A stretch of DNA of 64,000 bases from Bacteroidota bacterium (GTDB lineage Bacteria; Bacteroidota; Ignavibacteria; Ignavibacteriales; Ignavibacteriaceae): assembly GCA_021815405.1 (NCBI GenBank), contig JAKAGV010000006.1, forward strand, positions 186,001-250,000, in the 5' to 3' direction. A program made the position numbers and the translations under genes. The stretch's first letter is position 1. The number at the start of each line of letters is the position of its first letter. This document shows, in pieces, positions 1 through 64,000 of this stretch. The notes beneath the pieces are model-generated. The model did not search any database. It was not told the origin of the DNA and saw only the letters and a list, made by a program, of their open reading frames with translations.

Positions 1-482
1 AGCGGATGTACAAAGTTCTGATATTTATTCTGCTCGGTTAAATTTTCCATCCATTCGGACATATGGTTCCAGATTTCAATGCCGTTGAAATCATCCGTAT
101 CCCATTCAGTCCAGGGATATGGCGGATGTTCTTTCATGTGCGTTCGCGTTTCGTGAGGATGAGCTAGGAATCCGATACCGCCTGCTTCTTTAACTTTCTT
201 AACATATTCTTTTGCTGTAATTCTTGTTGAAAAGGCTTCTTCAATTCCAAATGCAAGGTAATGATTTTTATTTTCTTTGTCGTTTATCTCGCAGCCGACA
301 AGAACCAAAGTATTATTATACCAGCCTTCAAAACCTTCCTTCAGCGCACGGAGAGTATTATGGTCGGTAAGTATGATGTAATCAAGACCGGATTCATCTG
401 CGTATTTGGCAATATCCGGCACTTCTCCCGAGCCATCTGAGAAAACTGAATGCATATGTATCGCGCCAACGTATTCAAACAT
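1..482 (-). CDS. PHP-domain metal-dependent phosphoesterase, C-terminus cut by window edge
   Basis: The N-terminal 160 residues of a PHP-domain protein are visible; the gene runs off the left edge of the window. The start is the only ATG in the open frame: an in-frame TAA lies about 22 codons upstream. Metal-binding motifs of the PHP fold are in order: H9-x-H11 in AIHMHSVFSDGSG, D40-H41 in ILTDHNT, a Glu in LVGCEIND, and a later AHPHE. The family includes phosphoesterases and polymerase-associated domains; stand-alone proteins of this kind hydrolyse phosphate esters with two or three metals. The substrate cannot be told. No signal peptide is seen in the chosen frame, although the 22 codons upstream of ATG are also open and could be coding from a rare start. 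Confidence 0.8.
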   Translation of the reverse strand, partial: MFEYVGAIHMHSVFSDGSGEVPDIAKYADESGLDYIILTDHNTLRALKEGFEGWYNNTLVLVGCEINDKENKNHYLAFGIEEAFSTRITAKEYVKKVKEAGGIGFLAHPHETRTHMKEHPPYPWTEWDTDDFNGIEIWNHMSEWMENLTEQNKYQNFVHP

Positions 483-543
483 ATCTTTGCCGGATTTTTT
501 ATTTAAAGATAAGAATAAATTTCCTTCTTCGATATATGGTAAG

Positions 544-623
544 TCTTAATCGTGCTCTTAATCTTAATTATAGCCTTTTCCAGTCAAATCAGATTACGAT
601 TATGAGCAATATTACGATTAAGA
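544..623. repeat. imperfect palindrome, ATTACGATTAAGA family
   Basis: The outer arms TCTTAATCGT (544-553) and ACGATTAAGA (614-623) pair perfectly. The inner arms GCTCTTAATC (554-563) and GATTATGAGC (598-607) pair in 9 of 10 positions. The element fills most of the gap between tyrA and the PHP gene. A related element is at 12383-12440. It could act as a transcript-end hairpin or be a REP-like repeat. Confidence 0.6.
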
Positions 624-631
624 AAGATTTT

Positions 632-1729
632 CTATTTAGTAGCAAATCCAGATTTTTCGATGATACTTTTAGCCCTAACAGCAACCTCCGCATTTTCAAA
701 TGATATTCTGAAAGTACCTCCCGTGCCTTCGCGGATTTTCAGAAGCTCCATATCTTTTATGTTGATTTGATTTTCATATAAAAGAGTCGTAAGCTTGCTT
801 AAAACGCCGGGCTCATCCTTCACGTAAATAAAGACGTCAAATAAAGGATTGATAAAGCCTTTTGTATTTTTCGGAATTTCATCACGCTTTACTCTTGCCT
901 TCTTAAACAAAGCATCAAGTGAAGACGAATCATAAGTTTGCAGAAAATCTTTTATTTGAAGTAGATTTTTATTCAGCCCATCTATTGCTGTTATGATTTC
1001 CTTATAATTAAGTTTTAATACGGATTCCCAAATATCGAAGCTGCTTGATGCAATCCTTGTCATGTCGCGGAAGCCGCCTGCAGCGAAATCAAGATAGTTC
1101 AGTCCGCCGTTCTCGCTTACTGAATTCACAAGAGCAATCGATAAAAGCTGCGGCAGGTGGCTTACCCTGGCAATTACCTTATCATGAATATAGGGATCTA
1201 AAAATCTTATTCTTGCACCTAAAATTTTTATTAGACTTACAAGTTCTTCAATTTTTTCTGTATTTTTCTCGCGGTCAGAAACTATGTAAACTGAATTTTC
1301 AAACAGCAAAGGATCTGAGCTTGCATAGCCGCTGGTTTCCTTTCCTGTCATCGGATGTCCTCCGATATACGTTCCTTTACTATTCAGTTTCTTCCATTCG
1401 TCTTCAAAAGCTCCTTTTACACCGCATACGTCGGTAATGATGCAGCTTTCATTAATAATTTCACTTAAGATTTTAAAATATTGAAGAGATACTTCCGTTG
1501 GAAGGCAGAGGAAAATTATATCGGAGTCTTTAGCGTCTTCGATAACGTTTAATTTAAGATCTATTGTCCCATCGCGCAGTGCTTCGGATGACACTTCGTT
1601 CTTATCAAATCCTTTAATGAATAAATTGTTTGATTCCCGATTTGTATTGGAAGGATTATATCTTAATGCTTTTGCAATCGATCCTCCTATTAATCCAAGC
1701 CCGATTATCGAAATTACTTTTTTATCCAA
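632..1729 (-). CDS. tyrA: prephenate dehydrogenase with C-terminal ACT domain
   Basis: TyrA oxidatively decarboxylates prephenate to 4-hydroxyphenylpyruvate with NAD(P)+, the committed step to tyrosine. The 365-residue protein opens with the dinucleotide-binding signature IIGLGLIGGSIAKAL (about 8-22), followed by GGHPMTGKETSGY, where the conserved His and substrate-binding residues lie, and the helical dehydrogenase domain. A C-terminal ACT domain begins near residue 295 (FIYVKDEPGVLSKL) and probably senses tyrosine. The start is TTG at 1729-1727, directly before DKKVISIIG; no ATG is nearby and the Shine-Dalgarno sequence is weak. It lies 117 bp downstream of aroF on the same strand, so the two aromatic-pathway genes may be co-transcribed. 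Confidence 0.93.
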   Translation of the reverse strand: MDKKVISIIGLGLIGGSIAKALRYNPSNTNRESNNLFIKGFDKNEVSSEALRDGTIDLKLNVIEDAKDSDIIFLCLPTEVSLQYFKILSEIINESCIITDVCGVKGAFEDEWKKLNSKGTYIGGHPMTGKETSGYASSDPLLFENSVYIVSDREKNTEKIEELVSLIKILGARIRFLDPYIHDKVIARVSHLPQLLSIALVNSVSENGGLNYLDFAAGGFRDMTRIASSSFDIWESVLKLNYKEIITAIDGLNKNLLQIKDFLQTYDSSSLDALFKKARVKRDEIPKNTKGFINPLFDVFIYVKDEPGVLSKLTTLLYENQINIKDMELLKIREGTGGTFRISFENAEVAVRAKSIIEKSGFATK

Positions 1730-1790
1730 GTTTGATTACACTTCTATGTTTAATGATCATTGACTCTAATAATTTTGACCGGAATGAATT

Positions 1791-1829
1791 ATTGGAATAA
1801 TTTTATTGATAAGAATGCATTATTCCAAT
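1791..1829. repeat. 11-bp inverted repeat between aroF and tyrA
   Basis: ATTGGAATAAT (1791-1801) and ATTATTCCAAT (1819-1829) form a perfect 11-bp stem around a 17-nt loop. It could attenuate transcription between aroF and tyrA or be a dispersed repeat. There is no strong T-tract on the minus strand. Confidence 0.5.
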
Positions 1830-1846
1830 ACTCCATTACTCCGTAT

Positions 1847-2860
1847 TTACATCTTCCTTCCAATAACTTCCGCAATCATTTTTACCTGGGTCATCAGTTC
1901 TTCAAACTGTTCAGGCAGTAATGCCTGCGGACCGTCGGACAAAGCTTTTTCAGGATCGTTGTGAACTTCAACCATCAATCCATCGGCGCCGGCAGCAACC
2001 GCGGCTCTTGCCATCGGAAGAACTTTATCGCGCAATCCTGTTGCGTGAGAAGGATCTGCAATTACAGGCAAATGGCTTCGCTTATGAACAACCGGGATTG
2101 CGGAAAGATCAAAAGTGTTTCTTGTGTAGGTTTCAAAAGTTCTGATTCCTCTTTCGCAAAGCATTACCTGACGGTTGCCGTTTGATAAAATATATTCTGC
2201 AGACATCAGCCAGTCTTCAACTGTTGCGGCTAATCCACGCTTGAGCATTATTGGTTTGGAAACTTTTCCCAAATCTCGAAGGAGTGAAAAGTTCTGCATG
2301 TTTCTTGCGCCGACCTGAAAAATGTCTGTATATTCTTCGATTAATTTTATCTGACTGGATTCCATCACTTCGGTAATTACCAGCATGTTATATTTATCTG
2401 CTGCCTTCCGAAGGAACTTCAATCCTTCTTCTCCTAATCCTTGAAATGAATAAGGTGAAGTCCGCGGCTTGAAAGCACCACCTCTTAAAATTTTTGCACC
2501 GGATTTAGATACGATCTCTGCAACAGTAAAAATCTGATCTTCACTTTCCACAGAGCATGGACCAGCCATCATCATTACTTCATTACCGCCGATAGCAACA
2601 TTCTTGATCTTGATTACTGTGTCCTCCTTCTGGAAAGTCCTGCTGGCAAGCTTAAACGGCTCGGTTATTCTATAAACTTCGGCAACACCATCGAGTATCT
2701 TTACTTTGCGTGTATCAAAATCCGGTTTAACTCCAATGGCACCAAGAACAATCTGCTGAACACCGGTTGACTTGTGAACTGCAAAACCAAAATCTTCAAG
2801 ATGTTTTATAACATTTTCTATTTGCTTGTCGGTTGCATTTTTATCTAAAACAACTACCAC
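1847..2860 (-). CDS. aroF: 3-deoxy-7-phosphoheptulonate synthase, type I-beta with N-terminal regulatory domain
   Basis: This enzyme condenses phosphoenolpyruvate with erythrose 4-phosphate, the first step of the shikimate pathway. The N-terminal 70 residues form the ferredoxin-like domain found in Thermotoga-type enzymes, where it confers aromatic amino-acid feedback. The (beta/alpha)8 barrel follows with AGPCSVES, RGGAFKPRTSPYSFQG, VGARNMQNF, KRGLAATVEDWL, CERGIRTFE and IADPSHATG, all hallmarks of the AroH-like/KDO8P synthase superfamily. The start is GTG (2860-2858), preceded by AGGAG with 5-6 nt spacing. The sequence MVVVLDKNATDKQI matches how this family begins. It is upstream of tyrA and 17 bp downstream of the DUF1684 gene. 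Confidence 0.93.
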   Translation of the reverse strand: MVVVLDKNATDKQIENVIKHLEDFGFAVHKSTGVQQIVLGAIGVKPDFDTRKVKILDGVAEVYRITEPFKLASRTFQKEDTVIKIKNVAIGGNEVMMMAGPCSVESEDQIFTVAEIVSKSGAKILRGGAFKPRTSPYSFQGLGEEGLKFLRKAADKYNMLVITEVMESSQIKLIEEYTDIFQVGARNMQNFSLLRDLGKVSKPIMLKRGLAATVEDWLMSAEYILSNGNRQVMLCERGIRTFETYTRNTFDLSAIPVVHKRSHLPVIADPSHATGLRDKVLPMARAAVAAGADGLMVEVHNDPEKALSDGPQALLPEQFEELMTQVKMIAEVIGRKM

Positions 2861-2877
2861 AAAATTCTCCTAAAGTA

Positions 2878-3507
2878 TTAATGAAATTTTTTTTCGCCGG
2901 CTTTAACTGCAAAATCCAGGTGGTCATCCTTAGAAGGGATGGCGCAAGAATATCTTGCGCTGTATGCACAATACGGATTATATGCCAGATTAAAATCTAT
3001 TGTGTAAACATAATTCGTATCCGGGTTTAAATCAAAGTCAAGATAGCGCCCAACGCCGTAAGTCTCATCGCCAGTAGTTTCGTCGGTAAACCAGATGGTA
3101 TAATAGTCGGTGCCGTTATTCGATCCTTTATAAACATTCAACTTATAATCTTTATCTTTATAATTGAATTTCACATAACCGAAACGGATTGCTTTCCTAG
3201 CTTCGCCTTTTGTTCCGAAGATTGTAATCGTATCCGGTTCAGGGTTCCGGTATAGCTTGCTGTAAAAAACAAAATCCGGATTTACCGGGTAATATTTAAG
3301 TGGATGGAATTGTACGCTTTTATCTTGAACAAACGGAGACTCGGGATTGTTTTTCATAAAGTCGTTCTTTTCTTTTCTGAACTCCTCAACATCTTTAATA
3401 TATTTTTTCTGTTTCGGAGTATATTTTTTCCCGCATGAAATAAATTGGAATGAAATCGTAATTAGCAAAATTACAATCAAAACACCGGCGGCAATTCGTC
3501 TATGCAT
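2878..3507 (-). CDS. DUF1684 family lipoprotein
   Basis: A 209-residue protein. An N-terminal hydrophobic segment ends in a lipobox-like FISC (about residues 22-25), suggesting a lipoprotein anchored in the envelope. The body matches the DUF1684 pattern: VQFHPLKYYPVNPDF, a TIFGTKG segment, the conserved YGVGRYLDFDL, and the C-terminal NPYCAYSARYSCAIPS with AGEK near the end. The biochemical function of this family is not known to me. The ATG lies inside the last codons of mutS (8-nt overlap), so translation is probably coupled to mutS. The overlap says little about a repair role, because DUF1684 genes occur in many contexts. Confidence 0.82.
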   Translation of the reverse strand: MHRRIAAGVLIVILLITISFQFISCGKKYTPKQKKYIKDVEEFRKEKNDFMKNNPESPFVQDKSVQFHPLKYYPVNPDFVFYSKLYRNPEPDTITIFGTKGEARKAIRFGYVKFNYKDKDYKLNVYKGSNNGTDYYTIWFTDETTGDETYGVGRYLDFDLNPDTNYVYTIDFNLAYNPYCAYSARYSCAIPSKDDHLDFAVKAGEKKFH

Positions 3508-6109
3508 TGTCCTTAACTTTCTTCTTCAATTCCTGCAGCTTATTCAACGCTTCGAGTGGAGTCATGTTGTTAATTTCAATTCCGTCAATCTCTCCCCGCA
3601 GTTTGTCGTCTCGGATTTCAAATAAATTAATTTGATTGTCGTTCTCATGTTTCATCTTTTTCAGCTTTTCTTTTTTCTCCTCGTAAGGAGTGAGCTCCTT
3701 GCCTTCGAGGTTAGTTAGAATTTCCTTTGCACGCTTTGTTACGAACATAGGCAAGCCAGCCATTTGAGCCACCTGGATGCCGTAGCTGTGGTCAGCTCTT
3801 CCCGGATTTACTCTGTGAAGAAAGAATACTTTATCGTCATGTTCACGGACTTCTACCTTATAATTTCTTATCCGCGGGAAAAGTTCCGCCATCTCATTTA
3901 ATTCATGATAGTGAGTTGCAAAAAGAGTCTTGGCAGAAATTTCCGGATTCTCATGAAGATATTCCGTCAGTGCCCATGCAATTGAGATTCCGTCAAAAGT
4001 ACTTGTTCCCCTTCCTATTTCATCAAGCAAAATCAAGCTCTTCGATGTTGCGTTGTTCAAGATGTTTGCAGCTTCCTGCATTTCAACCAGGAAAGTACTT
4101 TCACCTGCAGAAATATTATCACTGGCGCCGACTCGAGTAAATATCCTATCGACTAATCCGATATGCGCTTTCTTTGCCGGAACAAATGAACCAATCTGCG
4201 CAAGCAAAACAATCAATCCGACCTGACGGAGATAAACCGATTTACCAGCCATGTTAGGTCCGGTAAGGATTATTATCTGATCTTCCCCATTGTCAAGCTT
4301 GCAACTATTCGGATTGAACTTTTCTCCCGGCGGCAAAATTCTTTCAACTACCGGATGTCTGCCGTCGTTAATTTCAACCGTAGTTCCTTCATCCAAATCA
4401 GGCTTTATGTAATTGTATTGCTCGGCGCATTCGGCTAATGAAACAAAGCAATCCAGCATTGCAATCAACCTGGCATTCTGCTGGATAGCTTCCGCCTCTG
4501 CAGAAACTGTCAGCCTGATTTCATTAAACAATTGAGTTTCAAGTTCGTAAATTTTTTCTTCGGCATTTAAGATTTTTTCTTCGTAAGATTTTAATTCTGG
4601 AGTCAAAAATCTTTCCGCATTTACCAAAGTCTGCTTGCGAATATAATCAGCCGGTATCTTATCTTTATTTGCATGGCTGACTTCAATATAATATCCGAAA
4701 ACTTTATTGAAATTTACCTTCAATGTAGAAATACCGGTTCTCTCTCTTTCCGTCTTCTGAAGATTTGCAATCCAATCTTTTCCATGAAGAGAAATATCAC
4801 GCAGTTCATCAAGCTCCGCGCTAAAACCGTTTCTAATAACCCCACCATCGATTATATTCAGTGAAGGGGAATCGACAATTGCAGTTTGAATTTTCTCAAC
4901 TAATCTTTCCAGCAGCTTAAGTTCTTCGGAAATCTTTGCAAGAGTTTTAACCTTTGCGCTATCAAGATGATTTTTTATTGAAGGAATTTTCTGCAGCGAA
5001 GTTTTAATTGCAACAATCTCCCGCGGGTTAGCCCTTCCGGTGCAGACTTTTGAGATAAGTCTTTCAAGGTCGCCGATTTCTTTAAGATCTTCAATTAAAT
5101 TCTTCCTTAAAGATTTATCTTTTACTAGCTCTTCAATGCTGTCCTGACGTTTTAAAATAAGATCAAGCTTCCGCAGCGGAGCCGAAATCCATTTCTTCAA
5201 AAGTCTTCCACCCATTGCCGTTTCGGTTTTATCAAGTATTGAGATTAGCGAGCCTTCGCGCCCGCCGTCCTGCATGGAAAAAGTTATCTCAAGATTACGT
5301 CTTGTCGAATAATCCAGCGCCATGTATTCCGACGGATTATAAATTGAGACTTTGTTTAAATGTGAAAGATTTTCCTTCTGCGTTTCCTGAAGGTAATTCA
5401 AAACAGCGCCGGATGCGACAATGCCGGCATACAAATTCTCAATTCCAAATCCTTTTAAGCTGACAGTTTTAAACTGCATCGTCAGCAAATCTTTTGCGTA
5501 TTCGTAATTAAAAATCCAATCGTCAAGCTTTGTTACTCTTGCGGACTGATTAACCTTGTGTATCAGCGGAATCAGTTCATCTTTATCTTTCTTCGGAATT
5601 AAAATTTCAGACGGTGAAACAGTTTCCACTTGCTGCTGTATCAAAGCAGAAGAAACTTCGTAAGTAAAAAACTCTCCGGTAGAAATATCGCAGAATGAAA
5701 TTCCCGCGGAATCATCTTTCCGTGAAATCGCCATCAAATAATTATTCTTTTTATGATCGAGAAGCTTTTCAGAGAAAGCAACCCCGGGAGTTACAACTTC
5801 AATTACTTCTCTCTTAACTATTCCTTTGGCAAACTTCGGATTTTCAATCTGCTCACAGACAGCTACGCGGTAACCCGCTCTAACAAGTTTGGGCAGATAA
5901 GAATCAAGTGCATGATGCGGAAAGCCGGCAAGCGGAACATCCTCCGCCGCGCCGTTAGCACGCTTGGTTAAAGTAATTCCCAAAACCTTTGATGCAATCT
6001 TTGCATCTTCATCAAAAGTTTCGAAAAAGTCACCCATCCGGAAAAGAAGAATAGTATCCGGATAAGATGCTTTAATCTTGTTGTATTGTGACATTAAAGG
6101 AGTTTGCAT
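3500..6109 (-). CDS. mutS: DNA mismatch repair protein MutS
   Basis: MutS recognises mismatches and small loops and, with ATP, recruits MutL. The protein is about 869 residues, normal for the family. The N-terminal mismatch-reading domain has the Phe-x-Glu motif in RMGDFFETFDEDA. The connector, core and clamp domains follow. The C-terminal ATPase has Walker A GPNMAGKSVYLRQ, an ABC-type signature around GASDNISAGESTFLVEM, and Walker B LILLDEIGRGTSTFDG. I place the start at ATG 6109, giving MQTPLMSQYNKIKASYP, the usual family beginning; a GTG sits one codon upstream. No mutL is seen in the window. uvrA, another repair gene, is 1.5 kb away but not in the same unit. Confidence 0.96.
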   Translation of the reverse strand: MQTPLMSQYNKIKASYPDTILLFRMGDFFETFDEDAKIASKVLGITLTKRANGAAEDVPLAGFPHHALDSYLPKLVRAGYRVAVCEQIENPKFAKGIVKREVIEVVTPGVAFSEKLLDHKKNNYLMAISRKDDSAGISFCDISTGEFFTYEVSSALIQQQVETVSPSEILIPKKDKDELIPLIHKVNQSARVTKLDDWIFNYEYAKDLLTMQFKTVSLKGFGIENLYAGIVASGAVLNYLQETQKENLSHLNKVSIYNPSEYMALDYSTRRNLEITFSMQDGGREGSLISILDKTETAMGGRLLKKWISAPLRKLDLILKRQDSIEELVKDKSLRKNLIEDLKEIGDLERLISKVCTGRANPREIVAIKTSLQKIPSIKNHLDSAKVKTLAKISEELKLLERLVEKIQTAIVDSPSLNIIDGGVIRNGFSAELDELRDISLHGKDWIANLQKTERERTGISTLKVNFNKVFGYYIEVSHANKDKIPADYIRKQTLVNAERFLTPELKSYEEKILNAEEKIYELETQLFNEIRLTVSAEAEAIQQNARLIAMLDCFVSLAECAEQYNYIKPDLDEGTTVEINDGRHPVVERILPPGEKFNPNSCKLDNGEDQIIILTGPNMAGKSVYLRQVGLIVLLAQIGSFVPAKKAHIGLVDRIFTRVGASDNISAGESTFLVEMQEAANILNNATSKSLILLDEIGRGTSTFDGISIAWALTEYLHENPEISAKTLFATHYHELNEMAELFPRIRNYKVEVREHDDKVFFLHRVNPGRADHSYGIQVAQMAGLPMFVTKRAKEILTNLEGKELTPYEEKKEKLKKMKHENDNQINLFEIRDDKLRGEIDGIEINNMTPLEALNKLQELKKKVKDNA

Positions 6110-6249
6110 CACGCTTTCAATTTTAGAGAATTAAAAATAAATCAATGAGGAAAGAATATCAATTAATATTCCGGTGTGAGATAAATATTGTTTTTGTTAT
6201 TCCGAATTTGCTTCGGTACCCCATTTTCGTATTGTTTTAGATGTTATCG

Positions 6250-6261
6250 CGAAAGCTTTCG
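6250..6261. promoter_or_regulatory. perfect palindrome CGAAAGCTTTCG, possible operator
   Basis: A 12-bp perfect palindrome in the gap between divergent mutS and the small-ORF/lacI unit, about 130 bp before the small ORF. LacI-family operators are palindromes of this size, often with a central CG or similar step, so autoregulation is possible. The core GAAAGC...GGGA also resembles the dispersed GAAAGCGGGA repeat family, so it may only be a repeat fragment. Confidence 0.25.
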
Positions 6262-6391
6262 GGAAAGCATTACATATTAATGCCCTTACGTAACTTCAGC
6301 AATTAATTTTAATTTGAGCGGCATGAACAGCTATCCGGACTTATTCGGAAATAAGAAGATTATGATTATATTACATATAGGAGAAAAAGAG

Positions 6392-6535
6392 ATGTATAGA
6401 AAATACAATTACAGGTATTCAGTTCTTATAATCGTATTCGGAACATTAATGCGTGAAGGTTTAATAAATGAAAATAACCTTGAAGGCTTATCAGAAGATA
6501 AAATGAAAGTAATAAGGGGATTTTCAAATCAATAA
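6392..6535 (+). CDS. 47-residue small protein coupled to a LacI regulator
   Basis: The ATG at 6392 is preceded by AGGAGA (6379-6384) with 7-nt spacing, a much better site than the upstream in-frame ATG at 6314. The product is a short N-terminal basic segment (MYRKYNYRY), a hydrophobic stretch SVLIIVFGTLM, then LINENNLEGLSEDKMKVIRGF, which looks like a small helical tail. The gene ends 23 bp before the LacI-family start, and that gap holds the regulator's own Shine-Dalgarno, so the two are probably one transcript. I do not recognise a family. It could be a leader peptide, a small regulator partner or a membrane-associated peptide. Confidence 0.6.
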   Translation: MYRKYNYRYSVLIIVFGTLMREGLINENNLEGLSEDKMKVIRGFSNQ

Positions 6536-6558
6536 TAAAATGAAGGAGGGAATAAATC

Positions 6559-7581
6559 ATGGCGGTTACTATTAAAGACGTAGCAAGGGAGGCTAATGTT
6601 TCTATTGCAACTGTATCGTTAGTTATTCACAACCATAGGCGAATATCCAATGCAACAAAAAATAAAGTACGCGATATAATTGAGAGGCTAAACTATACGC
6701 CGTCGCGCTCTGCAAGAGGGCTAGTCTCCAATAAAACCGGTAATATCGGATTTATAATTACCAATGACCACTTCTTAAGAAACGAACCTTTTTACACACA
6801 GATATTCATAGGCACAGAAATAGAATCAAAGGAAAATGATTTTTATGTTTTGCTTAGTATAATTGAATCGGACTTTAAAGAAAGGGACGCATTACCAAGA
6901 TTCATTTTAGACCGGAATGTAGATGGTGTTATTGTGGCGGGCAAAGTGCCGGAGCCTTTAACTGAAAAGCTGTTAGCGTTAAAAATACCTGTTGTATATA
7001 TAGATTACATTCCTAAGTATTCAAAATTTTCCACGATTACTGTCGACAATGTAAAAGGCGGATATTTAGCTGTCAACCATTTAATTGAACTTGGACATAA
7101 AAGAATTGCCTTCGTCGGCGGCGATATTGAACACCCAAGCATAAGAGACAGGCTCAAAGGCTACGCACAGGCTTTGGAAAAAGCAGGACTCAAAATTGAT
7201 AATGCATTAATTGAAACATCGGAAGAATATCCTGCGAGGGCTAATGGATATAATGCCGCTAAAAAATTATTTTCAGTAAATAATGGGAACATAACAGCAG
7301 TCTTCACATGTAACGATGCAATGGCTCTAGGCGTAATACAATATCTAAGAGATAATAATAGAAGAGTTCCTGATGATATATCAGTAATCGGTTTCGATGA
7401 TATTTTAACTGAGAGAACTAACGATATACAATTAAGTACTGTAAACGTTCCAAAGATGGAAATCGGAATCGAAGCAATGAGATTAATTTCAGCTCTGATT
7501 AAAGATGAAAAGCTTTTGTCTAAAAAAATTATATTGCCGGTTGAACTGGTTGAAAGGCAGTCGACAAAAAAGCTTTTGTAA
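6559..7581 (+). CDS. LacI-family transcriptional regulator
   Basis: A 340-residue DNA-binding regulator. The N-terminal helix-turn-helix is classical: TIKDVAREANVSIATVSLVI (about 3-22), with the hinge near NYTPSRSARGL. A periplasmic-binding-protein-like sugar-binding domain follows (NIGFIITND, GVIVAGKVPE, HKRIAFVGGD, AVFTCNDAMALG, VIGFDDI). Such regulators usually bind a sugar or nucleoside and control carbohydrate genes. No sugar transport or catabolic operon is adjacent, so the regulon lies elsewhere and the effector is unknown. The start ATG has AAGGAGG 9 nt upstream. It converges with uvrA. Confidence 0.93.
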   Translation: MAVTIKDVAREANVSIATVSLVIHNHRRISNATKNKVRDIIERLNYTPSRSARGLVSNKTGNIGFIITNDHFLRNEPFYTQIFIGTEIESKENDFYVLLSIIESDFKERDALPRFILDRNVDGVIVAGKVPEPLTEKLLALKIPVVYIDYIPKYSKFSTITVDNVKGGYLAVNHLIELGHKRIAFVGGDIEHPSIRDRLKGYAQALEKAGLKIDNALIETSEEYPARANGYNAAKKLFSVNNGNITAVFTCNDAMALGVIQYLRDNNRRVPDDISVIGFDDILTERTNDIQLSTVNVPKMEIGIEAMRLISALIKDEKLLSKKIILPVELVERQSTKKLL

Positions 7582-7607
7582 AATCATATTAACTTTAATC
7601 TTCTAAA

Positions 7608-10463
7608 TCACTTTTTTGAATTTGAGGATTCAGTTTGCAATTCCTTCTTCAAGAACTTACCTGTCAAACTGTTTTTGTTCTTCACAATTTCTTCCGGGGT
7701 TCCTTCGGCAACAATTCTACCGCCATCTTCGCCGCCTTCCGGACCGAGATCGATTATCCAATCCGCTGTTTTAATTACATCAAGGTTATGTTCAACAACT
7801 ATAACTGTATTACCCTTATCAACAAGCTTGTTCAGGACTTTTAATAAAATATTCACATCTTCAAAATGAAGTCCGGTTGTCGGTTCGTCTAAAATGTAAA
7901 GAGTTTTTCCGGTGCTTACTTTGCTTAGCTCGGTTGCAAGCTTAACGCGCTGCGCCTCGCCGCCGGATAGAGTTGTCGCCTGTTGTCCAAGTTTTATGTA
8001 GCCAAGACCAACATCGTTAATCGCTTTAAGCTTTCTTTTGATACGAGGAAGATCTTCAAAGAATTCCAGTGCTTCACTAATGCGCATTTCAAGAACATCC
8101 GCAATAGATTTTGTTTTGTATAAAACTTCCAGAGTTTCCCGGTTATATCTTCTGCCGCGGCATTGTTCGCATTCAACATAAACATCAGGAAGAAAATTCA
8201 TCTCTATTTTCTTAAGTCCGTCGCCGCCGCATTCCTCGCATCTTCCGCCTGCAACATTAAAGCTGAACCTTCCGGTACTATAGCCGCGCATTTTTGATTC
8301 GGGAAGCTGCGAATATAAATCCCTAATAAAAGTAAACAGCCCTGTGTAAGTTGCAGGATTAGATCTCGGAGTCCTTCCAATCGGTGTTTGATCTATCTCT
8401 ATTACTTTATCGATATATTCTAATCCTTCAATCGATTTATAAGGAAGAGGAACAACCTTGGATTTATAAATTCTGCTCATTAATATTTTAACGAGAGTTT
8501 CATTAAGCAACGTTGATTTGCCGGAACCGCTTACTCCGGTAATCAGCGTTAATGTTCCTAACGGAATTTTCAAATTTATCTTTTTAAGATTATACCCGGA
8601 TGCACCTTTTAAAACTAAATAGTTTCCATTCCCTTTCCTTCTTTCTTCTGGAACAGAAATTTCTTTTTTGTTTGTTAGATAAGAAAGCGTTAATGAATTA
8701 ATACCATCCTGCGACTCAACTAATTTTAGGGTTTCGCCTGCAAGACAAATTTCTCCTCCATGTTCGCCGGCTCCAGGTCCGAGGTCAATCATAAAGTCAG
8801 AGTTCTCAATTGTTTCGCGGTCATGTTCAACAACAATAACGGTATTACCTATGTCTCTCAAATTTTTAAGAGAATTTATAAGCTTAATATTATCGCTTTG
8901 ATGAAGTCCGATGCTCGGTTCATCAAGGACATATAGAACTCCTGCAAGCTGGGTTCCGATTTGAGTTGCTAATCTAATTCTTTGTGTCTCACCCCCAGAA
9001 AGAGTCCTTGCTGAGCGGTTCAAAGTTAGATAGTCTAATCCGACATTTGAAAGGAAGTGCAATCGTTCGGTAATCTCTTTTAAAATAGGTTTTGCAATAA
9101 TAGCATCTCTTCCAGTAATCTTTAAATTCTTAAAAAATTCTTCCGATTTCTTGATTGATAAATTCGTCAGCTCGCTTATGTTCATTCCCTGAAACTTAAC
9201 TGCTAAGGATTCCTGCTTGAGCCTGCCTCCTTTACAGGTTGGGCAAGCAACAGTATTCATGTATGATTCCACCCATTCGCGGATATGATTTGATGTAGTT
9301 GTGTCGTAATAATTTTTAAGATGGTTAATGAGCCCGGCAAACCGGTGCAAATAAGTTACCGGTTTACTCGAACCGTATGAATAAGAGAAAGCAATTTTAT
9401 CTTTGCTGCCATAGAGAAGAATTTCTTTTTGTTCGGAAGATAAATCTTTAAGCTTTGTATCGAAATTAAATCCATACTTTTCTGCAACTGAAGTCAACTG
9501 GTTGAAGAACCAAATTGAGCGTGGTTTACCAAGTGGTGCTAGTCCTTCTTCGTTTATTGATTTGTCCCAATCCGGAATCATCAAATTGACATCAAGCTCT
9601 TTCTTTTCGCCGAGACCTTCGCAGTCGGAGCATGATCCGTATGGCGAATTGAAGGAGAAAGAATTTGGTGCAAGCTCTCGATAGCTTATGCCGCAATCCA
9701 GGCATGCAAGATGCCTGCTAAAGACATAATCCTGGTGTGAATCATTTACAATTACAATTCCGTTTCCGTAATTCAATCCGACCTCGATGGATTCTATTAG
9801 ACGGTTCCTAATTCCGGATTTGCTTGAGTCTATGTTCATCTTATCAACTTCAATTTCAATATTGTGGATTTTATAACGGTCTACCTGAAATCCTTCTGTA
9901 ATTTCAAAGAGTTCATTATCGACTCTTACTTTTATAAATCCGTCGGATGAAATTTCTTCAAAGAGTTCGCGGTAATGCCCTTTTCTTCCTCTGATAACAG
10001 GCGCAAGTATAGTAATCTTTTTTCCATTTAATGAAGATAGAATAGTATCGATTATTTGAGCCGATGACTGTCTTGTAACAGGCTTTCCGCAGTTATAACA
10101 ATACGGAGTTCCAAGCCTTGCATAAAGAAGACGAAGGTAATCATAAATTTCTGTAACTGTTCCAACAGTAGACCGTGGATTACCGGAAGTTGATTTTTGT
10201 TCAATCGAAATTGCCGGGCTTAATCCTTCAATTAAATCGACATCGGGTTTCTCAAGCATGTCCAAGAACTGGCGCGCATAGGAAGAAAGCGATTCGATGT
10301 ATCGTCGCTGCCCTTCTGCATAAATCGTATCGAATGCCAGGGAAGATTTTCCTGAACCTGATAACCCTGTAATTACCGTGAACGAATCCCTTGGAATTTC
10401 AATGTCGATATTTTTAAGGTTATGTTCCCTTGCACCTTTTATTATTATAGTTTCTTTTTCCAA
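7608..10463 (-). CDS. uvrA: excinuclease ABC subunit A
   Basis: UvrA is the damage-recognising ATPase of nucleotide excision repair and loads UvrB on lesions. It has two ABC modules: Walker [10 protein letters not shown] near the N-terminus and GVSGSGKST in the second half, signatures LSGGETQR and LSGGEAQR, and two Walker B DEPS/DEPT segments. Zinc fingers are present (CLDCG...CSDCEG and CEECGGDG...CEQCRG). Start choice: TTG at 10463 gives [16 protein letters not shown], which fits family N-termini; another TTG at 10481 would add MKFWFE. Neither has a convincing Shine-Dalgarno. The gene is divergent from the YigZ gene and convergent with lacI. Confidence 0.96.
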
Positions 10464-10572
10464 TTCAAACCAAAATTTCAAATTTTAAATTGTTATATTA
10501 CCTATCGGAAGTTTGAAAATCAATTTAATTTGAGTTGCATCATACTACTTTTTCACTACATCTAAATAGTAA

Positions 10573-11196
10573 ATGGATCTGATTGAGGAAATAAAAACAA
10601 TAAAGAATCCGACAGAATCAAAATTTAAAGAAAAGGGTTCGGTTTTTATCGGCAAAGCATTTCATATCTTAACCGAAGAAGAAGCAGAAGGAATTCTTAA
10701 AGAAATTAGAGAAAAATATTTTGACGCCACACATCATTGTTTTGCTTATAAATTATCGACGGGCATAATAAAATATTCTGATGACGGCGAACCAACCGGT
10801 ACAGCCGGTCTGAGAATATTAAATGCCATCGAACATTTTGGATTATCAAACTGCTTTGTAATAGCTATTAGATATTTTGGCGGAACTAAACTTGGAGTAG
10901 GACCTTTAGGAAAAGCATATTATGAATCAGCATATCAAACGCTTCAATCTGCAGGACAAATTGAACAGAAGCTTTATGTAAAAGTCTCGCTTAACCTCGA
11001 TTTTCAAATGATGAGTCACTGCCATAGAATTTTATCAAATTCTAAAGCAAAAATATTAGAATCAGATTACGGTGTGAAAGTAAAAATGAATTGTTGGGTG
11101 TACGCTGCGGAAATTGATAAAATAAAGAAAGAATTAACCGAAATTTCAAAAGGGCAGGTAGAAATACTCGTCAAGGATGAATATATCTATCAATAA
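10573..11196 (+). CDS. YigZ/IMPACT family protein (UPF0029)
   Basis: A 207-residue protein of the YigZ family, related to the eukaryotic IMPACT domain. Typical motifs are present: ATHHCFAYKL, YSDDGEPTGTAG (about 69-80) and RYFGGTKLGVGPLGKAYYES. A C-terminal ferredoxin-like half follows. Family members have been linked to translation or stress control by analogy with IMPACT, but the bacterial role is not settled. It starts at a clear ATG and is divergent from uvrA across a 90-110 bp gap. It appears monocistronic. Confidence 0.88.
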   Translation: MDLIEEIKTIKNPTESKFKEKGSVFIGKAFHILTEEEAEGILKEIREKYFDATHHCFAYKLSTGIIKYSDDGEPTGTAGLRILNAIEHFGLSNCFVIAIRYFGGTKLGVGPLGKAYYESAYQTLQSAGQIEQKLYVKVSLNLDFQMMSHCHRILSNSKAKILESDYGVKVKMNCWVYAAEIDKIKKELTEISKGQVEILVKDEYIYQ

Positions 11197-11231
11197 ACGA
11201 GCCTCCAGTAAAAGACATAAAATAGCTATTA

Positions 11232-11300
11232 TCATTCCCACGAAAGTAGGAATCTACTCCAAATTGTAAATATTTTGGATTCACGTTTTCATAGGAATGA
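11232..11300. repeat. imperfect palindrome, TCATTCCCACGAAAG family
   Basis: The arms at 11232-11254 and 11278-11300 match in 17 of 23 paired positions, both beginning TCATTCC and both containing GAAA. The same core occurs in the larger element at 43254-43373. It follows the YigZ gene and may serve as its transcript end. Confidence 0.6.
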
Positions 11301-11418
11301 CTATTTGGGCTCAAGCTTATAAATAATTTTAAATATTTTTGAAAAAAGTTAAGATTTTACTTGCCAAATAGATAATGATTGACGAAATTTGACATGGACA
11401 AATTATTATCGGGATAAA

Positions 11419-11877
11419 ATGTCAACACTAGAAGAAACGGAGACAACAGCGGGGCAACTCGCCGATCTTACATTCAGTCTGCTGGCTAGCTGTCAAGAGA
11501 AGGAAAGCAGACTTGCAGCGCAACATGGACTCACTCAAGCTGAGTTCAGATGCTTGCGATTATTTGGCATGGAAGAAAGCTTGAACAATAAAAAAATTGC
11601 CGAGAGAATGGGACTAAGCCCAAGCCGATTAACACGAATTATAGACGGGTTAGTTGAAAAAGGTTTGATCCAAAGAGAGATAAACAACGCCGATAGAAGA
11701 AACATGCGTGTTTTTCTTTCTGCAAATGGAATTGATATTGTTCAACAGCTAAACAAGACTTACGTCGATATTCACAAGGAGATTCTTTGCGATATTGACG
11801 AGAGCCAGCATCAGCCATTGTTAAATGCAATGACTAATCTGCTTTCTGCCGTCCAAAAGTGGATCTCAAAGCCTTGA
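11419..11877 (+). CDS. MarR-family transcriptional regulator
   Basis: About 152 residues, with the winged helix-turn-helix core of MarR proteins: LTQAEFRCLRLFG, then SLNNKKIAERMGLSPSRLTRIIDGLVEKGLIQRE, then the wing INNADRRNMRVFLS. Helices at both ends would form the dimer interface. MarR proteins usually repress nearby efflux or stress genes in response to small phenolic ligands; no such target is next to it. I prefer ATG 11419 (GGGA just upstream); a TTG at 11389 would add ten residues. A strong terminator follows, so it is a single-gene transcript. Its base composition looks slightly less AT-rich than its neighbours, a weak hint of transfer. Confidence 0.87.
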   Translation: MSTLEETETTAGQLADLTFSLLASCQEKESRLAAQHGLTQAEFRCLRLFGMEESLNNKKIAERMGLSPSRLTRIIDGLVEKGLIQREINNADRRNMRVFLSANGIDIVQQLNKTYVDIHKEILCDIDESQHQPLLNAMTNLLSAVQKWISKP

Positions 11878-11901
11878 GTAAATTGAGGCTTGTGTTTAAT
11901 G

Positions 11902-11939
11902 GGAGGTAAAGCAGGCTCTTAACTTTACCTCCTTTTTAT
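11902..11939 (+). terminator. intrinsic terminator of the MarR gene
   Basis: GGAGGTAAAG (11902-11911) and CTTTACCTCC (11923-11932) form a perfect 10-bp stem around an 11-nt loop, followed by TTTTTATTT. It overlaps the last codons of the convergent gene at 11925. Confidence 0.85.
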
Positions 11940-12356
11940 TTCGTTCAGATACATTTTTGCCCACTCCAAATCTGAAAGTAATTCACTAAAGTTGATGAAA
12001 CTATCCTGCGTTAGTTCAAAGTAAGTTTTTTCAAAATGCAGTTTCAAATCCTCGCTTGCACCGGCAATTATCTTTTTTATTCGATCAACCGTTTTATTCA
12101 TGTTGTCTGAAAAATCTTTTTTTATTTGCTCGATGTTCTGTACTTCCGGATTAACGGTACCGGTTTTAACAACGCGAAGCAAACCTTGAACATACTTTGC
12201 GGTAAAAGCGAGATCTTCAAATTCTTTTTCATTATTGAACTTTAACGCTTCTTCGTATATTCTTAGAAGTTCGATCTTCCTTTTCAACTTTGAGTGAGAA
12301 AATTTTTCAACTTCATTTACGAACTGAGCAGCTATTTCTGAATTGTCTTCCATCAT
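11925..12356 (-). CDS. hypothetical helical protein, 143 residues
   Basis: I do not recognise this gene. The product is soluble-looking, charged and probably all-helical, with a heptad-like spread of Leu and Ile (KLKRKIELLRIYEEAL, QIKKDFSDNMNKTVDRIKKII, LLSDLEWAKMYLNEIKRR). There is no signal peptide, membrane segment or Cys/His cluster. It starts at ATG (with two consecutive Met codons) and ends inside the terminator of the convergent MarR gene. The nearest same-strand neighbour, the O-methyltransferase, is about 250 bp upstream beyond two repeats, so co-transcription is doubtful. The length, start and codon use look genuine. Confidence 0.65.
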   Translation of the reverse strand: MMEDNSEIAAQFVNEVEKFSHSKLKRKIELLRIYEEALKFNNEKEFEDLAFTAKYVQGLLRVVKTGTVNPEVQNIEQIKKDFSDNMNKTVDRIKKIIAGASEDLKLHFEKTYFELTQDSFINFSELLSDLEWAKMYLNEIKRR

Positions 12357-12382
12357 CTAATCAAATTTTTATCAATTAATTT

Positions 12383-12440
12383 TCTTAATCTTGCTCTTAC
12401 TCGTAATCGAATTATTGTTCGAGTAAGATTAGGATTAAGA
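12383..12440. repeat. imperfect palindrome, CTTAATCTT...AAGATTAAG family
   Basis: The left arm 12383-12410 (CTTAATCTTGCTCTTACTCG core) pairs with the right arm 12419-12440 (CGAGTAAGATTAGGATTAAG core) with a few mismatches and a short TATTG-like loop. It is related to the element at 544-623. Confidence 0.6.
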
Positions 12441-12489
12441 TTACAAACAAGAGTAATTACTTACAGAAGTTAAGCAAGAACATTAAAAT

Positions 12490-12559
12490 GTTATGCTGAA
12501 CTTGTTTCAGCATCTAACGGCAATGTAAAAAGGGGATTCAAAAACAAGTTCGGAATGAC
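12490..12559. repeat. imperfect palindrome, GTTATGCTGAACTTG...CAAGTTCGGAATGAC
   Basis: The outer arms 12490-12504 and 12545-12559 pair in 12 of 15 positions. Nested inside is a perfect 7-bp stem TGCTGAA (12494-12500)/TTCAGCA (12506-12512). This two-hairpin form looks like a dispersed REP-like element between the O-methyltransferase and the hypothetical gene. Confidence 0.6.
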
Positions 12560-12604
12560 AAAAACATTATTTTCCGTAACTTCAGTTACTTAAAATTTTA
12601 TTCA

Positions 12605-13246
12605 TCATTTTTTAATTCCCAAGCCGATACCATCTCCAATTGGAAGTATTGTCGTAATCAAATTAGCACGAGCGGAAAATATCTCGTTGAATTCCTGGAT
12701 AATCCTGGTTGAGTTCTTCTGATCTTTAGGAATTTTTGTTGAGGCAGCCAATCCATGCCAAAGGAGATTATCAATAAAAATCATCCCCCCTTTTTTAAGA
12801 AGAATGAGAGAATAATCAAATAGTTTCTTGTAATCTGTTTTATCAGCATCAAGGAAGATGAAATCAAATTTCTTATTTATCTTGGGTAATTCTTCAAGTG
12901 CATTTCCGAAGATAAGATGAATTTTATCTCCAAGACCGGACCTGGTAATATTCTTTTTAGCAATTTTCAGATTGTCTTTACTTTTTTCAATTGTGTAAAC
13001 CACACTTTTCTTTTTTAGATTCCTGGCAATTCTAATCGATGAATAAGCGATTGCCGTTCCAAGCTCAAGTACACGTTTTGGATTTGTAATCCTGATTTGC
13101 ATCTCCAAAAATTCTGCCGAATCTCTGCTTAATATCGGCACATGATTTTCTTCGGCATAAGCTTCCATTTCAAGGATTAGCGGATCTTTTTCTTTAATGA
13201 ATTTAGAGAGATATTTTTCCTGTTCAGATTTTAAGATGCTGCTCAT
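12605..13246 (-). CDS. SAM-dependent O-methyltransferase, caffeoyl-CoA OMT-like
   Basis: A 213-residue class I methyltransferase of the cation-dependent family that includes catechol and caffeoyl-CoA O-methyltransferases. SAM-binding motif I is VLELGTAIAYSSIRIA. The metal-binding aspartates and Asn appear in FIFLDADKTDYKK and MIFIDNLLWHG. The substrate is unknown; bacterial relatives methylate catechol-like compounds or, in the TrmR group, a tRNA wobble uridine, so this could be a tRNA enzyme. Its ATG lies 4 nt after the stop codon of the subtilisin-like gene, suggesting co-transcription, but the Shine-Dalgarno is weak. Confidence 0.87.
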   Translation of the reverse strand: MSSILKSEQEKYLSKFIKEKDPLILEMEAYAEENHVPILSRDSAEFLEMQIRITNPKRVLELGTAIAYSSIRIARNLKKKSVVYTIEKSKDNLKIAKKNITRSGLGDKIHLIFGNALEELPKINKKFDFIFLDADKTDYKKLFDYSLILLKKGGMIFIDNLLWHGLAASTKIPKDQKNSTRIIQEFNEIFSARANLITTILPIGDGIGLGIKK

Positions 13247-13250
13247 AATT

Positions 13251-15251
13251 TTATTTGACTATCATTAGTTTATTAAAATAGTTTTTCCCGCCCATGTTCA
13301 GTCTGTAAAAATAAACCCCGCTGCTGCACAACTCGCCGTTCTCATTCCTTCCGTTCCATAAAACTGTATTTGTACCAGCATAAGCTACACCGCTGTATAA
13401 GGTTTTTATTTTCTGACCAAGTATGTTATAGACAACCAGCTTTGCATTTTCATTTGAAGTTGCATAAAAATTAATTCTTACAAAAGAAGTTTTTGCAGTC
13501 AGCGGATTAGGATAGCTTTCACCAAGAACTTTATCAGAACTTGAAGGATGAGGAATATTTTCAATTACGACATCGAAAGAATCAGTATTTATCGTGTAAT
13601 AATTGTTTGCAGGCTCACGTACAGTATTTCCTAATGAATCAGAATAAGTAAAATAGAAATAAATTTGCTGTCCATCGAGATATTGCGGTACAGTATAATA
13701 ATATTTTAATGAGTCATGATTAAGCGATGCCGAACTAAAGTTTGTGGTACTGGTGGAATAATAAATCGTAGCCGTATTGCTTTGAATTCCGTTCTGAGGA
13801 AAGAAAATTTTGTTTATCATATAAGTACCGGAGGAATCGGAAATATTCGGATAAGCAAGCGCTTTTTCTGCGGAGATTAAACCATAACCTATATCATTAT
13901 TTGGATTATTATAATTGTCGGAAGTTTCCAAAATAATTTGTCTTGCCTGTACATTTGATAAATATGGAAATGCAGAAAGCAGCATAGCACCAATTCCGGC
14001 AGCTATCGGTGTAGCCGCAGAAGTACCGCTATCAAAAAAATATTTATTATATCCGCCGCCGTTTGCCAGATCTACATCAGCTCCGTAAACACTAACTCCA
14101 TCGGCAACCACATCAGGCTTTATTCGTCCGTCTGCAGTCGGTCCGTGTGAACTGAAAGGAGCGACTGTATTATTCGAATATACAGCACCGACCGCAATAA
14201 CATTAAACGCATCAGCAGGAGTGTCAATGTAATACCAGGGAGAGTTGCCTTCATTTCCCGCAGCAGTAAAGGTAAGAACGCCTCTTTGAAATGCTAAACT
14301 TAATGCTTTTGCAGAGATGGTTGTGTTACCATTTAAATCCTGATAAGTGTAAGATGTCGACGCAGTATCAAAAATGTTATAACCTAAAGAGCTTGTTGTA
14401 ATATCGACACCAAGACCTTCCATCCATTCAAGCGCCGCTGCATAATTATCTTCTTCTACTCGCGATTCGCTTCTGTCATCTTCCGTTTTTGCAAGTATAA
14501 AGCTCGCGTTGTAAGCCGGACCGATAATTGAGCTGTCTTTATATCCACCTAAAATTGAGAAAACCCAGGTACCGTGAATGCCTGAACTAGCAGCGTCGCC
14601 AGGCTGCCATGCAGTTGATGAATCATGGAAGACAAAATTATATTCGTCAATTACTTTTCTGGTTGCAAGTGATTCGTGATCTCTCCAGTGAAAACCGTTA
14701 TCAAGAATTCCGATAATCACTCCCTTTCCGTTTATTCCTTTTGATTGAACAACCGGAATATCGGATAGTTCGTATTGACCGTAGGAAGGTCCGTAATCAG
14801 AAATAGGTAACGAACCGCTGCTTGATTTTTGTATTCCCGGATTCACTTCAGAACTTCCATGTTTTAAATAAATTATTCTAACCGGATCAATTTTTTCTAC
14901 AAACGGCAAAGCTTGAACTTCATTTTTTTGCTCATCGGTTAAATAAGCAGAAACTGCATTAAACCAGCGAAGTTCATTCTCGATTTTAATACCGAGACTT
15001 TCTACTTTAACCACATAATCTTTTCTAATCGGAAGATCTTCATAAGTAATGATATGTCCCGGCGGCATTACCTTCTCGCGTCTTGCAATAGCACGCGGAG
15101 TAAGCAAGCTTAAAGCTTCCTTATAAAGAGCACTTGCTTTGCTTAAACTCATTCCAGGAGCGATTCCTTTATCTTTAAAATAAATTAGATATTTAGTTTG
15201 AGGAAAACTAAACGAGGAAAGCAAAATGAAAAGCAGAAAATATTTCTTCAT
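13251..15251 (-). CDS. secreted subtilisin-like serine protease (S8) with T9SS sorting domain
   Basis: A 666-residue exported protease. A signal peptide (MKKYFLLFILLSSFSFPQ) leads into a propeptide-like region (about 20-150). The S8 catalytic triad is complete: D184 in GILDNGFHW, H226 in GIHGTWV, S411 in SGTSAATPIAAG, with oxyanion N333 in TAAGNEGNS. After the protease domain (to about 470) comes a beta-rich segment. The C-terminal 85 residues begin GESYPNPLTAKTSF and end FNKLMIVK, a type A sorting domain that predicts T9SS export and surface attachment or release. It probably degrades extracellular protein or matures other surface proteins. It is upstream of the O-methyltransferase. Confidence 0.92.
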   Translation of the reverse strand: MKKYFLLFILLSSFSFPQTKYLIYFKDKGIAPGMSLSKASALYKEALSLLTPRAIARREKVMPPGHIITYEDLPIRKDYVVKVESLGIKIENELRWFNAVSAYLTDEQKNEVQALPFVEKIDPVRIIYLKHGSSEVNPGIQKSSSGSLPISDYGPSYGQYELSDIPVVQSKGINGKGVIIGILDNGFHWRDHESLATRKVIDEYNFVFHDSSTAWQPGDAASSGIHGTWVFSILGGYKDSSIIGPAYNASFILAKTEDDRSESRVEEDNYAAALEWMEGLGVDITTSSLGYNIFDTASTSYTYQDLNGNTTISAKALSLAFQRGVLTFTAAGNEGNSPWYYIDTPADAFNVIAVGAVYSNNTVAPFSSHGPTADGRIKPDVVADGVSVYGADVDLANGGGYNKYFFDSGTSAATPIAAGIGAMLLSAFPYLSNVQARQIILETSDNYNNPNNDIGYGLISAEKALAYPNISDSSGTYMINKIFFPQNGIQSNTATIYYSTSTTNFSSASLNHDSLKYYYTVPQYLDGQQIYFYFTYSDSLGNTVREPANNYYTINTDSFDVVIENIPHPSSSDKVLGESYPNPLTAKTSFVRINFYATSNENAKLVVYNILGQKIKTLYSGVAYAGTNTVLWNGRNENGELCSSGVYFYRLNMGGKNYFNKLMIVK

Positions 15252-15427
15252 ATTATATTTAAGCTATACTTTTTTTTACACCATAGTTATGCTACGATAG
15301 AATTTTGGAGAAGAATAATTAACCTTCACTCAATATTTCATTACAGCAATATTCCAAAGTTTATGTTTTGAACAAGACAATTTATATATACCCGGCAAAC
15401 AAAAAAAATATTTTTATTAACCATGTG

Positions 15428-16354
15428 CTAATGAATAATTTTGAATATTCTGTTCCAGCGTATTGAATGAAAAAACCCGGTATTATTGCCGGATGACACA
15501 GGCGTTTTAAGCGACCAATAAACCAGTATTGCCTTACCGATAATATCATCTTCAGGGACAAATCCCCAGTAACGGCTGTCCATACTGTCCTCCCTGTTAT
15601 CGCCTAAAACGAAATAATAATTTTTCTTAAAAGTATAGCTTCGAACTGGTGTTCCATTTATAGTAATCACTGTACCTTCAATTGCCACTGCATGAGAATT
15701 AAATTCTCGATCTATCACTAATCCCCACTGTCTTATGTTACCGAAATTTAAATTGACAGTCATTCCTTTTTTAGGAACGACAATCGGACCGTAATAATCA
15801 GCGTTCCAATCTTTGCCGTCGGGAAAAATTCTGGAATCACCTTTTCCATCTTTCAGATGATAGTTGATCGATAAAAGAGCATAAGGAGGAAATGGAATCT
15901 TTTTTCCGTTAACATAAACGACTTTATCTTTTATCTGAATAGTGTCGCCGGGACAGCCGATTATCCGCTTAATAAAATAAAGATTTTCAAAAGGATGAAC
16001 CTGATCTTTATAACCGGGAAATCTAAAAACAATTATATCATTCTTTTTCGGCGTACCGGTAGAAAATAATTTTAAAGTTGGTATTGAAATGCTTGTCAAA
16101 GGAATAAATCTTGGTGTGGTAATTTCATAAGCCGCTTTATTTATTAAGATGAAATCACCTGCCAGTAAAGTATTTTCCATTGAACCGGTAGGAATTGTAT
16201 CTGCTTCTATGAAAAAAGTTTTTATAATTAACGCAGCAATTATTGCAATTAGAATAGCACGTAAAAACTGTTTGGATTTTAAATGTGAAATTACAGGAGG
16301 ATTATTTTCTTGATTATCCTCGATGGCTTCATTTTTATTCTCGTCTGTTGGCAA
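15428..16354 (-). CDS. lepB: signal peptidase I
   Basis: LepB removes signal peptides from exported proteins at the outer face of the cytoplasmic membrane. The 308-residue protein has one N-terminal membrane span (about 31-48). Catalytic S58 is in PTGSMENTLL, general base K129 in YFIKRIIGCPGD, and the C-terminal box is FVLGDNREDSMDSRYWG. About 45 extra residues between the boxes form an insertion of the kind seen in Bacteroidota enzymes. The start is TTG 16354, with AGGATGG about 6 nt upstream lying just past the lepA stop. lepA-lepB order is widespread in bacteria. Confidence 0.95.
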   Translation of the reverse strand: MPTDENKNEAIEDNQENNPPVISHLKSKQFLRAILIAIIAALIIKTFFIEADTIPTGSMENTLLAGDFILINKAAYEITTPRFIPLTSISIPTLKLFSTGTPKKNDIIVFRFPGYKDQVHPFENLYFIKRIIGCPGDTIQIKDKVVYVNGKKIPFPPYALLSINYHLKDGKGDSRIFPDGKDWNADYYGPIVVPKKGMTVNLNFGNIRQWGLVIDREFNSHAVAIEGTVITINGTPVRSYTFKKNYYFVLGDNREDSMDSRYWGFVPEDDIIGKAILVYWSLKTPVSSGNNTGFFHSIRWNRIFKIIH

Positions 16355-16365
16355 GTCTTACCATC

Positions 16366-18159
16366 CTAATCTTCAATCTGAAGAACGGCAAGAAAAGCTT
16401 CCTGAGGAATTTCTACATTACCTACCTGCTTCATTCGTTTCTTGCCTTCTTTTTGCTTTTCGAGAAGCTTTCTTTTTCTTGTAATATCGCCTCCATAGCA
16501 TTTTGCAAGAACATTCTTTCTCAAGGCTTTAACAACCGATTTGGAAATTACCTTTGTGCCAATTGCAGCTTGAATATCAATTTCAAACATCTGCCGTGGA
16601 ATCAAGTCTTTAAGTTTTGCACAGACTTTTCTTCCCCAGTCAAAAGATTTACTTCGATGAACTATCATTGAAAGGGCATCAACCGGTTCGCCATTTAAAA
16701 GAATATCAAGTTTAACAAGATCTGATTCACGATAGCCAATGTATTCATAATCGAAAGAAGCATAACCGCGCGACATTGATTTTAGCTTGTCATAAAAATC
16801 AAAAATAATTTCGGATAACGGAAATTCGTATTGAATATCCGCTCTTGTCGGATCAATATAAGTTGTATTTTTATAAACGCCTCGCTTATCCATCGAAAGC
16901 TTCATAATATTTCCAACATATTCGCTTGGACAAACAATCTGAGCTTTCACATAAGGCTCTTCAATATACTCAATATCTCCAAGCGGAGGCATCTCTGCCG
17001 GATTATCAACGATTACTTTTTCATTCTTTTTATTGAAGACATGATATTCTACGTTAGGAAGCGTTGTAATAATTGATTGATTGTATTCACGAAGCAGTCT
17101 TTCCTGAACAATCTCCATATGAAGAAGACCAAGAAAACCGCAGCGAAATCCGAATCCTAAAGCCGCAGAAGTTTCCGGCTGATAAACTAATGCTGAATCA
17201 TTTAATCTGAACTTCTCAAGTGCATCTCGCAAATCTTCAAATCTATCCGCATCAGTCGGATAAAGCCCGCTGTAAACCATCGGCTTTACATCTTTATAAC
17301 CAGGCAGCGGATGTTCGGCTCCGTTCTTTGCATGAGTTACAGTATCGCCTACTTTAATATTATGAACTTCCTTAATTCCGGAAATTAGGTAGCCGACATT
17401 TCCAGCAGAAAGTTCATCGGTCTTAATTTTTTTCAAACCAAGCACACCTATTTCTTCAGCTTCAATTTCTTTATCAACAACAAAATATTTTATCTTGTCA
17501 TTTGTTCTGATTGTTCCGTTAAAAATTCTGATGTAGGCAATCGCTCCGCGGTAAGCATCAAAAATTGAATCAAATATTAGTGCCTGAAGCGGCGCGTCTG
17601 GTTTTCCTTTTGGAGCCGGAATTTTTTTTACGACAGTTTCAAGTATTTCGTCAATTCCGATTTTTGATTTTGCACTTGCAAGTAAAATCTCTTCAGGTTT
17701 GCAGCCAATTAAATCAATTATTTGTCCTTGAACTTTTTCAACTTCGGCGCTTGGCAAATCTATTTTATTTATTACCGGAATGATCTCGAGTCCGGCATCA
17801 ATGGCAAGATAGAGATTGCTGATTGTCTGAGCCTCAACTCCCTGAGCAGCATCGACTACGAGTAAAGCGCCTTCGCATGCTGCCAATGAACGCGAGACTT
17901 CATAAGAAAAATCTACGTGACCAGGTGTGTCAATTAGGTTCAAAACATAATCAACGCCGTCGGTCGCCTTGTATTTCATTTGGATAGCGTGCGATTTAAT
18001 CGTAATTCCTCTTTCACGCTCAAGCTCAAGATCATCAAGTACCTGGGCTTTTAATTCGCGTTCTGAAACTGCACCGGTTCTTTCCAAAAGACAATCTGCA
18101 ATGGTTGACTTACCGTGATCAATATGAGCTATTATACAAAAGTTTCTGATGTTGTTCAT
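16366..18159 (-). CDS. lepA: elongation factor 4 (LepA GTPase)
   Basis: LepA/EF4 is a ribosome-binding translational GTPase that affects initiation and back-translocation. The G-domain motifs are G1 [10 protein letters not shown]3 DTPGHVDF and G4 NKIDLP. EF-G-like domains follow, and the unique C-terminal domain is seen at [18 protein letters not shown]. From ATG 18159 the protein is 597 residues, the usual length; a TTG eight codons upstream (18183) is possible but less likely. It sits between purM (32 bp upstream) and lepB (11 bp downstream), all on the minus strand, in a compact unit. Confidence 0.96.
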
Positions 18160-18191
18160 AAATTCCGAAAGATTAAATTCCAAAAATAAAT

Positions 18192-19187
18192 CTAAACAAT
18201 TTCTCCTATAATTATTGGAGTCTCATTAGATTGTTTGGAAATTTCGAAAGCCTTTTCCACATCATTTCTATCAACAACAGCAATTAATCCAATACCTATA
18301 TTAAAGACTTTTCTCATTTCATCGTCGGATATTTTTCCTTCAGTTTGGATAAATCTGAATAAAGCGGGAACTTCCCATGCGTTCCATTCAATTTTAAGTG
18401 AGAAACCATCCGGCAGAATTCTTTTAGTGTTGCCGATAATTCCGCCGCCGGTAATGTGGGAGAATCCTTTTACCTGCAAGTTTTCTTTTAATTGAAGAAT
18501 CAATTTTAAATACGATTTATGAATTCTTAAAAGTTCATCACCGAGTGGAAGTTCCAGCCCTTCAACTTTTTCAGAAAGGCTATGTTTTTCAAGCAAAATT
18601 TTTCTTGCAAGAGAGTATCCATTTGTATGAAGACCATTAGATGAAAATCCTAAGAGTACATCTCCTTTTTCTATATTCTTTCCATTGATTACTTTTTCCT
18701 TTTCTACGATACCAACGATTGTTCCGGACATATCATATTCATCGTCGGAATAAATGCCCGGCATCTCTGCAGTCTCGCCTCCGATTAGCGCACAATTATT
18801 TTCTTTACATGCAATTGAAAATCCTTCAATAATTTTTTCTGCTGTATCGGGATTTAATTTTCCAAAAGCAAGATAATCCAAAAAGTAAACCGGCTTCGCA
18901 CCGCAAACAGCAATATCATTTACACAATGGTTTACTAAGTCCTGACCTAAAGTATTGTGTTTATTCATGGCGAATGCAATCTTTAACTTAGTGCCAACAC
19001 CGTCAACACTCGAAACGAGAACTGGATGTTTATATTCTGCCAAATCAACTTCATAAAAAGCACCAAACAATCCGATTTCAGAAAGAACATTTTTATTAAA
19101 CGTAGATTTTGCCAATGACTTAATTCTTCTAACAGTTTCATCTCCTGCTTCAATATCAACACCGGCTGACTTATAAGTATTATCCAA
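18192..19187 (-). CDS. purM: phosphoribosylformylglycinamidine cyclo-ligase (AIR synthetase)
   Basis: PurM closes the imidazole ring to make AIR in purine synthesis, using ATP. The 331-residue protein begins with the family pattern [13 protein letters not shown] and has [39 protein letters not shown] and the C-terminal [16 protein letters not shown]. It starts at TTG 19187; AAAGGAA lies about 6 nt upstream, and the next Met is 73 residues in, so the TTG is well supported. It is first in the purM-lepA-lepB block. The short length and the SAGVDIEAG beginning agree with the standard enzyme. Confidence 0.95.
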
Positions 19188-19519
19188 ATTATTTCCTTTT
19201 GAATATTCTGTGAGAATTTTAATAAAACGGTTTTTAAAATTACAATTAAAGCATCATTGAAAAAAGTATTTGAAGACAAAATGGTGTTCAAACATTTATT
19301 GATACTTTAACAACAAAATGATTCAATGATAAATTCAACACCTACTTAGTGCAATATCTCATCCTTGAAAAAACTATGTTTCTATTTCTTACAAACTGGA
19401 AATTCAATTATCGGTTTTTATGATTTCATAAAGAATTAAAGACTGAAAATGTTGTGATTTGCGGTATGTTATTTGTGAAGGTGATGTGAAATAAAAATAA
19501 ATATATTCGGGGATAACCT
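19188..19519. other. intergenic region between divergent purM and the cytochrome gene
   Basis: 332 bp with no gene seen. It must hold promoters for both purM and the cytochrome. The last 40 bp before the cytochrome contain a GGGGATAA ribosome binding site. A stretch near 19450-19480 (TTGTGATTTGCGG..TTATTTG) loosely resembles a Bacteroidota-type promoter (TTG, then TA-n-n-TTTG), but I cannot confirm it. Confidence 0.4.
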
Positions 19520-21901
19520 ATGAATAAAATAAAATTACTAATTTCCCTTACAGTGGGAATTTTTGTTCTTTCGATGTTGACAAATACGTCAGCACAAACT
19601 GCTAAGATAATGAGAGTAGCAATGTCTCCTCGCATGGTAGGTACTATGGCTCCTGGAACCAATCCGGTTTACAGCGGTCAGCTTATCGTTGCAAAAGGGA
19701 TGAAAGTTTATCTTGCAGCAGATACAACCGGCGGCGTTAGTGCTTTTTCCTGGAGTATTACCGGTCCGGCTGGATCAAAAACTACTTTAAGCAGTACTAA
19801 TTCACAAAATGTAACCTTTGTACCAGATTCAGTAGGACAATATATCGTTAGCCTTACTGTTGGAAGTACTACGGATGCGGATACATTCACTGTTGCAACT
19901 TATATTGGTGTAAGTGGCAGCGGCGGATTAAAATGCGCAACCTGTCATGGCTCATATCCAACTCAACCAGGATATCAGCAATTTTCAGGATGGCAGCAAA
20001 CACCGCATGCTAAAATTTTCCAGCAAGGTGTTACTGGTCAGTTAGAAACTGCAAATGTAAACAACATGTTGATGGGTACATATTCATCAAGCTGTTGGAA
20101 ATGCCACACAACCGGCTGGGATCAAACTGCTAACAATGGTAACTTCGGTTATCTTTCTCATCAAAGCGGTTTTGATACTGTATGGGCTAAAACCTTCACT
20201 AAGTCCGGAAGTAGTTTCTTAATTCCGACAAACGATCAAACTGCATGGAATTTATTGACTACAAATCCGCAGTACAGCAATGCTGCGCCGTTAGCAAGTA
20301 TCGGCTGCGAAAGCTGTCATGGTCCTGGTTCAGCACATATTAGTACTTTAAATCCAAATATGATCAATCATAACCTTGATGCAGGTATTTGTCTCCAATG
20401 CCATGATGCACCAACACATCACACAATTGGGACCTACTATGAAGCATCTGTTCATGCACAACTGCCTGATGGAGCACATACTGCACAAACCGGATGTTTC
20501 CCATGCCACAGCGGCGGTGCTTATTATAAATATATTAAGAACCAGACCAATCCAGGCTGGACTAATGCAGATGGAAATATTCCTATCTCTTGTGCAACCT
20601 GCCATGATCCTCATGATGCAAATAACTTCGGACTCCGCATTGCTTCTAACATTACTTTGCAAAATGGTTTCCAAGTTACTACCGGTGGTAATGGTCAGAT
20701 TTGTATGAGATGCCATCAAGCTCGTGCTAATGGAAACACTGTTATTACCAACAAAGCTCCTTATTACGGTTTTACAAATCGTTTCGGACCACACCATGGT
20801 CCTCAAACCGATATGTTCTTTGGTCAGAATGCATATCAATACGGGGATACAACTATTACTGGTATGATGACTCACGGTTCTGTTCCTGATGCATGCGTTA
20901 CATGCCATATGGCTAATATCGGCGGAGGTAACAGTCCAAGCCACCAATGGAATATGGTAGATACTACCGGCGGAACAGCCAGAGACTTTGTTACTGGATG
21001 TGTTAGCTGCCACGGTCCAATTCAGAGCTTTAACGACATTAAAGCAAGCTCAGACTGGGACGGCAATGGTAAGATTGAAGGAGTTCAGACTGAAATCCAA
21101 GGTATGATGAATAACCTCGCTTCTTTATTACCAAAGGATAGTACCGGTGCAGTTGTTACGATGATGTCTGATTCTTTAAAAGTTAAAAACCAGCCTAATG
21201 TTATAAAAGGTATTTACACTTATGAATTTGTATTGAGCGATGGAAGTTACGGTGTACATAATGCCAAATACACAGTAGCTTTATTACAGAAAGCATTGAG
21301 CAGCCTTGGTTATACTGTACCGGTTGAGATGACTTCTTTTGCAGCCAATGCAGGAATAAACCAAGTTACTTTAAATTGGGAAACTGTTACTGAAACAAAT
21401 AACAAAGGCTTCGAAATCCAGCGTAAGATTGGAAATGCCTGGGTTACAGATGGCTTCGTAAATGGCAAAGGTAATTCAACTGAAATCTCACAATATTCTT
21501 ATATTGATAAGTTGAATGATTTTTCTGGTGGAAATGTATCTTTCAGACTAAAACAAATCGACTACAACGGAACAGCTCGTTATTCTAAGGAAGTCGAAGT
21601 TAATGTAGTTGCCGGACCGAAGGAATATACATTGTTCCAGAATTATCCTAATCCGTTCAACCCGTCAACAACAATCAAATTTGCTTTGCCATATCAAAGC
21701 AATGTAAAGATTGTTGTTTACAATATTACCGGTGAACAAGTGAAGGTTCTAGCGAATGCAAACTTAGGAGCTGGTGAACATCAAGTTGTAATGAATGCTT
21801 CTAACTTGTCTTCAGGAGTTTATTTCTATGCAATAGAAGCTACTTCTTTGGACGGTTCACATTCATTTAGAGAAACTAAGAAGATGATTCTTATGAAGTA
21901 A
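19520..21901 (+). CDS. secreted nine-heme c-type cytochrome with T9SS sorting domain
   Basis: A 793-residue exported multiheme protein. A signal peptide (to about SAQ26) precedes a PKD/Ig-like beta domain (about 45-130). Nine CxxCH heme sites follow, at residues 139, 192, 263, 291, 326, 358, 395, 459 and 494, with many extra His as possible axial ligands. Then comes an EF-hand-like loop DWDGNGKIEG (512-521) with a conserved helical tail (YGVHNAKYTVALL), a fibronectin-like segment, and the C-terminal sorting domain starting FQNYPNPFNPSTTIKF (706). T9SS export would place it on or outside the outer membrane, fitting extracellular or surface electron transfer. The strong Shine-Dalgarno, the terminator and the codon use suggest high expression. 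Confidence 0.93.
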   Translation: MNKIKLLISLTVGIFVLSMLTNTSAQTAKIMRVAMSPRMVGTMAPGTNPVYSGQLIVAKGMKVYLAADTTGGVSAFSWSITGPAGSKTTLSSTNSQNVTFVPDSVGQYIVSLTVGSTTDADTFTVATYIGVSGSGGLKCATCHGSYPTQPGYQQFSGWQQTPHAKIFQQGVTGQLETANVNNMLMGTYSSSCWKCHTTGWDQTANNGNFGYLSHQSGFDTVWAKTFTKSGSSFLIPTNDQTAWNLLTTNPQYSNAAPLASIGCESCHGPGSAHISTLNPNMINHNLDAGICLQCHDAPTHHTIGTYYEASVHAQLPDGAHTAQTGCFPCHSGGAYYKYIKNQTNPGWTNADGNIPISCATCHDPHDANNFGLRIASNITLQNGFQVTTGGNGQICMRCHQARANGNTVITNKAPYYGFTNRFGPHHGPQTDMFFGQNAYQYGDTTITGMMTHGSVPDACVTCHMANIGGGNSPSHQWNMVDTTGGTARDFVTGCVSCHGPIQSFNDIKASSDWDGNGKIEGVQTEIQGMMNNLASLLPKDSTGAVVTMMSDSLKVKNQPNVIKGIYTYEFVLSDGSYGVHNAKYTVALLQKALSSLGYTVPVEMTSFAANAGINQVTLNWETVTETNNKGFEIQRKIGNAWVTDGFVNGKGNSTEISQYSYIDKLNDFSGGNVSFRLKQIDYNGTARYSKEVEVNVVAGPKEYTLFQNYPNPFNPSTTIKFALPYQSNVKIVVYNITGEQVKVLANANLGAGEHQVVMNASNLSSGVYFYAIEATSLDGSHSFRETKKMILMK

Positions 21902-21957
21902 AGCTGCTTTTACCTAGAACAGGTTTAAGCTCAAATTTAGCTTAGAATATACTTTAT

Positions 21958-21993
21958 ACCCGGTTATGCCCTCTGTGTAACCGGGTTTTTTAT
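21958..21993 (+). terminator. intrinsic terminator of the cytochrome gene
   Basis: ACCCGGTTA (21958-21966) and TAACCGGGT (21978-21986) form a perfect 9-bp GC-rich stem with an 11-nt loop, followed by a run of T (21986-21991). It lies 57 bp after the cytochrome stop codon and insulates it from the BON gene. Confidence 0.92.
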
Positions 21994-22154
21994 TGCCTTT
22001 GAGTATATTTGATGGAATGTTGATGGACATTACAAGATAAAAACCTAATTCAACTAAGAATAAAAATGCTACGTCTAATCTGTGTAATTTGAAAATAATC
22101 TTGTTAGTATTTGATTTGGTTCTGAAAATAAAAATTAAGCAGAAAGGCAACGCA

Positions 22155-22913
22155 ATGAAAAAGGTAATTGAAAATATTGGTTTGAAGATATTATTCTTCT
22201 TTTTGGCGGCTGGCTTAATAGTGTCGTCAGCATTTGCTCAAAACAAAAGCCATAACGTTTCTCCAAAAAATGTTAAGGTCTTTGTCGAATACAAGATCCT
22301 AAAAGATAATGTATTGAATAACGCCAACATTAATGTAGACGTCAATAAAAATTATATAGTCCTTACCGGAAATGTTCCATCTTTATATGAGCGCAATTTA
22401 GCCAGAAAAGATGCAAAGGACGAATCGCACGGATATTTAATCAAGAATGATTTACAAGTTGCCGGAACAAATATTCCATCACAGACTGTTGTAAAAAATG
22501 TTCTTAATAAGATTTATAAAAACGGATTTTACGGTATATTTGATTGGGTAGACGCATCGGATACAAACGGCACAGTAACTCTTTCCGGCTGGGTGCATGA
22601 CCCGTGGCTGAAAGAGTGGTTTCAAAAGGATGCTGAAAAAGTTGCCGGCGTACGACAAATAAAAAATGAAATCCAAAATACTTTCGGTCCTGGTTATATC
22701 GGATACAGAGCCGCCTGGTTGATTTACAGCCAGCCTGAATATCAAGGTTCACAGTTTATGGTAAATCCGCCGATACATATTATTGTAAATGGAGATTCGA
22801 TAATTCTTAAAGGTCAAGTTTATACTAAAGGCGAAGGAGGATGGTTAAAAAATCTATTGGAATTTAGAACCGGCGCCTTTGATGTAAGCAATGGTCTAGA
22901 AGTAAAGAGTTAA
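22155..22913 (+). CDS. exported BON-domain repeat protein
   Basis: A 252-residue periplasmic or surface-associated protein with three BON-like units (roughly 45-110, 115-185 and 200-250). BON domains are small alpha/beta folds found in OsmY-like proteins that bind phospholipid membranes or act in envelope stress. Signal peptide: MKKVIENIGLKILFFFLAAGLIVSSAFAQ. The ATG at 22155 has GAAAGG 8 nt upstream; an upstream TTG at 22089 would spoil the signal peptide. Conserved pieces are NINVDVNKNYIVLTGNVPS, GTVTLSGWV and GDSIILKGQVY, the V-x-L-x-G strand typical of BON. It is downstream of the cytochrome but separated by a terminator, so it is a separate transcript. Confidence 0.82.
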   Translation: MKKVIENIGLKILFFFLAAGLIVSSAFAQNKSHNVSPKNVKVFVEYKILKDNVLNNANINVDVNKNYIVLTGNVPSLYERNLARKDAKDESHGYLIKNDLQVAGTNIPSQTVVKNVLNKIYKNGFYGIFDWVDASDTNGTVTLSGWVHDPWLKEWFQKDAEKVAGVRQIKNEIQNTFGPGYIGYRAAWLIYSQPEYQGSQFMVNPPIHIIVNGDSIILKGQVYTKGEGGWLKNLLEFRTGAFDVSNGLEVKS

Positions 22914-22919
22914 AAAATC

Positions 22920-23001
22920 GCTGCAGAGATTCTTATTTAATAAAGCGGGAGGAGTTCACAATTAAATAAGAATCTCTGCAGCACCATATTTCCCGCCTTT
23001 T
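22920..23001 (+). repeat. 22-bp perfect hairpin with interleaved GCGGGA/TCCCGC pairing
   Basis: The arm 22920-22941 pairs perfectly with 22961-22982 (core CTGCAGAGATTC.../...GAATCTCTGCAG). The 19-nt loop contains GCGGGA (22945-22950), which can pair with TCCCGC (22991-22996) just outside the stem. TCCCGC is followed by CTTTTC. The two pairings cross, so they form either a pseudoknot or two alternative folds. Likely roles are a terminator for the BON gene, an attenuator before hrcA, or a mobile palindrome. Confidence 0.75.
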
Positions 23002-23099
23002 CAGAAAATTGATTTAGAACGCAACGTCTACCGATAGATCTCATCTAATTTTCTATAAAATTTTAGTATATTTAACACCTAAAAACGGATAAGTTCTAT

Positions 23100-24149
23100 A
23101 TGCCAATAGATGAATTAAATGATAGAGAAAAGAATATTCTGCGTCATGTAATTCAGCAATTTATATTGACGGCAACCCCGGTCGGCTCGCAAAATATTGC
23201 CCGGAAGTTTGATCTGAAAGTTTCTCCGGCAACAATAAGAAATATTATGGCTGACCTGGAGGAATCTGGATTCATTGATCATCCGCATACTTCTGCAGGA
23301 AGAGTACCAACGGATAAAGGCTACCGGTATTACGTCGATTCACTGATGGATTTGCAGGAGCTCCGCAAATCCGAAAAAGGCATGATTAATAAAAATCTTG
23401 AAACCGGCACTCTTGATACGGAAGAATTAATAAAAATGACTTCAATGTTGTTGAGCAGCATAACTCATCAGCTTGCTTGTGTTTCCTATCCGAAGCTGGA
23501 AACCGGAACGCTGGAAAAGCTGCAAATTGTAAGTCTTACTTCATCAAGAATTTTAGTTATTATAACTATAAAATCCGGTTTGGTAAAAACAATAACACTT
23601 GAGCTTTCTTCAAGCATAAAATCGTCGCAGATAGATTCAGTTCAGAGCCTGCTGAATGAAAAGCTATCCGGTTTAACTTTTGATGAAATTAGATCAACAT
23701 TTAAAGAGCGTTTTAAGGATGTTGAAGACGAACAGAGACCGATCATAAGAGTCTTTATCGATTCCGTGGATAAAATTTTTAAGGACGAAAAGAGAAACGA
23801 TAAACTGGTAATAACCGGCGCGAAAAATATTATCAAGCAGCCGGAGTTTGATGATCCGCAAAGATTCCAGGGCATTATTGAACTCATTGAAGATAAGGAT
23901 GTAATTATTCATATTATGGAAAAGTCCGGCGACAACTCTCCGGATGATGTTTATATTTCAATCGGAAGCGAGAATGAAATGGAAATGCTTCAAGAGTACA
24001 GCTTTGTAAGCAAGGAATATAAGCTCGGCGAAATTTCAGGTTCACTGGGAATTATCGGACCGAAACGAATGGAATATTCAAGAGTAGTTGCCATTGTAGA
24101 TTACATGGCAAAAGTATTAACTGATTTTCTGAAAAATACTAATTCATAA
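23100..24149 (+). CDS. hrcA: heat-inducible transcription repressor HrcA
   Basis: HrcA represses class I heat-shock genes by binding CIRCE and is kept active by GroEL. The 349-residue protein has the N-terminal winged helix (LNDREKNILRHVIQQFILTATPVGSQNIA, then SPATIRNIMADLEESGFIDHPHTSAGRVPTDKGYRYYVD). The C-terminal half includes the dimerisation GAF-like domain and ends IGIIGPKRMEYSRVVAIVDYMAKVL, a family hallmark. Start: ATG 23100. I see no CIRCE inverted repeat (TTAGCACTC...GAGTGCTAA) upstream, so autoregulation, if any, uses another site. It is first in an hrcA-grpE-dnaJ unit. Confidence 0.96.
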   Translation: MPIDELNDREKNILRHVIQQFILTATPVGSQNIARKFDLKVSPATIRNIMADLEESGFIDHPHTSAGRVPTDKGYRYYVDSLMDLQELRKSEKGMINKNLETGTLDTEELIKMTSMLLSSITHQLACVSYPKLETGTLEKLQIVSLTSSRILVIITIKSGLVKTITLELSSSIKSSQIDSVQSLLNEKLSGLTFDEIRSTFKERFKDVEDEQRPIIRVFIDSVDKIFKDEKRNDKLVITGAKNIIKQPEFDDPQRFQGIIELIEDKDVIIHIMEKSGDNSPDDVYISIGSENEMEMLQEYSFVSKEYKLGEISGSLGIIGPKRMEYSRVVAIVDYMAKVLTDFLKNTNS

Positions 24150-24164
24150 TTAGAGGAGATGGCA

Positions 24165-24863
24165 ATGAAAAAAGATAAGAATGAAATCAAGAATCATAAT
24201 CACTTTAACAATAATAATTTAAAAACAGAGGAAGAAAATTCGTTGAAAGATATGGAGACTAATCATTCCGAATCAAACCAAAAAACAAACGGCAGCGATG
24301 AGCAAGATAAGAATTTGGTTACGGAAGAAAAACTGAATCAAGCTAAGGACAAGGTTGAACAGCTTGAAAAAGAAGTACTCGATTATAAAGATAAGCTGCT
24401 GCGTAAAGCCGCCGAGTTTGAAAATTACAAAAAGCGGACTGAGAACGACCAGCTTAATCTTATAAAATATTCGGCAGAATCTTTTATTGTGAAGCTCCTC
24501 CCGGTTGTTGATGACCTGGAACGCTCACTTCAGCATATTGATAATGCAAAAGACATTGATTCTCTTAAACAAGGAATAAAACTTGTGTATGATAAATTCG
24601 TTAAAGTTCTGAATGATCAGGGTGTAAAGCCTATTGATGCAGTCGGAAAACCATTCGATGTTCATTATCATGATGCAATGCTTCAACAGCCGGCAAAGGA
24701 TGTTGAACCGCATACAGTAATAAATGAATTAGAAAAAGGATATATGTATAAGGACAGGGTCATCAGACATTCTAAAGTAATTGTAAGTCAAGCACCTGAT
24801 GAAGAAGCAGCTCAGCCTTCCGGTTCAAATAATGTTGGTAATAAAAACAGTAAGGATAATTAG
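24165..24863 (+). CDS. grpE: nucleotide exchange factor GrpE
   Basis: GrpE releases ADP from DnaK. The 232-residue protein has a long charged N-terminus, the coiled-coil helix (KLNQAKDKVEQLEKEVLDYKDKLL), RKAAEFENYKKRTEND, VIKLLPVVDDLERSL-like VKLLPVVDDLERSLQH, and the beta-wing PFDVHYHDAMLQQPA ending KGYMYKDRVIRHSKVIVSQ. I choose ATG 24165 because AGAGGAG lies 6-7 nt upstream; ATG 24159 directly abuts the Shine-Dalgarno. It is downstream of hrcA (15 bp) and upstream of dnaJ. Confidence 0.95.
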   Translation: MKKDKNEIKNHNHFNNNNLKTEEENSLKDMETNHSESNQKTNGSDEQDKNLVTEEKLNQAKDKVEQLEKEVLDYKDKLLRKAAEFENYKKRTENDQLNLIKYSAESFIVKLLPVVDDLERSLQHIDNAKDIDSLKQGIKLVYDKFVKVLNDQGVKPIDAVGKPFDVHYHDAMLQQPAKDVEPHTVINELEKGYMYKDRVIRHSKVIVSQAPDEEAAQPSGSNNVGNKNSKDN

Positions 24864-24868
24864 ATAAT

Positions 24869-26020
24869 ATGACGAAAAGGGATTATTATGAAATATTAGG
24901 GGTGGAGAAAAATGCAAGCAAGGATGATTTGAAGAAAGCTTACAGAAAGATGGCTATGCAATATCATCCTGACAGGAATCCCGACAACAAAGATGCTGAA
25001 GAAAAGTTTAAAGAAGCCGCCGAAGCTTATGAAATATTAAGCGACGACGATAAGCGCGCAAGATATGACCGGTTCGGTCATGAAGGAATTAAAGCGAATG
25101 GTTATGGTTCGCCTGGCTTCACGGATATAAATGACATCTTCTCTCACTTCTCAGATATCTTCGGAGGAGGAGGCTCTATATTCGACGACTTCTTTGGCGG
25201 AAGTCAGCGCTCTCGCGGAAGAAGACACAGCACCGGAGTCCCAGGATCGGATCTTAGAGTCAACTTAAAACTTACTCTTGAAGAAATCGCTTCTGGTGTT
25301 TCGAAAAAAATAAAAATAAAGAAACAAGTAAAATGCTCGCAATGCAGCGGCACCGGTGCAGAAGCCGGAACATCAACAAAGACTTGCCCTGTTTGCCATG
25401 GTTCCGGTGAAGTTAAGACTGTTTCGCGCTCGGTGTTCGGTCAGTTCGTAAATATTTCTGTCTGCAGCAACTGCAACGGCGAAGGTAACGTTGTCGATAC
25501 TCCCTGTAAGAAATGTATGGGCGACGGAAGAATAAATGACGAAGCAACAATTTCAATAAATGTTCCTCCAGGCGTTCATGATGGAAGCTACATGACTTTA
25601 CGCGGCGAAGGGAATTCAGGAAAGCGCGGCGGACAAGCGGGAGATATCGTAGTTGTATTCCAGGAAATTCAACACGAATATTTTCAGCGTGAAGGTGACG
25701 ACATTATTTACGATCTATTCATAAGCTTTCCAACCGCTGTTTTAGGGGCTGAAGTTGAGGTACCAACATTAAACGGCAGAGCTGTTCTGAAAATAGAGGC
25801 TGGTACACAACCAGGAAAGCTTTTAAAGATGCGTGATAAAGGTATAAAGCATCTGAACCAGTCGGGGCATGGCGACCAATTGGTAAGAGTAAATATTGAA
25901 ATCCCGAGAAAGCTATCTTCTAAGGAAAAGGAACTCTTAAAGGAGCTTTCTGAACAACAGAATTTTAAAAAATCATCAAGCTCGGACGAAAAGAATTTCT
26001 TTAAGAGATTTTCGTTTTAA
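24869..26020 (+). CDS. dnaJ: chaperone protein DnaJ
   Basis: DnaJ delivers substrates to DnaK and stimulates its ATPase. The 383-residue protein has the J domain (5-70) with HPD in YHPDRNP. A Gly/Phe-rich region (80-125) follows, then four CxxCxGxG zinc repeats (CSQCSGTG, CPVCHGSG, CSNCNGEG, CKKCMGDG) and the two substrate-binding beta domains. This is a full type I DnaJ. It starts 5 bp after grpE. dnaK is not in this window, so the chaperone set is split. Confidence 0.96.
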   Translation: MTKRDYYEILGVEKNASKDDLKKAYRKMAMQYHPDRNPDNKDAEEKFKEAAEAYEILSDDDKRARYDRFGHEGIKANGYGSPGFTDINDIFSHFSDIFGGGGSIFDDFFGGSQRSRGRRHSTGVPGSDLRVNLKLTLEEIASGVSKKIKIKKQVKCSQCSGTGAEAGTSTKTCPVCHGSGEVKTVSRSVFGQFVNISVCSNCNGEGNVVDTPCKKCMGDGRINDEATISINVPPGVHDGSYMTLRGEGNSGKRGGQAGDIVVVFQEIQHEYFQREGDDIIYDLFISFPTAVLGAEVEVPTLNGRAVLKIEAGTQPGKLLKMRDKGIKHLNQSGHGDQLVRVNIEIPRKLSSKEKELLKELSEQQNFKKSSSSDEKNFFKRFSF

Positions 26021-26043
26021 TAAAATAATAATAGAGGAAGCTG

Positions 26044-26544
26044 ATGCTTCAGAAAATTTCTATCAAGACCGGTTTTACAAAAACTGAAATTAGGGTTATT
26101 GTTTTTTTATTATTTACTCTTGCGGCAGGTTTCAGCTATGTAACTTTTTTTGAGCCGAGAGATAATTCCGATTACAAAAAATTTGATTACTCAGAGCAGG
26201 ACAGCCTTTTCCTTAACGCCGGGAGTGAAGAAGATTCAACTGGATTAAGCGGAACATTTGCGGTAGAAGAAAAATCATCTTCAGCAGAAATTCTTGAACT
26301 GGATAAAAAGAATTTCTCATCGATTCCTCCTAAAAAAATACCCGCTGAAAAAAGTGTCAACTTAAATACAGCCAGTATAGATTTAATTACAACTCTTCCA
26401 GGGATCGGAAAAAAGACTGCACAGCGATTAATTGAATTTAGGAACAGCATTGGTAAATTTACCAGCTATGAAGACCTGCTTCAGGTAAAAGGCATTGGAA
26501 ATTCAAGGTTAGAAAAAATAAAAAAGTACGCTTATATTAAATAA
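26044..26544 (+). CDS. membrane-anchored ComEA-like helix-hairpin-helix protein
   Basis: A 166-residue protein with one N-terminal membrane span (about 15-38), a low-complexity Ser/Glu-rich spacer, and a C-terminal tandem helix-hairpin-helix DNA-binding domain (about 103-165): VNLNTASIDLITTLPGIGKKTAQRLIEFR and FTSYEDLLQVKGIGNSRLEKIK. This is the ComEA pattern: the protein binds incoming double-stranded DNA at the membrane during competence. ComEA-like proteins also occur in species with no known competence, so uptake is not proved. It follows dnaJ after 23 bp and precedes the PilM-like gene, another possible pilus or DNA-uptake part. Confidence 0.85.
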   Translation: MLQKISIKTGFTKTEIRVIVFLLFTLAAGFSYVTFFEPRDNSDYKKFDYSEQDSLFLNAGSEEDSTGLSGTFAVEEKSSSAEILELDKKNFSSIPPKKIPAEKSVNLNTASIDLITTLPGIGKKTAQRLIEFRNSIGKFTSYEDLLQVKGIGNSRLEKIKKYAYIK

Positions 26545-26572
26545 GCGCATTTAAAATAATCATAGAGAAATA

Positions 26573-27499
26573 ATGACAGGTTTTGAAAATCATGCGGGGA
26601 TTACAATTTCAAGCTCGAAGATTCAGCTTGTGGAAATTATTTTTAAGAGCGGCAGGTTCTATCTGAACAATGTTGATGAAGCTTATTTTAATGAGCCTGT
26701 AAATTTTGAAAACGATAAAGAAACCAAAATCTCGTTCCAGATACAAGGCGCATTAAATGAAATCCTTATAAAGAAGCCGCTGCAAAGCCGTAACGTTTCT
26801 TTTGCACTTCCGTTTGAGTTATTCAGTTCAGTTCAAGTACCATACGATAACACATTACTTCCACAGGATATCGAAGAAGAATTGCGCTGGGAATTTTCTG
26901 TGCTTTATCCATTTATTTCGGCTAAGGATTTGGCAATCCAATACATCGAAGTCGAAAAAAATAATTTTACAAACTACAACTCCGTTATAGCAATTGGGAT
27001 TCAAAGAAAATTCATTCAACTATTCCATAACTTCAGCAATAACAATAATCTCAAATTAAATTTTATCGACAGCATACATACAGCATCAGAAAGAGCATTG
27101 ACAGTTAATTATCCGCAGGCAACGAGAGGATTGAACCTAAGCATCTACTTCAGCAGCAGGCACCTTTCGCTTTTATTTTCATTAGATGGTAAGCCGGTAT
27201 GGTTTAAAGTAATTCCTTTAAATGATGCTGGTGAAATTCCTACTGTGCTTTTCGAAGAGACGGCTTTGCAGGAATCATTTAAATTGAATCGTGACCAGAT
27301 TGATAATGCCTTTATATGCGGCGAAGAAGTTTCCGAAACAATTATAAAAGCATTGGAAGATGTACTTGGTATTGACTTCATCTACTTTAATCCATTCGAT
27401 AAAATTAATCCTGACCCGAAACTCTTTGACAATAAGTATTATGTAGAAAAAAATAACTCCTTCTCCCCTGCTGCGGGTGTTGCTTTGCGGCTTGCTTGA
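26573..27499 (+). CDS. PilM-like actin-fold protein
   Basis: A 308-residue protein that resembles type IV pilus assembly protein PilM. Supporting points are the early GITISSSKIQLVEI strand pair, ALPFELFSSVQVP, EEELRWEFSVLYPF (the PilM membrane-association region), and the C-terminal IDFIYFNPFDKI...FSPAAGVALRL, which matches the PilM ending. Glycine-rich ATP-binding loops are weaker than in true PilM, so it may not bind ATP. No pilN, pilO, pilP or pilQ follows; rsmD comes next. It could be an orphan PilM or a degenerate relative. Confidence in the fold is good; in function, low. Confidence 0.68.
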   Translation: MTGFENHAGITISSSKIQLVEIIFKSGRFYLNNVDEAYFNEPVNFENDKETKISFQIQGALNEILIKKPLQSRNVSFALPFELFSSVQVPYDNTLLPQDIEEELRWEFSVLYPFISAKDLAIQYIEVEKNNFTNYNSVIAIGIQRKFIQLFHNFSNNNNLKLNFIDSIHTASERALTVNYPQATRGLNLSIYFSSRHLSLLFSLDGKPVWFKVIPLNDAGEIPTVLFEETALQESFKLNRDQIDNAFICGEEVSETIIKALEDVLGIDFIYFNPFDKINPDPKLFDNKYYVEKNNSFSPAAGVALRLA

Positions 27500-27505
27500 A
27501 AAATA

Positions 27506-28060
27506 ATGATGAGAATGCGAATCATCTCAGGTGAATTTAAGGGAAGATTAATAAATGTGCCCAAATCAGATTTAATCAGACCGACAACCGACAGAGTAAG
27601 AGAAACTCTTTTCAATCTGTTGAATAATCAAATTGATTTTGGAGGAATAAATATACTTGACATTTATGCAGGCTCCGGTTCACTTGGATTGGAATGTTTG
27701 AGCAGAGGCGCCGCTTCGGTAGACTTTGTTGAAAAGAATTTTGTCATCCAAAAAAATCTGCAGGAGAATATCAACTCTTTAAAAGTTGAAGAGCGCTGTA
27801 CAATTTTTAAGATGGAGGCTTTAAGATTTTCTTCACTTCCTAAAAAGAAAGAGTATGATTTAATCCTGGCAGATCCGCCGTTTTTTAAAGATGATATTTA
27901 CGTAGTTGTAAAAAATATTCTTGAAGGAAAATTTTTGTCTGCAGATGGGGTGATGATAATCGAACGTTCCAAACAAACGAGGAATAAAGACGTAAGCAAT
28001 TTTGGAGTTGAGCCGTTTAAGGTAATCGGGGATACTTGTTTGTTCAGATTTCCTTTTTAG
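27506..28060 (+). CDS. rsmD: 16S rRNA (guanine966-N2)-methyltransferase
   Basis: RsmD methylates G966 of 16S rRNA with SAM. The 184-residue protein has the family N-terminus MRIISGEFKGRLINVPK, RPTTDRVRETLFNLL, the SAM motif ILDIYAGSGSLGLECLSRGA, and the catalytic LILADPPF (a DPPF variant of the N6/N2 amine methylase motif). The start is ATG 27506, the first of three closely spaced Met codons. It is 6 bp after the PilM-like gene. In many bacteria rsmD is followed by coaD, but here coaD is about 10 kb away on the same strand. Confidence 0.93.
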   Translation: MMRMRIISGEFKGRLINVPKSDLIRPTTDRVRETLFNLLNNQIDFGGINILDIYAGSGSLGLECLSRGAASVDFVEKNFVIQKNLQENINSLKVEERCTIFKMEALRFSSLPKKKEYDLILADPPFFKDDIYVVVKNILEGKFLSADGVMIIERSKQTRNKDVSNFGVEPFKVIGDTCLFRFPF

Positions 28061-28214
28061 AAATGAGTATTGAGAATAGAATATAGGGAATTTTTGCGCG
28101 AAGCAATTACGTAATGCAATATTCAGTAACCAGTTCTCAATAATTTTAAGATCTGACTTTCTATTAAATAACAATCATGAAAATCATTTAATCTAGCGAA
28201 TCCTGGTTAATAAT

Positions 28215-28625
28215 TTAGTTGTATATTCCTCTCAAGTCGCTAATATGAAAATTAGGATAAGACATAACATTAACATTAGAGGAAGTAAAATAAATAGTCC
28301 AGAAAGTAGATTGACCGTTTGATAAAGGCACGCCAATCTGAGTATTGTTTCCTCCCAATTTTGTTTTGTATGTTGCGTCTGTATAAAATTGTCCTTCTAT
28401 ATACCATGGGAAGTTACCTGAGCGGTGTCGTTATTTGTTACAGTACCTTTTGCAACAAGTCTTTGTTGAGAAGCTTCCAAATAGATAGTATCGACATGAA
28501 AGGAGAGGTCAGGTATCTGCATGCTTTGATTAGAACCTACAACTGTTTCGTTCTGCCTGTTACATCTAATAATAAGCAAAAGAGATATAACGATTACCAG
28601 AAATTTTATTCTTCCCGTCTTTCAT
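28215..28625 (-). pseudogene. frameshifted lipoprotein gene, FxLYD-like
   Basis: A coherent protein can be read only by joining three frames. MKDGKNK (from ATG 28625) continues after a one-base excess in an AAAA run (28604-28607) as FLVIVISLLLIIRCNRQNE, with a lipobox-like Cys. The body NLEASQQ-like IYLEASQQRLVAKGTVTNNDTAQVTS breaks at a CCC run (28408-28410). It resumes one base back as PWYIEGQFYTDATYKTKLG and runs to TFWTIYFTSS...FHISDLRGIYN, stop at 28215. One missing C and one extra A would restore it. The pattern is like small FxLYD-type envelope lipoproteins. Both breaks fall in homopolymers, so sequencing error is possible. Confidence 0.72.
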
Positions 28626-28825
28626 CTCTTTAATATTCAGATAAAATATTTTCTATTGATATCCAAACATATTTAATTAAAATTTTCATATCAAAAATAA
28701 TTAATATCATTTATTTATAATAGAGCATTCGTCAACTGACATTTGCTTCGGAGTTCAACACCGGAATTGAAATATGTGCGCATGTTTAACTAACATACAA
28801 CACTATATATAAAAAATGTTATTTA

Positions 28826-30706
28826 TTATTTTGTTAAAATCATTTTCTTAACCTGAACAAAGCCATTCGACTTTAACCCGCAGAAGTAAACTCCGCTTGC
28901 AAATCGATGGGCGTTCCATTCAACCTTGTATTTGCCCGCTTCCAATTCTTTATTCATAAGTACATCAACCTCTTCACCAAGAATATTGTATATCTTCAAT
29001 ATCGTAATTCCATTAGACGGAATTTCAAATTGAATTGTTGTTGATGGGTTGAAAGGATTTGGATAATTCTGTTCCAGTTTAAATATTTTAGGTAATGCCG
29101 ATTCATTTTCATCTTTCATAACCGGTGTTACTCTTGAATCATTATTGGGAGAAATTGATCCTCCCCGGGCTGTTATATATTCCATAACTGCCTGGAATTC
29201 AGTTGAATCATTATAAGTATAAAGACTGCTGATTGGTATCCCGAATAAATTTTGTAATGCATAAGCCAGGTATTCATTTGTGGTAATAGAATAGACAGAG
29301 CTTGATGCTAGACTGATCGGAACACCGTGGACAGAAGCTTCCTGCAACTGGAGACCCTGCTCTGAATAAACATAACTGAACTTCATCCCTGATACCTGCG
29401 GAAAGAACTCATCATCTGAGACTGTTTGAGAAAGACAAATTTGCAATGCTTCCCAAAGCGCGGGTGCAGTGATATTAAATTTAACTAAACGGTATCCCAA
29501 ACCATTTACTTCGTTAAAACCGTAACCGATCATTCTAAAAATATCTGCTGCAACTATTGGACCCTGGTATAAAGGCTGTGCTGTTGCACCACCAACGGTT
29601 ATTGCAATATCAGTTCCGGTCTTTGCTCTAAAAGTATCGGTAATTAAATTACCAACAGAAGTGGAGTGTGAACCGCTTACAAAAAATGAATCGGCTGCTT
29701 CTTCAAAAAATGATTCTGCTTGCTCGACCTGTTGAGTGTATAAAGGTCCATAAGCAGCTTCAATATCGCTTATCAATCCCGCAACAGCAGCGGCTACTGT
29801 GGGTTCTTCGGGAACATTTTGATCTAATGGGATTAACTCATAAGATATTAGGCTAACATTGCCTGCATCGACTAATAATTTTAATTTACCAACATTGGAA
29901 TAGAAAGCGTTTGCTTCAACAATAAAAGTTGTACTGCTGGAAGGATTCTTAATTTCTACCGGTTGGGTGGTGGTAGAATGATCGTGAGCGCTGACGATTA
30001 AGTTTATTCCCGGTACCGAGGATGCAATCTGTTCATCATAGCTCATTCCGAGATGAGATAAACAAACAATTACGTTACATCCTTCGCTTAATAGTTTTGT
30101 TAAAGAATTTGTAATGCAGGCTTCGATATTAGTATCTATTATTGCAGGCGAAGGCTGAGATAATAAATTTGCTGCAGGTGTAGTCAGTCCGAATATTCCA
30201 ACTTTAATATTGCCAAGATTTTTTATTGAATACTGCTTCACATATTTTTTCAAACCTTCCAGACCTGGTGCATCGAGGATTGTATTTGAGGAAATGACAT
30301 CAAATCCGCCGTTTGCCAAAGAAGAATCGAATGCCATTTGGAGAACCTGCGGAGTCAAATCAAATTCGTGGTTACCTAAAACCATAGCACCAAATCCGAG
30401 AGCACTCATCAGCTGAAATTCGGCAATCCCAAAAAATTTATTAAAGAATAAATCGCCGATAAAAGCATCCCCGCCGTGAAGAGTGAGAACATTAGGTTCC
30501 GATTGTTTTGTCATTCCAATAATTGCAGCGGCACGTGCAATACCTCCTCTCGTACCCTTTAAATCGGCACCTCTTGGTCCGGACGGTGCTAACATGGAAT
30601 GGGTATCGTTGACGTGGAGGATAGTGAGTGTATCGAACTTTGAAAAAAGATCTATAGAAAGCGACATAAAAAGTATAACCATAATTTTGAATGATATATT
30701 TTTCAT
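28826..30706 (-). CDS. secreted 5'-nucleotidase/phosphodiesterase with T9SS sorting domain
   Basis: A 626-residue exported enzyme of the UshA/5'-nucleotidase family. After a signal peptide, the metallophosphatase domain has metal ligands D34 and H36 in HVNDTHSM, D80 in GGDAF, N112-H113 in LGNHEFD, an SHLGMSYDEQ His and SAHDHST. The 5'-nucleotidase C-terminal domain (about 340-520, SVGNLITDTFRAKTG, TVGGATAQPLY) binds the base. A T9SS sorting domain (FKLEQNYPNPFNPSTT to the end) predicts surface export. It would release phosphate from extracellular nucleotides. The ATG has GGGAGA upstream. It lies alone on the minus strand between two broken or odd genes. Confidence 0.9.
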   Translation of the reverse strand: MKNISFKIMVILFMSLSIDLFSKFDTLTILHVNDTHSMLAPSGPRGADLKGTRGGIARAAAIIGMTKQSEPNVLTLHGGDAFIGDLFFNKFFGIAEFQLMSALGFGAMVLGNHEFDLTPQVLQMAFDSSLANGGFDVISSNTILDAPGLEGLKKYVKQYSIKNLGNIKVGIFGLTTPAANLLSQPSPAIIDTNIEACITNSLTKLLSEGCNVIVCLSHLGMSYDEQIASSVPGINLIVSAHDHSTTTQPVEIKNPSSSTTFIVEANAFYSNVGKLKLLVDAGNVSLISYELIPLDQNVPEEPTVAAAVAGLISDIEAAYGPLYTQQVEQAESFFEEAADSFFVSGSHSTSVGNLITDTFRAKTGTDIAITVGGATAQPLYQGPIVAADIFRMIGYGFNEVNGLGYRLVKFNITAPALWEALQICLSQTVSDDEFFPQVSGMKFSYVYSEQGLQLQEASVHGVPISLASSSVYSITTNEYLAYALQNLFGIPISSLYTYNDSTEFQAVMEYITARGGSISPNNDSRVTPVMKDENESALPKIFKLEQNYPNPFNPSTTIQFEIPSNGITILKIYNILGEEVDVLMNKELEAGKYKVEWNAHRFASGVYFCGLKSNGFVQVKKMILTK

Positions 30707-30831
30707 TTCAGTCTCCCATATTTAATGAAATATCTGCCTCAAAACTAAAGATTCAGTTTAGCTGACTTGTCATTATTTATTAAATCATTTGTAAATAAAA
30801 TGTCAATAACCAAAGAATGTAATAAGCACTT

Positions 30832-32403
30832 TCAATTTTCAATAGTTTTAAATTCTCTTTCCTTCTGATGTTCTTTAATCCAAGCAGGTATTAATATTCT
30901 GCTTCCGAAAAACGGCTCGCTCAAAATTCTGTCGGCAAGTAATGGCTGGGATAAATCACCTTTTGCCGCCCACTGATTATAGAAGCCTTGAGCAATGGCA
31001 ATTACAGTTCTTAATTGCCCGTGAATCTCCGGAGGCACAGAAAAAGAAATATTTGCTTGTTCACCGTTGATTGTTACATAATAAGCAGAATCGGATTGAG
31101 CGATTAGTGAAGAAACATCTTTACCATTTTCATCCAAGGCAGATGAAGCAGCCACCATGCGTACATTAACCGGCAAATCATCGGAGTAGTCAACGGCAAT
31201 TTTGTTAAGCCGCCACAAGCCTGTTCGAAACGATACTCTGATCTTTAGAGTATCATCATGAATGTCTGCAATATTCAAAAGGGTTACTTGAGTTTTTTCA
31301 ACGCCGGGACCAACATCAGGTATAATTCCGCGCTCACTCCAAGACTTACCTGTCCAAACTGACAAGTGAAGCATACCCTCTCTCATCAGCCAGGCAACAA
31401 ACTTTGCTCGCTCCTTCGGATCAGTATCGAGCTTATAGTACCAGTTCAATCTATTGTTTCCCTGAAGGGAAAATATTTTTTCCAAAGCAAAATATGCCAA
31501 TTCAGTGTTTAATCCGCTTACGATTAATTTAACAGAACCTGCGCGGCGGGGCTTGGGAAAAACACAAGTAATATTATCTTCAAGATCTTTGCTGCTGTTT
31601 ACATTTACTTTATTCAAATTACTTTCCCAATATTCATCGTCCTTATTGTCAAGAATTCTTGAAACATCATTTCCGTTCTTATCAAAAGCCTTAAGAGGTG
31701 TTATTGCCTTTGAAACAGTGTGAATATTTCCAGCATAATCCGGAATGACAGAGACATTCGAGGGATGATCAATAACAAGCAGCTTTAATTGATTTACATA
31801 TTCAGTCTCAAGACGTGCATTGACCAGCTTAATTTTGTAAAAGCCATCCACAGGTTTGATATAGCTGAGAACGTCGTAGGATTTCCTTTCAATGCCTTTG
31901 AAAACTGCACCGGCAAATGTCTCGGACTCAAGCTTATAGCCTGAATCTCCTAAAGCGAAAATTAGAGGACATGAAAACCGTCCATTAAAAGTCGGTTGAG
32001 GAGGAGGAGGAGTTGGTTCACTTCTGCCGGATGCTAAAGCAATTACAATTGCTGCGGCACCAACAATACCTCCCGTCAACAGAAGAGTCCTTCCGACATT
32101 TAATTCATCTACCTCAAAATACGCTATATGTAAAACTGGAACTTTCAAATTAACAGCATCTTGAGAACCGTCTCCAGAGATCTTAACTGCACGACCAATA
32201 AGCGTATCATTTTCAATTTTATAAGCATTTTTAGATAATCGGTAGCGGCTTACGGAATAACCATTTTCAATTGTGTTGACAGTTATTTCTTTGTACTTCA
32301 AAGCTTTATTAACTTCATTTCCATTTAGCCTTATAGTGTCATAGCATTCTATAAATAGAAATGCAGTTGAAGCCAAAACTGTAATAACAAAAATTCTAAA
32401 CAT
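30832..32403 (-). CDS. hypothetical exported protein, 523 residues
   Basis: I do not recognise a named family. The ATG 32403 has GGAGG 6 nt upstream; the in-frame ATG at 32415 sits within that site. An N-terminal hydrophobic segment (FRIFVITVLASTAFLFIEC) could be a lipoprotein signal. A second hydrophobic stretch GGIVGAAAIVIALASG (about 110-130) precedes a proline run. The rest looks like beta-rich modules: NGRFSCPLIFALGDSGYKLE, a repeated DENGKDVSSL/DKNGNDVSRIL pattern, and a Trp-rich LHLSVWTGKSW. It lies 11 bp after the ketosynthase-like gene (which is upstream on the minus strand), so they are probably co-transcribed. Confidence 0.8.
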   Translation of the reverse strand: MFRIFVITVLASTAFLFIECYDTIRLNGNEVNKALKYKEITVNTIENGYSVSRYRLSKNAYKIENDTLIGRAVKISGDGSQDAVNLKVPVLHIAYFEVDELNVGRTLLLTGGIVGAAAIVIALASGRSEPTPPPPQPTFNGRFSCPLIFALGDSGYKLESETFAGAVFKGIERKSYDVLSYIKPVDGFYKIKLVNARLETEYVNQLKLLVIDHPSNVSVIPDYAGNIHTVSKAITPLKAFDKNGNDVSRILDNKDDEYWESNLNKVNVNSSKDLEDNITCVFPKPRRAGSVKLIVSGLNTELAYFALEKIFSLQGNNRLNWYYKLDTDPKERAKFVAWLMREGMLHLSVWTGKSWSERGIIPDVGPGVEKTQVTLLNIADIHDDTLKIRVSFRTGLWRLNKIAVDYSDDLPVNVRMVAASSALDENGKDVSSLIAQSDSAYYVTINGEQANISFSVPPEIHGQLRTVIAIAQGFYNQWAAKGDLSQPLLADRILSEPFFGSRILIPAWIKEHQKEREFKTIEN

Positions 32404-32426
32404 GTTATCCTCCATATATTTTAAAT

Positions 32427-33680
32427 TTAAAGAACCTTAAAGGAGCTGAAGATGAGTGAAGTATTTCTTCCTCCAAAGCTGTAATTATTATTCACAGCAT
32501 TTTTAATTTCTTTTGGAACTCCTTCTACAGGCAAAGATTTTATATCGCATCCGGGGTCAGGATTTTGAAGAGAAATATTTCCTGGCACAAACTGATTTTT
32601 AATTGCAAGCACTGTAATAATGCTCTCGATCGCACCGCAGGCACCAAGCAGATGACCGGTAATCGATTTTGTTGAGCTTACAAGCAGATTATTCTCTTCT
32701 TCTGGGAATATTGTTTTTATTGCCTTTGCTTCAACAACATCATTCATTTTAGTAGCAGTACCGTGAGCATTTAAATATTGGATATCAGATGGTTGCAGCC
32801 GGGCTTCCATTAGAGCAGATCTCATCGCCTGCACAATATAAATGCCCTCGGAGTTTTGTGAAGTTGGATGAAATGCATCTGAAGTTTCACCAAATCCGGT
32901 TACCTCGGCATATATTTTCGCACCGCGATTTAAGGCATGTTCAAGGGATTCAAGAAAAAGAAAAGCCGCTCCTTCGCTTAACACAAATCCGTCACGATTC
33001 ATATCGAACGGCTTAACTGCACAAGATGGTTTTTCATTATTTAAAGAGAGCAGACGTGCGCTGCAAAAAGCTTCAATTATTTCTCGAGATATCGGAGCTT
33101 CGGCACCGCCGGCAAGTGCAGCATCTAAAATGCCGGACTTAATTTGTCGAAATGCATAGCCGACTGCACATGCTGAAGATACACTCCCTTCTGAAATTGT
33201 TGTTGATGGTCCATGAAGCCCGAGACTCATGGAGATAAAACCGGAACCGGCGCCTATCATGCTGCTGATTAATAAGTAAGGATGAATTCCGCTGCATTCA
33301 TTTAAAACATAAGCACGATGACAATTCAGAGTACCGGCTAGCGGTCCAAGAGAGGTGCCTTCGAAAACTCCAATACATTCGCTTTTAAATGATGAAGATT
33401 TTATCTCTGAATCGTAAAACGCAATTGCAGCACTTGCAGCAGAAAGCTGAGCATACCGGTCCATTCTTTTAGCTTGCCGCCGCTCGATGAAATTTAACGG
33501 ATCAAACGATTTAAGCTCAGCGCCGATTTGAGAAGGGAGACCTTCTGTATTTATCGTTTTAAGTTTTTCTACAGATGATTTTCCTTCTTTAACATTGTTC
33601 CAAAAGGATTCGGTATCCATCTCCTTCGAAGCAAGGACGCCGATTCCTGTTACTACAACTCTCTGTTCCATGTTTTCCAT
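32427..33680 (-). CDS. beta-ketoacyl-ACP synthase-like protein with Cys-to-Ser active site
   Basis: A 417-residue FabF-type ketosynthase fold. It aligns through TGIGVLA at the N-terminus, the GPSTTISEGSVSSACAVGYA region, AALAGGAEAP, MNRDGFVLSEGA, NAHGTATKMND and TKSITGHLLGACGAIE. Catalytic His306 and His343 and Lys338 are kept. The nucleophile is not: where FabF has T-A-C, this has E164-G165-S166, so the catalytic Cys is Ser166. It cannot be a normal condensing enzyme; decarboxylase, scaffold or chain-length-factor roles are possible. It is upstream of the unknown 523-residue gene. No acyl carrier protein or other fab genes are near. Confidence 0.88.
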   Translation of the reverse strand: MENMEQRVVVTGIGVLASKEMDTESFWNNVKEGKSSVEKLKTINTEGLPSQIGAELKSFDPLNFIERRQAKRMDRYAQLSAASAAIAFYDSEIKSSSFKSECIGVFEGTSLGPLAGTLNCHRAYVLNECSGIHPYLLISSMIGAGSGFISMSLGLHGPSTTISEGSVSSACAVGYAFRQIKSGILDAALAGGAEAPISREIIEAFCSARLLSLNNEKPSCAVKPFDMNRDGFVLSEGAAFLFLESLEHALNRGAKIYAEVTGFGETSDAFHPTSQNSEGIYIVQAMRSALMEARLQPSDIQYLNAHGTATKMNDVVEAKAIKTIFPEEENNLLVSSTKSITGHLLGACGAIESIITVLAIKNQFVPGNISLQNPDPGCDIKSLPVEGVPKEIKNAVNNNYSFGGRNTSLIFSSFKVL

Positions 33681-33809
33681 CGCTTATAATAATTAAAGTT
33701 CTTAAAGCAATTATAATTTTTAAGTTTATTTTATGACCAGCACTAAATTCAGTCTTTGGATAATCGGAGTTGTCAAAAAGTTGTAAAAAAGTTGCGGAAA
33801 TTTTATCAT

Positions 33810-34979
33810 TCAGAATATCTGTCCGAAGTTGAAATAAACTCCGGTTGATTCTCTCCCAAAGCCTACATCCAGCCTCACGACGAAAGTATCCATGTAAAAC
33901 CGCAGCCCGGCAACCGGATTGCTTGCCCAGTTACTCAGATTCATTTTTGAAATTGAGTTCTTTACTTCACCTGTATCCATTCCAACGATGCCGCCGAACC
34001 GCCAGTAAATAGGATAGCGGATTTCTGCATTAACCAACGAAGATGTTTTATCTAAAAATCGATCTTGAGAATATCCTCTTAAAGTATTGTTGTCTCCAAG
34101 CGGCAGCAAAACCTGGATAGGAAGATTATCGCCCGTTAACGTCTGAAGATTAGCTGAAAAATTATTTTGTGGAATAATAGAATTGTGTAATATTGAAAGT
34201 ATCCGGCAAACCTGTTGAACGAAATATTTGAAAGAGAATTTTTATAAGCAAATTCAGTTTCACTTTGAAGAACAATTCCTTTGGAGGGGTTGATGAAGCT
34301 GTCCAGCGTATCGTAACGCAAATTTATAAGCATCGAAGTGTAAGTGACTTTTGATGAGCTTAGCTTAGAAGGTAATTTCCGGATAGCACTTGTATCCGTA
34401 ATATTGAAATTATTAATGTACTTGTACCTTATTCCGAACTGACCGGCGAAATTATTTGAAAATCCTCTGCTAAAAAGTAAGCTAACTTCAAGCGGTTCCT
34501 TAGTGTAAAATTCTTCGTTTTGAGTAACTTGAACTTTTGCCCAATCCGAAAAAATTATTTTTGATATACTTGTCGTAATCAATTATAAAATCCAAAGCCA
34601 GCGGATAAATTTTTCCTTGCCGCAGTTCAATATCGGGAATGGAAAAAGCCAGTCTATACCAGCGTTCTCCCTTGGTGCTGTTAAAGAAAGTAATATCAAA
34701 AGATCCATTTAAATTTAATTGATTTAGAAAGAACGCCTTTGCGCCGTAGTCGAATCAGGCGTCTGCATCGTAAGATAAGATAGGGAACGGCTCGATTGAC
34801 TTGCCGCGAATTAAGTCTCTATTAGAATTATTGTTTGTTTTTGTTGTGTCATTCTTTGTCTTCAGTATTTCCGTTTGATCATCATACCGCTGAAGACAAC
34901 TTTCAGAAAACGGAAATACTTCTAGACTTTCTGCTGAAATCGAAGTCGATAATAATATAACTAAGACTAATGCTTTCAT
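33810..34979 (-). pseudogene. broken outer-membrane beta-barrel gene (BamA/D15-type surface antigen)
   Basis: The parts are in order but disrupted three times. ATG 34979 begins a signal peptide and a tail ending SIEPFPILSYDADA, then an in-frame TGA (34757-34755) sits where GGA is expected. Past it the same frame continues FDYGAKAFFLNQLN...ERWYRLAFSIPDIELRQGKIYP. A frameshift near 34531-34550 leads to EEFYTKEPLEVSLLFSRGF, and a second near 34180-34190 to SIIPQNNFSANLQTLTG, then LRGYSQDRFLDK and NAEIRYPIYWRFGG, ending LDVGFGRESTGVYFNFGQIF. The ending matches the barrel C-terminus of the Bac_surface_Ag family. A nonsense codon plus two indels suggests real decay. Confidence 0.82.
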
Positions 34980-35073
34980 AATTAAGAAGAATTAAAAATG
35001 ATTTTTGTTATCATAAATCTTCAAAATAATCTTCTTTACATTGTTAAAGAATTGTAAAAGAAAAGTAATATTT

Positions 35074-35754
35074 TTATTTGATGAACTTATACCCTCCCTT
35101 GTGGATCGTAATTAAATGTTCGGGATTTGAAAAATCATCCTCAATCTTTTTTCTGAGTGAAAGGATATAATTGTCTACCGTCCTTGTAGTCGGGAATGTA
35201 TTGTAACCCCAAACATTGTCGAGAAACTTATCGCGCGATATTACTTCGCCTTCATGCTGGATAAAGAATTTCAAAATATTCAATTCCATTTCCGAAAGTT
35301 TGATTGACTGTCCGTTTTTTTCAGCTTCATGCTTTACAAAATCAAGATGAACATTGCCGAATGAATATTCTGAAAATTCATTTACCGTGTTCTCCTTTCT
35401 GCGGAGTATTGCTTTTATTCTTGCCAATAATTCTCGAATGCTGAACGGCTTTGTTACATAATCGTCGGCGCCGATTTCCAAACCAAGTACCTTATCTAAT
35501 TCTTCCTTCTTACTTGTCAGCATTAATATTGGAGTGTTTATTCCATTTTTACGTAAATCACGACAGATATCCAAACCGTTTTTGTTTGGCAGCATAATAT
35601 CTAAGATTATTAAGTCAAAGTTATCGCTCTTTGCAGCCTGGTAAGCCATCTCGCCGTCTGATTGAGACTTCACTTTGTAATTCTCCGCTTCAAGACTAAC
35701 CTTCAATCCTTTTAATATCGCGGGATCATCTTCAATTATTAAAATTTGTTTCAT
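35074..35754 (-). CDS. OmpR-family response regulator
   Basis: A 226-residue two-component regulator. The receiver domain has acidic pocket E8-D9-D10, phospho-acceptor D52 in LIILDIMLP, T80 region MLTSKKEE and the Lys in DDYVTKPF. The C-terminal winged helix (about 130-226) has SEMELNILKFFIQHEGEVISRDKFLDNVWG and TRTVDNYILSLRKKIE, typical OmpR/PhoB DNA binding. The gene's start overlaps the end of the kinase gene by 23 nt, so they are translationally coupled and surely partners. The target is unknown; the adjacent broken barrel gene could once have been regulated by it. Confidence 0.93.
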   Translation of the reverse strand: MKQILIIEDDPAILKGLKVSLEAENYKVKSQSDGEMAYQAAKSDNFDLIILDIMLPNKNGLDICRDLRKNGINTPILMLTSKKEELDKVLGLEIGADDYVTKPFSIRELLARIKAILRRKENTVNEFSEYSFGNVHLDFVKHEAEKNGQSIKLSEMELNILKFFIQHEGEVISRDKFLDNVWGYNTFPTTRTVDNYILSLRKKIEDDFSNPEHLITIHKGGYKFIK

Positions 35755-38200
35755 CTTTATTCTCCATTGGAAATTTTAAGATAAAAATATTACCCTTGCT
35801 CGCATCGCTTTGAATTTCAAGTTTGCCTTTATGCGCTTCCATAATCTGGTTAACCAAACTTAATCCGATACCGCTGCCCGGTATATTCCTTCTCTTTACT
35901 TCTTCAGTTCGAAAATACGGCTCGGTAATAAATCGTATTTCATCTTTGGAAAGAGCTGGACCGTTGCTGGCAAAAGCGACGACAACATTTCCCTCGCACC
36001 GTTCCAGAGAGATATTTATTTTCTTTGGTTCAGTTGAATATTTAATTCCGTTAGCAAGCAGATTGATAACTGCACTCATCACTGCATCACTATCTCCGCA
36101 AATAGAGCATTCATCTTTGGTAAAATTATCTTCAACATCGCATTTTTCAATTTTAAATTGATATGACATTAATTCTAATGCCCTGCAGACTAAAGCTTTA
36201 ATGTCAATTTCAGCGAAATGATATTCTTTTACTCCTCGTTCAATCTTGGAAAGATCCAGCACATTTTCAATTAGCCTGCCGAGGCGGTCGCATTCGCCGG
36301 AAATTATTTCCAGATATTCTTCAGATTCGGCATCTTTGAGATTACTTTTGGCTTGCAGTACATCAGAAAACATTTTTATTGATGTAAGAGGAGTCTTAAG
36401 CTCGTGCGATACGGTTGAGATAAAAAAAGACTTCAGCTTGTTAAGCTCTTCAAGCTTTGCTTTAAGAAGCTGCTCTCTTATAAGTTCTTCCTGTGCAAGT
36501 ATTCTTTCAAGCGCTAAGCCGGCTTGAAGCGTTACTTCTAATAGTAAATCCACATCCTCAATTGAAAATTTTAATCCTGATTTTTTCTCTCCTAAAACTA
36601 GAAATCCTAAAATATTTCCACTAACAGATTTCATTGGTAAAACCAAAGCTATTCCCCACCGGTGGAAAACATGATTATCCGCAGTTTCAATTTCTACTGA
36701 ACCTTCAATTTTTTCTGGCAGTGCAACCGGCAGACTTAAATCTGTTTTTATCTGCCTTTGATTCAAATAGACACTTCTTCCTTCAAGCAAGTTAAAATTT
36801 TTATGAGAAGCTAAAGATATTCTGCTTCGCTTTTCATCAAATAGAAAAAATCCAATCTTAATTACAGGGAGAAGTTTATTGGTTTCCTCAACAATCTTTT
36901 CTGCCAACCCTTCCTTTGTATTGGAATCTTTAACTCCATTTAAAAATATTTTGAGCGCTTCGCGGAAATCATATTGAACTTTGAAGAATTTTTTATCTAC
37001 AATTTTCTGGACTTTTAATTTTGCCGGTTGGAATAACAATGCGACAAGAACAGCCGAAATCGAGCCGATTGTATATTCACTTATATCTTTCACAAGGTTT
37101 GTTACTGTGTAGATCAAAGAAATGTAAATAAGAAGCAGTCCGCTAACTACCACCGAATAAATTATACTTCGCTTAATTATTAGATCAATATCAAGGAGAT
37201 GATATTTTAGAATTGCAATCGCAAAAGTTATTGGAACTGCAAGCATCAATATTATTACCAGTTCTTCGGATACCAATCCGTAGGATGTAAAAGCCTGCGG
37301 AATTACCCAAAGGAATGCAAACATTAGAGGACCGATAATTAAACCGAAGAGCACCCAGCGCAATTTTTTCTTTTCAGGCTCTTCATTTGCCATTAAATAA
37401 GAATGAACAAAAATTATTATACCGGCTACAATACTTACTGCTATAAGTGCTCGACATAATTCAAATAAAAAAAGATATGATTGAATAGCAGCAACCTTTC
37501 TGTTTTCAGCAGCAATTAAGAAATACATGAAACTAATTAATCCTAATGCTAACGCAATCAAATAAAATAGCGTTAAGAATTTACCGTCAAATTTCTTTTT
37601 GCGCGGAAAGATAAGTGCAAAATGCAGAAATGAAACCGGAGCCAAAGTGTAAGATATTGAAAACAAGAAGCGAAGAAAGAAGCCTAATCCCATCGGACTG
37701 AAATTATAATTTCCCCATGTTGTTGTCATTATAACCGCAGTAGAAATTACCACTCTGTGAAATATTCCAGGGACTTCAGAATCATGACTTTTTATTAAAA
37801 CAAAAATTCCTATTAAAAAGAAAAGAAGGCTTGAGAAAGAAACTGTTAATGTGTAAAAAGCCGAATAGAATTTGATTGGCTTAAGATTGATTTCACTTTT
37901 TATACCTGAATGAATATAGCTTACATTTACCAGTTGTCCATTGTGAACTCCGTCCAGATAAACTTCAACTTCTTCTCTGGACGTAAATTTTTGTCCGTCA
38001 ATTGTATATAAAGTATCACCGGGTTTTAATTTTGAATTCTTTTCAAAAACCTGAGATATGATTAAAGAATTACCGGAAGATTTTAGTTGTAATGGCAGGT
38101 CGACTTTAGCAGCGCTTTGCAGTATTCCCAATCCGCAGAATAAAAAAATTATTCCATCGGTAATCAGAATAAAAGTCAATGAGTTAAAAAAGCTTTTCAA
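35732..38200 (-). CDS. hybrid-architecture sensor histidine kinase with PDZ, 7-TM and GAF domains
   Basis: An 822-residue membrane kinase. One N-terminal span (about 10-28) precedes an extracytoplasmic PDZ-like domain (about 35-110; VFEKNSKLKPGDTLYTIDGQKF). A multi-span region follows (about 115-390, around seven to eight helices), then a GAF-like domain (410-570), HisKA with H599 in STVSHELKTPLTSI, and HATPase motifs N-box LLANGIKYSTEP and G-box PGSGIGLSLV. PDZ in the exported part could sense peptide C-termini or misfolded envelope proteins. The start is TTG 38200, with GGGGAA about 6 nt before it. It is coupled to the OmpR-type regulator. Confidence 0.9.
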   Translation of the reverse strand: MKSFFNSLTFILITDGIIFLFCGLGILQSAAKVDLPLQLKSSGNSLIISQVFEKNSKLKPGDTLYTIDGQKFTSREEVEVYLDGVHNGQLVNVSYIHSGIKSEINLKPIKFYSAFYTLTVSFSSLLFFLIGIFVLIKSHDSEVPGIFHRVVISTAVIMTTTWGNYNFSPMGLGFFLRFLFSISYTLAPVSFLHFALIFPRKKKFDGKFLTLFYLIALALGLISFMYFLIAAENRKVAAIQSYLFLFELCRALIAVSIVAGIIIFVHSYLMANEEPEKKKLRWVLFGLIIGPLMFAFLWVIPQAFTSYGLVSEELVIILMLAVPITFAIAILKYHLLDIDLIIKRSIIYSVVVSGLLLIYISLIYTVTNLVKDISEYTIGSISAVLVALLFQPAKLKVQKIVDKKFFKVQYDFREALKIFLNGVKDSNTKEGLAEKIVEETNKLLPVIKIGFFLFDEKRSRISLASHKNFNLLEGRSVYLNQRQIKTDLSLPVALPEKIEGSVEIETADNHVFHRWGIALVLPMKSVSGNILGFLVLGEKKSGLKFSIEDVDLLLEVTLQAGLALERILAQEELIREQLLKAKLEELNKLKSFFISTVSHELKTPLTSIKMFSDVLQAKSNLKDAESEEYLEIISGECDRLGRLIENVLDLSKIERGVKEYHFAEIDIKALVCRALELMSYQFKIEKCDVEDNFTKDECSICGDSDAVMSAVINLLANGIKYSTEPKKINISLERCEGNVVVAFASNGPALSKDEIRFITEPYFRTEEVKRRNIPGSGIGLSLVNQIMEAHKGKLEIQSDASKGNIFILKFPMENKDETNFNN

Positions 38201-38420
38201 TTGGTTCCCCGCTTACAATTTATATTTTATTTATTTCTAATAAATTAACCGATTAAAACTTAGCCAAAAAGAAAAAGAATAGCAATTGCCGCGATGTTCA
38301 AAATAACTAATATCGTGCATTAAAGCGGCTTAAAACTTATTTATCAATTAAACTGACTTACAAATTATTTTTTATTACTTTTATCGTAGAAAATATTTCA
38401 AACATTTTCCGTAAAGTGAA

Positions 38421-38900
38421 ATGAGAAAAGTTTTATATCCCGGCACGTTCGATCCTGTAACAAACGGACATATTGACATAATAAAAAGAGCCCGCGAGCT
38501 GTTCGACGGAGTTGTTGTTACGGTTGCAATAAATCCCGGTAAAACTCCGTTATTCTCTGTCGAGGAAAGAGTACAAATGCTTCGCGAAAGCTTGAAAGAC
38601 TTTGACAACATTACTGTAGATTCATTTGACGGATTGGTTGTAGAACATGCTCATCAAGTCGGCGCAATTGGAATTATAAGAGGTCTGCGTGCGGTTAGTG
38701 ATTTCGAGTTTGAATTCCAAATGGCTTTAATGAACCGTAAGCTTGCCGGAGATATAACAACCGTATTCTTGATGCCTCATGAAAAATATACTTATCTTAA
38801 TTCATCAATAATACGAAATCTAGCTGAGCTTAAAAGCGATGTAAGCGATTTTGTTCCTCCCGCAGTTTTAAAAAAATTGAAAGAAAAATTTTCAAAATAG
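38421..38900 (+). CDS. coaD: phosphopantetheine adenylyltransferase
   Basis: CoaD makes dephospho-CoA from 4'-phosphopantetheine and ATP, the fourth step of CoA synthesis. The 159-residue protein has the nucleotidyltransferase HxGH-like motif TNGHIDI (14-20), YPGTFDPVTNGH, IIRGLRAVSDFEFEFQMALMNR and the ISSTxxR-like LNSSIIRNLAEL. The start is ATG 38421. It is alone in its class here: rsmD, often its upstream partner, is 10 kb back. A small membrane-protein gene follows 8 bp later. Confidence 0.95.
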   Translation: MRKVLYPGTFDPVTNGHIDIIKRARELFDGVVVTVAINPGKTPLFSVEERVQMLRESLKDFDNITVDSFDGLVVEHAHQVGAIGIIRGLRAVSDFEFEFQMALMNRKLAGDITTVFLMPHEKYTYLNSSIIRNLAELKSDVSDFVPPAVLKKLKEKFSK

Positions 38901-38908
38901 GAGAAAGA

Positions 38909-39109
38909 ATGTCAGGACAAGGTTCAACCGGAAATGTATTGGCAGCAATAGCAAGTTTATTTATTCCGGGGCTTGGTCAACTGCTGCAGGGAAGATTATT
39001 ATTGGCTGTGTTCATGTTTATTCTTGCAGGCTTCTTATGGATATTTTATTTAGGCTGGATAATTCATCTATGGTCAGTAGTAAATGCCGCCCGGTATACA
39101 GGAAGATGA
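38909..39109 (+). CDS. 66-residue membrane protein, TM2-like
   Basis: A small two-span membrane protein: IASLFIPGLGQLLQGRLLLAVF and MFILAGFLWIFYLGWIIHLWSVVNAARY. The PGLGQ-x-x-x-G pattern is like the TM2/DUF5683-type membrane hairpin that occurs in many bacteria with no clear function. The ATG has AGGAGA nearby and the gene is 8 bp after coaD, so it is probably co-transcribed. A similar PGLGH-Y motif occurs in the protein encoded at 46752-47531, which may be a related membrane module. Confidence 0.75.
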   Translation: MSGQGSTGNVLAAIASLFIPGLGQLLQGRLLLAVFMFILAGFLWIFYLGWIIHLWSVVNAARYTGR

Positions 39110-39478
39110 AATCGTTTAATACTTAATTACTGCAATGTTTGAGCCAGAAATCGCCTACACTTTGTAAATTCAGCAACGAAGCACTCATCAATCTTCGACT
39201 CAAGCAATTAAACAATGAGGTGCCTTTCTGTAAAAGCTCCGACAATTTTTGAATAATTATAAAAAAGTAGTGTGATAATAATTGCGGAATTCAATCATGC
39301 TTTTCAAATCTCTTTCATTTAGAATTTTATTTATTAAATTTGAATTCAATTTTATAAACATTCAGTTAACGCGGTAACATTTCTTTTTTCTAATGCGGAC
39401 ATGAGAGTTTTGGGCTGTTGAACAGCATTTATATTTTATTACTAAATCGATAAACTGGAATAATACATAGGTTAAAAG
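39110..39478. other. intergenic region upstream of the aminotransferase
   Basis: 369 bp, AT-rich, no gene or RNA recognised. It ends with AGG about 8 nt before the TTG start of the aminotransferase. I see no strong palindrome in it. Confidence 0.4.
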
Positions 39479-40672
39479 TTGAATACATACTCAGAGCTTA
39501 TTTCATCAATTGAAGAAAGCCGGACTATGGCTGTTTCTTCTCTCATTAAAAAATTAAAAGCTGAAGGAAAAAATGTTTTAAGCTTTAGTGCCGGCGAACC
39601 AGATTTCCCTACACCGGATTTCATAAAACAGGCAGCTATAAAAGCTATTCATGAAAACTTCACACGCTACACACCAAACGAAGGGCATCCTCCGCTTATT
39701 AATGCAATAATTAAAAAATTTAGAGAGGAAAACAATCTCGAATTTAATCCAAATAATATTTTAGTATCCGACGGCGCAAAACATTCAATCTATAACTTGC
39801 TAATGGCATTATGCAATCCCGGAGATGAAGTTATCTTTCAGGCGCCATACTGGGTAAGTTACCCGGAAATGGCAAAGCTCGCACAAGCCGTACCGGTTGT
39901 TATTAAAGCAGGTGTTGAGCAGGATTATAAAATTACACCCTTGCAGCTTGAAAAAGCGATTACACCTAAGACGAAAGTTTTTATTTTTAACACACCTTCT
40001 AATCCTACCGGGGCAATTTACAGCAAGGAAGAAATCTTGAAGCTTGCTGAAGTACTTAAGGATAAAAATGTTTATGTTATCTCGGATGAGATTTATGAAA
40101 AAATTATTTTTGATAACGAAGAGCATTTCAGCATCGGTAGTATTGATTATCTAAATGAAAAAGTAATTACTGTTAACGGTGTAAGCAAAGCTTATGCTAT
40201 GACAGGCTGGCGAATTGGTTATGCAGGCGGAAATACGGAAGTAATAAAACTTGCACGAAATCTTCAAAGCCATTCAACCTCCAACGCACCCTCTATTTCA
40301 CAGGCTGCAGCACTTGCCGCGCTTACTCAAACTACCGATGAAATTTCTAATATGGTTGAACAATTTAAAACAAGACGAGATTTTATTCACAATTCTTTGA
40401 ATGAAATCAAAGGTATAAAATGTCCACTTCCCAAAGGTGCATTTTATGTCTTTTTCGATGTAAGTGAATATTATGGTTCGCATATTAATGGATACAAAGT
40501 GAATGATTCGAATTCATTCTGCAACTATTTGTTGAATGAAGAACATGTAGGCTTAGTCCCCGGTGCAGCATTCGGAAATGATAATTGCGTTAGGATGTCT
40601 TACGCTTGTTCAATGGACGAGTTGAAAGAAGGTTTTGCTAGAATATCAAGAGGGTTAGCTAAATTAAATTAG
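39479..40672 (+). CDS. pyridoxal-phosphate aspartate aminotransferase (class I)
   Basis: A 397-residue fold type I aminotransferase of the AspC/AAT-Ib group that moves amino groups between aspartate and 2-oxoglutarate; some members also act on prephenate. The PLP Schiff-base lysine is K237 in VNGVSKAYAMTGWRIGYAGG. D203 and Y206 (ISDEIYE) and N175 (NTPSNPTGA) bind the cofactor. The FSAGEPDFPTP motif near residue 36 and the C-terminal RMSYACSMDELKEG (substrate-binding Arg) fit. The start is TTG 39479, in a region that also aligns with family N-termini; the next Met is residue 17. It converges with aroE across a hairpin. Confidence 0.9.
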   Translation: MNTYSELISSIEESRTMAVSSLIKKLKAEGKNVLSFSAGEPDFPTPDFIKQAAIKAIHENFTRYTPNEGHPPLINAIIKKFREENNLEFNPNNILVSDGAKHSIYNLLMALCNPGDEVIFQAPYWVSYPEMAKLAQAVPVVIKAGVEQDYKITPLQLEKAITPKTKVFIFNTPSNPTGAIYSKEEILKLAEVLKDKNVYVISDEIYEKIIFDNEEHFSIGSIDYLNEKVITVNGVSKAYAMTGWRIGYAGGNTEVIKLARNLQSHSTSNAPSISQAAALAALTQTTDEISNMVEQFKTRRDFIHNSLNEIKGIKCPLPKGAFYVFFDVSEYYGSHINGYKVNDSNSFCNYLLNEEHVGLVPGAAFGNDNCVRMSYACSMDELKEGFARISRGLAKLN

Positions 40673-40682
40673 TTCTTGAAAA

Positions 40683-40736
40683 TTAAAAGTTGAACATTGA
40701 GCATTCATATTCAAAATGCTCATGTTCAACTTTTAA
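40683..40736. terminator. long hairpin between convergent aminotransferase and aroE
   Basis: The arm 40683-40704 and the arm 40716-40736 (TTAAAAGTTGAACA.../...TGTTCAACTTTTAA) form a 21-bp stem with one bulged T and an 11-nt loop. It lies in the gap between two convergent genes. There is no clear T-tract, so it may work in both directions or serve as an RNA end. Confidence 0.7.
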
Positions 40737-40763
40737 GATAAAATTTAATTAACACTCCTTAGT

Positions 40764-41636
40764 TTAATTCCCGACATAAAGCTGGAGAGATTTATAAATC
40801 TGTTCCACTGGCATTGACTCACCTGTCCAAAGTTCAAATGATTTTGCCGCTTGATAAACAAGCATCTTTAATCCGTCCAGTGTAACCGCTCCTTGTGCAG
40901 CGGCTAATTTAAGCAACTGAGTTTGAGATGGATTATATACAAGGTCAAAAACAATCTGCTCTTTAGTGAAAGAATCATGCAGGCTAGTAATTGAGTCATC
41001 GGATTCGGGGAACATTCCGACGGAAGTTGCATTAACAATCAGTTTTGAATTTTTAAAAACATCGACTAGCTGCGGCGGGAACAATTCTTTTGTCATAAAA
41101 GAATCGTATTTCATTTTATCGTAGAAATAATTTTTTAAAGATTCCGCTCTTTGCTCAGTTCTATTTATCAAATTAATTTTGGAAGGCTTAAAGTGACGGA
41201 TTAAAGTGTAGATAACTGCCCGCGCTGCACCTCCGGCGCCAACGACACTAATTTCATTTCCAGATATTTCCTCTTTGTACGGCTGAAGCGTTTCATAAAT
41301 CCCGTCAACATCGGTGTTGTAGCCATGCAACTTTCCGAGATCGTTTACAACAGTATTAACCGCACCTATAATTGAAGCTTCATCCGAAACCTCATTAAGC
41401 AACTGCATAATATTTTCTTTATGAGGAATGGTAACGTTAAATCCCCTTATACTAAGCCCTACTATTCCTTTAAGGACTGTTCGAAGGTTTGAAGGAGTTA
41501 CGTCAAAAGAAAGATATATGAAATCAAGTTTCTTCAAATCAAATGCGATATTGTGTATAAAAGGAGAATAGGAATGCTTAATTGGATGACCAATTAACCC
41601 GGTTAATTTAGTATTAAGATGATAAGTATTTTTCAT
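40764..41636 (-). CDS. aroE: shikimate dehydrogenase
   Basis: AroE reduces 3-dehydroshikimate to shikimate with NADPH. The 290-residue protein has the substrate-binding motif IGHPIKHSYSPFIHN, the catalytic Lys in NVTIPHKENIM, the family NTDVDGIYETL, the NADP-binding VVGAGGAARAVIYTL and NATSVGM. It is a single-gene unit away from aroF and tyrA, so the aromatic pathway genes are dispersed in this genome. The start is ATG 41636, with no strong Shine-Dalgarno. Confidence 0.94.
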   Translation of the reverse strand: MKNTYHLNTKLTGLIGHPIKHSYSPFIHNIAFDLKKLDFIYLSFDVTPSNLRTVLKGIVGLSIRGFNVTIPHKENIMQLLNEVSDEASIIGAVNTVVNDLGKLHGYNTDVDGIYETLQPYKEEISGNEISVVGAGGAARAVIYTLIRHFKPSKINLINRTEQRAESLKNYFYDKMKYDSFMTKELFPPQLVDVFKNSKLIVNATSVGMFPESDDSITSLHDSFTKEQIVFDLVYNPSQTQLLKLAAAQGAVTLDGLKMLVYQAAKSFELWTGESMPVEQIYKSLQLYVGN

Positions 41637-41729
41637 TTACAATATATTTTTTTAAACGAAAAGAGGCGAACAAATCCGCAAATTTTAATTCAATTTATCA
41701 AAGGCAAAATAATTTTAATGAGGAAGAAA

Positions 41730-43148
41730 TCAAAGCTCACCAAGCAATTTTTTGAAAAGCTTTGAAGATTTTATCTCCGGATATTCTTTTGCGAATTCGG
41801 TTCTAATTGATGGATCTATAGTAAAAGCAGTTTTTAGACAATCTACTGCCTCTTGTGTACGGCTAAGAATGAAATTTATTTTTGCCTTACCATAATATGA
41901 TGAAGCATCATTTGGATTTATTCTTATACATTCACCATACGCGTTCATAGCTTCAAGCCAGTTTCCAAGCTCAAGAAGAGTTTCTGCAAGATTGAACCAG
42001 ACTTCGAAATTGTCAGGTTCAATTTTTAGCGCAGCTTTATAACTTGACACAGCATCCTGTAATTGACCTAGTGAATATTCAAGATCAGCCTTTGCATACC
42101 AGGCTTCAGCATTATCCTGAGAAAGTGAAATTGCTTTATTAAAATCTTTCAGTGCGAAATGGAATTTGCCAGCCGAATCATAACAAAATCCCCTCGCCAG
42201 ATAAGCTTCGTAGTATTGATCATCAATCTTAATTGCTTCCGAATAATATTTAATTGCATTAGGCAAATCACCAAGCTCTTCATAAATATTAGCAATGTTA
42301 TATGCAGAAGCTTCATCGTATTTATCCAATTCCAGTGAATGCTTAAAACATTCTATTGCGCTTTCAAGCCTGCCAAGATCAGCGAGAGCATTTCCTTTAT
42401 TAAACCAGGCACTAGGGAAATCTTCATTTATTGCCAGTGCAAAGTCGTAGCTTTCAATAGCTTTTTCCAGCTTGTTCATCTTAACAAGTACAATCCCGCG
42501 ATTGTACCAGCCGCTTGGATTGTACGGCTCAAAGTCCAAAAATTTATCGTATGCTTCGAGTGCCTTTGAGTAAAGATTTAAGTTCTCGTAGCAATAACCA
42601 AGCTCATAATAAGCTTCGGAAAATTCAGGATCTAGCTCAACAACTTTTTCCAGATAATACAAAGCCTGCTTAAAATCTTCGTGGTGCTGGTAAAGCATTC
42701 CTAGACCAAATATGGCTTCCTCATTTGACGGCTCGGTGACAAGAACTGTCTCTAAAGTATTTCTTGCTTCATCAATCAAACCCTGGCTCTCTTCGGCAGA
42801 AGCTTTATCAATCAATGCTTCCGAATCACCCGGATTTAATGAGAGTGCTTTATTAAAACACTCGACAGCTTCTTTAAAATTTCCGGAGGCATTATTTAGA
42901 GAACCTTTTCTCAACCAGTACTCTGAGTTGTATGGAAATGTTTCGAGCAAAAGATTAATAAAATAGAATCCGTCTTGATATCTTTCATTCTCTAAACAAA
43001 CATGGACTATTTCTTCAACAGCTTCAGTACAATCATAAATTCCGGAAGCTGCGATGGTCTCTTTTACTTTATTTATCTCTTCATCTAAATCTTTACTGTT
43101 TTCAAATAAATATTCATTGTTATCAAAATCAGATTCAAAAAACGACAT
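41730..43148 (-). CDS. TPR-repeat protein, 472 residues
   Basis: After an acidic N-terminal segment of about 70 residues the protein is a chain of roughly eleven to thirteen 34-residue tetratricopeptide repeats, for example SEYWLRKGSLNNASGNFKEAVECFNKALSLNPGD, PSGWYNRGIVLVKMNKLEKAIESYDFALAINED and AEAWYAKADLEYSLGQLQDAVSSYKAALKIEPD in consecutive units. TPR arrays form superhelices that bind proteins. No signal peptide is seen, so it is probably cytoplasmic. It is upstream of aroE and downstream of sucC, beyond a large palindrome. The partner is unknown. Confidence 0.88.
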   Translation of the reverse strand: MSFFESDFDNNEYLFENSKDLDEEINKVKETIAASGIYDCTEAVEEIVHVCLENERYQDGFYFINLLLETFPYNSEYWLRKGSLNNASGNFKEAVECFNKALSLNPGDSEALIDKASAEESQGLIDEARNTLETVLVTEPSNEEAIFGLGMLYQHHEDFKQALYYLEKVVELDPEFSEAYYELGYCYENLNLYSKALEAYDKFLDFEPYNPSGWYNRGIVLVKMNKLEKAIESYDFALAINEDFPSAWFNKGNALADLGRLESAIECFKHSLELDKYDEASAYNIANIYEELGDLPNAIKYYSEAIKIDDQYYEAYLARGFCYDSAGKFHFALKDFNKAISLSQDNAEAWYAKADLEYSLGQLQDAVSSYKAALKIEPDNFEVWFNLAETLLELGNWLEAMNAYGECIRINPNDASSYYGKAKINFILSRTQEAVDCLKTAFTIDPSIRTEFAKEYPEIKSSKLFKKLLGEL

Positions 43149-43253
43149 GTTTTCTCCAACGTCTTAAAATACCTGAGAAAAATGTATTACTAATAAAATC
43201 TAAAATCAAGTTGATTTTAATTTGACTTTTTACAATTTGACTTTTTACATGCA

Positions 43254-43373
43254 AGTCCACTCTAAAAAAGGTCATTCCCGTGAAAACGGGATTCTAAAAA
43301 GTTTAGGTAAACGAATTGATTCCCGCTTTCGTGGGAATGACATTTCGTCTTTTTTAACTTTTTAGAGTGGACT
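43254..43373. repeat. 120-bp nested palindrome, GTCATTCCCG family
   Basis: The outer arms AGTCCACTCTAAAAA (43254-43268) and TTTTTAGAGTGGACT (43359-43373) are perfect over 15 bp. Inside, GTCATTCCCGTGAAAACGGGATTC (from 43271) and GATTCCCGCTTTCGTGGGAATGAC (to about 43341) pair in about 20 of 24 positions, and each inner arm has its own small hairpin. It sits between sucC and the TPR gene, both minus. Confidence 0.8.
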
Positions 43374-43394
43374 ATATAACTTTAAATCAAAATT

Positions 43395-44561
43395 TTAGTT
43401 TCTCAAAACCGCTGTTACCTTTTCAGCAGCATCCTTCAAACTCTTTGCTACTTCAAAGTTTAACCCGGACTCGTTTAACAACTCTCCTGCCTCAATAGCA
43501 TTTGTACCTTCAAGGCGAACGACAATCGGAATTGAAACATGGATTTCCTTAGTTGCATCAATTACACCTTGAGCAACTCGGTCGCATCTAACAATTCCAC
43601 CGAAGATATTAATTAAGATTGCCTTTACATTTGGATCGGAAAGTATAATCTTAAATCCGTTTGCAACAGTTTCTTTGTTTGCACTGCCGCCTACATCGAG
43701 AAAGTTAGCAGGTTCACCGCCGGCAAGTTTGATTATATCCATGGTAGCCATTGCAAGCCCGGCACCGTTAACCATACATCCAACGTTACCATCGAGTTTT
43801 ATATAATTCAAATTATATTTTGAAGCTTCAATCTCCAGCGCAGCTTCTTCATCTAGATCTCTGAAAGCGGCAATATCCTGATGGCGATAAAGAGCATTAT
43901 CATCAAAATTCATTTTTGCATCAAGCGCAATAACATCGCCTTCTTTTGTTAATACTAGAGGATTTATTTCTGCCAGCGAACAATCACTATGAACATAGGC
44001 ATTATAAAGCCCGGTTAAGAACTTCACTGCATTCTTATGCTGTGTCCCGGAAAGTCCTAAAGCAAATGCGAGTTTTCGTGCCTGGAATGGCTGTAAGCCA
44101 AGTTCAGGTTCAATAGTTTCTTTGATTATTTTTTCCGGAGATTCTGCAGCTACTTTTTCAATCTCAACTCCGCCTTCGGTAGAAACCATAACTACATTTT
44201 TGGAAACTGCCCTGTCTAAAGTTATTCCGACATAAAATTCTTTTTCGATATTCATTCCTTGTTCAATCAACAAGCGTTTTACAATTTTTCCTTCGGGTCC
44301 GGTTTGATGAGTTACCAGAGTCATGCCGAGTATTTGATTTGCCAATTCTCTAACTTCATCAAGACTATGGGCTAATTTAACTCCGCCGCCTTTTCCTCTT
44401 CCACCGGCATGAATTTGAGCCTTAACTACCCAAACATCACCGCCAATTTCTTCCTGTGCAATTTTAACGGCTTCATCGGCTGAGAATGCAACCTTTCCTT
44501 TTGGGACAGCAACATTAAATTTTTTCAAAATCTCTTTTGCCTGGTATTCGTGAATTTTCAT
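43395..44561 (-). CDS. sucC: succinyl-CoA synthetase beta subunit (ADP-forming)
   Basis: SucC pairs with SucD to convert succinyl-CoA, ADP and phosphate to succinate, CoA and ATP in the TCA cycle. The 388-residue protein has an N-terminal ATP-grasp domain ([39 protein letters not shown]) and a C-terminal CoA-ligase domain ([28 protein letters not shown] and [15 protein letters not shown]). sucD is not next to it, which is common in this group. The ATG at 44561 is followed by the family beginning [10 protein letters not shown]. It is transcribed away from the acyl-CoA ligase gene. Confidence 0.95.
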
Positions 44562-44900
44562 TTTGTCTTTCCTTTTCTATAAAAAATTCAGGTTATTATT
44601 AATTCAGTTTTAGAATTTGTCATATTCTTTGGGGATAGTTCTTCCGATTCAAATAAGACTATTAAAAATTAGTTCAAAAATTAATCCTTTTGCCGTGAAT
44701 AATCAATTTAAAGATAAATTAAAATAAATTCCCAGTTTGTAATGAAATTAAAGTTTATTAAGTTTTGCCCGTTAATAAAACCAAAAATAAATTTTAGGAT
44801 TAAACAATCAAGTTGATTTTTACTTTTGCATTTCCATCGATTGGAGACAGTCTTTTTTTGAATTTTAATCTCAAGCTTTTTTCTTTTTATGGAGTGAATA
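44562..44900. other. intergenic region between divergent sucC and the acyl-CoA ligase gene
   Basis: 339 bp, AT-rich, no gene or RNA seen. It must hold the promoters for both genes. The ligase ATG is preceded by TATGGAG about 6-8 nt upstream. Confidence 0.4.
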
Positions 44901-46718
44901 ATGTCCATTAAAAAAGAATGCAAAACCATTCCCGAACTCTTTGTCTTTTTAACTGAAGAATACAGCAAAACAGCTAAAAACTTTCTTTTGATGAGAAAGA
45001 TTGAAGGCAAATACGAGGGAATCACCTATCAAGAGTTCAAAATTGAAACCACGAACCTTGCTTGCGGGCTTGCGTCAATTGGAGTTAAACGTGGCGATAA
45101 GATTGCAATTATAGCTGAGAACCGCCCGGAATGGGTTTATTCAGATATGGCAATACTTGGACTTGGTGCAATTGATGTCCCTCTTTATCCTTCTCTTACT
45201 GCCGAATCGATAGAATTTATTCTGAATAATTCGGAAGCGAAAGGGATTATTGTTTCCAACAAATTCCAGCTAAATAAAATCTTAAAAATAAAGGACAAGT
45301 GCAGGAACCTGAAGTTCATAATTGTTATGAACGAAAAAGATGCTGTGAATGATAATAAAACTATTTACACATTCACACAAATCCACGAACAAGGCGTAAT
45401 CTTTAATGCAAACAATCCTGATTATTTAACCAAAAGCATTCAGCAGATAAATGAAAATGACCTTTGCACAATAATTTATACTTCCGGTACAACAGGCGAG
45501 CCTAAGGGAGTAATGCTATCTCATAAAAATATTCTTTCAAATGTAAACGCCGCTCTAAGGCTTTTGCCGATTGATGAAAACGACATTTTCCTTTCTTTCC
45601 TTCCACTGTGCCACATCTTCGAGAGAATGGGCGGTTATTACACCGCATTTGCTACCGGTGGAATGATTTGCTATGCTGAAGGTATTGAATCTATTGCTCA
45701 AAACATGCTTGAAGTCCATCCCACAATTATAACAACGGTACCTCGACTGTTCGAAAGGATGTACTCGAAAATATTAAAGAATGTTGATTCACAGCCGGAA
45801 TCCAAACAAAAAATTTTTTACTGGGCAATAGAAACCGGTAAAGAATTTTCAAGATTAAAAAGAATGGGAAAAACATCCATTAGCTTAGCACTAAAGAATA
45901 AATTGGCTGACAGACTAGTATTTAAAAAACTGCGTGAAAGGACAGGCGGACATTTAAGATTCTTTGTTTCCGGCGGTGCCCCACTTGCACGAGACCTCGG
46001 TGAATTCTTCGAAGCTGTTGGTATTAATATTCTTGAAGGTTACGGATTGACAGAATCGTCTCCTGTTATTACAGCGAACAAACCGGACGATTATAAATTC
46101 GGTACCGTAGGCAAACCTCTTCCAAACGTGGAAGTAAAAATAGCTCCGGACGGAGAAATACTTGCAAGAGGTCCCAATATAATGCAAGGTTATTACAAGA
46201 ATAAAAAGGAAACTGAAGAAGTTTTGAAAGACGGTTGGCTCCATACAGGCGATATAGGCGTATTCGATGCTCAAGGATTCCTGATGATTACCGATAGGAA
46301 AAAACATCTCTTCAAGACTTCGACCGGCAAATATATTGCACCAACGCCGATTGAGAACTTATTCCTTACAAGCAAATATATTGATCAATTTGTACTAATT
46401 GGCGATAGACGAATGTTTTTAAGCGCGTTAATTGTACCTGATTTTGAAGCTATACAGGATTACGCCGACTCAAACAAAATTAAATACAATAAGCTTGAAG
46501 AGCTTGTAAGAGCACGGGAGATTTATGATCTGATTGAAAAGGATATGTCGGATCTACAAAAAAAGCTTGCAAACTATGAAAGGGTGCGTAAGTTTAAATT
46601 GCTTGACAAACCGTTTAGCCTCGAGAGCGGAGAAATAACTCCTAGCATGAAAGTCAGACGAAAATTTGTCGAAGAACGATACCAGCATTTGATTGAAGAG
46701 ATGTATGAAAATAAATAA
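44901..46718 (+). CDS. long-chain fatty acid-CoA ligase (AMP-binding)
   Basis: A 605-residue acyl-CoA synthetase of the FadD/FAA class that activates fatty acids to CoA thioesters through an acyl-AMP. The P-loop-like A3 motif is IIYTSGTTGEPKGVMLSHKN. Other motifs are FLPLCHIFERMGGYY, EGYGLTESSPVIT, the Asp motif DGWLHTGDIGVFD and the core DRKKHLFKTSTGKYIAPTPIE. The family pattern VDGR is replaced here by the type used in 600-residue eukaryote-like long-chain enzymes. The start is ATG 44901. It is monocistronic, with convergent genes downstream. Confidence 0.9.
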   Translation: MSIKKECKTIPELFVFLTEEYSKTAKNFLLMRKIEGKYEGITYQEFKIETTNLACGLASIGVKRGDKIAIIAENRPEWVYSDMAILGLGAIDVPLYPSLTAESIEFILNNSEAKGIIVSNKFQLNKILKIKDKCRNLKFIIVMNEKDAVNDNKTIYTFTQIHEQGVIFNANNPDYLTKSIQQINENDLCTIIYTSGTTGEPKGVMLSHKNILSNVNAALRLLPIDENDIFLSFLPLCHIFERMGGYYTAFATGGMICYAEGIESIAQNMLEVHPTIITTVPRLFERMYSKILKNVDSQPESKQKIFYWAIETGKEFSRLKRMGKTSISLALKNKLADRLVFKKLRERTGGHLRFFVSGGAPLARDLGEFFEAVGINILEGYGLTESSPVITANKPDDYKFGTVGKPLPNVEVKIAPDGEILARGPNIMQGYYKNKKETEEVLKDGWLHTGDIGVFDAQGFLMITDRKKHLFKTSTGKYIAPTPIENLFLTSKYIDQFVLIGDRRMFLSALIVPDFEAIQDYADSNKIKYNKLEELVRAREIYDLIEKDMSDLQKKLANYERVRKFKLLDKPFSLESGEITPSMKVRRKFVEERYQHLIEEMYENK

Positions 46719-46751
46719 TCTTTCTAATAAGAATATATCTTTACTGGAAAG

Positions 46752-47531
46752 CTAAAATGCAAACCTCAAACTAAGCCTTTTGCCTTCTGAGTGAAGCTGA
46801 AAACTAGAATCATGAGAAGAGTTTCTTGAGGAGAAAAACAATAGATCAATTTGACTATACAGCCAAACAGCCGCAAAAGATATAAGTGAAAAATTTCTCA
46901 ATTTGTAAGAAGTATTATATTTATTGTAGCTGTCCTGGATTGCATTAGGGTCAACCGCATTTAAATATTGCCTTTCTTTCTTGTTGCTATCGATTATAAA
47001 ATAAATTGACGAGCTCAATGTCAAAACGCTGAGAGAAGTCAAAATAGTTCCTTTAACGTTTTCATTCAAATACAAATGTCCTAAGCCGGGAATCAATACC
47101 GATCTTATCATTGCCTGTTTAAATATATTCATAGAGCTGTTGTCATTTACCGGCTTTGGCACGAACACCGTATCAACTTTTACATATTGTTTTTGACGGG
47201 GCAAGATTTGTTGATATTCATTCTTAACTTGATTATAAAATGTAATTATTTTCGGTGAAGTATCTGTTGAATCAAACTGATATGTACTGTCAATCTTCAA
47301 AATATTAATAAAAGAAATTTTAGCTCCTTCTTCATCCGAAAGAGAAAATTGAGCTACTCCCTTAAGTTTATAAATGATGATAAGCTCTTCCGGATTTATG
47401 TTCTGTTTTGAGTTTAAAATTGAATCAGCATCAGCAATAACTTTGTTATATTGAAAAGTTTCAAGTTCATTTTTTAAATTGGAAATAGCATTTCCTTTTT
47501 GCTGTGCAAATATTTGAATTGTAAACAGCAT
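46752..47531 (-). CDS. TPR-like and membrane (PGLGHLY) protein, about 259 residues
   Basis: The product has an exported-looking N-terminus (FTIQIFAQQKG), a helical TPR-like part, and then two or three membrane segments (SVLIPGLGHLYLNENVKGTI, LSVLTLSSSIYFII, FSLISFAAVWLYSQI). The start is unsure: ATG 47531 gives a short signal peptide, while the open frame extends back to 47562, where an ACG codon stands exactly where an ATG would give MVKFLTVFFIS as a better signal sequence. That point is just beyond the Kelch gene's stop (47566), so this is the next gene in the cluster. The role is unknown; the PGLGH-x-Y pattern recalls DUF5683. Confidence 0.68.
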   Translation of the reverse strand: MLFTIQIFAQQKGNAISNLKNELETFQYNKVIADADSILNSKQNINPEELIIIYKLKGVAQFSLSDEEGAKISFINILKIDSTYQFDSTDTSPKIITFYNQVKNEYQQILPRQKQYVKVDTVFVPKPVNDNSSMNIFKQAMIRSVLIPGLGHLYLNENVKGTILTSLSVLTLSSSIYFIIDSNKKERQYLNAVDPNAIQDSYNKYNTSYKLRNFSLISFAAVWLYSQIDLLFFSSRNSSHDSSFQLHSEGKRLSLRFAF

Positions 47532-47565
47532 ACTAATAAAAAATACAGTCAGAAACTTGACCGTC

Positions 47566-48828
47566 CTATTTAAGTAGCAGCATCTTTTTTGATTCAGTAA
47601 AATATCCCGATGTAAGTCTGTAAATATAAACTCCGCTCGACATAGTGCTTCCCGCATCGTTGGTACCATTCCAAATAAAAGAATATTCTCCAGGTGAAAA
47701 TACTTTATTTGTAAGAGTTTTGATGTGTTCACCGAGGATTGAGTAAATATCTAAAGAAACTCTTGCAGTTATCCCAACCTTAAACGCAATTTGTGTCGAC
47801 GGATTAAATGGATTTGGGTAGTTATTCTCAAGCTTAAATTGGTTAGGTACATTGGATTGAGATTTTGTTACACCAGTAATTGTATCGTATTTTTCAACTT
47901 GCGGAACAACCTGTCCATTTTGATCAGTTCCTCCAAAGACATAAATACTTCCATAGTAATTTACTGCCATTGGATTTCTTCTGGCATAATTAAGTGATTG
48001 AATTCCCTCCTGTTCAAATTCTCTTTTTCTAAGATTTATGGTAGAAACTGATCTGGTAGCCAGTGATGATTGGCTGTAACCGCCGATTAAATATATTACA
48101 CTATCACTTGCTACAGCAGCTCCGCCTGCTCTTGAATCATCAAGCTCTGCATGTAAATCAGTTAGTGTATTCGTCTTTGTATCAAAATCATAAATTGTTC
48201 TTTGTGGCGCAACACTGGTTCCACCGAAAATATAAATATCATTGCCTACTACGACGGACATTTGATCGAATGAGAAATGAGAAGTACTTATCGAATCATT
48301 TGTTTCAATTGATCTATCAGATTCAATATTATAACCAAAGAGGTAATTATTATTAATATTCGGCGGAGTATATCCGCCGAAAGCATAAAGATTTCCATTA
48401 ACAACCTGACCTGTTGAATATGACCTGGCAAACGCCGAATCTAATTTATAGATATAAGGAGAAGATTTGAAGTTCCAAACTTCAATAGAACCCGGAGTAT
48501 AAAAAATATCTGGAAATGGGAAAATGGTTGGAAGAGTTTTTAATCCGCCAAAGTAAACCACACTATCGGCAAACGTGCCTGCAACAAATTCACTGCGCGG
48601 GTATTGCATATGACCAACAATTGACCAACTATTATTTTGAGGATTGTAAGCCTGAATATAATCAACAACTTGATTATTATCGGTGAAGCCGCCAAGAATG
48701 TAAATCATATTTCCCTTAACAACAGCCTGACCGCCGGAAACAGGATAAGGCATATTCCCCACCTCTGTCCAACTCTGAGCAAAGAGAGCGGTTGTCAGTA
48801 ATAAATACCATAGTATAAACGATTTCAT
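47566..48828 (-). CDS. secreted Kelch-repeat beta-propeller protein with T9SS sorting domain
   Basis: A 420-residue exported protein: signal peptide (MKSFILWYLLLTTALFAQ), then six Kelch blades recognisable by GG motifs (IYILGGFTD, VVYFGGLK, LYAFGGYTP, IYIFGGTS, IYLIGGYSQ, IYVFGGTDQ). The C-terminal sorting domain begins FKLENNYPNPFNPSTQIAFK and ends KKMLLLK. A six-blade propeller can bind sugars, proteins or enzymes; no catalytic motif is seen. T9SS export would place it on the cell surface. It lies 54 bp downstream of the kinase gene. Confidence 0.9.
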   Translation of the reverse strand: MKSFILWYLLLTTALFAQSWTEVGNMPYPVSGGQAVVKGNMIYILGGFTDNNQVVDYIQAYNPQNNSWSIVGHMQYPRSEFVAGTFADSVVYFGGLKTLPTIFPFPDIFYTPGSIEVWNFKSSPYIYKLDSAFARSYSTGQVVNGNLYAFGGYTPPNINNNYLFGYNIESDRSIETNDSISTSHFSFDQMSVVVGNDIYIFGGTSVAPQRTIYDFDTKTNTLTDLHAELDDSRAGGAAVASDSVIYLIGGYSQSSLATRSVSTINLRKREFEQEGIQSLNYARRNPMAVNYYGSIYVFGGTDQNGQVVPQVEKYDTITGVTKSQSNVPNQFKLENNYPNPFNPSTQIAFKVGITARVSLDIYSILGEHIKTLTNKVFSPGEYSFIWNGTNDAGSTMSSGVYIYRLTSGYFTESKKMLLLK

Positions 48829-48882
48829 TCTTTTAACATTATATTTTACTATTTCATCAAAATCAATTATGGTGCCACCAAC

Positions 48883-50454
48883 CTATTTATTTAATTCTTC
48901 AAAATTTAGCTTGTAATCAATTGTATTTTTAGGAGAAATTGTCACTACTTTACTCACCGGCGAAAAATTTTCGTTCTCAACTGTTAAGTTATATTTTCCA
49001 GGCTTCAAAACTATTGAATTAACAAGAGGAGTTATGCCGATGTATTTTCCATCAATATATATTTTCCCCCATGGGTAAATACTACATTTCAAAAAGCCAA
49101 ACAAATTATTCATATTAACATAGATTGAATCTTTCTTACCGGATGTTACAAATATTTTTTGAGTGTATGCCGGGTAGTCCGGGTGAAGTAGTTCAAGATT
49201 ATGTTCTCCGGGGCTAAGTGTGAATTCATTTATTGGAGTATTATCAATTTTCTTGTTGTCAATATAAACTACAGACCAAGGATAACTGTCAATGAAAACT
49301 TTTCCAGGCAAATTTTCTGTTGTGCTTATTACTCTTTTAATAGAGGTTTTTTGAGCAGGCAGTGAAACTGAAGATTGTTTTTCCTTTGAAACTTCTGCTT
49401 CAGGTTTCTTTACAGAAATGCTGTTATTTTTTTGAATCGCAACATCATTTTTCACCGGAAGTTTGTCATTTAGAACCACAGTCTGCTCAGGCTTTTCTTT
49501 GTTTGCATAAGACCAAACATTTCTTATCATCAGCCCCAGTAGTCCGGCTATTATTACAATGAAAGACATAATTATAGCTTTTTTGTAATTATGCTTTTGC
49601 GGTGAAATATTAAAACTATTTGTTTGTGTTGTATTTCTATTTTCTTCAACACCAAGGATTTTCAAAATCTCATTTGCAGATTTTGCTCTCCGTCTAAGAT
49701 CATTTTGAAGCATGGATTTTATTGCCAGCTTTAAATCATCCGGTAAAAAGTTCAACGTTGAAGAACAATTTTCAAAATTAAAATTTAAAATATTATTTAT
49801 TGTCTCCCCCATTGCTGATCCAAGAACCGGATTTCTACCGGTAAACAATTCATAAGCGACCAATCCTGTTGAGAATAAATCCGTTTGCTGAGTTTTCTCC
49901 CCGCGGATTTGTTCCGGCGCCATGTAGCTTGGTGTTCCAACAATTGTTGAATTGTTTGTAAGATTGTTGTCGTTAATAATCAGAGCTAAACCAAAGTCGG
50001 CAATTTTTAATTCATTATTAGAATTAACCAAAATATTTTCCGGTTTAATATCTCTATGAATAATTTGGTTATAGTGTGCAGTATTCAAAGCTTGAAGAAG
50101 CTGAATTAAGAGAAATTTTTTCTCTTCCTGTGAAAGGTTGTTCGAAGAGATTATTTCTCTCAGGTTTTTACTTTCGAAATATTCGAACGAAATGTAAAAG
50201 AAATTGTTATGAGTGCCGAAATCAAGCACCTTGATTAAGTTTGGGTGTTCGAGCTGAGCAAGTATTTTTGCTTCTCTCTTGAACCTTTCAAGAATGGTCG
50301 AGTCTGATAATCCTTCGGTATTGAGAGTCTTGAGAAGTATTTTCTTACCAAGAAAAATATGGTTAGCTAAATATACTCCGGTCTGACTGTCTTTTTTAAG
50401 GCAGCTAAGAATTTCAAACTTATCAAAAAGTATTTCTGTAGTCTTTTTATCCAT
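48883..50454 (-). CDS. membrane Ser/Thr protein kinase with two PEGA domains
   Basis: A 523-residue eukaryote-like kinase. The kinase domain (about 10-270) has the ATP-binding Lys42 (ILLKTL), HRDIKPENILV (D135), DFG at 153-155 (IADFGLAL) and APE at 179-181. The Gly-rich loop is degenerate (LKKDSQTGVYLA). One membrane span (about 292-312) is followed by a variable linker and two PEGA domains (about 385-447 and 452-516; VFIDSYPWSVVYIDNKKI and KIYIDGKYIGITP). PEGA domains are surface-like beta modules, perhaps ligand or wall binding. It ends 8 bp after the sigma-54 activator stops, and the two probably act in one pathway. Confidence 0.92.
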   Translation of the reverse strand: MDKKTTEILFDKFEILSCLKKDSQTGVYLANHIFLGKKILLKTLNTEGLSDSTILERFKREAKILAQLEHPNLIKVLDFGTHNNFFYISFEYFESKNLREIISSNNLSQEEKKFLLIQLLQALNTAHYNQIIHRDIKPENILVNSNNELKIADFGLALIINDNNLTNNSTIVGTPSYMAPEQIRGEKTQQTDLFSTGLVAYELFTGRNPVLGSAMGETINNILNFNFENCSSTLNFLPDDLKLAIKSMLQNDLRRRAKSANEILKILGVEENRNTTQTNSFNISPQKHNYKKAIIMSFIVIIAGLLGLMIRNVWSYANKEKPEQTVVLNDKLPVKNDVAIQKNNSISVKKPEAEVSKEKQSSVSLPAQKTSIKRVISTTENLPGKVFIDSYPWSVVYIDNKKIDNTPINEFTLSPGEHNLELLHPDYPAYTQKIFVTSGKKDSIYVNMNNLFGFLKCSIYPWGKIYIDGKYIGITPLVNSIVLKPGKYNLTVENENFSPVSKVVTISPKNTIDYKLNFEELNK

Positions 50455-50462
50455 TATCCAAA

Positions 50463-51947
50463 CTAGATGTTCTCACCATATTCCTTTATCTTTAATTGAA
50501 CCCACCTGACAGAAACGCCCATTGATCTTGCTGCAAGTGTCCGATTGCCGTTATATTCTTCCAATCTTTTTTTCAAAAGAATTTTTTCAAACTCTTTGAG
50601 TGTGCCTTGAAATGCCGCTTCTTCTGATTCATCATCAATAACAATATGTTCCGGAAACAGCTTGCCGTCTTCGCAAAGTATAAGTGCCCGCTGAATAACA
50701 TTCTCAAGCTGCCTTACATTTCCAGGCCAGGAATAATCTTCCAGTATTTTCAGTGCTTTGGAATCAAGAAGAATTTCTTTATTCGAATATTTCTTAATAA
50801 AATGGTCAACTAGTAAGGCAATGTCACCACGTCTTTCTCTTAAAGGCGGAACTCTTATGGGGAAAACATTTAGACGGTAAAACAAATCAGCTCTGAATTT
50901 TCCCTCTTTAGAAAGCTGTTTAAGATCTTTGTTGGTTGCAGTAATAACTCGAACATTGACTTTAATTACTTGCGTATCGCCTAACCTGATAATTTCCTGA
51001 TTCTGAAGAACTCGAAGAAGTTTTGCTTGAAGCGCAACTGAAATATCGGCAATTTCATCAAGGAAAAAAGTACCGTCATGTGCAACCTCGAATAGACCTT
51101 TCTTATCGGCTACCGCACCGGTAAAAGCTCCTTTCTTGTATCCGAATAATTCGCTTTCCAGAAGAGTATCCGGAATGGAGCCGCAAAACTGCGCGAGGTA
51201 CGGCTTATCAGCCCGACTGCTTATATTATGAATTGCTTTGGCAATCAGTTCCTTTCCGGTTCCGCTTTCTCCAAAGAGAAGAACTGTTGCATCGGTTGCT
51301 GCTACTTTATGAATTAACGCAGCCATCTTCTGCATCGCAAGGCTCTTGCCAATTAAATCCGGTATAGATTTAACTGACTGCAGTTGGTTTTTTAAAATTA
51401 TATTTTCATTTTGAAGCTCCTGCATTTGTGTAATCTTATCAAGCGCAAGAGATACCATATTTGAAAAGAAATCCAGGAAAACAAGATTGCCCTCATTGAA
51501 CTCCTTACGGTTGTTCATGCTGTCTACAAGAATGACACCCCAAACTTTATCACCACGCTTAATCGGCACACCTAAAATTGATTTGATATTATGAAGCTGT
51601 ATACTTTTAAATTGGGAAACACTCGGATCGCTCTGTACATCATGATAAAGGCAAGGTTCTTTTTTATCAATAACTTTTTGTAGCACGCCTGAAGAAAAGA
51701 CCGATAAGTCGTTAATATTTTCCTTCTGAATATTTCTAGCCCCAATTATATCAAACCTGTTTTCATGTTCATCATATTTGACGAACAATCCTCGTTCGGC
51801 ATTTATTACTTTAATTACAAGATCAAGAGTTTCCTGGATAAGTGAATCCTCATAAATTACCGAGTTCAGAACTCTACTTATATGATAAAGAGTTTCAAAC
51901 TGTTCTTTAGTTAAATATTTTACAGATTCATTAATTTGATTTTCCAT
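50463..51947 (-). CDS. sigma-54-dependent transcription activator with N-terminal GAF domain
   Basis: A 494-residue NtrC/FhlA-type activator that hydrolyses ATP to open sigma-54 promoters. The GAF sensor domain (about 18-172) replaces a receiver, so the signal is a small ligand or interaction, not aspartyl phosphate. The AAA+ domain has Walker A GESGTGKE (226-233), the sigma-54 contact loop GAFTGA (273-278), Walker B GTFFLDEI and the sensor-2 region WPGNVRQLENV. A Fis-type helix-turn-helix is C-terminal (GNRTLAARSMGVSVRWVQLKI). It is paired with the PEGA kinase, 8 bp apart; phosphorylation of the activator by that kinase is possible but unproved. Confidence 0.93.
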   Translation of the reverse strand: MENQINESVKYLTKEQFETLYHISRVLNSVIYEDSLIQETLDLVIKVINAERGLFVKYDEHENRFDIIGARNIQKENINDLSVFSSGVLQKVIDKKEPCLYHDVQSDPSVSQFKSIQLHNIKSILGVPIKRGDKVWGVILVDSMNNRKEFNEGNLVFLDFFSNMVSLALDKITQMQELQNENIILKNQLQSVKSIPDLIGKSLAMQKMAALIHKVAATDATVLLFGESGTGKELIAKAIHNISSRADKPYLAQFCGSIPDTLLESELFGYKKGAFTGAVADKKGLFEVAHDGTFFLDEIADISVALQAKLLRVLQNQEIIRLGDTQVIKVNVRVITATNKDLKQLSKEGKFRADLFYRLNVFPIRVPPLRERRGDIALLVDHFIKKYSNKEILLDSKALKILEDYSWPGNVRQLENVIQRALILCEDGKLFPEHIVIDDESEEAAFQGTLKEFEKILLKKRLEEYNGNRTLAARSMGVSVRWVQLKIKEYGENI

Positions 51948-51964
51948 TGAAAACTTTTTTCCTT

Positions 51965-52990
51965 TTATTGTACTACAAATGTCGCCGGCAATGACCTGGA
52001 ACGGTTCTTAAATTGATCGATAATCCATATTACCCAATAATAATTACCGCTCTGTAAAGATGTTCCAAGATTGTATGACACAGAATCCGAAGATACTCCA
52101 TTAGCCGTATAAACAAGTTGAGGATTAGCAATATCATTTGTATAAATTTCAATTTTATAATTGAACGGATAGCCGGCTCTGTACCTCTGCCAGATAAAAG
52201 ATGGATTAGGACCTATTGTTGTATCGTTAGAGGGATATTGAATTAAGGCTGCAGATTTAATCACTCGCGTAACATTTGAGCTTCCGGTATTATATTCCCG
52301 GTTGAAAACATCCTTAACAATTATGTTAAAACTTAATCCGATCGTCTGATCTAAGTCGGTAATATTCAAATCTTGAGTTGTTAGTGTAGCCGTATAAGTT
52401 TTATTAACAACGTCGAAGTTTAATGGATAGCGCAAATTCAATTGAGCATTTTGAATGAACACTGAGTCAATGTCATTATCTCTATCACTTATTTTTGCAT
52501 TTACAACTAGTTGATATGTTTGTCCAGGCGGAGAAAACTGGTTTATTACAACGGTATAGATTTGAATACTATCGAGAGTCGGCATGCTGTTTAGATTTAT
52601 CTGGTAATTTAAAACTTTCGAGCTGCCCCAAACTACATTTAGAGTATCAGAAAGGTAACCATTCTTCTGAATAATAAGCTTACCATTAACAGGCTGAATA
52701 TTGCTGATAATGAAATTACCATTTTTATCAGTCGTAACAATCGCATTTGACGGATTCCAGAGAACTGAAACCCCGGCAATTCCAGTGTACGGTAGACTAT
52801 ATGTTAGCACTGAACCCTCCAATTCGACAAACGAATATCCAGGATTCATCGGATCGAATGGATTATTTCGCGGCGCATTGCAAGATTCAATTATTAACAT
52901 AGCGCAAAACATAATTGCTGCAATAATATTTTTCCAGTAGAATTTAATTCCCAAATTCTTCAAATATATAATGTGAATATTTGTGATCAA
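51965..52990 (-). CDS. lipoprotein with carboxypeptidase-regulatory-like beta domains
   Basis: A 341-residue envelope protein. A hydrophobic N-terminus ends IIESC, a lipobox. After the Cys comes APRNNPFDPMNP, a common lipoprotein tail. A carboxypeptidase-regulatory (transthyretin-like) module (about 55-135, GSVLTYSLPYTGIAGVSVLW...GNFIISNI) and further beta-sandwich modules follow, ending SGNYYWVIWIIDQFKNRSRSLPATFVVQ. The start is unsure: TTG 52990 is the first, and two TTG codons at 52963 and 52954 would still give a charged N-region. It is first in the cluster with the sigma-54 activator (17 bp downstream). Confidence 0.72.
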   Translation of the reverse strand: MITNIHIIYLKNLGIKFYWKNIIAAIMFCAMLIIESCNAPRNNPFDPMNPGYSFVELEGSVLTYSLPYTGIAGVSVLWNPSNAIVTTDKNGNFIISNIQPVNGKLIIQKNGYLSDTLNVVWGSSKVLNYQINLNSMPTLDSIQIYTVVINQFSPPGQTYQLVVNAKISDRDNDIDSVFIQNAQLNLRYPLNFDVVNKTYTATLTTQDLNITDLDQTIGLSFNIIVKDVFNREYNTGSSNVTRVIKSAALIQYPSNDTTIGPNPSFIWQRYRAGYPFNYKIEIYTNDIANPQLVYTANGVSSDSVSYNLGTSLQSGNYYWVIWIIDQFKNRSRSLPATFVVQ

Positions 52991-53213
52991 TTATAAAAAA
53001 TATGGTGTTCACTCAGTGTTGCAATCCGCACTTTTGAGTTTCTTTTAATATATAAAAAGTTTACAAACCGGAATCTCATATGTTAATTTAAAGAATTCTA
53101 ATCCTAATTCTGAATGAGGTTATTAAGAATTTAAAAATATTATTTGCTGGCATTTCATTTTTTTTAGATAAAAATTAGGTTAATTTTCAGACAGACAAAA
53201 TGGAGAACAGTTT

Positions 53214-53648
53214 ATGGACAAATTTCTAGATGAAGCTATCATCGAGGCAAAGAGAGGATTATTAGAAGGTGGTATACCAATCGGTTCCATATTGGTTAGG
53301 GATGAAATGATAATCGGGAGGGGACATAATAGACGAGTTCAACAAAACAATCCTATTATCCATGCAGAAATAGACTGTCTTATGAATGCCGGAAGAATCG
53401 GTAACTATAGAGACACTATACTTTACTCAACTCTAATGCCTTGCTATTTATGCGCAGGGGCAGTAGTCCAATTTGGAATAAAGAAAGTAGTTGTAGGCGA
53501 ATCAAGAACTTTTTCTGGCGCAGTTGAATTTATGAAAGAACATGGTGTGGAAGTCATAAATCTTGATGATAACGTATGTATAGGAATGATGAAGGACTTC
53601 ATTACTTCCAATCCGGTTCTATGGAATGAAGATATTGGAAAACTTTAA
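53214..53648 (+). CDS. cytosine/nucleoside deaminase, yeast Fcy1-like
   Basis: A 144-residue zinc deaminase of the CDA superfamily. Zinc ligands are H50 in HAE (50-52) and C77/C80 in PCYLC. It resembles yeast cytosine deaminase over its whole length: GGIPIGSILV, IGRGHNRRVQ, NPIIHAEID, LYSTLMPCYLCAGAV, IKKVVVGE and the C-terminal NEDIGKL, close to the WFEDIGE ending of the yeast enzyme. Conversion of cytosine to uracil is the likely reaction, but guanine or other base deamination is possible. The gene is monocistronic with an ATG start. Confidence 0.87.
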   Translation: MDKFLDEAIIEAKRGLLEGGIPIGSILVRDEMIIGRGHNRRVQQNNPIIHAEIDCLMNAGRIGNYRDTILYSTLMPCYLCAGAVVQFGIKKVVVGESRTFSGAVEFMKEHGVEVINLDDNVCIGMMKDFITSNPVLWNEDIGKL

Positions 53649-53726
53649 GAACATTTTATAAGAATCATTTCCGACAATTATTAAAAATATATATCTTTTA
53701 TAATTGATTATATCTGTCGCTTTAAT

Positions 53727-54671
53727 TCAATTGTTCAAAATAAACTTCATCGTCTCAGAGTCCACATTACCGCCGCTAATTATTACCCCTATTCTTCCTG
53801 AAGCTTTCACGGCATCGCTTAGAAGAGCAGCTATTCCCAATGCGCCGGAAGGTTCAACTACAAGTTTCATCCGGAAGAATAAAAATTTTACTGCATCAAT
53901 TATCGACTGCTCCGTAACAGTCTGCATATCATCTACATATTTAAGGACGAGTGGAAAAGTAATTTTCCCTAAGGAAGATGTTCTAGTACCATCTGCAATA
54001 GTTGGAGGATTTTTTACTGTATGCAGCACTTTAGTTTTAAAAGATTTTACAGCATCATCAGCAACTTCAGGTTCAATACCGATCACTTTGCATTTGGAAT
54101 CCCTTCCTTTTGCGGCTATTGCCGAACCGCTTAACAAGCCTCCGCCTCCGCAAGGTACAAGTAAATAATCTAAGTGATTAGTTTCTTCAAGTAATTCCAG
54201 AGCTGCAGTTCCTTGCCCTGCAATTATATTTTCCTGATCGAAAGGAGGAATTAATGTAAAATCTTTCTCTTCACAAATTACTTTAGCAATTTCTTCTCTC
54301 TGATGAACCGAAGGATCATATTCAATTATCTCAGCACCGTAACCGGCAGTTGCTTTGCGCTTTATTTCCGGCGCATTTGAAGGCATAACGATAGTTGTTT
54401 TAATTCCCAAAAGCTTACCAACCAGCGCAACTGCCTGTGCATGGTTCCCCGAAGAATATGTAATCACTCCTCTGAATTTTTCTTCTTTAGAAAGTTGCGA
54501 CATCGCATTAAACGCACCACGAAACTTAAATGCACCGACTCTTTGAAAATTTTCACATTTCAAAAAAACATTTGCATTAACCATTCCATCCAGTGTATGC
54601 GATGTAACGACAGGAGTAACATTAGAATTCCCCCTAAGTCTTTTACGAGCTTCCAGTACTTTATTGAACAT
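53727..54671 (-). CDS. PLP-dependent threonine/serine dehydratase-like enzyme
   Basis: A 314-residue fold type II PLP enzyme. Lys49 (GAFKFRGA) forms the Schiff base; SSGNHAQA and CGGGGLLSG bind the cofactor phosphate. The length and the lack of a C-terminal ACT domain match catabolic threonine dehydratase (TdcB) and the serine racemase/threo-3-hydroxyaspartate dehydratase group more than biosynthetic IlvA. The conserved PTIADG and PSGALGIAAL are present. The most likely reaction is deamination of threonine to 2-oxobutyrate, but serine racemization is possible. It lies 10 bp upstream (minus strand) from nothing obviously related; the next gene is the YD-repeat lipoprotein. Confidence 0.87.
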   Translation of the reverse strand: MFNKVLEARKRLRGNSNVTPVVTSHTLDGMVNANVFLKCENFQRVGAFKFRGAFNAMSQLSKEEKFRGVITYSSGNHAQAVALVGKLLGIKTTIVMPSNAPEIKRKATAGYGAEIIEYDPSVHQREEIAKVICEEKDFTLIPPFDQENIIAGQGTAALELLEETNHLDYLLVPCGGGGLLSGSAIAAKGRDSKCKVIGIEPEVADDAVKSFKTKVLHTVKNPPTIADGTRTSSLGKITFPLVLKYVDDMQTVTEQSIIDAVKFLFFRMKLVVEPSGALGIAALLSDAVKASGRIGVIISGGNVDSETMKFILNN

Positions 54672-54680
54672 TCTTAATGC

Positions 54681-55430
54681 CTAGTAATACTTATAAACAT
54701 ATTGTATAATTCCCGATGGGCTGCTATTGTTGTCTTTATATCTGTCTTCCTCGATGACTCTACCTTTATCGTCATATTTAAATGTTGATTTACCTATTCG
54801 ATCGCCATCAGCATTATAACTTACAGCTTCTTTTTTCCTATTCTGATCATCATAAAAATAATCTATTTTATATTCTTGCTTTCCATCAGCATCATACCAA
54901 AGCTCTTCAATCAGATTCCCGTTTTGATCGTACTTATACAAATAATACTTTTCAAGTTTGCCCGCCATACTGTAGCGGGTAACTTTTGTTTTGTTACCAT
55001 ATTCATTGTACTCATACTTATACGTTTTATCCGCCATACCATCACCGTTGTACCTGATGGTGGCAATGCGGGTGCCTTTTGGATTATACTCATATTCATA
55101 TTTTTGATCAATCTTACCGCCATTTGTAAAGAAGTCTGTTTCAGTCAAAAACCCATCAGGATTATATTTTATCCGTGATACTTTTTGCGGGCTGCCAAGC
55201 TTTCCCCAAAAATTATAATCAAACTGAATTTTATCGATAGATTGGATTCTCTGAGACTTTATGAAATTTCTCTCTTCAAAATCATTATTTTTAATTACGT
55301 TCAGCTTCGGTTTTTCCTCGACTTTAACTTTCGGCTTTTCTTCCTTCACAATTCTTTTTGAAGGAGAACATCCATTAAGAATTATTCCGAAAGCTGTTAG
55401 GATTATAAAGCTAAAAATTTTCGGTTTCAT
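54681..55430 (-). CDS. lipoprotein with YD/RHS-like repeats
   Basis: A 249-residue lipoprotein. Lipobox IILNGC is at residues 16-21, followed by a charged KEEKPKVKVEEKPK linker. The body is a chain of short strands of the form Y-x-Y-x-x-x-G-x-x, for example KYEYNEYGNKTKVTRY, YLYKYDQNGNLIEELWY and FKYDDKGRVIEEDRY. These recall RHS/YD beta repeats without toxin or core-encapsulation parts. A role in the outer membrane or in polymer binding is possible. It lies between the dehydratase gene and the MORN-type gene, both on the minus strand. Confidence 0.82.
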   Translation of the reverse strand: MKPKIFSFIILTAFGIILNGCSPSKRIVKEEKPKVKVEEKPKLNVIKNNDFEERNFIKSQRIQSIDKIQFDYNFWGKLGSPQKVSRIKYNPDGFLTETDFFTNGGKIDQKYEYEYNPKGTRIATIRYNGDGMADKTYKYEYNEYGNKTKVTRYSMAGKLEKYYLYKYDQNGNLIEELWYDADGKQEYKIDYFYDDQNRKKEAVSYNADGDRIGKSTFKYDDKGRVIEEDRYKDNNSSPSGIIQYVYKYY

Positions 55431-55478
55431 CTTTTTCTTCTATTCCAGATTGAATGCAGTTATTTTTAATTTAAGCTT

Positions 55479-56009
55479 TCAAGATTTTTTGTTCTTTATC
55501 TTACCTTTTTGAACTTCTTTGCCATCTTCAAAATATTTATCACTTATTACAACTCCAGTTTCATTATAAGAAATCCATTCACCTTGCCTTTTCCCAAAAG
55601 TAAAATTTCCGCGTTCTCTTATTTTCCCATCCATAAAATACCAAGTCCAAGTACTATCCGGTAAATCATTTTTAAAATTACCAAGGCTTTCTAACTGCGG
55701 GCTGTCATAATAATATTTCCACAGACCTTCGTTTTTATTATTAAACATTTGTCCGACTATTTGCGGCTTTCCATCTTTATATAAAATTTTAAACACACCT
55801 TCTTTCTTTCCGTTCACAATATTATATTCAATTATTTTATCAGCTACTTTTGCTTTCTCTGTACCAGTAAAAGGAACTTCACTACCTTCCATATAAAGGA
55901 TCCCTTTTTTGGCAATGAGTTTATTTCCGATAGTTTTTGTTTGACAAGAAATAGATATTAACGTAAAACAAATCAATATTACAATCATCGATAACAATTT
56001 ATTTTTCAT
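55479..56009 (-). CDS. lipoprotein with MORN-like (YwqK-type) repeats
   Basis: A 176-residue lipoprotein with signal MKNKLLSMIVILICFTLISISC. The repeats are of the MORN/YwqK type: NGKKEGVFKILYKDGKP, NNKNEGLWKYYYDSP, KRQGEWISYNETGV and DGKEVQKGKIK. I chose ATG 56009 because GAGG lies about 9 nt upstream; ATG 56015 and ATG 56036 are other options. MORN-type repeats bind membranes or partner proteins; the YwqK group is sometimes called an antitoxin, but no toxin is adjacent. It lies 48 bp upstream of the YD-repeat lipoprotein gene, so the two may be one unit. Confidence 0.8.
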   Translation of the reverse strand: MKNKLLSMIVILICFTLISISCQTKTIGNKLIAKKGILYMEGSEVPFTGTEKAKVADKIIEYNIVNGKKEGVFKILYKDGKPQIVGQMFNNKNEGLWKYYYDSPQLESLGNFKNDLPDSTWTWYFMDGKIRERGNFTFGKRQGEWISYNETGVVISDKYFEDGKEVQKGKIKNKKS

Positions 56010-56179
56010 TCTCATAAACCTCACTAAATTTAACATATAAACATCTAATAAAAGACAAATCGTAACAATTTTTATTTTTTTAAATCATCAAAAGGAACAT
56101 TTTCTTAAAATCAGCTGAGTTAAATGATGTGGTACAAAGCTGTAACAACTTTGGAAAAGACTATGTTTTAAAAGAGCAG

Positions 56180-56686
56180 TTATTTTTTTCGAAGCTTACT
56201 AAATGCCTCTACCAATTTATTTTTTGTTGTAATTAAATCTTGAGAAATAACCTTTACCTCACCAAGAACAGGCATAAAATTAGTGTCGCCATTCCAACGC
56301 GGCACAATGTGGAAATGAATATGCTCATGAAGACCGGCACCGCTGACTCTTCCCAAATTTAAGCCAATATTAAATCCTTCGGGTGAATAAATCATCTTTA
56401 ACGCCTGCTCTGCAGATTGAAGTTTGTTCATGATCTCAATCTTTTCATCTTTTGAAAGTGAAGCAAAATCACTTGTATGCCTATACGGTACAATCATCAT
56501 ATGACCGTTATTATAAGGATATAAATTCAGCACTGTAAATGTCAATTCGCCTTTTTCTACAACCAAACAGTCTTTATCATTTTCATCCTTCCGAGCAGCA
56601 TCACATAAAACACATCCCTGCGATTTATCTTCATCCTTTATAGAATCAATATATTGCGACCGCCACGGCGACCAAAGTCTTTCCAT
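56180..56686 (-). CDS. HIT-family nucleotide hydrolase/transferase
   Basis: A 168-residue histidine-triad protein. The catalytic triad is HIHFHIVPRW (His-x-His-x-His), preceded by GLNLGRVSGAGLHEH. The zinc-like CVLCDA and the conserved YPYNNGHMMIVPYRH match the longer HIT members (Ap4A phosphorylase/GalT-like). It probably cleaves dinucleoside polyphosphates or nucleoside phosphoramidates. The start is ATG 56686, giving MERLWSPWRSQYI, the typical beginning of this subfamily. It is followed upstream by a short hairpin and the EF-G-like gene. Confidence 0.9.
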   Translation of the reverse strand: MERLWSPWRSQYIDSIKDEDKSQGCVLCDAARKDENDKDCLVVEKGELTFTVLNLYPYNNGHMMIVPYRHTSDFASLSKDEKIEIMNKLQSAEQALKMIYSPEGFNIGLNLGRVSGAGLHEHIHFHIVPRWNGDTNFMPVLGEVKVISQDLITTKNKLVEAFSKLRKK

Positions 56687-56704
56687 AAAACTCCGTGAGA
56701 TTTT

Positions 56705-56749
56705 AGTCTAGGGCATAAGGAAATATCATTAACCCGTTTACCCTAGACT
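56705..56749. terminator. hairpin AGTCTAGGG/CCCTAGACT after the EF-G-like gene
   Basis: A perfect 9-bp stem (56705-56713 with 56741-56749) around a 27-nt loop, sitting between the EF-G-like gene's stop (56758) and the HIT gene's start. On the minus strand it could end the EF-G-like transcript. Confidence 0.55.
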
Positions 56750-56757
56750 ATTATACC

Positions 56758-58851
56758 TTAATGACCTTCTTCTCTGGACTTATTATACTCATCAATAATC
56801 TTTTGTTCCACTTCTTTCGGAACTTCTTCGTAATGAGAGAAGCTGCGCTTGTGCATGCCTCTTCCCGAGGTTAAACTTCTAAGAGTAGAAGAATATTTGT
56901 AAAGCTCTGCAAGCGGAACCTGAGCTTTAATTACCTGGAAATGTCCATTAGAATCCATTCCTAAAATTTTCCCTCGTCTGCTTGAGATATCTCCCATTAC
57001 ATCTCCCATATATTCTTCCGGCACTGTTACTTCAACAACGTAAATCGGTTCAAGCAAAACTGGCTTACACTCAAGGAAGCCTTTCTTAAAACACTGAGCA
57101 GCAGCAATTTTAAATGACATTTCATCTGAGTCAACTGTATGGTATGTGCCATCAAAGAGAGTAACTTTTACATCAACGACCTGATTGCCGGATATTACAC
57201 CTTTCTGCATGGTCTCGACTACGCCTTTTTCAACTGCAGGTACAAATCTTCCAGGAACAACTCCGCCTACAATTGCATCTTCAAACTCAAAGCCTTTACC
57301 ACGAGGCAGAGGTTCCATTTTAAAATGAACATGTCCATACTGTCCACGACCGCCAGACTGCTTTTTATGTTTGTACTCTATATCATCAGCTCTACCTTTA
57401 ATAGTTTCTCTATATGGCACTTTCGGTTCGACAATATCAACTTCAACTCCGTATCTTTCTTTCAGTCTTTTAACTGCTAAGGTTAATTGAAGTTCTCCCT
57501 GTCCTGAAATAATTGTCTGGGAAATTTCAGGATCGAACTTTACTGTAAATGACGGATCTTCTTCATGTAAAGAATGCAGACCGGATGCAATCTTATCTTC
57601 ATCACCTTTAGCCTTAGGAATGATAGCGCTGTTGATAACCGGTTCGGGAAAATTAACAGGTTTGACTACCACAGAAAGATTTTTTGAGGTAAGTGTATTA
57701 TTAGTATGAGTATCTTTCAACTTGACTACCGCCGCTAAATCACCGGCTAACACTTTTGAAACATCTGTCCTGTTATGTCCGTTCAAAATCGAAAGCTGGC
57801 TCAATCTTTCCGTTTTTCCGTTTGTTTGATTTGCTAAATCAAGACCAGCAGTTGCAGTGCCTGAAAATACCTTGAATAATGATAACTCACCAACGTGGAG
57901 TTCCGAAATAGTTTTAAAAACAAAAAGCACCATTTCACCGGAAGCATCGGGTTTCAAAATAATTTTATTACTGGAGTCCTTCAACACTACTTCTTCGCCG
58001 CCTTTATCTGAAGGTGAGGGAAAATATTTAGAGACAAAATCTAGAAAATTATTTACTCCAACTGCTTTGATAGATGAGAAAGCAAAAACCGGGTGAAGGC
58101 TGCCTTTCAATAATGCAAGCTTCATTCCTTTTTCAAGATCATCTGCAGAAAGATTTCCTTCTTCAAAATATTTATTCATTAACTCTTCGGTTGTTTCAGC
58201 TACTTTTTCTATAAGCTCTGTTCTATAAGCTTCTGCTTGTTCTTTTAAATCTGCCGGGATATCAATTACGTTTACCTTCTTGCTGCCGGCATCGCCATAT
58301 TGATACGCTTTCATTGCAAGTACATCAACAACAGTATTGAAATTCAATCCTTCATTAGCAGGAAATGTAATTACAATTGCATTGGATGCAATTCTCTCTT
58401 TAGCTTTATCTTTAGTAGCCTCAAAAGCAGAATGCTCATTATCTATTTTGTTGATCAAGATAGCAAGTGGTAAATTATATTCGTTAGCAAAGCCTGCAGC
58501 TATTTCAGTTCCAACCTCTACTCCCTCGGCAGATTTCAAAACAATAACTGCAGTATCGGATACTCTTAATGCGGATTTAACATCGCCAATAAAATCAGAG
58601 TAACCGGGAGTATCAAGAATATTTATTTTTGAATTGTTCCACTCTAGGTGAAGTAGTGAAGTTGAGATTGAGATTTGCTTTTCTATTTCGTTTGGTGTGT
58701 AATCGGAAGTTGTCGTTCCTTCGGCTATTGTTCCAATTCGGTTTATTTCGCCTGCCGAATAGAGCAATATTTCGGAAATTGAAGTCTTTCCGCTTCCACC
58801 ATGACCGATTAAAGCGATATTTCTAATTGATTCAGCGCCATATTCTTTCAA
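56758..58851 (-). CDS. EF-G-like translational GTPase paralogue
   Basis: A 697-residue protein with full EF-G domain order. The P-loop is GHGGSGKTS (16-24) rather than the AHIDAGKT of canonical EF-G, which marks the FusA2/EF-G2-type paralogues seen in many bacteria. The switch region is EGTTTSDYTPNEIEKQISI, G3 DTPGYSDF, G4 INKIDNE. Domain IV is present (GGRGQYGHVHFKMEPL). The start TTG 58851 has AAGGAGG (58860-58866) 8 nt upstream. It may act in ribosome recycling or stress translation; canonical fusA is not in this window. Confidence 0.9.
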   Translation of the reverse strand: MKEYGAESIRNIALIGHGGSGKTSISEILLYSAGEINRIGTIAEGTTTSDYTPNEIEKQISISTSLLHLEWNNSKINILDTPGYSDFIGDVKSALRVSDTAVIVLKSAEGVEVGTEIAAGFANEYNLPLAILINKIDNEHSAFEATKDKAKERIASNAIVITFPANEGLNFNTVVDVLAMKAYQYGDAGSKKVNVIDIPADLKEQAEAYRTELIEKVAETTEELMNKYFEEGNLSADDLEKGMKLALLKGSLHPVFAFSSIKAVGVNNFLDFVSKYFPSPSDKGGEEVVLKDSSNKIILKPDASGEMVLFVFKTISELHVGELSLFKVFSGTATAGLDLANQTNGKTERLSQLSILNGHNRTDVSKVLAGDLAAVVKLKDTHTNNTLTSKNLSVVVKPVNFPEPVINSAIIPKAKGDEDKIASGLHSLHEEDPSFTVKFDPEISQTIISGQGELQLTLAVKRLKERYGVEVDIVEPKVPYRETIKGRADDIEYKHKKQSGGRGQYGHVHFKMEPLPRGKGFEFEDAIVGGVVPGRFVPAVEKGVVETMQKGVISGNQVVDVKVTLFDGTYHTVDSDEMSFKIAAAQCFKKGFLECKPVLLEPIYVVEVTVPEEYMGDVMGDISSRRGKILGMDSNGHFQVIKAQVPLAELYKYSSTLRSLTSGRGMHKRSFSHYEEVPKEVEQKIIDEYNKSREEGH

Positions 58852-58859
58852 GGGATTTT

Positions 58860-58866
58860 CCTCCTT
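58860..58866 (-). promoter_or_regulatory. strong Shine-Dalgarno AAGGAGG for the TTG start of the EF-G-like gene
   Basis: A near-perfect anti-16S sequence, 8 nt before TTG 58851-58849. This decides the non-ATG start. Confidence 0.85.
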
Positions 58867-58904
58867 AGATTCAGGGTGAGAAATTTTTTATTTTGATTAA
58901 AGTA

Positions 58905-59291
58905 TTATTTTCTTCTTAAGACATTCCAAAAAGCACTTACTCCGTTGGCAAAAGCTGAGAGGGTTTTTATTATATCAAGTGCAGGTCCTTCAAAACCGCT
59001 ACGTATCTTTTCTTCCAGCAACAGTAGCGTATCTACACGGTCATTCACCTTTCCAACCATTCTTTTAACAGTTTCAATTTGATCATCAGCAGAATCAGTT
59101 ATCTGGTTCAGCTTTTCAGTCAAATTTGTAGCGGAGGCAATAAAAGGTTTCATCCCCGTCGATATATCATTTATTTCATATTGAATTGCCTTAATAGTTT
59201 TTGTGATTCTGCTTAGAAAAACTATTAAGGCAATACATAACACCGATGCACATACAAGTAGGATAACAGAGAATACCGATACTACATTCAT
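58905..59291 (-). CDS. DUF948-like membrane protein
   Basis: A 128-residue protein with one N-terminal membrane span (about 7-28), then a long coiled-coil-like helical region with heptads (LTEKLNQITDSADDQIETVKRMVGKVNDRVDTLL). This layout is typical of DUF948 proteins, often found next to YtxH-domain genes, as here. The function is not established; such proteins are linked to general stress in Gram-positives. It lies 18 bp from the YtxH gene on the same strand. Confidence 0.82.
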   Translation of the reverse strand: MNVVSVFSVILLVCASVLCIALIVFLSRITKTIKAIQYEINDISTGMKPFIASATNLTEKLNQITDSADDQIETVKRMVGKVNDRVDTLLLLEEKIRSGFEGPALDIIKTLSAFANGVSAFWNVLRRK

Positions 59292-59309
59292 ATATTTAAT
59301 TTTCTTTGA

Positions 59310-59723
59310 TTATGCATTCTTCGTGCTTTTATAAGCATCAACTCCGGCTTTAACCGCATCTTTTAATCTGCCGCTTTCAGTTTCCAAAGTTTCTTTTCCA
59401 CTGGAAATTATAGTTGAAGCTTTTCCCTTCGCATCGTTGAAAACTTTTTCAGCGTCGCGAAGCAGTTCTTCGGATTTGGTTTTAGCATCGCTGATCAACT
59501 TATCGGATTTTTTCTTTCCTTCGTTAATCAGTTCTTTTGCTTTGTCTCTTGCATCTGCAACGAACTTCTCGGCATCATCCATATAACCGTCGGCTTTATT
59601 CTTGATATCCTGCCTTAGTTCTTTTCCGCTCTTTGGAGCATAGAGCAAAGCTAGAATGGCTCCAACTGCACCGCCGGCTAAAAAGCCGATCAGTAAACCT
59701 TTTCCAACATTATTATCTGACAT
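59310..59723 (-). CDS. YtxH-domain stress-type protein
   Basis: A 137-residue protein with the YtxH signature GLLIGFLAGGAVGAILALLYAPKSGKELRQDI (8-39), one membrane span then a helix start. The rest is a lysine- and aspartate-rich helical tail with 11-residue periodicity (KKSDKLISDAKTKSEELLRDAEKVF), like LEA or apolipoprotein repeats. It is probably an envelope or general stress protein. AAGGAGA lies before ATG 59723. It is first in a two-gene unit with the DUF948 gene. Confidence 0.85.
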   Translation of the reverse strand: MSDNNVGKGLLIGFLAGGAVGAILALLYAPKSGKELRQDIKNKADGYMDDAEKFVADARDKAKELINEGKKKSDKLISDAKTKSEELLRDAEKVFNDAKGKASTIISSGKETLETESGRLKDAVKAGVDAYKSTKNA

Positions 59724-59832
59724 GGCTATCTCCTTTATATTTCATTCAATTAATTCAATTAGTTCTACATTTTGAATATAACAAGCATCATTCTGAAAAT
59801 CAAGAAAGTTAGCTCAACTAATGCAATTTCCC

Positions 59833-59908
59833 GGTGAAGTCTGATATAGGGTATATGGGTAAAACAATTTTCCTGCATACCTCTATACCTTATACCTCGA
59901 ACTTCACC
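59833..59908. repeat. 76-bp inverted repeat GGTGAAGT...ACTTCACC
   Basis: The outer 8-bp arms (59833-59840 and 59901-59908) are perfect; inside, ATAGGGTATA pairs with TATACC-type sequence. It lies between the YtxH gene and icd, both minus, and could end the icd transcript. Confidence 0.55.
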
Positions 59909-59938
59909 AAATAATTAACAACCGCTAAAATATGTATA

Positions 59939-61186
59939 TTACATATTCTTTATTATCTCGGCGGCAAATTCTGAAGACTTAACCTCGCGTGCGCCCTTCA
60001 TCTGTCGGGCAAAATCGTAAGTTACTACCTTCGACTTGATTGTTTTCTTTAAAGCCTTTTCAATCAGCTTTCCAACTTTATTCCAACCGATATATTCGAA
60101 CATCATTACTCCGGATAAAATTACAGAGCCCGGATTTACCTTATCCATATTCGCATATTTTGGTGCGGTACCATGTGTAGCTTCAAAGATTGCCGTTTCA
60201 TAGCTTAAGTTAGCGCCGGGAGCCATTCCCAATCCGCCAACTTGAGCAGCAGCAGCGTCGGATAAATAATCTCCGTTTAAGTTCGGAGTTGCAACTACTT
60301 CATATTCATCAGGTCTTAATAAGAGCTGTTGGAACATGCTGTCGGCAATTCTGTCTTTTACCAAAATTTTCCCTTCCGGCATTTTTCCGTTATGCTCGGA
60401 CCACAATTCTTCTTCAGTAACAATAATGTCTCTGAATTCTTCCTTTGCAACTTTGTATCCCCACTCTTTAAAAGCACCTTCGGTAAACTTCATTATATTG
60501 CCTTTATGAACCAGGGTAACACTTTTCTTCTTATGGTCTCTTGCATATTCGATTGCTTTTCTAACAAGCCTAGCGCTGCCGAACTCGCTCATTGGCTTTA
60601 TTCCGACACCAGACATCGAGCGAATATTCTTACCGAAATTTGAGTTAATAAATTTAATTAACTCTTCAGCTTCGTTTGTGCCGGATTTAAATTCAATTCC
60701 AGAATAAACATCTTCAGTATTTTCCCTGAAGAGAATTATGTCAAGCTTTTTCGGTGCTTTCATCGGACTGGGAACGCCGTTGTAATATTTCACCGGTCTC
60801 ACGCATGCGAACAAATCTAATAGCTGGCGAAGAGCGACATTCAAGCTCCTTATTCCACCGCCTATCGGTGTTGTTAAAGGTCCTTTAATCGCAACAACAA
60901 ATTCTTTTATTGCGTCGACTGTTTCATCTGGAAGCCATTGATCTTGACCATACACTGATAAGGCTTTTTCGCCTGCGTAAATTTCCATCCAAGAAATTTT
61001 CTTTTTACCTTGAAAAGCTTTTTCCACAGCAGCATCAAAGACCATTTTAGATGCACGCCAGATATCCGGACCCGTACCATCACCTTCAATAAATGCAATA
61101 ATAGGATTATTCGGAACTCTCAGCTTTCCGTTTTTAACTGTAATTTTTTGACCATCTTGAGGTACTACTATTTTCGAGTATCCCAT
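59939..61186 (-). CDS. icd: isocitrate dehydrogenase (NADP-type)
   Basis: Icd oxidatively decarboxylates isocitrate to 2-oxoglutarate in the TCA cycle. The 415-residue protein matches the Escherichia coli-type enzyme: [45 protein letters not shown] (the substrate Ser and Arg region), [34 protein letters not shown] and THGTAPKYA. The start is ATG 61186 with GGAG upstream. It sits 18 bp downstream of the flippase-like gene on the same strand; the two may be co-transcribed. Confidence 0.95.
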
Positions 61187-61204
61187 TTCACGAACTCCTT
61201 TAAA

Positions 61205-62164
61205 CTAATTTGTAACTGTTTCCACGGTAATTTTACCGTATCTATTTTGATATAATGTAACACTAAAAATTCCTACTAAAACTGCAAACCAAAGAGTTAC
61301 TACTCTCACAACAAAAGTTGAAGCGACGGCAAGGTTTTTCTGAAAGCCTTCTCTGACAAGTAAGAAAGTAAGAGAGCCTTCGGTAACACCCAGCCCGCCC
61401 GGCAGCATTGAAATGGCTCCTACAATTATCGAGAATCCATAACTGAAAGCCGCCCAAATAAAACTAACTTCCATATTAAAGTTAATAAGAATTAGGTGAT
61501 ATCCCAAACATTCAAATGACCAAGATACGAGGCTTAAAAGCGTCATATAAAGCAGCGGCAGTGGTCTAAGCATCTGGTACGAACTCTCGTAAGCATTATG
61601 AATTTTTTCAAGGTGCTTATGTAAAAATTTATTTTTCTCAAGAAGCCGGATAACTGTAAAAGCAATTCCACGGTTACTTATCACTATCAGAAGAAGTAGA
61701 AAGAAAATTCCAACTCCTATTACGATTTCTCTTCCAAAATTATAGATATATGCACCAACAAGCGTGATAAAAATAAGCGAGACAAAATCGGTTATTCGTT
61801 CCGCAAATACAATTGTAAAAGTTTTACTTACAGGTGTTTTTGTTACTTCTTTAACAAGATAAGATTTCATCAGCTCGCCCATTTTGCCGGGAGTTACACT
61901 CATAATCAATCCGGACATGAAAATTGAAAATGAATCTATTTTTTTGATTTTCACTTTTAGGACAGACAGATAATAATCCCACTTCAAAAACCTGAAGAAA
62001 TAATTTAACATCGATAAAAGAAGAAGGAGTGGAATCAGCAGCCAGTTAAAGGCATCGAACGCTGCAAATACGCTGTCAATATTACCATAAATTGTAAACC
62101 CAAGGTAAAGTACTCCGGCAACTGCCAGTGAGATGAAGATATTTCTTTTTACTTTTTGTAACAA
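61205..62164 (-). CDS. flippase-like/UPF0104 multispan membrane protein
   Basis: A 319-residue integral membrane protein with about eight hydrophobic segments. It has the layout of the lysylphosphatidylglycerol-synthase transmembrane (UPF0104/AglD) family: SLAVAGVLYLGFTIYG at the N-terminus, MSGLIMSVTPGKMGELMKSYLV, VFAERITDFVSLIFI and GAISMLPGGLGVTEGSLTFLL. These proteins move or modify lipids and lipid-linked sugars; the real substrate is unknown. The start is TTG 62164, just 1 bp after the maf stop, so translation is probably coupled. The next Met is 51 residues in. Confidence 0.82.
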   Translation of the reverse strand: MLQKVKRNIFISLAVAGVLYLGFTIYGNIDSVFAAFDAFNWLLIPLLLLLSMLNYFFRFLKWDYYLSVLKVKIKKIDSFSIFMSGLIMSVTPGKMGELMKSYLVKEVTKTPVSKTFTIVFAERITDFVSLIFITLVGAYIYNFGREIVIGVGIFFLLLLIVISNRGIAFTVIRLLEKNKFLHKHLEKIHNAYESSYQMLRPLPLLYMTLLSLVSWSFECLGYHLILINFNMEVSFIWAAFSYGFSIIVGAISMLPGGLGVTEGSLTFLLVREGFQKNLAVASTFVVRVVTLWFAVLVGIFSVTLYQNRYGKITVETVTN

Positions 62165-62165
62165 T

Positions 62166-62744
62166 TTAAATTATCTTTAGTAAATTTTGATAAAGCTTCA
62201 TCAAAGGAAGACCAACTACATTGTAATAACATCCATTTATCTTCTTTACAAACACCGCACCGAAATCATCTTGAATTCCATAAGCACCGGCTTTGTCCAT
62301 CGGGCTGCCGGTTGCAATGTAATCCCTAATTTCTTTCTTCTCCATCTTTCTGAACGTCACCAAGGTTTTTTCGTAATCTATAATTGTCAATTTCTTTTTT
62401 GAATTATAAACTGCAAAGCCGGTATAAACCGTATGAGTTTTTCCGCTCAAAGATTTTAAAATTCTTTCCGCATCTTTTTCATCGACCGGCTTGTTAATTA
62501 CTTGTCCGTTAAGAACAACAATCGTATCGGCAGTGATGAAAATTCCTTCTTTGAGTATCTCTTTTGCCTGTTCCAATTTTTCATTTGCCAGTCGCTTCAC
62601 AAGCCGGACAGGCTTTTCTCCTTTTTTCGGAGTCTCATTAATTTCAACTTTTAAAATTTCAAAATTCAAATTTAATTGATTTAAAAGCTTTTCCCTTCTT
62701 GGAGAATTAGATGCTAAAATTATTGGAATATCTGTCTTAATCAT
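62166..62744 (-). CDS. maf: Maf family nucleotide pyrophosphatase
   Basis: A 192-residue Maf/YhdE-type NTP pyrophosphatase that hydrolyses dTTP/UTP or modified nucleotides. The hallmarks are ILASNSPRREKLLNQL (9-24), the ITADTIVVLNG motif and GKTHTVYTGFAV, with KAGAYGIQDDFGAVFVKKI near the C-terminus. ATG 62744 overlaps the SpoIID stop by 4 nt (ATGA), so it is coupled. Maf is often found with cell-shape genes, which fits the SpoIID/LytB neighbour. Confidence 0.93.
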   Translation of the reverse strand: MIKTDIPIILASNSPRREKLLNQLNLNFEILKVEINETPKKGEKPVRLVKRLANEKLEQAKEILKEGIFITADTIVVLNGQVINKPVDEKDAERILKSLSGKTHTVYTGFAVYNSKKKLTIIDYEKTLVTFRKMEKKEIRDYIATGSPMDKAGAYGIQDDFGAVFVKKINGCYYNVVGLPLMKLYQNLLKII

Positions 62745-63964
62745 TTTAATTTGCTTATCTCAGTTCCTGGAAAATAGAATGATAAAATTTGTTTATAGTC
62801 TCTCCCATTTATTGATTGGGCAATTGCGCCCCACTGGCAAAGACCAACGCCGTGTCCGTAGCCTTTACCGGTAATAGTTACAGTCTTATCGCTGTTCATA
62901 GAAACGTTAAACATTGTGCTTCTTAAAATGTCATTTCCGTTTGCAGTCTTAATTACAGAACGGATTCTATTACCTTCAATACGAACATCTTTATCGTCGC
63001 CATTGTTATTGCTTAGTGATATTAACAGCTCGCTTACTCTGCCGGATTCGTCTCTGCTTTCAACTTTAACATCTTGGAGTGAATAATTTCCTGATCTTAA
63101 TAAACCTGAAGAAATTAATCTATCAATAAAAATTCTTTCAGGATATTTTTCTGTCCAGAAAAAATTTGGTGCAATTGAGCAATTTGGCGGATCGCCGTCT
63201 TCAACTCCTTTAAGATACGGAACATTTACGCCGAAAACTTTCGCGGCATCTTCAGTATGCCCCCCGCAAGAGGATGAATAATAAACTATTGCCGGGCTTC
63301 CGTCGTATGTCAGGATCATTCCTGCAGTTTCATTAACGGCTTTATCGGATAATTCATGTTCGTAGTCGGCGCCACCGTATACTTGATCGCGTGTATCAAC
63401 GTAAACATCAAATAAAGAATTATTGTTTTTCATTCTATCGATGGCATAGGTTCTTGCACAAATTGCAAAGGCTTTTAATGCCTGAAAATAACTATCACCC
63501 TTTCCGATCGGCATCTCGGCTGGTACCACACCTTTAAGATAATCTTCAAGCGGAAGACGGTTGATTATTCTTATTCTACTTCCATCCGGAATTATTTTAA
63601 GAACACCAAAATATTTTCTCCCTCTATACGAAACGGTATTTTCACCTTCAGCAGGTTTCAATTCGAAATAACCGGCGTTAAATACTTTCCCGGCAATTTC
63701 AAGATTTAATCCGCTGCCATCAACATTGAAATTCAATCTGTTTCCATCTTTTACCAGCGCTATTGCCTTGTCGTTTCTATAAAGTATAACAGGATTTTCA
63801 ATTGTAAAAGAAGAATTATAATTGTCTAAAAGAACGTTGATAGGAGCGCTGTTGGAAGGTATATAAGATTTCGTTCTGCCTGCAAATCTTCTAGAAGAAG
63901 AACATCCTGAAAGAAATAAAAGGACCGCTGATAGAAAAATTGCGTAATTAAAAATCCTATGCAT
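62741..63964 (-). CDS. SpoIID/LytB-domain lipoprotein
   Basis: A 407-residue envelope lipoprotein: signal MHRIFNYAIFLSAVLLFLSGC, lipobox LSGC. The SpoIID/LytB domain is plain: LPLEDYLKGVVPAEMPIGKG, where the Glu is the catalytic-type residue of the lytic transglycosylase SpoIID. It continues with ALKAFAICARTYAIDRM, SSSCGGHTEDA and the C-terminal GKGYGHGVGLCQWGAIAQS. In non-sporulating bacteria these proteins act on peptidoglycan glycan strands. ATG 63964 is taken as the start; a TTG is one codon upstream. It overlaps maf by 4 nt. Confidence 0.92.
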   Translation of the reverse strand: MHRIFNYAIFLSAVLLFLSGCSSSRRFAGRTKSYIPSNSAPINVLLDNYNSSFTIENPVILYRNDKAIALVKDGNRLNFNVDGSGLNLEIAGKVFNAGYFELKPAEGENTVSYRGRKYFGVLKIIPDGSRIRIINRLPLEDYLKGVVPAEMPIGKGDSYFQALKAFAICARTYAIDRMKNNNSLFDVYVDTRDQVYGGADYEHELSDKAVNETAGMILTYDGSPAIVYYSSSCGGHTEDAAKVFGVNVPYLKGVEDGDPPNCSIAPNFFWTEKYPERIFIDRLISSGLLRSGNYSLQDVKVESRDESGRVSELLISLSNNNGDDKDVRIEGNRIRSVIKTANGNDILRSTMFNVSMNSDKTVTITGKGYGHGVGLCQWGAIAQSINGRDYKQILSFYFPGTEISKLK

Positions 63965-64000
63965 CAATTTTGGGCAAATTAAAAATTATTCCGCCAAAAA

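What the first reader, a model, noticed from the sequence alone, without database searches (positions are those of the whole stretch)
19520..21901. Nine-heme cytochrome exported by a T9SS domain with a calcium-loop-like motif
Nine CxxCH motifs, a PKD-like N-terminal domain, an EF-hand-like loop (DWDGNGKIEG) and a sorting domain are in one polypeptide. A T9SS route to the surface differs from the lipoprotein OmcA/MtrC type, so it suggests a different way to place a multiheme conduit outside. Base use and a very strong terminator suggest high expression.
Basis: partly seen in the sequence, partly recalled or inferred. Interest (0 to 1): 0.68.

Follow-up and report, generated by a model that had tools for sequence, protein, structure and literature searches.

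The report
Surface nine-heme cytochrome exported by T9SS
The gene encodes an electron-carrying protein with nine hemes, related to the metal-reducing surface enzyme OcwA, that carries a type IX secretion tag and appears to be placed outside the cell by that route across a whole class of bacteria (Ignavibacteria), which would be a different way from the lipoprotein one to put respiratory wiring on the cell surface.

Summary
Window 19520-21901 (+) encodes 793 aa with a signal peptide, nine CxxCH motifs that use all 18 cysteines, and a type A T9SS sorting domain above curated cut-offs. A family profile matches OcwA (6i5b), the nine-heme surface reductase of Thermincola, at E 1e-29, in order along the chain. 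Six distal-ligand histidines and the two pocket positions of OcwA are conserved. The EF-hand-like loop is conserved in at least 42 of 45 relatives at its key positions. Nearly all sampled intact relatives across Ignavibacteria have nine hemes and the sorting tail. The genome encodes SprA, PorV-family proteins, PorU sortase and cytochrome c assembly genes. A second T9SS nine-heme protein in the same genome heads an operon with the porin-cytochrome set known from Ignavibacterium album; some relatives carry a five-heme lipoprotein of the same kin there instead. Best reading: a holo-cytochrome loaded in the periplasm, exported folded by T9SS, acting as surface terminal reductase fed by that conduit. 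It is a terminus rather than a conduit. The focal gene stands alone. High expression is not shown. No paper in the library held here links T9SS with multiheme cytochromes. Export, heme content and activity are untested.

The parts
19520..21901 (+). T9SS-tagged nine-heme c-type cytochrome, OcwA-like (793 aa)
19520..19594 (+). Sec signal peptide without lipobox cysteine (residues 1-25, ...NTSA|Q)
   Evidence: read from sequence; no Cys outside CxxCH motifs
19652..19900 (+). PKD/Ig-like N-terminal beta domain (about residues 45-127)
   Evidence: PF22352 below cut-off; AF2 beta strands, pLDDT about 60-82 at residues 61-120
19919..21310 (+). OcwA/NrfA-type heme core with nine CxxCH (residues 134-597)
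   Evidence: profile hit to 6i5b, E 1.2e-29
19934..19948 (+). heme motif 1 CATCH
20093..20107 (+). heme motif 2 CWKCH (equivalent of an OcwA open-site heme)
20306..20320 (+). heme motif 3 CESCH
20390..20404 (+). heme motif 4 CLQCH
20417..20422 (+). His-His (residues 300-301), equivalent of OcwA HH281/282 over heme 2
20495..20509 (+). heme motif 5 CFPCH (equivalent of the second OcwA open-site heme)
20591..20605 (+). heme motif 6 CATCH
20702..20716 (+). heme motif 7 CMRCH
20792..20797 (+). His-His (residues 425-426), equivalent of OcwA HH380/381 over heme 5; H425 invariant
20894..20908 (+). heme motif 8 CVTCH
20999..21013 (+). heme motif 9 CVSCH
21053..21094 (+). conserved DxDx[N/D]G...E loop, probable calcium site (residues 512-525)
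21083..21304 (+). three C-terminal helices, NrfA/OcwA-like bundle (residues 522-595)
21317..21607 (+). spacer beta-sandwich (about residues 600-696), shared with at least a dozen other proteins of this genome
21632..21898 (+). T9SS type A C-terminal sorting domain (about residues 705-793)
21958..21986 (+). intrinsic terminator, 12-pair stem and U-run

Best explanation
[quoted passage not shown] Proposed steps: (1) Sec export; (2) nine hemes attached in the periplasm by the cytochrome c assembly genes; (3) the folded holo-protein is recognised by its C-terminal domain and passed through the SprA pore with PorV, and the tail is removed by the PorU sortase, leaving the cytochrome on the outside; (4) electrons reach it from a porin-cytochrome (Pcc) conduit encoded elsewhere in the genome; (5) the OcwA-like core passes them to external acceptors such as Fe(III) minerals, electrodes or shuttles. 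Shown by sequence: anatomy, homology to OcwA, presence of the secretion, assembly and conduit genes, class-wide conservation. Inferred: actual export, heme loading, docking to the conduit, and the acceptor.
For: Signal peptide, nine hemes and sorting domain. Profile match to OcwA E 1.2e-29 and to C. ferrireducens OmhA (6qvm) E 1.5e-21, ahead of NrfA and ONR. Conserved non-motif histidines (H163, H273, H312, H365, H475, H580 and pocket H301, H425) fit the six bis-His hemes and two open His-pocket hemes of OcwA (PMC6703420). Class-wide presence with the tail kept. SprA, 14 PorV-family hits over cut-off, PorU sortase 974 bits, 133 matches in the genome, nearly all in the tail region, cytochrome c assembly genes. 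A paralogue with nine hemes and a tail heads a Pcc operon in ten genomes. That operon corresponds to IALB_1840-1837 of I. album, with a 14-heme protein of 400 aa (PMC4245776). A homologue lies in a one-contig genome of 3,300,414 bp, the size of M. roseus, which can use Fe(III).
Against: The focal gene is not beside a porin or other cytochrome in this genome; synteny is with purM, a BON-domain gene, hrcA, grpE and dnaJ, so the link to the conduit is by analogy with the paralogue. The core could not be modelled well (pLDDT below 50 for residues 126-490). No expression, localisation or heme data.
Confidence: 0.7

Rival explanations
1. A T9SS-exported surface enzyme for a soluble oxyanion or nitrogen/sulfur compound (nitrite, hydroxylamine, arsenate, tetrathionate), with mineral reduction incidental.
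For: The core belongs to the NrfA/ONR/MccA structural superfamily, and OcwA itself is reported to reduce oxyanions as well as solids (PMC6703420).
Against: No CxxCK active-site motif as in NrfA/ONR (all nine motifs are CxxCH); a soluble substrate could be reduced in the periplasm, so surface display would give no clear benefit.
Confidence: 0.17
2. A surface electron relay or storage protein that wires cells to partner cells or extracellular cytochromes, not itself a terminal reductase.
For: Several other large cytochromes (20 and 39 hemes) are encoded in the genome; surface placement by T9SS would suit cell contact.
Against: Conserved His-pocket positions at the two OcwA open-site hemes suggest substrate binding rather than pure relay.
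Confidence: 0.08
3. The sorting tail is present but the protein stays periplasmic or is secreted and lost, so it is not part of surface respiration.
For: No localisation data; T9SS export of a covalently heme-loaded cytochrome has not been described in the papers held here.
Against: The tail is kept in all sampled intact homologues across the class and the genome encodes the secretion machinery.
Confidence: 0.05

Closest known systems
OcwA (TherJR_2595, PDB 6i5b) of Thermincola potens
   Same: Nine CxxCH in the same order, conserved distal histidines, His-pocket positions over hemes 2 and 5, C-terminal helices, surface location (predicted here, shown for OcwA)
   Different: OcwA sits on a Gram-positive cell wall without a T9SS domain; OcwA has about 105 residues between heme motifs 1 and 2 (its extra beta-sheet domain, residues 75-156) where this protein has 48; this protein adds a PKD/Ig-like N-terminal domain, a conserved calcium-like loop and two C-terminal beta domains
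OmhA (PDB 6qvm) of Carboxydothermus ferrireducens
   Same: Related core, profile E 1.5e-21
   Different: Eleven hemes (PMC7829351); Gram-positive host; no T9SS tail (general knowledge of Gram-positives)
MtrC/OmcA (Shewanella) and OmcB-type (Geobacter) outer-membrane cytochromes
   Same: Outer-surface multiheme cytochromes coupled to a porin conduit
   Different: Lipoproteins; OcwA fold is unrelated to the Shewanella ones (PMC6703420)
Pcc porin-cytochrome cluster of Ignavibacterium album (IALB_1840-1837)
   Same: The operon next to the paralogue has the same make-up: c-type cytochrome, porin, 14-heme cytochrome of about 400 aa, outer cytochrome
   Different: No T9SS nine-heme protein is mentioned for that cluster in the passages read; in the window's genus one is added at the 5' end
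NrfA, ONR and MccA multiheme reductases
   Same: Same superfamily; Cytochrom_C552 (PF02335) matches residues 451-619 above cut-off
   Different: Five or eight hemes, periplasmic, NrfA/ONR with a CxxCK heme; none here

Membership tests
T9SS type A cargo | Sec signal peptide plus C-terminal domain over the curated cut-off (TIGR04183, PF18962) | tested here: met
   32.5 bits (cut-off 23); 41.1 bits (cut-off 27); N-terminus read by eye
T9SS type A cargo | T9SS machinery in the same genome (SprA, PorV, PorU) | tested here: met
   PorK/L/M/N not searched
T9SS type A cargo | Export depends on T9SS | not testable with these tools
   needs mutants or cell fractions
OcwA-type nonaheme | Nine c-type heme motifs in the order of OcwA | tested here: met
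OcwA-type nonaheme | Six distal His ligands conserved | tested here: met
   five at 45/45, H312 at 44/45; matched to OcwA by sequence alignment only
OcwA-type nonaheme | His-His over hemes 2 and 5 | tested here: inconclusive
   Both pairs present in this protein; across the family H301 39/45, H300 23/45, H425 45/45, H426 19/45; placement over the hemes not modelled
OcwA-type nonaheme | Additional beta-sheet domain between hemes 1 and 2 | tested here: not met
   48 residues between motifs 1 and 2 here, about 105 in OcwA by the alignment; so it is filed as OcwA-like, not as OcwA
OcwA-type nonaheme | Heme 9 His-Met, hemes 2 and 5 five-coordinate, solid-acceptor reduction | not testable with these tools
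   candidate Met residues M464 (45/45) and M479 (37/45); spectroscopy and kinetics needed
NrfA / ONR nitrite reductase | CxxCK catalytic heme | tested here: not met
   all nine motifs are CxxCH
MtrC/OmcA lipoprotein cytochromes | Lipobox Cys and MtrC fold | tested here: not met
   no Cys outside the heme motifs, so no lipobox; the fold itself was not modelled, but the PF22113 match (35.6 bits) covers heme-motif stretches and OcwA is the far better profile match
Pcc porin-cytochrome complex | Porin and periplasmic multiheme gene next to it | tested here: not met
   focal locus has none; the paralogue at L071 8155-9744 meets it
EF-hand calcium loop | DxDx[DN]G followed by Glu/Asp at position 12 | tested here: inconclusive
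   positions 1, 3, 5, 6 conserved; position 12 mostly Gln, Glu at 9 and 14 conserved

The most novel reading that the evidence does not exclude
A whole class of bacteria displays outer-surface respiratory cytochromes through the type IX secretion system: heme-loaded, folded nine-heme reductases pass through SprA and join a porin-cytochrome conduit, in places alternating with lipoprotein relatives. T9SS would then be a further way, besides lipid anchors and cytochrome filaments, to build an extracellular electron transfer surface.
Probability: 0.55. Interest if true: 0.78.

Novelty: new variant of a known kind. Interest (0 to 1): 0.62.

Why it matters
Ignavibacteria are found on anodes and under iron-reducing conditions, and one cultured member can use Fe(III), but their surface cytochromes have been searched for with Geobacter and Shewanella models. 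This family gives a concrete candidate for the outermost step, and a direct test of whether T9SS can export proteins carrying covalent cofactors. Surveys that look for lipid anchors or for porin neighbours would miss it.

Tried and rejected
AlphaFold2 on an 8-sequence alignment gave a poor heme core (mean pLDDT 48.5), so no structural superposition on OcwA was made; its Foldseek hits reflect only the beta domains (FnIII pairs, PorU). Codon adaptation against ribosomal genes does not separate highly expressed genes here. Neighbourhood of the focal gene: synteny with housekeeping genes in the genus and a different conserved context in Melioribacter-like genomes, no porin. Literature searches for T9SS with multiheme or c-type cytochromes gave nothing relevant. 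The M. roseus multi-omics paper has no match for multiheme, sorting or outer membrane terms. NrfA/ONR membership rejected for lack of CxxCK.

Full report
What was checked. The ORF at 19520-21901 is real: 793 aa, signal peptide, nine CxxCH motifs using all 18 cysteines, against 0.013 motifs expected in residue shuffles. The C-terminal sorting domain exceeds both curated cut-offs. The PKD-like N-terminus is sub-threshold in Pfam but modelled as a beta domain.

What it is related to. A single-sequence search already puts 6i5b first. That 6i5b is OcwA rests on my own knowledge; it agrees with the residue numbering in PMC6703420. A profile of 45 homologues matches it at E 1.2e-29, in separate stretches that run in order along the chain; next come OmhA of C. 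ferrireducens (6qvm; name also from my own knowledge), NrfA and ONR. The OcwA paper describes six bis-His hemes, one His-Met heme, and two open-site hemes each facing a His-His pair (PMC6703420). In the family the non-motif histidines 163, 273, 365, 425, 475 and 580 are invariant, 312 is 44/45 and 301 is 39/45; aligned to OcwA, six fall on distal-ligand positions and two (301, 425) on the pockets, the second with an uncertainty of one residue. The nine motifs of the 45 aligned members were a selection criterion, so their invariance is partly by construction; the histidines and the loop were not selected for. OcwA's extra beta-sheet domain between hemes 1 and 2 is missing here (judged from motif spacing), so I call it OcwA-like.

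The calcium-like loop. Residues 512-525 (DWDGNGKIEGVQTE) are conserved: D512 45/45, D514 44/45, N/D516 44/45, G517 45/45, E520 42/45, E525 45/45. It sits at the start of the C-terminal helices. Position 12 is mostly Gln, so it is not a canonical EF-hand.

Distribution. 51 of 59 genomes (the window's own and 58 relatives) have a match with the core (matches include a second nine-heme subfamily and five-heme lipoproteins). Related records are titled Bacteroidetes, Ignavibacteriaceae or Ignavibacteriales bacterium. In one search every intact full-length homologue had nine CxxCH and an NPF-type tail; shorter counts were contig-end truncations or one gene broken by a stop. In a wider draw all 30 fetched loci had the tail (read by eye), 29 with nine motifs and one with eight. 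In 395 genomes of the phylum 67 match at E 1e-10, four of them outside the class. One holder is a single contig of 3,300,414 bp, the published size of Melioribacter roseus (PMC3534657), for which that paper lists Fe(III) as a usable acceptor.

Route and power supply. The genome has SprA, PorV-family proteins, the PorU sortase, 133 matches to the full protein, nearly all of them in the tail region, and cytochrome c assembly genes. A second nine-heme T9SS protein (L071 8155-9744) heads an operon: tetraheme, barrel-like 425-aa protein, 14-heme, hexaheme lipoprotein. The same order occurs with the nine-heme gene in ten genomes. The last four genes correspond to the Pcc cluster of Ignavibacterium album, whose periplasmic cytochrome is 400 aa with 14 hemes (PMC4245776); the match is by gene order, size and heme count, not by direct alignment. 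The porin is found in 127 of 197 genomes of the class; in 20 further porin loci no T9SS nine-heme gene was seen in the operon, and in four porin loci overall a five-heme lipoprotein related to the C-terminal half of the core is present instead. The two nine-heme subfamilies fall apart in the tree with full support, long branches noted.

Focal gene context. It stands alone between purM and a BON-domain gene, then hrcA, grpE, dnaJ, in the genus; other context elsewhere. A terminator follows. So its link with the conduit is inferred from the paralogue.

Judgement. Best reading: a T9SS-displayed OcwA-like terminal reductase. Shown: sequence anatomy, kinship, conservation, presence of machinery. 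Inferred: export, heme loading, electron supply and acceptor. That T9SS moves folded cargo through SprA is established knowledge of the system, not tested here. Literature: no paper in the held library joins T9SS with multiheme cytochromes; most subscription journals and preprints are not covered, so novelty is provisional.

Noticed in passing
L071 8155-13952 (G000:C7): Operon of a T9SS nine-heme cytochrome, tetraheme, barrel-like protein, 14-heme and hexaheme lipoprotein in the same genome: an I. album-type porin-cytochrome cluster with an added T9SS cytochrome.
   Followed up: yes
L135 7513-8646, L137 6228-7355, L138 7107-8294, L197 5317-6525: Five-heme lipoproteins related to the C-terminal half of the nine-heme core, placed at the other end of the same porin operon: a possible swap of lipid anchor for T9SS tail.
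   Followed up: partly
L145 4898-9552 (G000:C18): Adjacent 20-heme and 39-heme cytochrome genes in the window's genome.
   Followed up: no
L033 3048-5402 (same gene in L045): A nine-heme homologue interrupted by an in-frame TAA; broken gene or assembly error.
   Followed up: no
window 22089-22913: BON-domain secreted protein directly downstream of the cytochrome, conserved in that place in the nearest relatives.
   Followed up: partly
window 13251-15251 (-): Subtilase-like protein of 666 aa with a C-terminal tail of the same T9SS kind.
   Followed up: no
L127 8592-11288: 18-heme gene next to a T9SS nine-heme gene that has no porin beside it, in a relative.
   Followed up: no

Follow-up and report, generated by a model that had tools for sequence, protein, structure and literature searches.

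The locus examined here raises the question of what an exceptionally long hairpin is doing between a BON-domain gene and hrcA, and to which of the two genes it belongs. We approached it in the window (the whole stretch of 64,000 nucleotides that was analysed), in the genome from which the window comes, and in related genomes of the same genus, family and class.

Structure and rarity of the hairpin

The hairpin spans positions 22920-22982 on the forward strand, with arms at 22920-22941 and 22961-22982 and a loop at 22942-22960, and is supported by its predicted fold, by covariation and by a covariance model (R1, 75.5 bits). The first-pass annotation had described a perfect 22-bp stem of unusual length, and both observations hold: the two 22-nt arms are 100% complementary around a loop of 19 nt, and among the perfect inverted repeats in 440,000 bases sampled from the genome (4,974,758 bases) this one has the longest stem, followed by two of 18 bp. 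The same sample holds 14 perfect Watson-Crick repeats when the shortest stem counted is 13 bp and the loop may be 3-45. A stem of 22 bp is far beyond chance. The hairpin has a predicted energy of -31.8 kcal/mol, and the fold of the region 22900-23030 gives z = -4.15, with none of 200 shuffles as stable. A search against Rfam returned 11 matches at E-values up to 10, none of them above its gathering score. Elsewhere in the window, another perfect inverted repeat (59185-59234; 18 bp, loop of 14 nt) overlaps a predicted reading frame.

The hairpin begins 6 nt past the TAA stop codon (22911-22913) of a BON-domain gene of the secreted, OsmY-like kind (22089-22913, forward strand; Pfam PF04972, E = 4e-18). 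The frame of 274 codons contains two BON-domain stretches (PF04972); the true start is probably the ATG at 22155, the alignment of BON orthologs indicating a common start at residue 23. Comparison of the protein with phage records gave no match. Upstream, a multihaem cytochrome gene is followed by a canonical intrinsic terminator stem-loop (21958-21986, forward strand, then TTTTTATT), which has a T-rich tail. Ordinary terminators are therefore in use in this genome, and the BON gene is probably a unit of its own. The cytochrome itself (19520-21901) carries a C-terminal tail of the type IX secretion kind, and its terminator is conserved in the relative G003. We also considered whether a structure lying about 8 nt past the BON stop could promote readthrough, but no worthwhile extension would result, because the frames soon end: past the TAA the window reads AAA ATC GCT GCA GAG ATT CTT ATT and then TAA, and the frame of G003 ends after two codons.

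Distribution among relatives

An ortholog of the BON gene was found in nine of the 13 genomes of the genus that we searched, and eight of these nine carry a long stem 3' of the BON stop codon, in every case starting 6-10 nt past it. The gene that lies beyond the stem differs between genomes: it is hrcA in three of the eight (the window genome, G003 and G012), another gene on the same strand in two (G004 and G001), and a convergent gene in three (G006, G009 and G011). It is thus the BON gene, and not hrcA, that the hairpin accompanies. G007, the sister species closest by HrcA (89% identical), has the BON gene without the hairpin. At this place, 3' of its BON gene, G007 has an unrelated palindrome (L050:2300-2400) that resembles a dispersed repeat in the way it recurs; related pieces give eight matches in G007 (both strands of the palindrome itself included) and occur twice in the window genome (G000:C23:615187-615251 and C18:230568-230610).

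Searching 80 genomes of the family with covariance model R1 gave eight strong matches (at least 62.9 bits), exclusively at BON 3' ends and at one place per genome, together with a weak match in G036 (26 bits, E = 0.036). In a sample of 391 genomes of the class, which included five of this genus, matches came from this genus alone. The BON gene is itself patchy, a close ortholog being present in 13 of the 80 family genomes, and at five loci (L052, L054, L055, L056 and L057) it is neighboured by a small CBS-domain-like gene (147-148 aa, judged by eye) that comes before or after it depending on the genome.

Three of the four orthologs from other genera lack a hairpin at the BON 3' end. Three genomes of other genera have a gene of 170-173 aa directly after BON, with no hairpin, and in G061 (L060), of another genus, a different hairpin (ACGGAAGTT.. 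/ ..AACTTCCGT) without the ACGATTTTT tail stands between BON and the next gene. Among more distant BON homologues (family f10), for which the 3' flank could be resolved at nine of 15 loci (L112-L120), at least four of the nine flanks (L117-L120) show ordinary terminators made of a stem and a T-run.

Selection on the stem

Across the eight sequences (alignment A2, 21-pair stem), 93.5% of 168 cells form standard pairs, against 39-46% in a control with slid partners, and 11 of the 21 pairs have changed on both sides. Covariation scores 0.437, the shuffles average 0.232, and none of the 500 reaches the observed value; the structure was drawn by hand from the same eight sequences on which it was tested, which is somewhat favourable to the stem. 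Because pairing is kept while both sides change, we conclude that the stem is under selection. G001 illustrates this most clearly, its stem being very different in sequence and still keeping 14 of 21 Watson-Crick pairs. The stem of the window species has an identity of 0.86-0.88 with those of G003, G004 and G012; for the loop the figure is 0.43-0.53, and for fourfold-degenerate sites in the BON coding sequence 0.39-0.47. Cells with G-U on the sense strand (eight) against A-C (four) are too few to prove that it is the mRNA strand on which selection acts.

How far such conservation exceeds that of other flanks was gauged from 12 ortholog pairs shared by the window contig and G003 contig 30, each with 60 nt or more of non-coding DNA past the stop in both genomes. 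The BON flank was the best conserved (score 45), and the second best (score 28) was that of the cytochrome-gene terminator, whose stem sequence is likewise kept. A conserved stem sequence alone is therefore not proof of a role beyond termination.

Tail sequence and termination

One mark of an intrinsic terminator, a stable hairpin closely following the stop codon, is present here; the tail is where the resemblance becomes less exact. In most of the eight sequences ACGAT and a T-rich stretch follow the stem, the T-rich stretch of the relatives beginning about 5 nt past it. A U-tract directly after the stem was found neither in the window, whose tail reads ACCATATTTCCC, nor in the relatives (AACGATTTTT). 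A T-run is present in G004, G011, G006, G009 and G001, and a good U-tract is absent from the window species, G003 and G012. In the window the tail (ACCATATTTC, 22983-22992, forward strand) appears, from alignment A2 and the flanking sequences, to be a degraded counterpart of the (A)ACGATTTTT of the relatives. The same division is seen in the predicted folds: in the five species with a T-run, A-rich bases upstream pair with the GATTTTT-type tail (GAUUUUU-type in RNA) to form an outer A/U helix across a small internal loop, and this helix is not predicted for the window species, G003 or G012. Our terminator scan, which looked for tails starting 0-2 bases past the stem and loops of 3-8, did not call the hairpin. 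Its long stem and the T-rich stretch arriving about 5 nt late make it atypical as a terminator. In published work, hairpins without U-runs are described as frequently marking transcript ends (PMC8355165), and one study used a default range of 0-10 nt between hairpin and transcript end (PMC12207403).

Role of the hairpin

The hairpin is thus genuine and kept by selection. It is for the most part of an ordinary kind, unusual in its tail and in how long its stem is. We think it probable, from the comparisons above, that it is a conserved 3'-end RNA element of the BON mRNA that terminates the transcript, protects it, or both. Of the options offered by the first-pass annotation, a terminator comes closest, with the spacing of the U-tract, the poor tail of the window and the outcome of the scan standing against it, as do the lack of the hairpin in G007 and in three of the four orthologs from other genera. 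The stem would fold at once on transcription and so set the 3' end of the BON transcript. In the five relatives with a T-run it may act as an intrinsic-type terminator. In the window species the U-tract seems to have decayed to UAUUUCCC, the tail eroding in the window's branch, so that termination would probably be weak or factor-assisted, and the hairpin would serve mainly to block 3' exonucleases. Trimming by RNase III is a plausible further step, given a stem of more than 20 bp.

A possible but more doubtful reading places termination elsewhere and has the stem recognised by a protein that binds double-stranded RNA, such as RNase III, which would set the level of BON mRNA. The 22 perfect pairs, the conservation of the stem in sequence as well as in pairing, the poor U-tract of the window species, G003 and G012, and the presence of an RNase III gene in the window genome are all consistent with it. 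Against it, no specific binder is required to account for that conservation when the stem of the cytochrome terminator is also conserved between the window and G003. In one study, lengthening a terminator stem is reported to improve mRNA protection only as far as 14 nt, after which protection declines, and RNase III is discussed in this connection (PMC11696848). More specific, and unlikely in our estimation, is the idea that the hairpin is a genus-specific, single-copy 3'-UTR RNA family in which the stem sequence together with the flanking ACGAU would be read by a dedicated factor that binds double-stranded RNA, be it RNase III or a different protein, setting the level of a secreted BON envelope protein.

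The first-pass annotation had also drawn attention to a crossing pairing between GCGGGA in the loop (22945-22950, forward strand) and TCCCGC downstream (22991-22996, forward strand), followed by CTTTTC. The complementarity is present; it is neither conserved nor beyond chance, since a shuffle test allowing any placement gave p = 0.125 for 6 bp of Watson-Crick pairing and 0.08 with G-U pairs, computed for a 21-nt loop against 22 downstream bases. Matches of 6 bp occur between loop and downstream sequence in three of the eight genomes, those of G003 (ATAGGA/TCCTAT) and G012 (AAAATA/TATTTT) being of different sequence, but their p-values are 0.127 and 0.19, and the other five sequences reach 4-5 bp (p = 0.55-0.96), so that none is significant. 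A helix of 22 bp spans about 60 Angstrom, which a linker of 8 nt could hardly reach across, and forcing GCGGGA/TCCCGC into a nested fold costs 17.5 kcal/mol. That the loop forms a pseudoknot on top of the 22-bp stem is accordingly very unlikely.

Relation to hrcA

By position the hairpin does stand directly before hrcA (23100-24149, forward strand; TIGR00331, 334.8 bits), which starts 117 nt past the stem, and this placement, with a loop able to pair with TCCCGC ahead of CTTTTC, had suggested an attenuator or heat-shock RNA switch in the hrcA leader that works through mutually exclusive folds. A promoter-like -7 box, TATATTTA (23067-23074, forward strand), lies downstream of the hairpin, 85 nt past the stem. 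The motif TAnnTTT[GA] recurs in 28 of 30 hrcA upstream regions when counted 20-100 nt before the HrcA match (shuffle mean 8.6, maximum 15), and TAnnTTTG is given as the -7 box of the main sigma factor in Flavobacterium (PMC9723704). The box at 23067-23074 is, by this likeness, likely the hrcA promoter, in which case the hairpin would stand outside the hrcA leader, and hrcA, a separate downstream unit, would start at its own promoter. No CIRCE element was found in the window at up to three mismatches; genome-wide, at two mismatches or fewer, there is one, a perfect copy before a GroES-like gene (named by eye from its translation). With the box kept beyond the hairpin, five genomes in which the gene after the BON hairpin is not hrcA, and a crossing pairing that is unconserved and costly to force, control of hrcA by this element is extremely unlikely, and the proposed link to heat shock falls away.

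Least credible of all is a mobile or dispersed palindrome of the REP or MITE-like kind, which the length and perfection of the stem and the dispersed palindrome at the same place in G007 might suggest, but the copy search found the hairpin at a single place in the window genome and at no unrelated locus, it sits at one place per genome and always 3' of BON in eight genomes of the genus, and its stem diverges along with the host gene while keeping its pairing.

These results reassign the hairpin from heat-shock control to the BON gene. The element offers a clean, covarying transcript-end hairpin without textbook U-tract spacing in the Ignavibacteria, and could help in studying transcript ends in this group. 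One library search for literature pairing Ignavibacteria with intrinsic terminators found nothing, and a limited search of work on stem-loops and mRNA stability found no mention of the BON domain.

Comparison with known systems

Set beside intrinsic (Rho-independent) terminators, the element shares a stable hairpin right past the stop codon, A-rich sequence before it and a T-rich tail after it in most relatives, and genes beyond it that are convergent or separately promoted; the outer helix of the relatives likewise resembles the A-tract/U-tract of such terminators. It differs in having a stem of 20-22 bp that is not short and GC-rich, a loop of 19-40 nt, and a U-tract that lies about 5 nt past the stem and has decayed in the window. 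With REP/BIME-type palindromes it has in common that it is an extragenic palindrome 3' of a gene, but it is single-copy and locked to one gene family. Like the 3'-UTR stem-loops that stabilise mRNAs or are processed by RNase III, it would give the 3' end of an mRNA a long double strand with almost perfect pairing, but it corresponds to no named element, no Rfam family having reached its gathering score.
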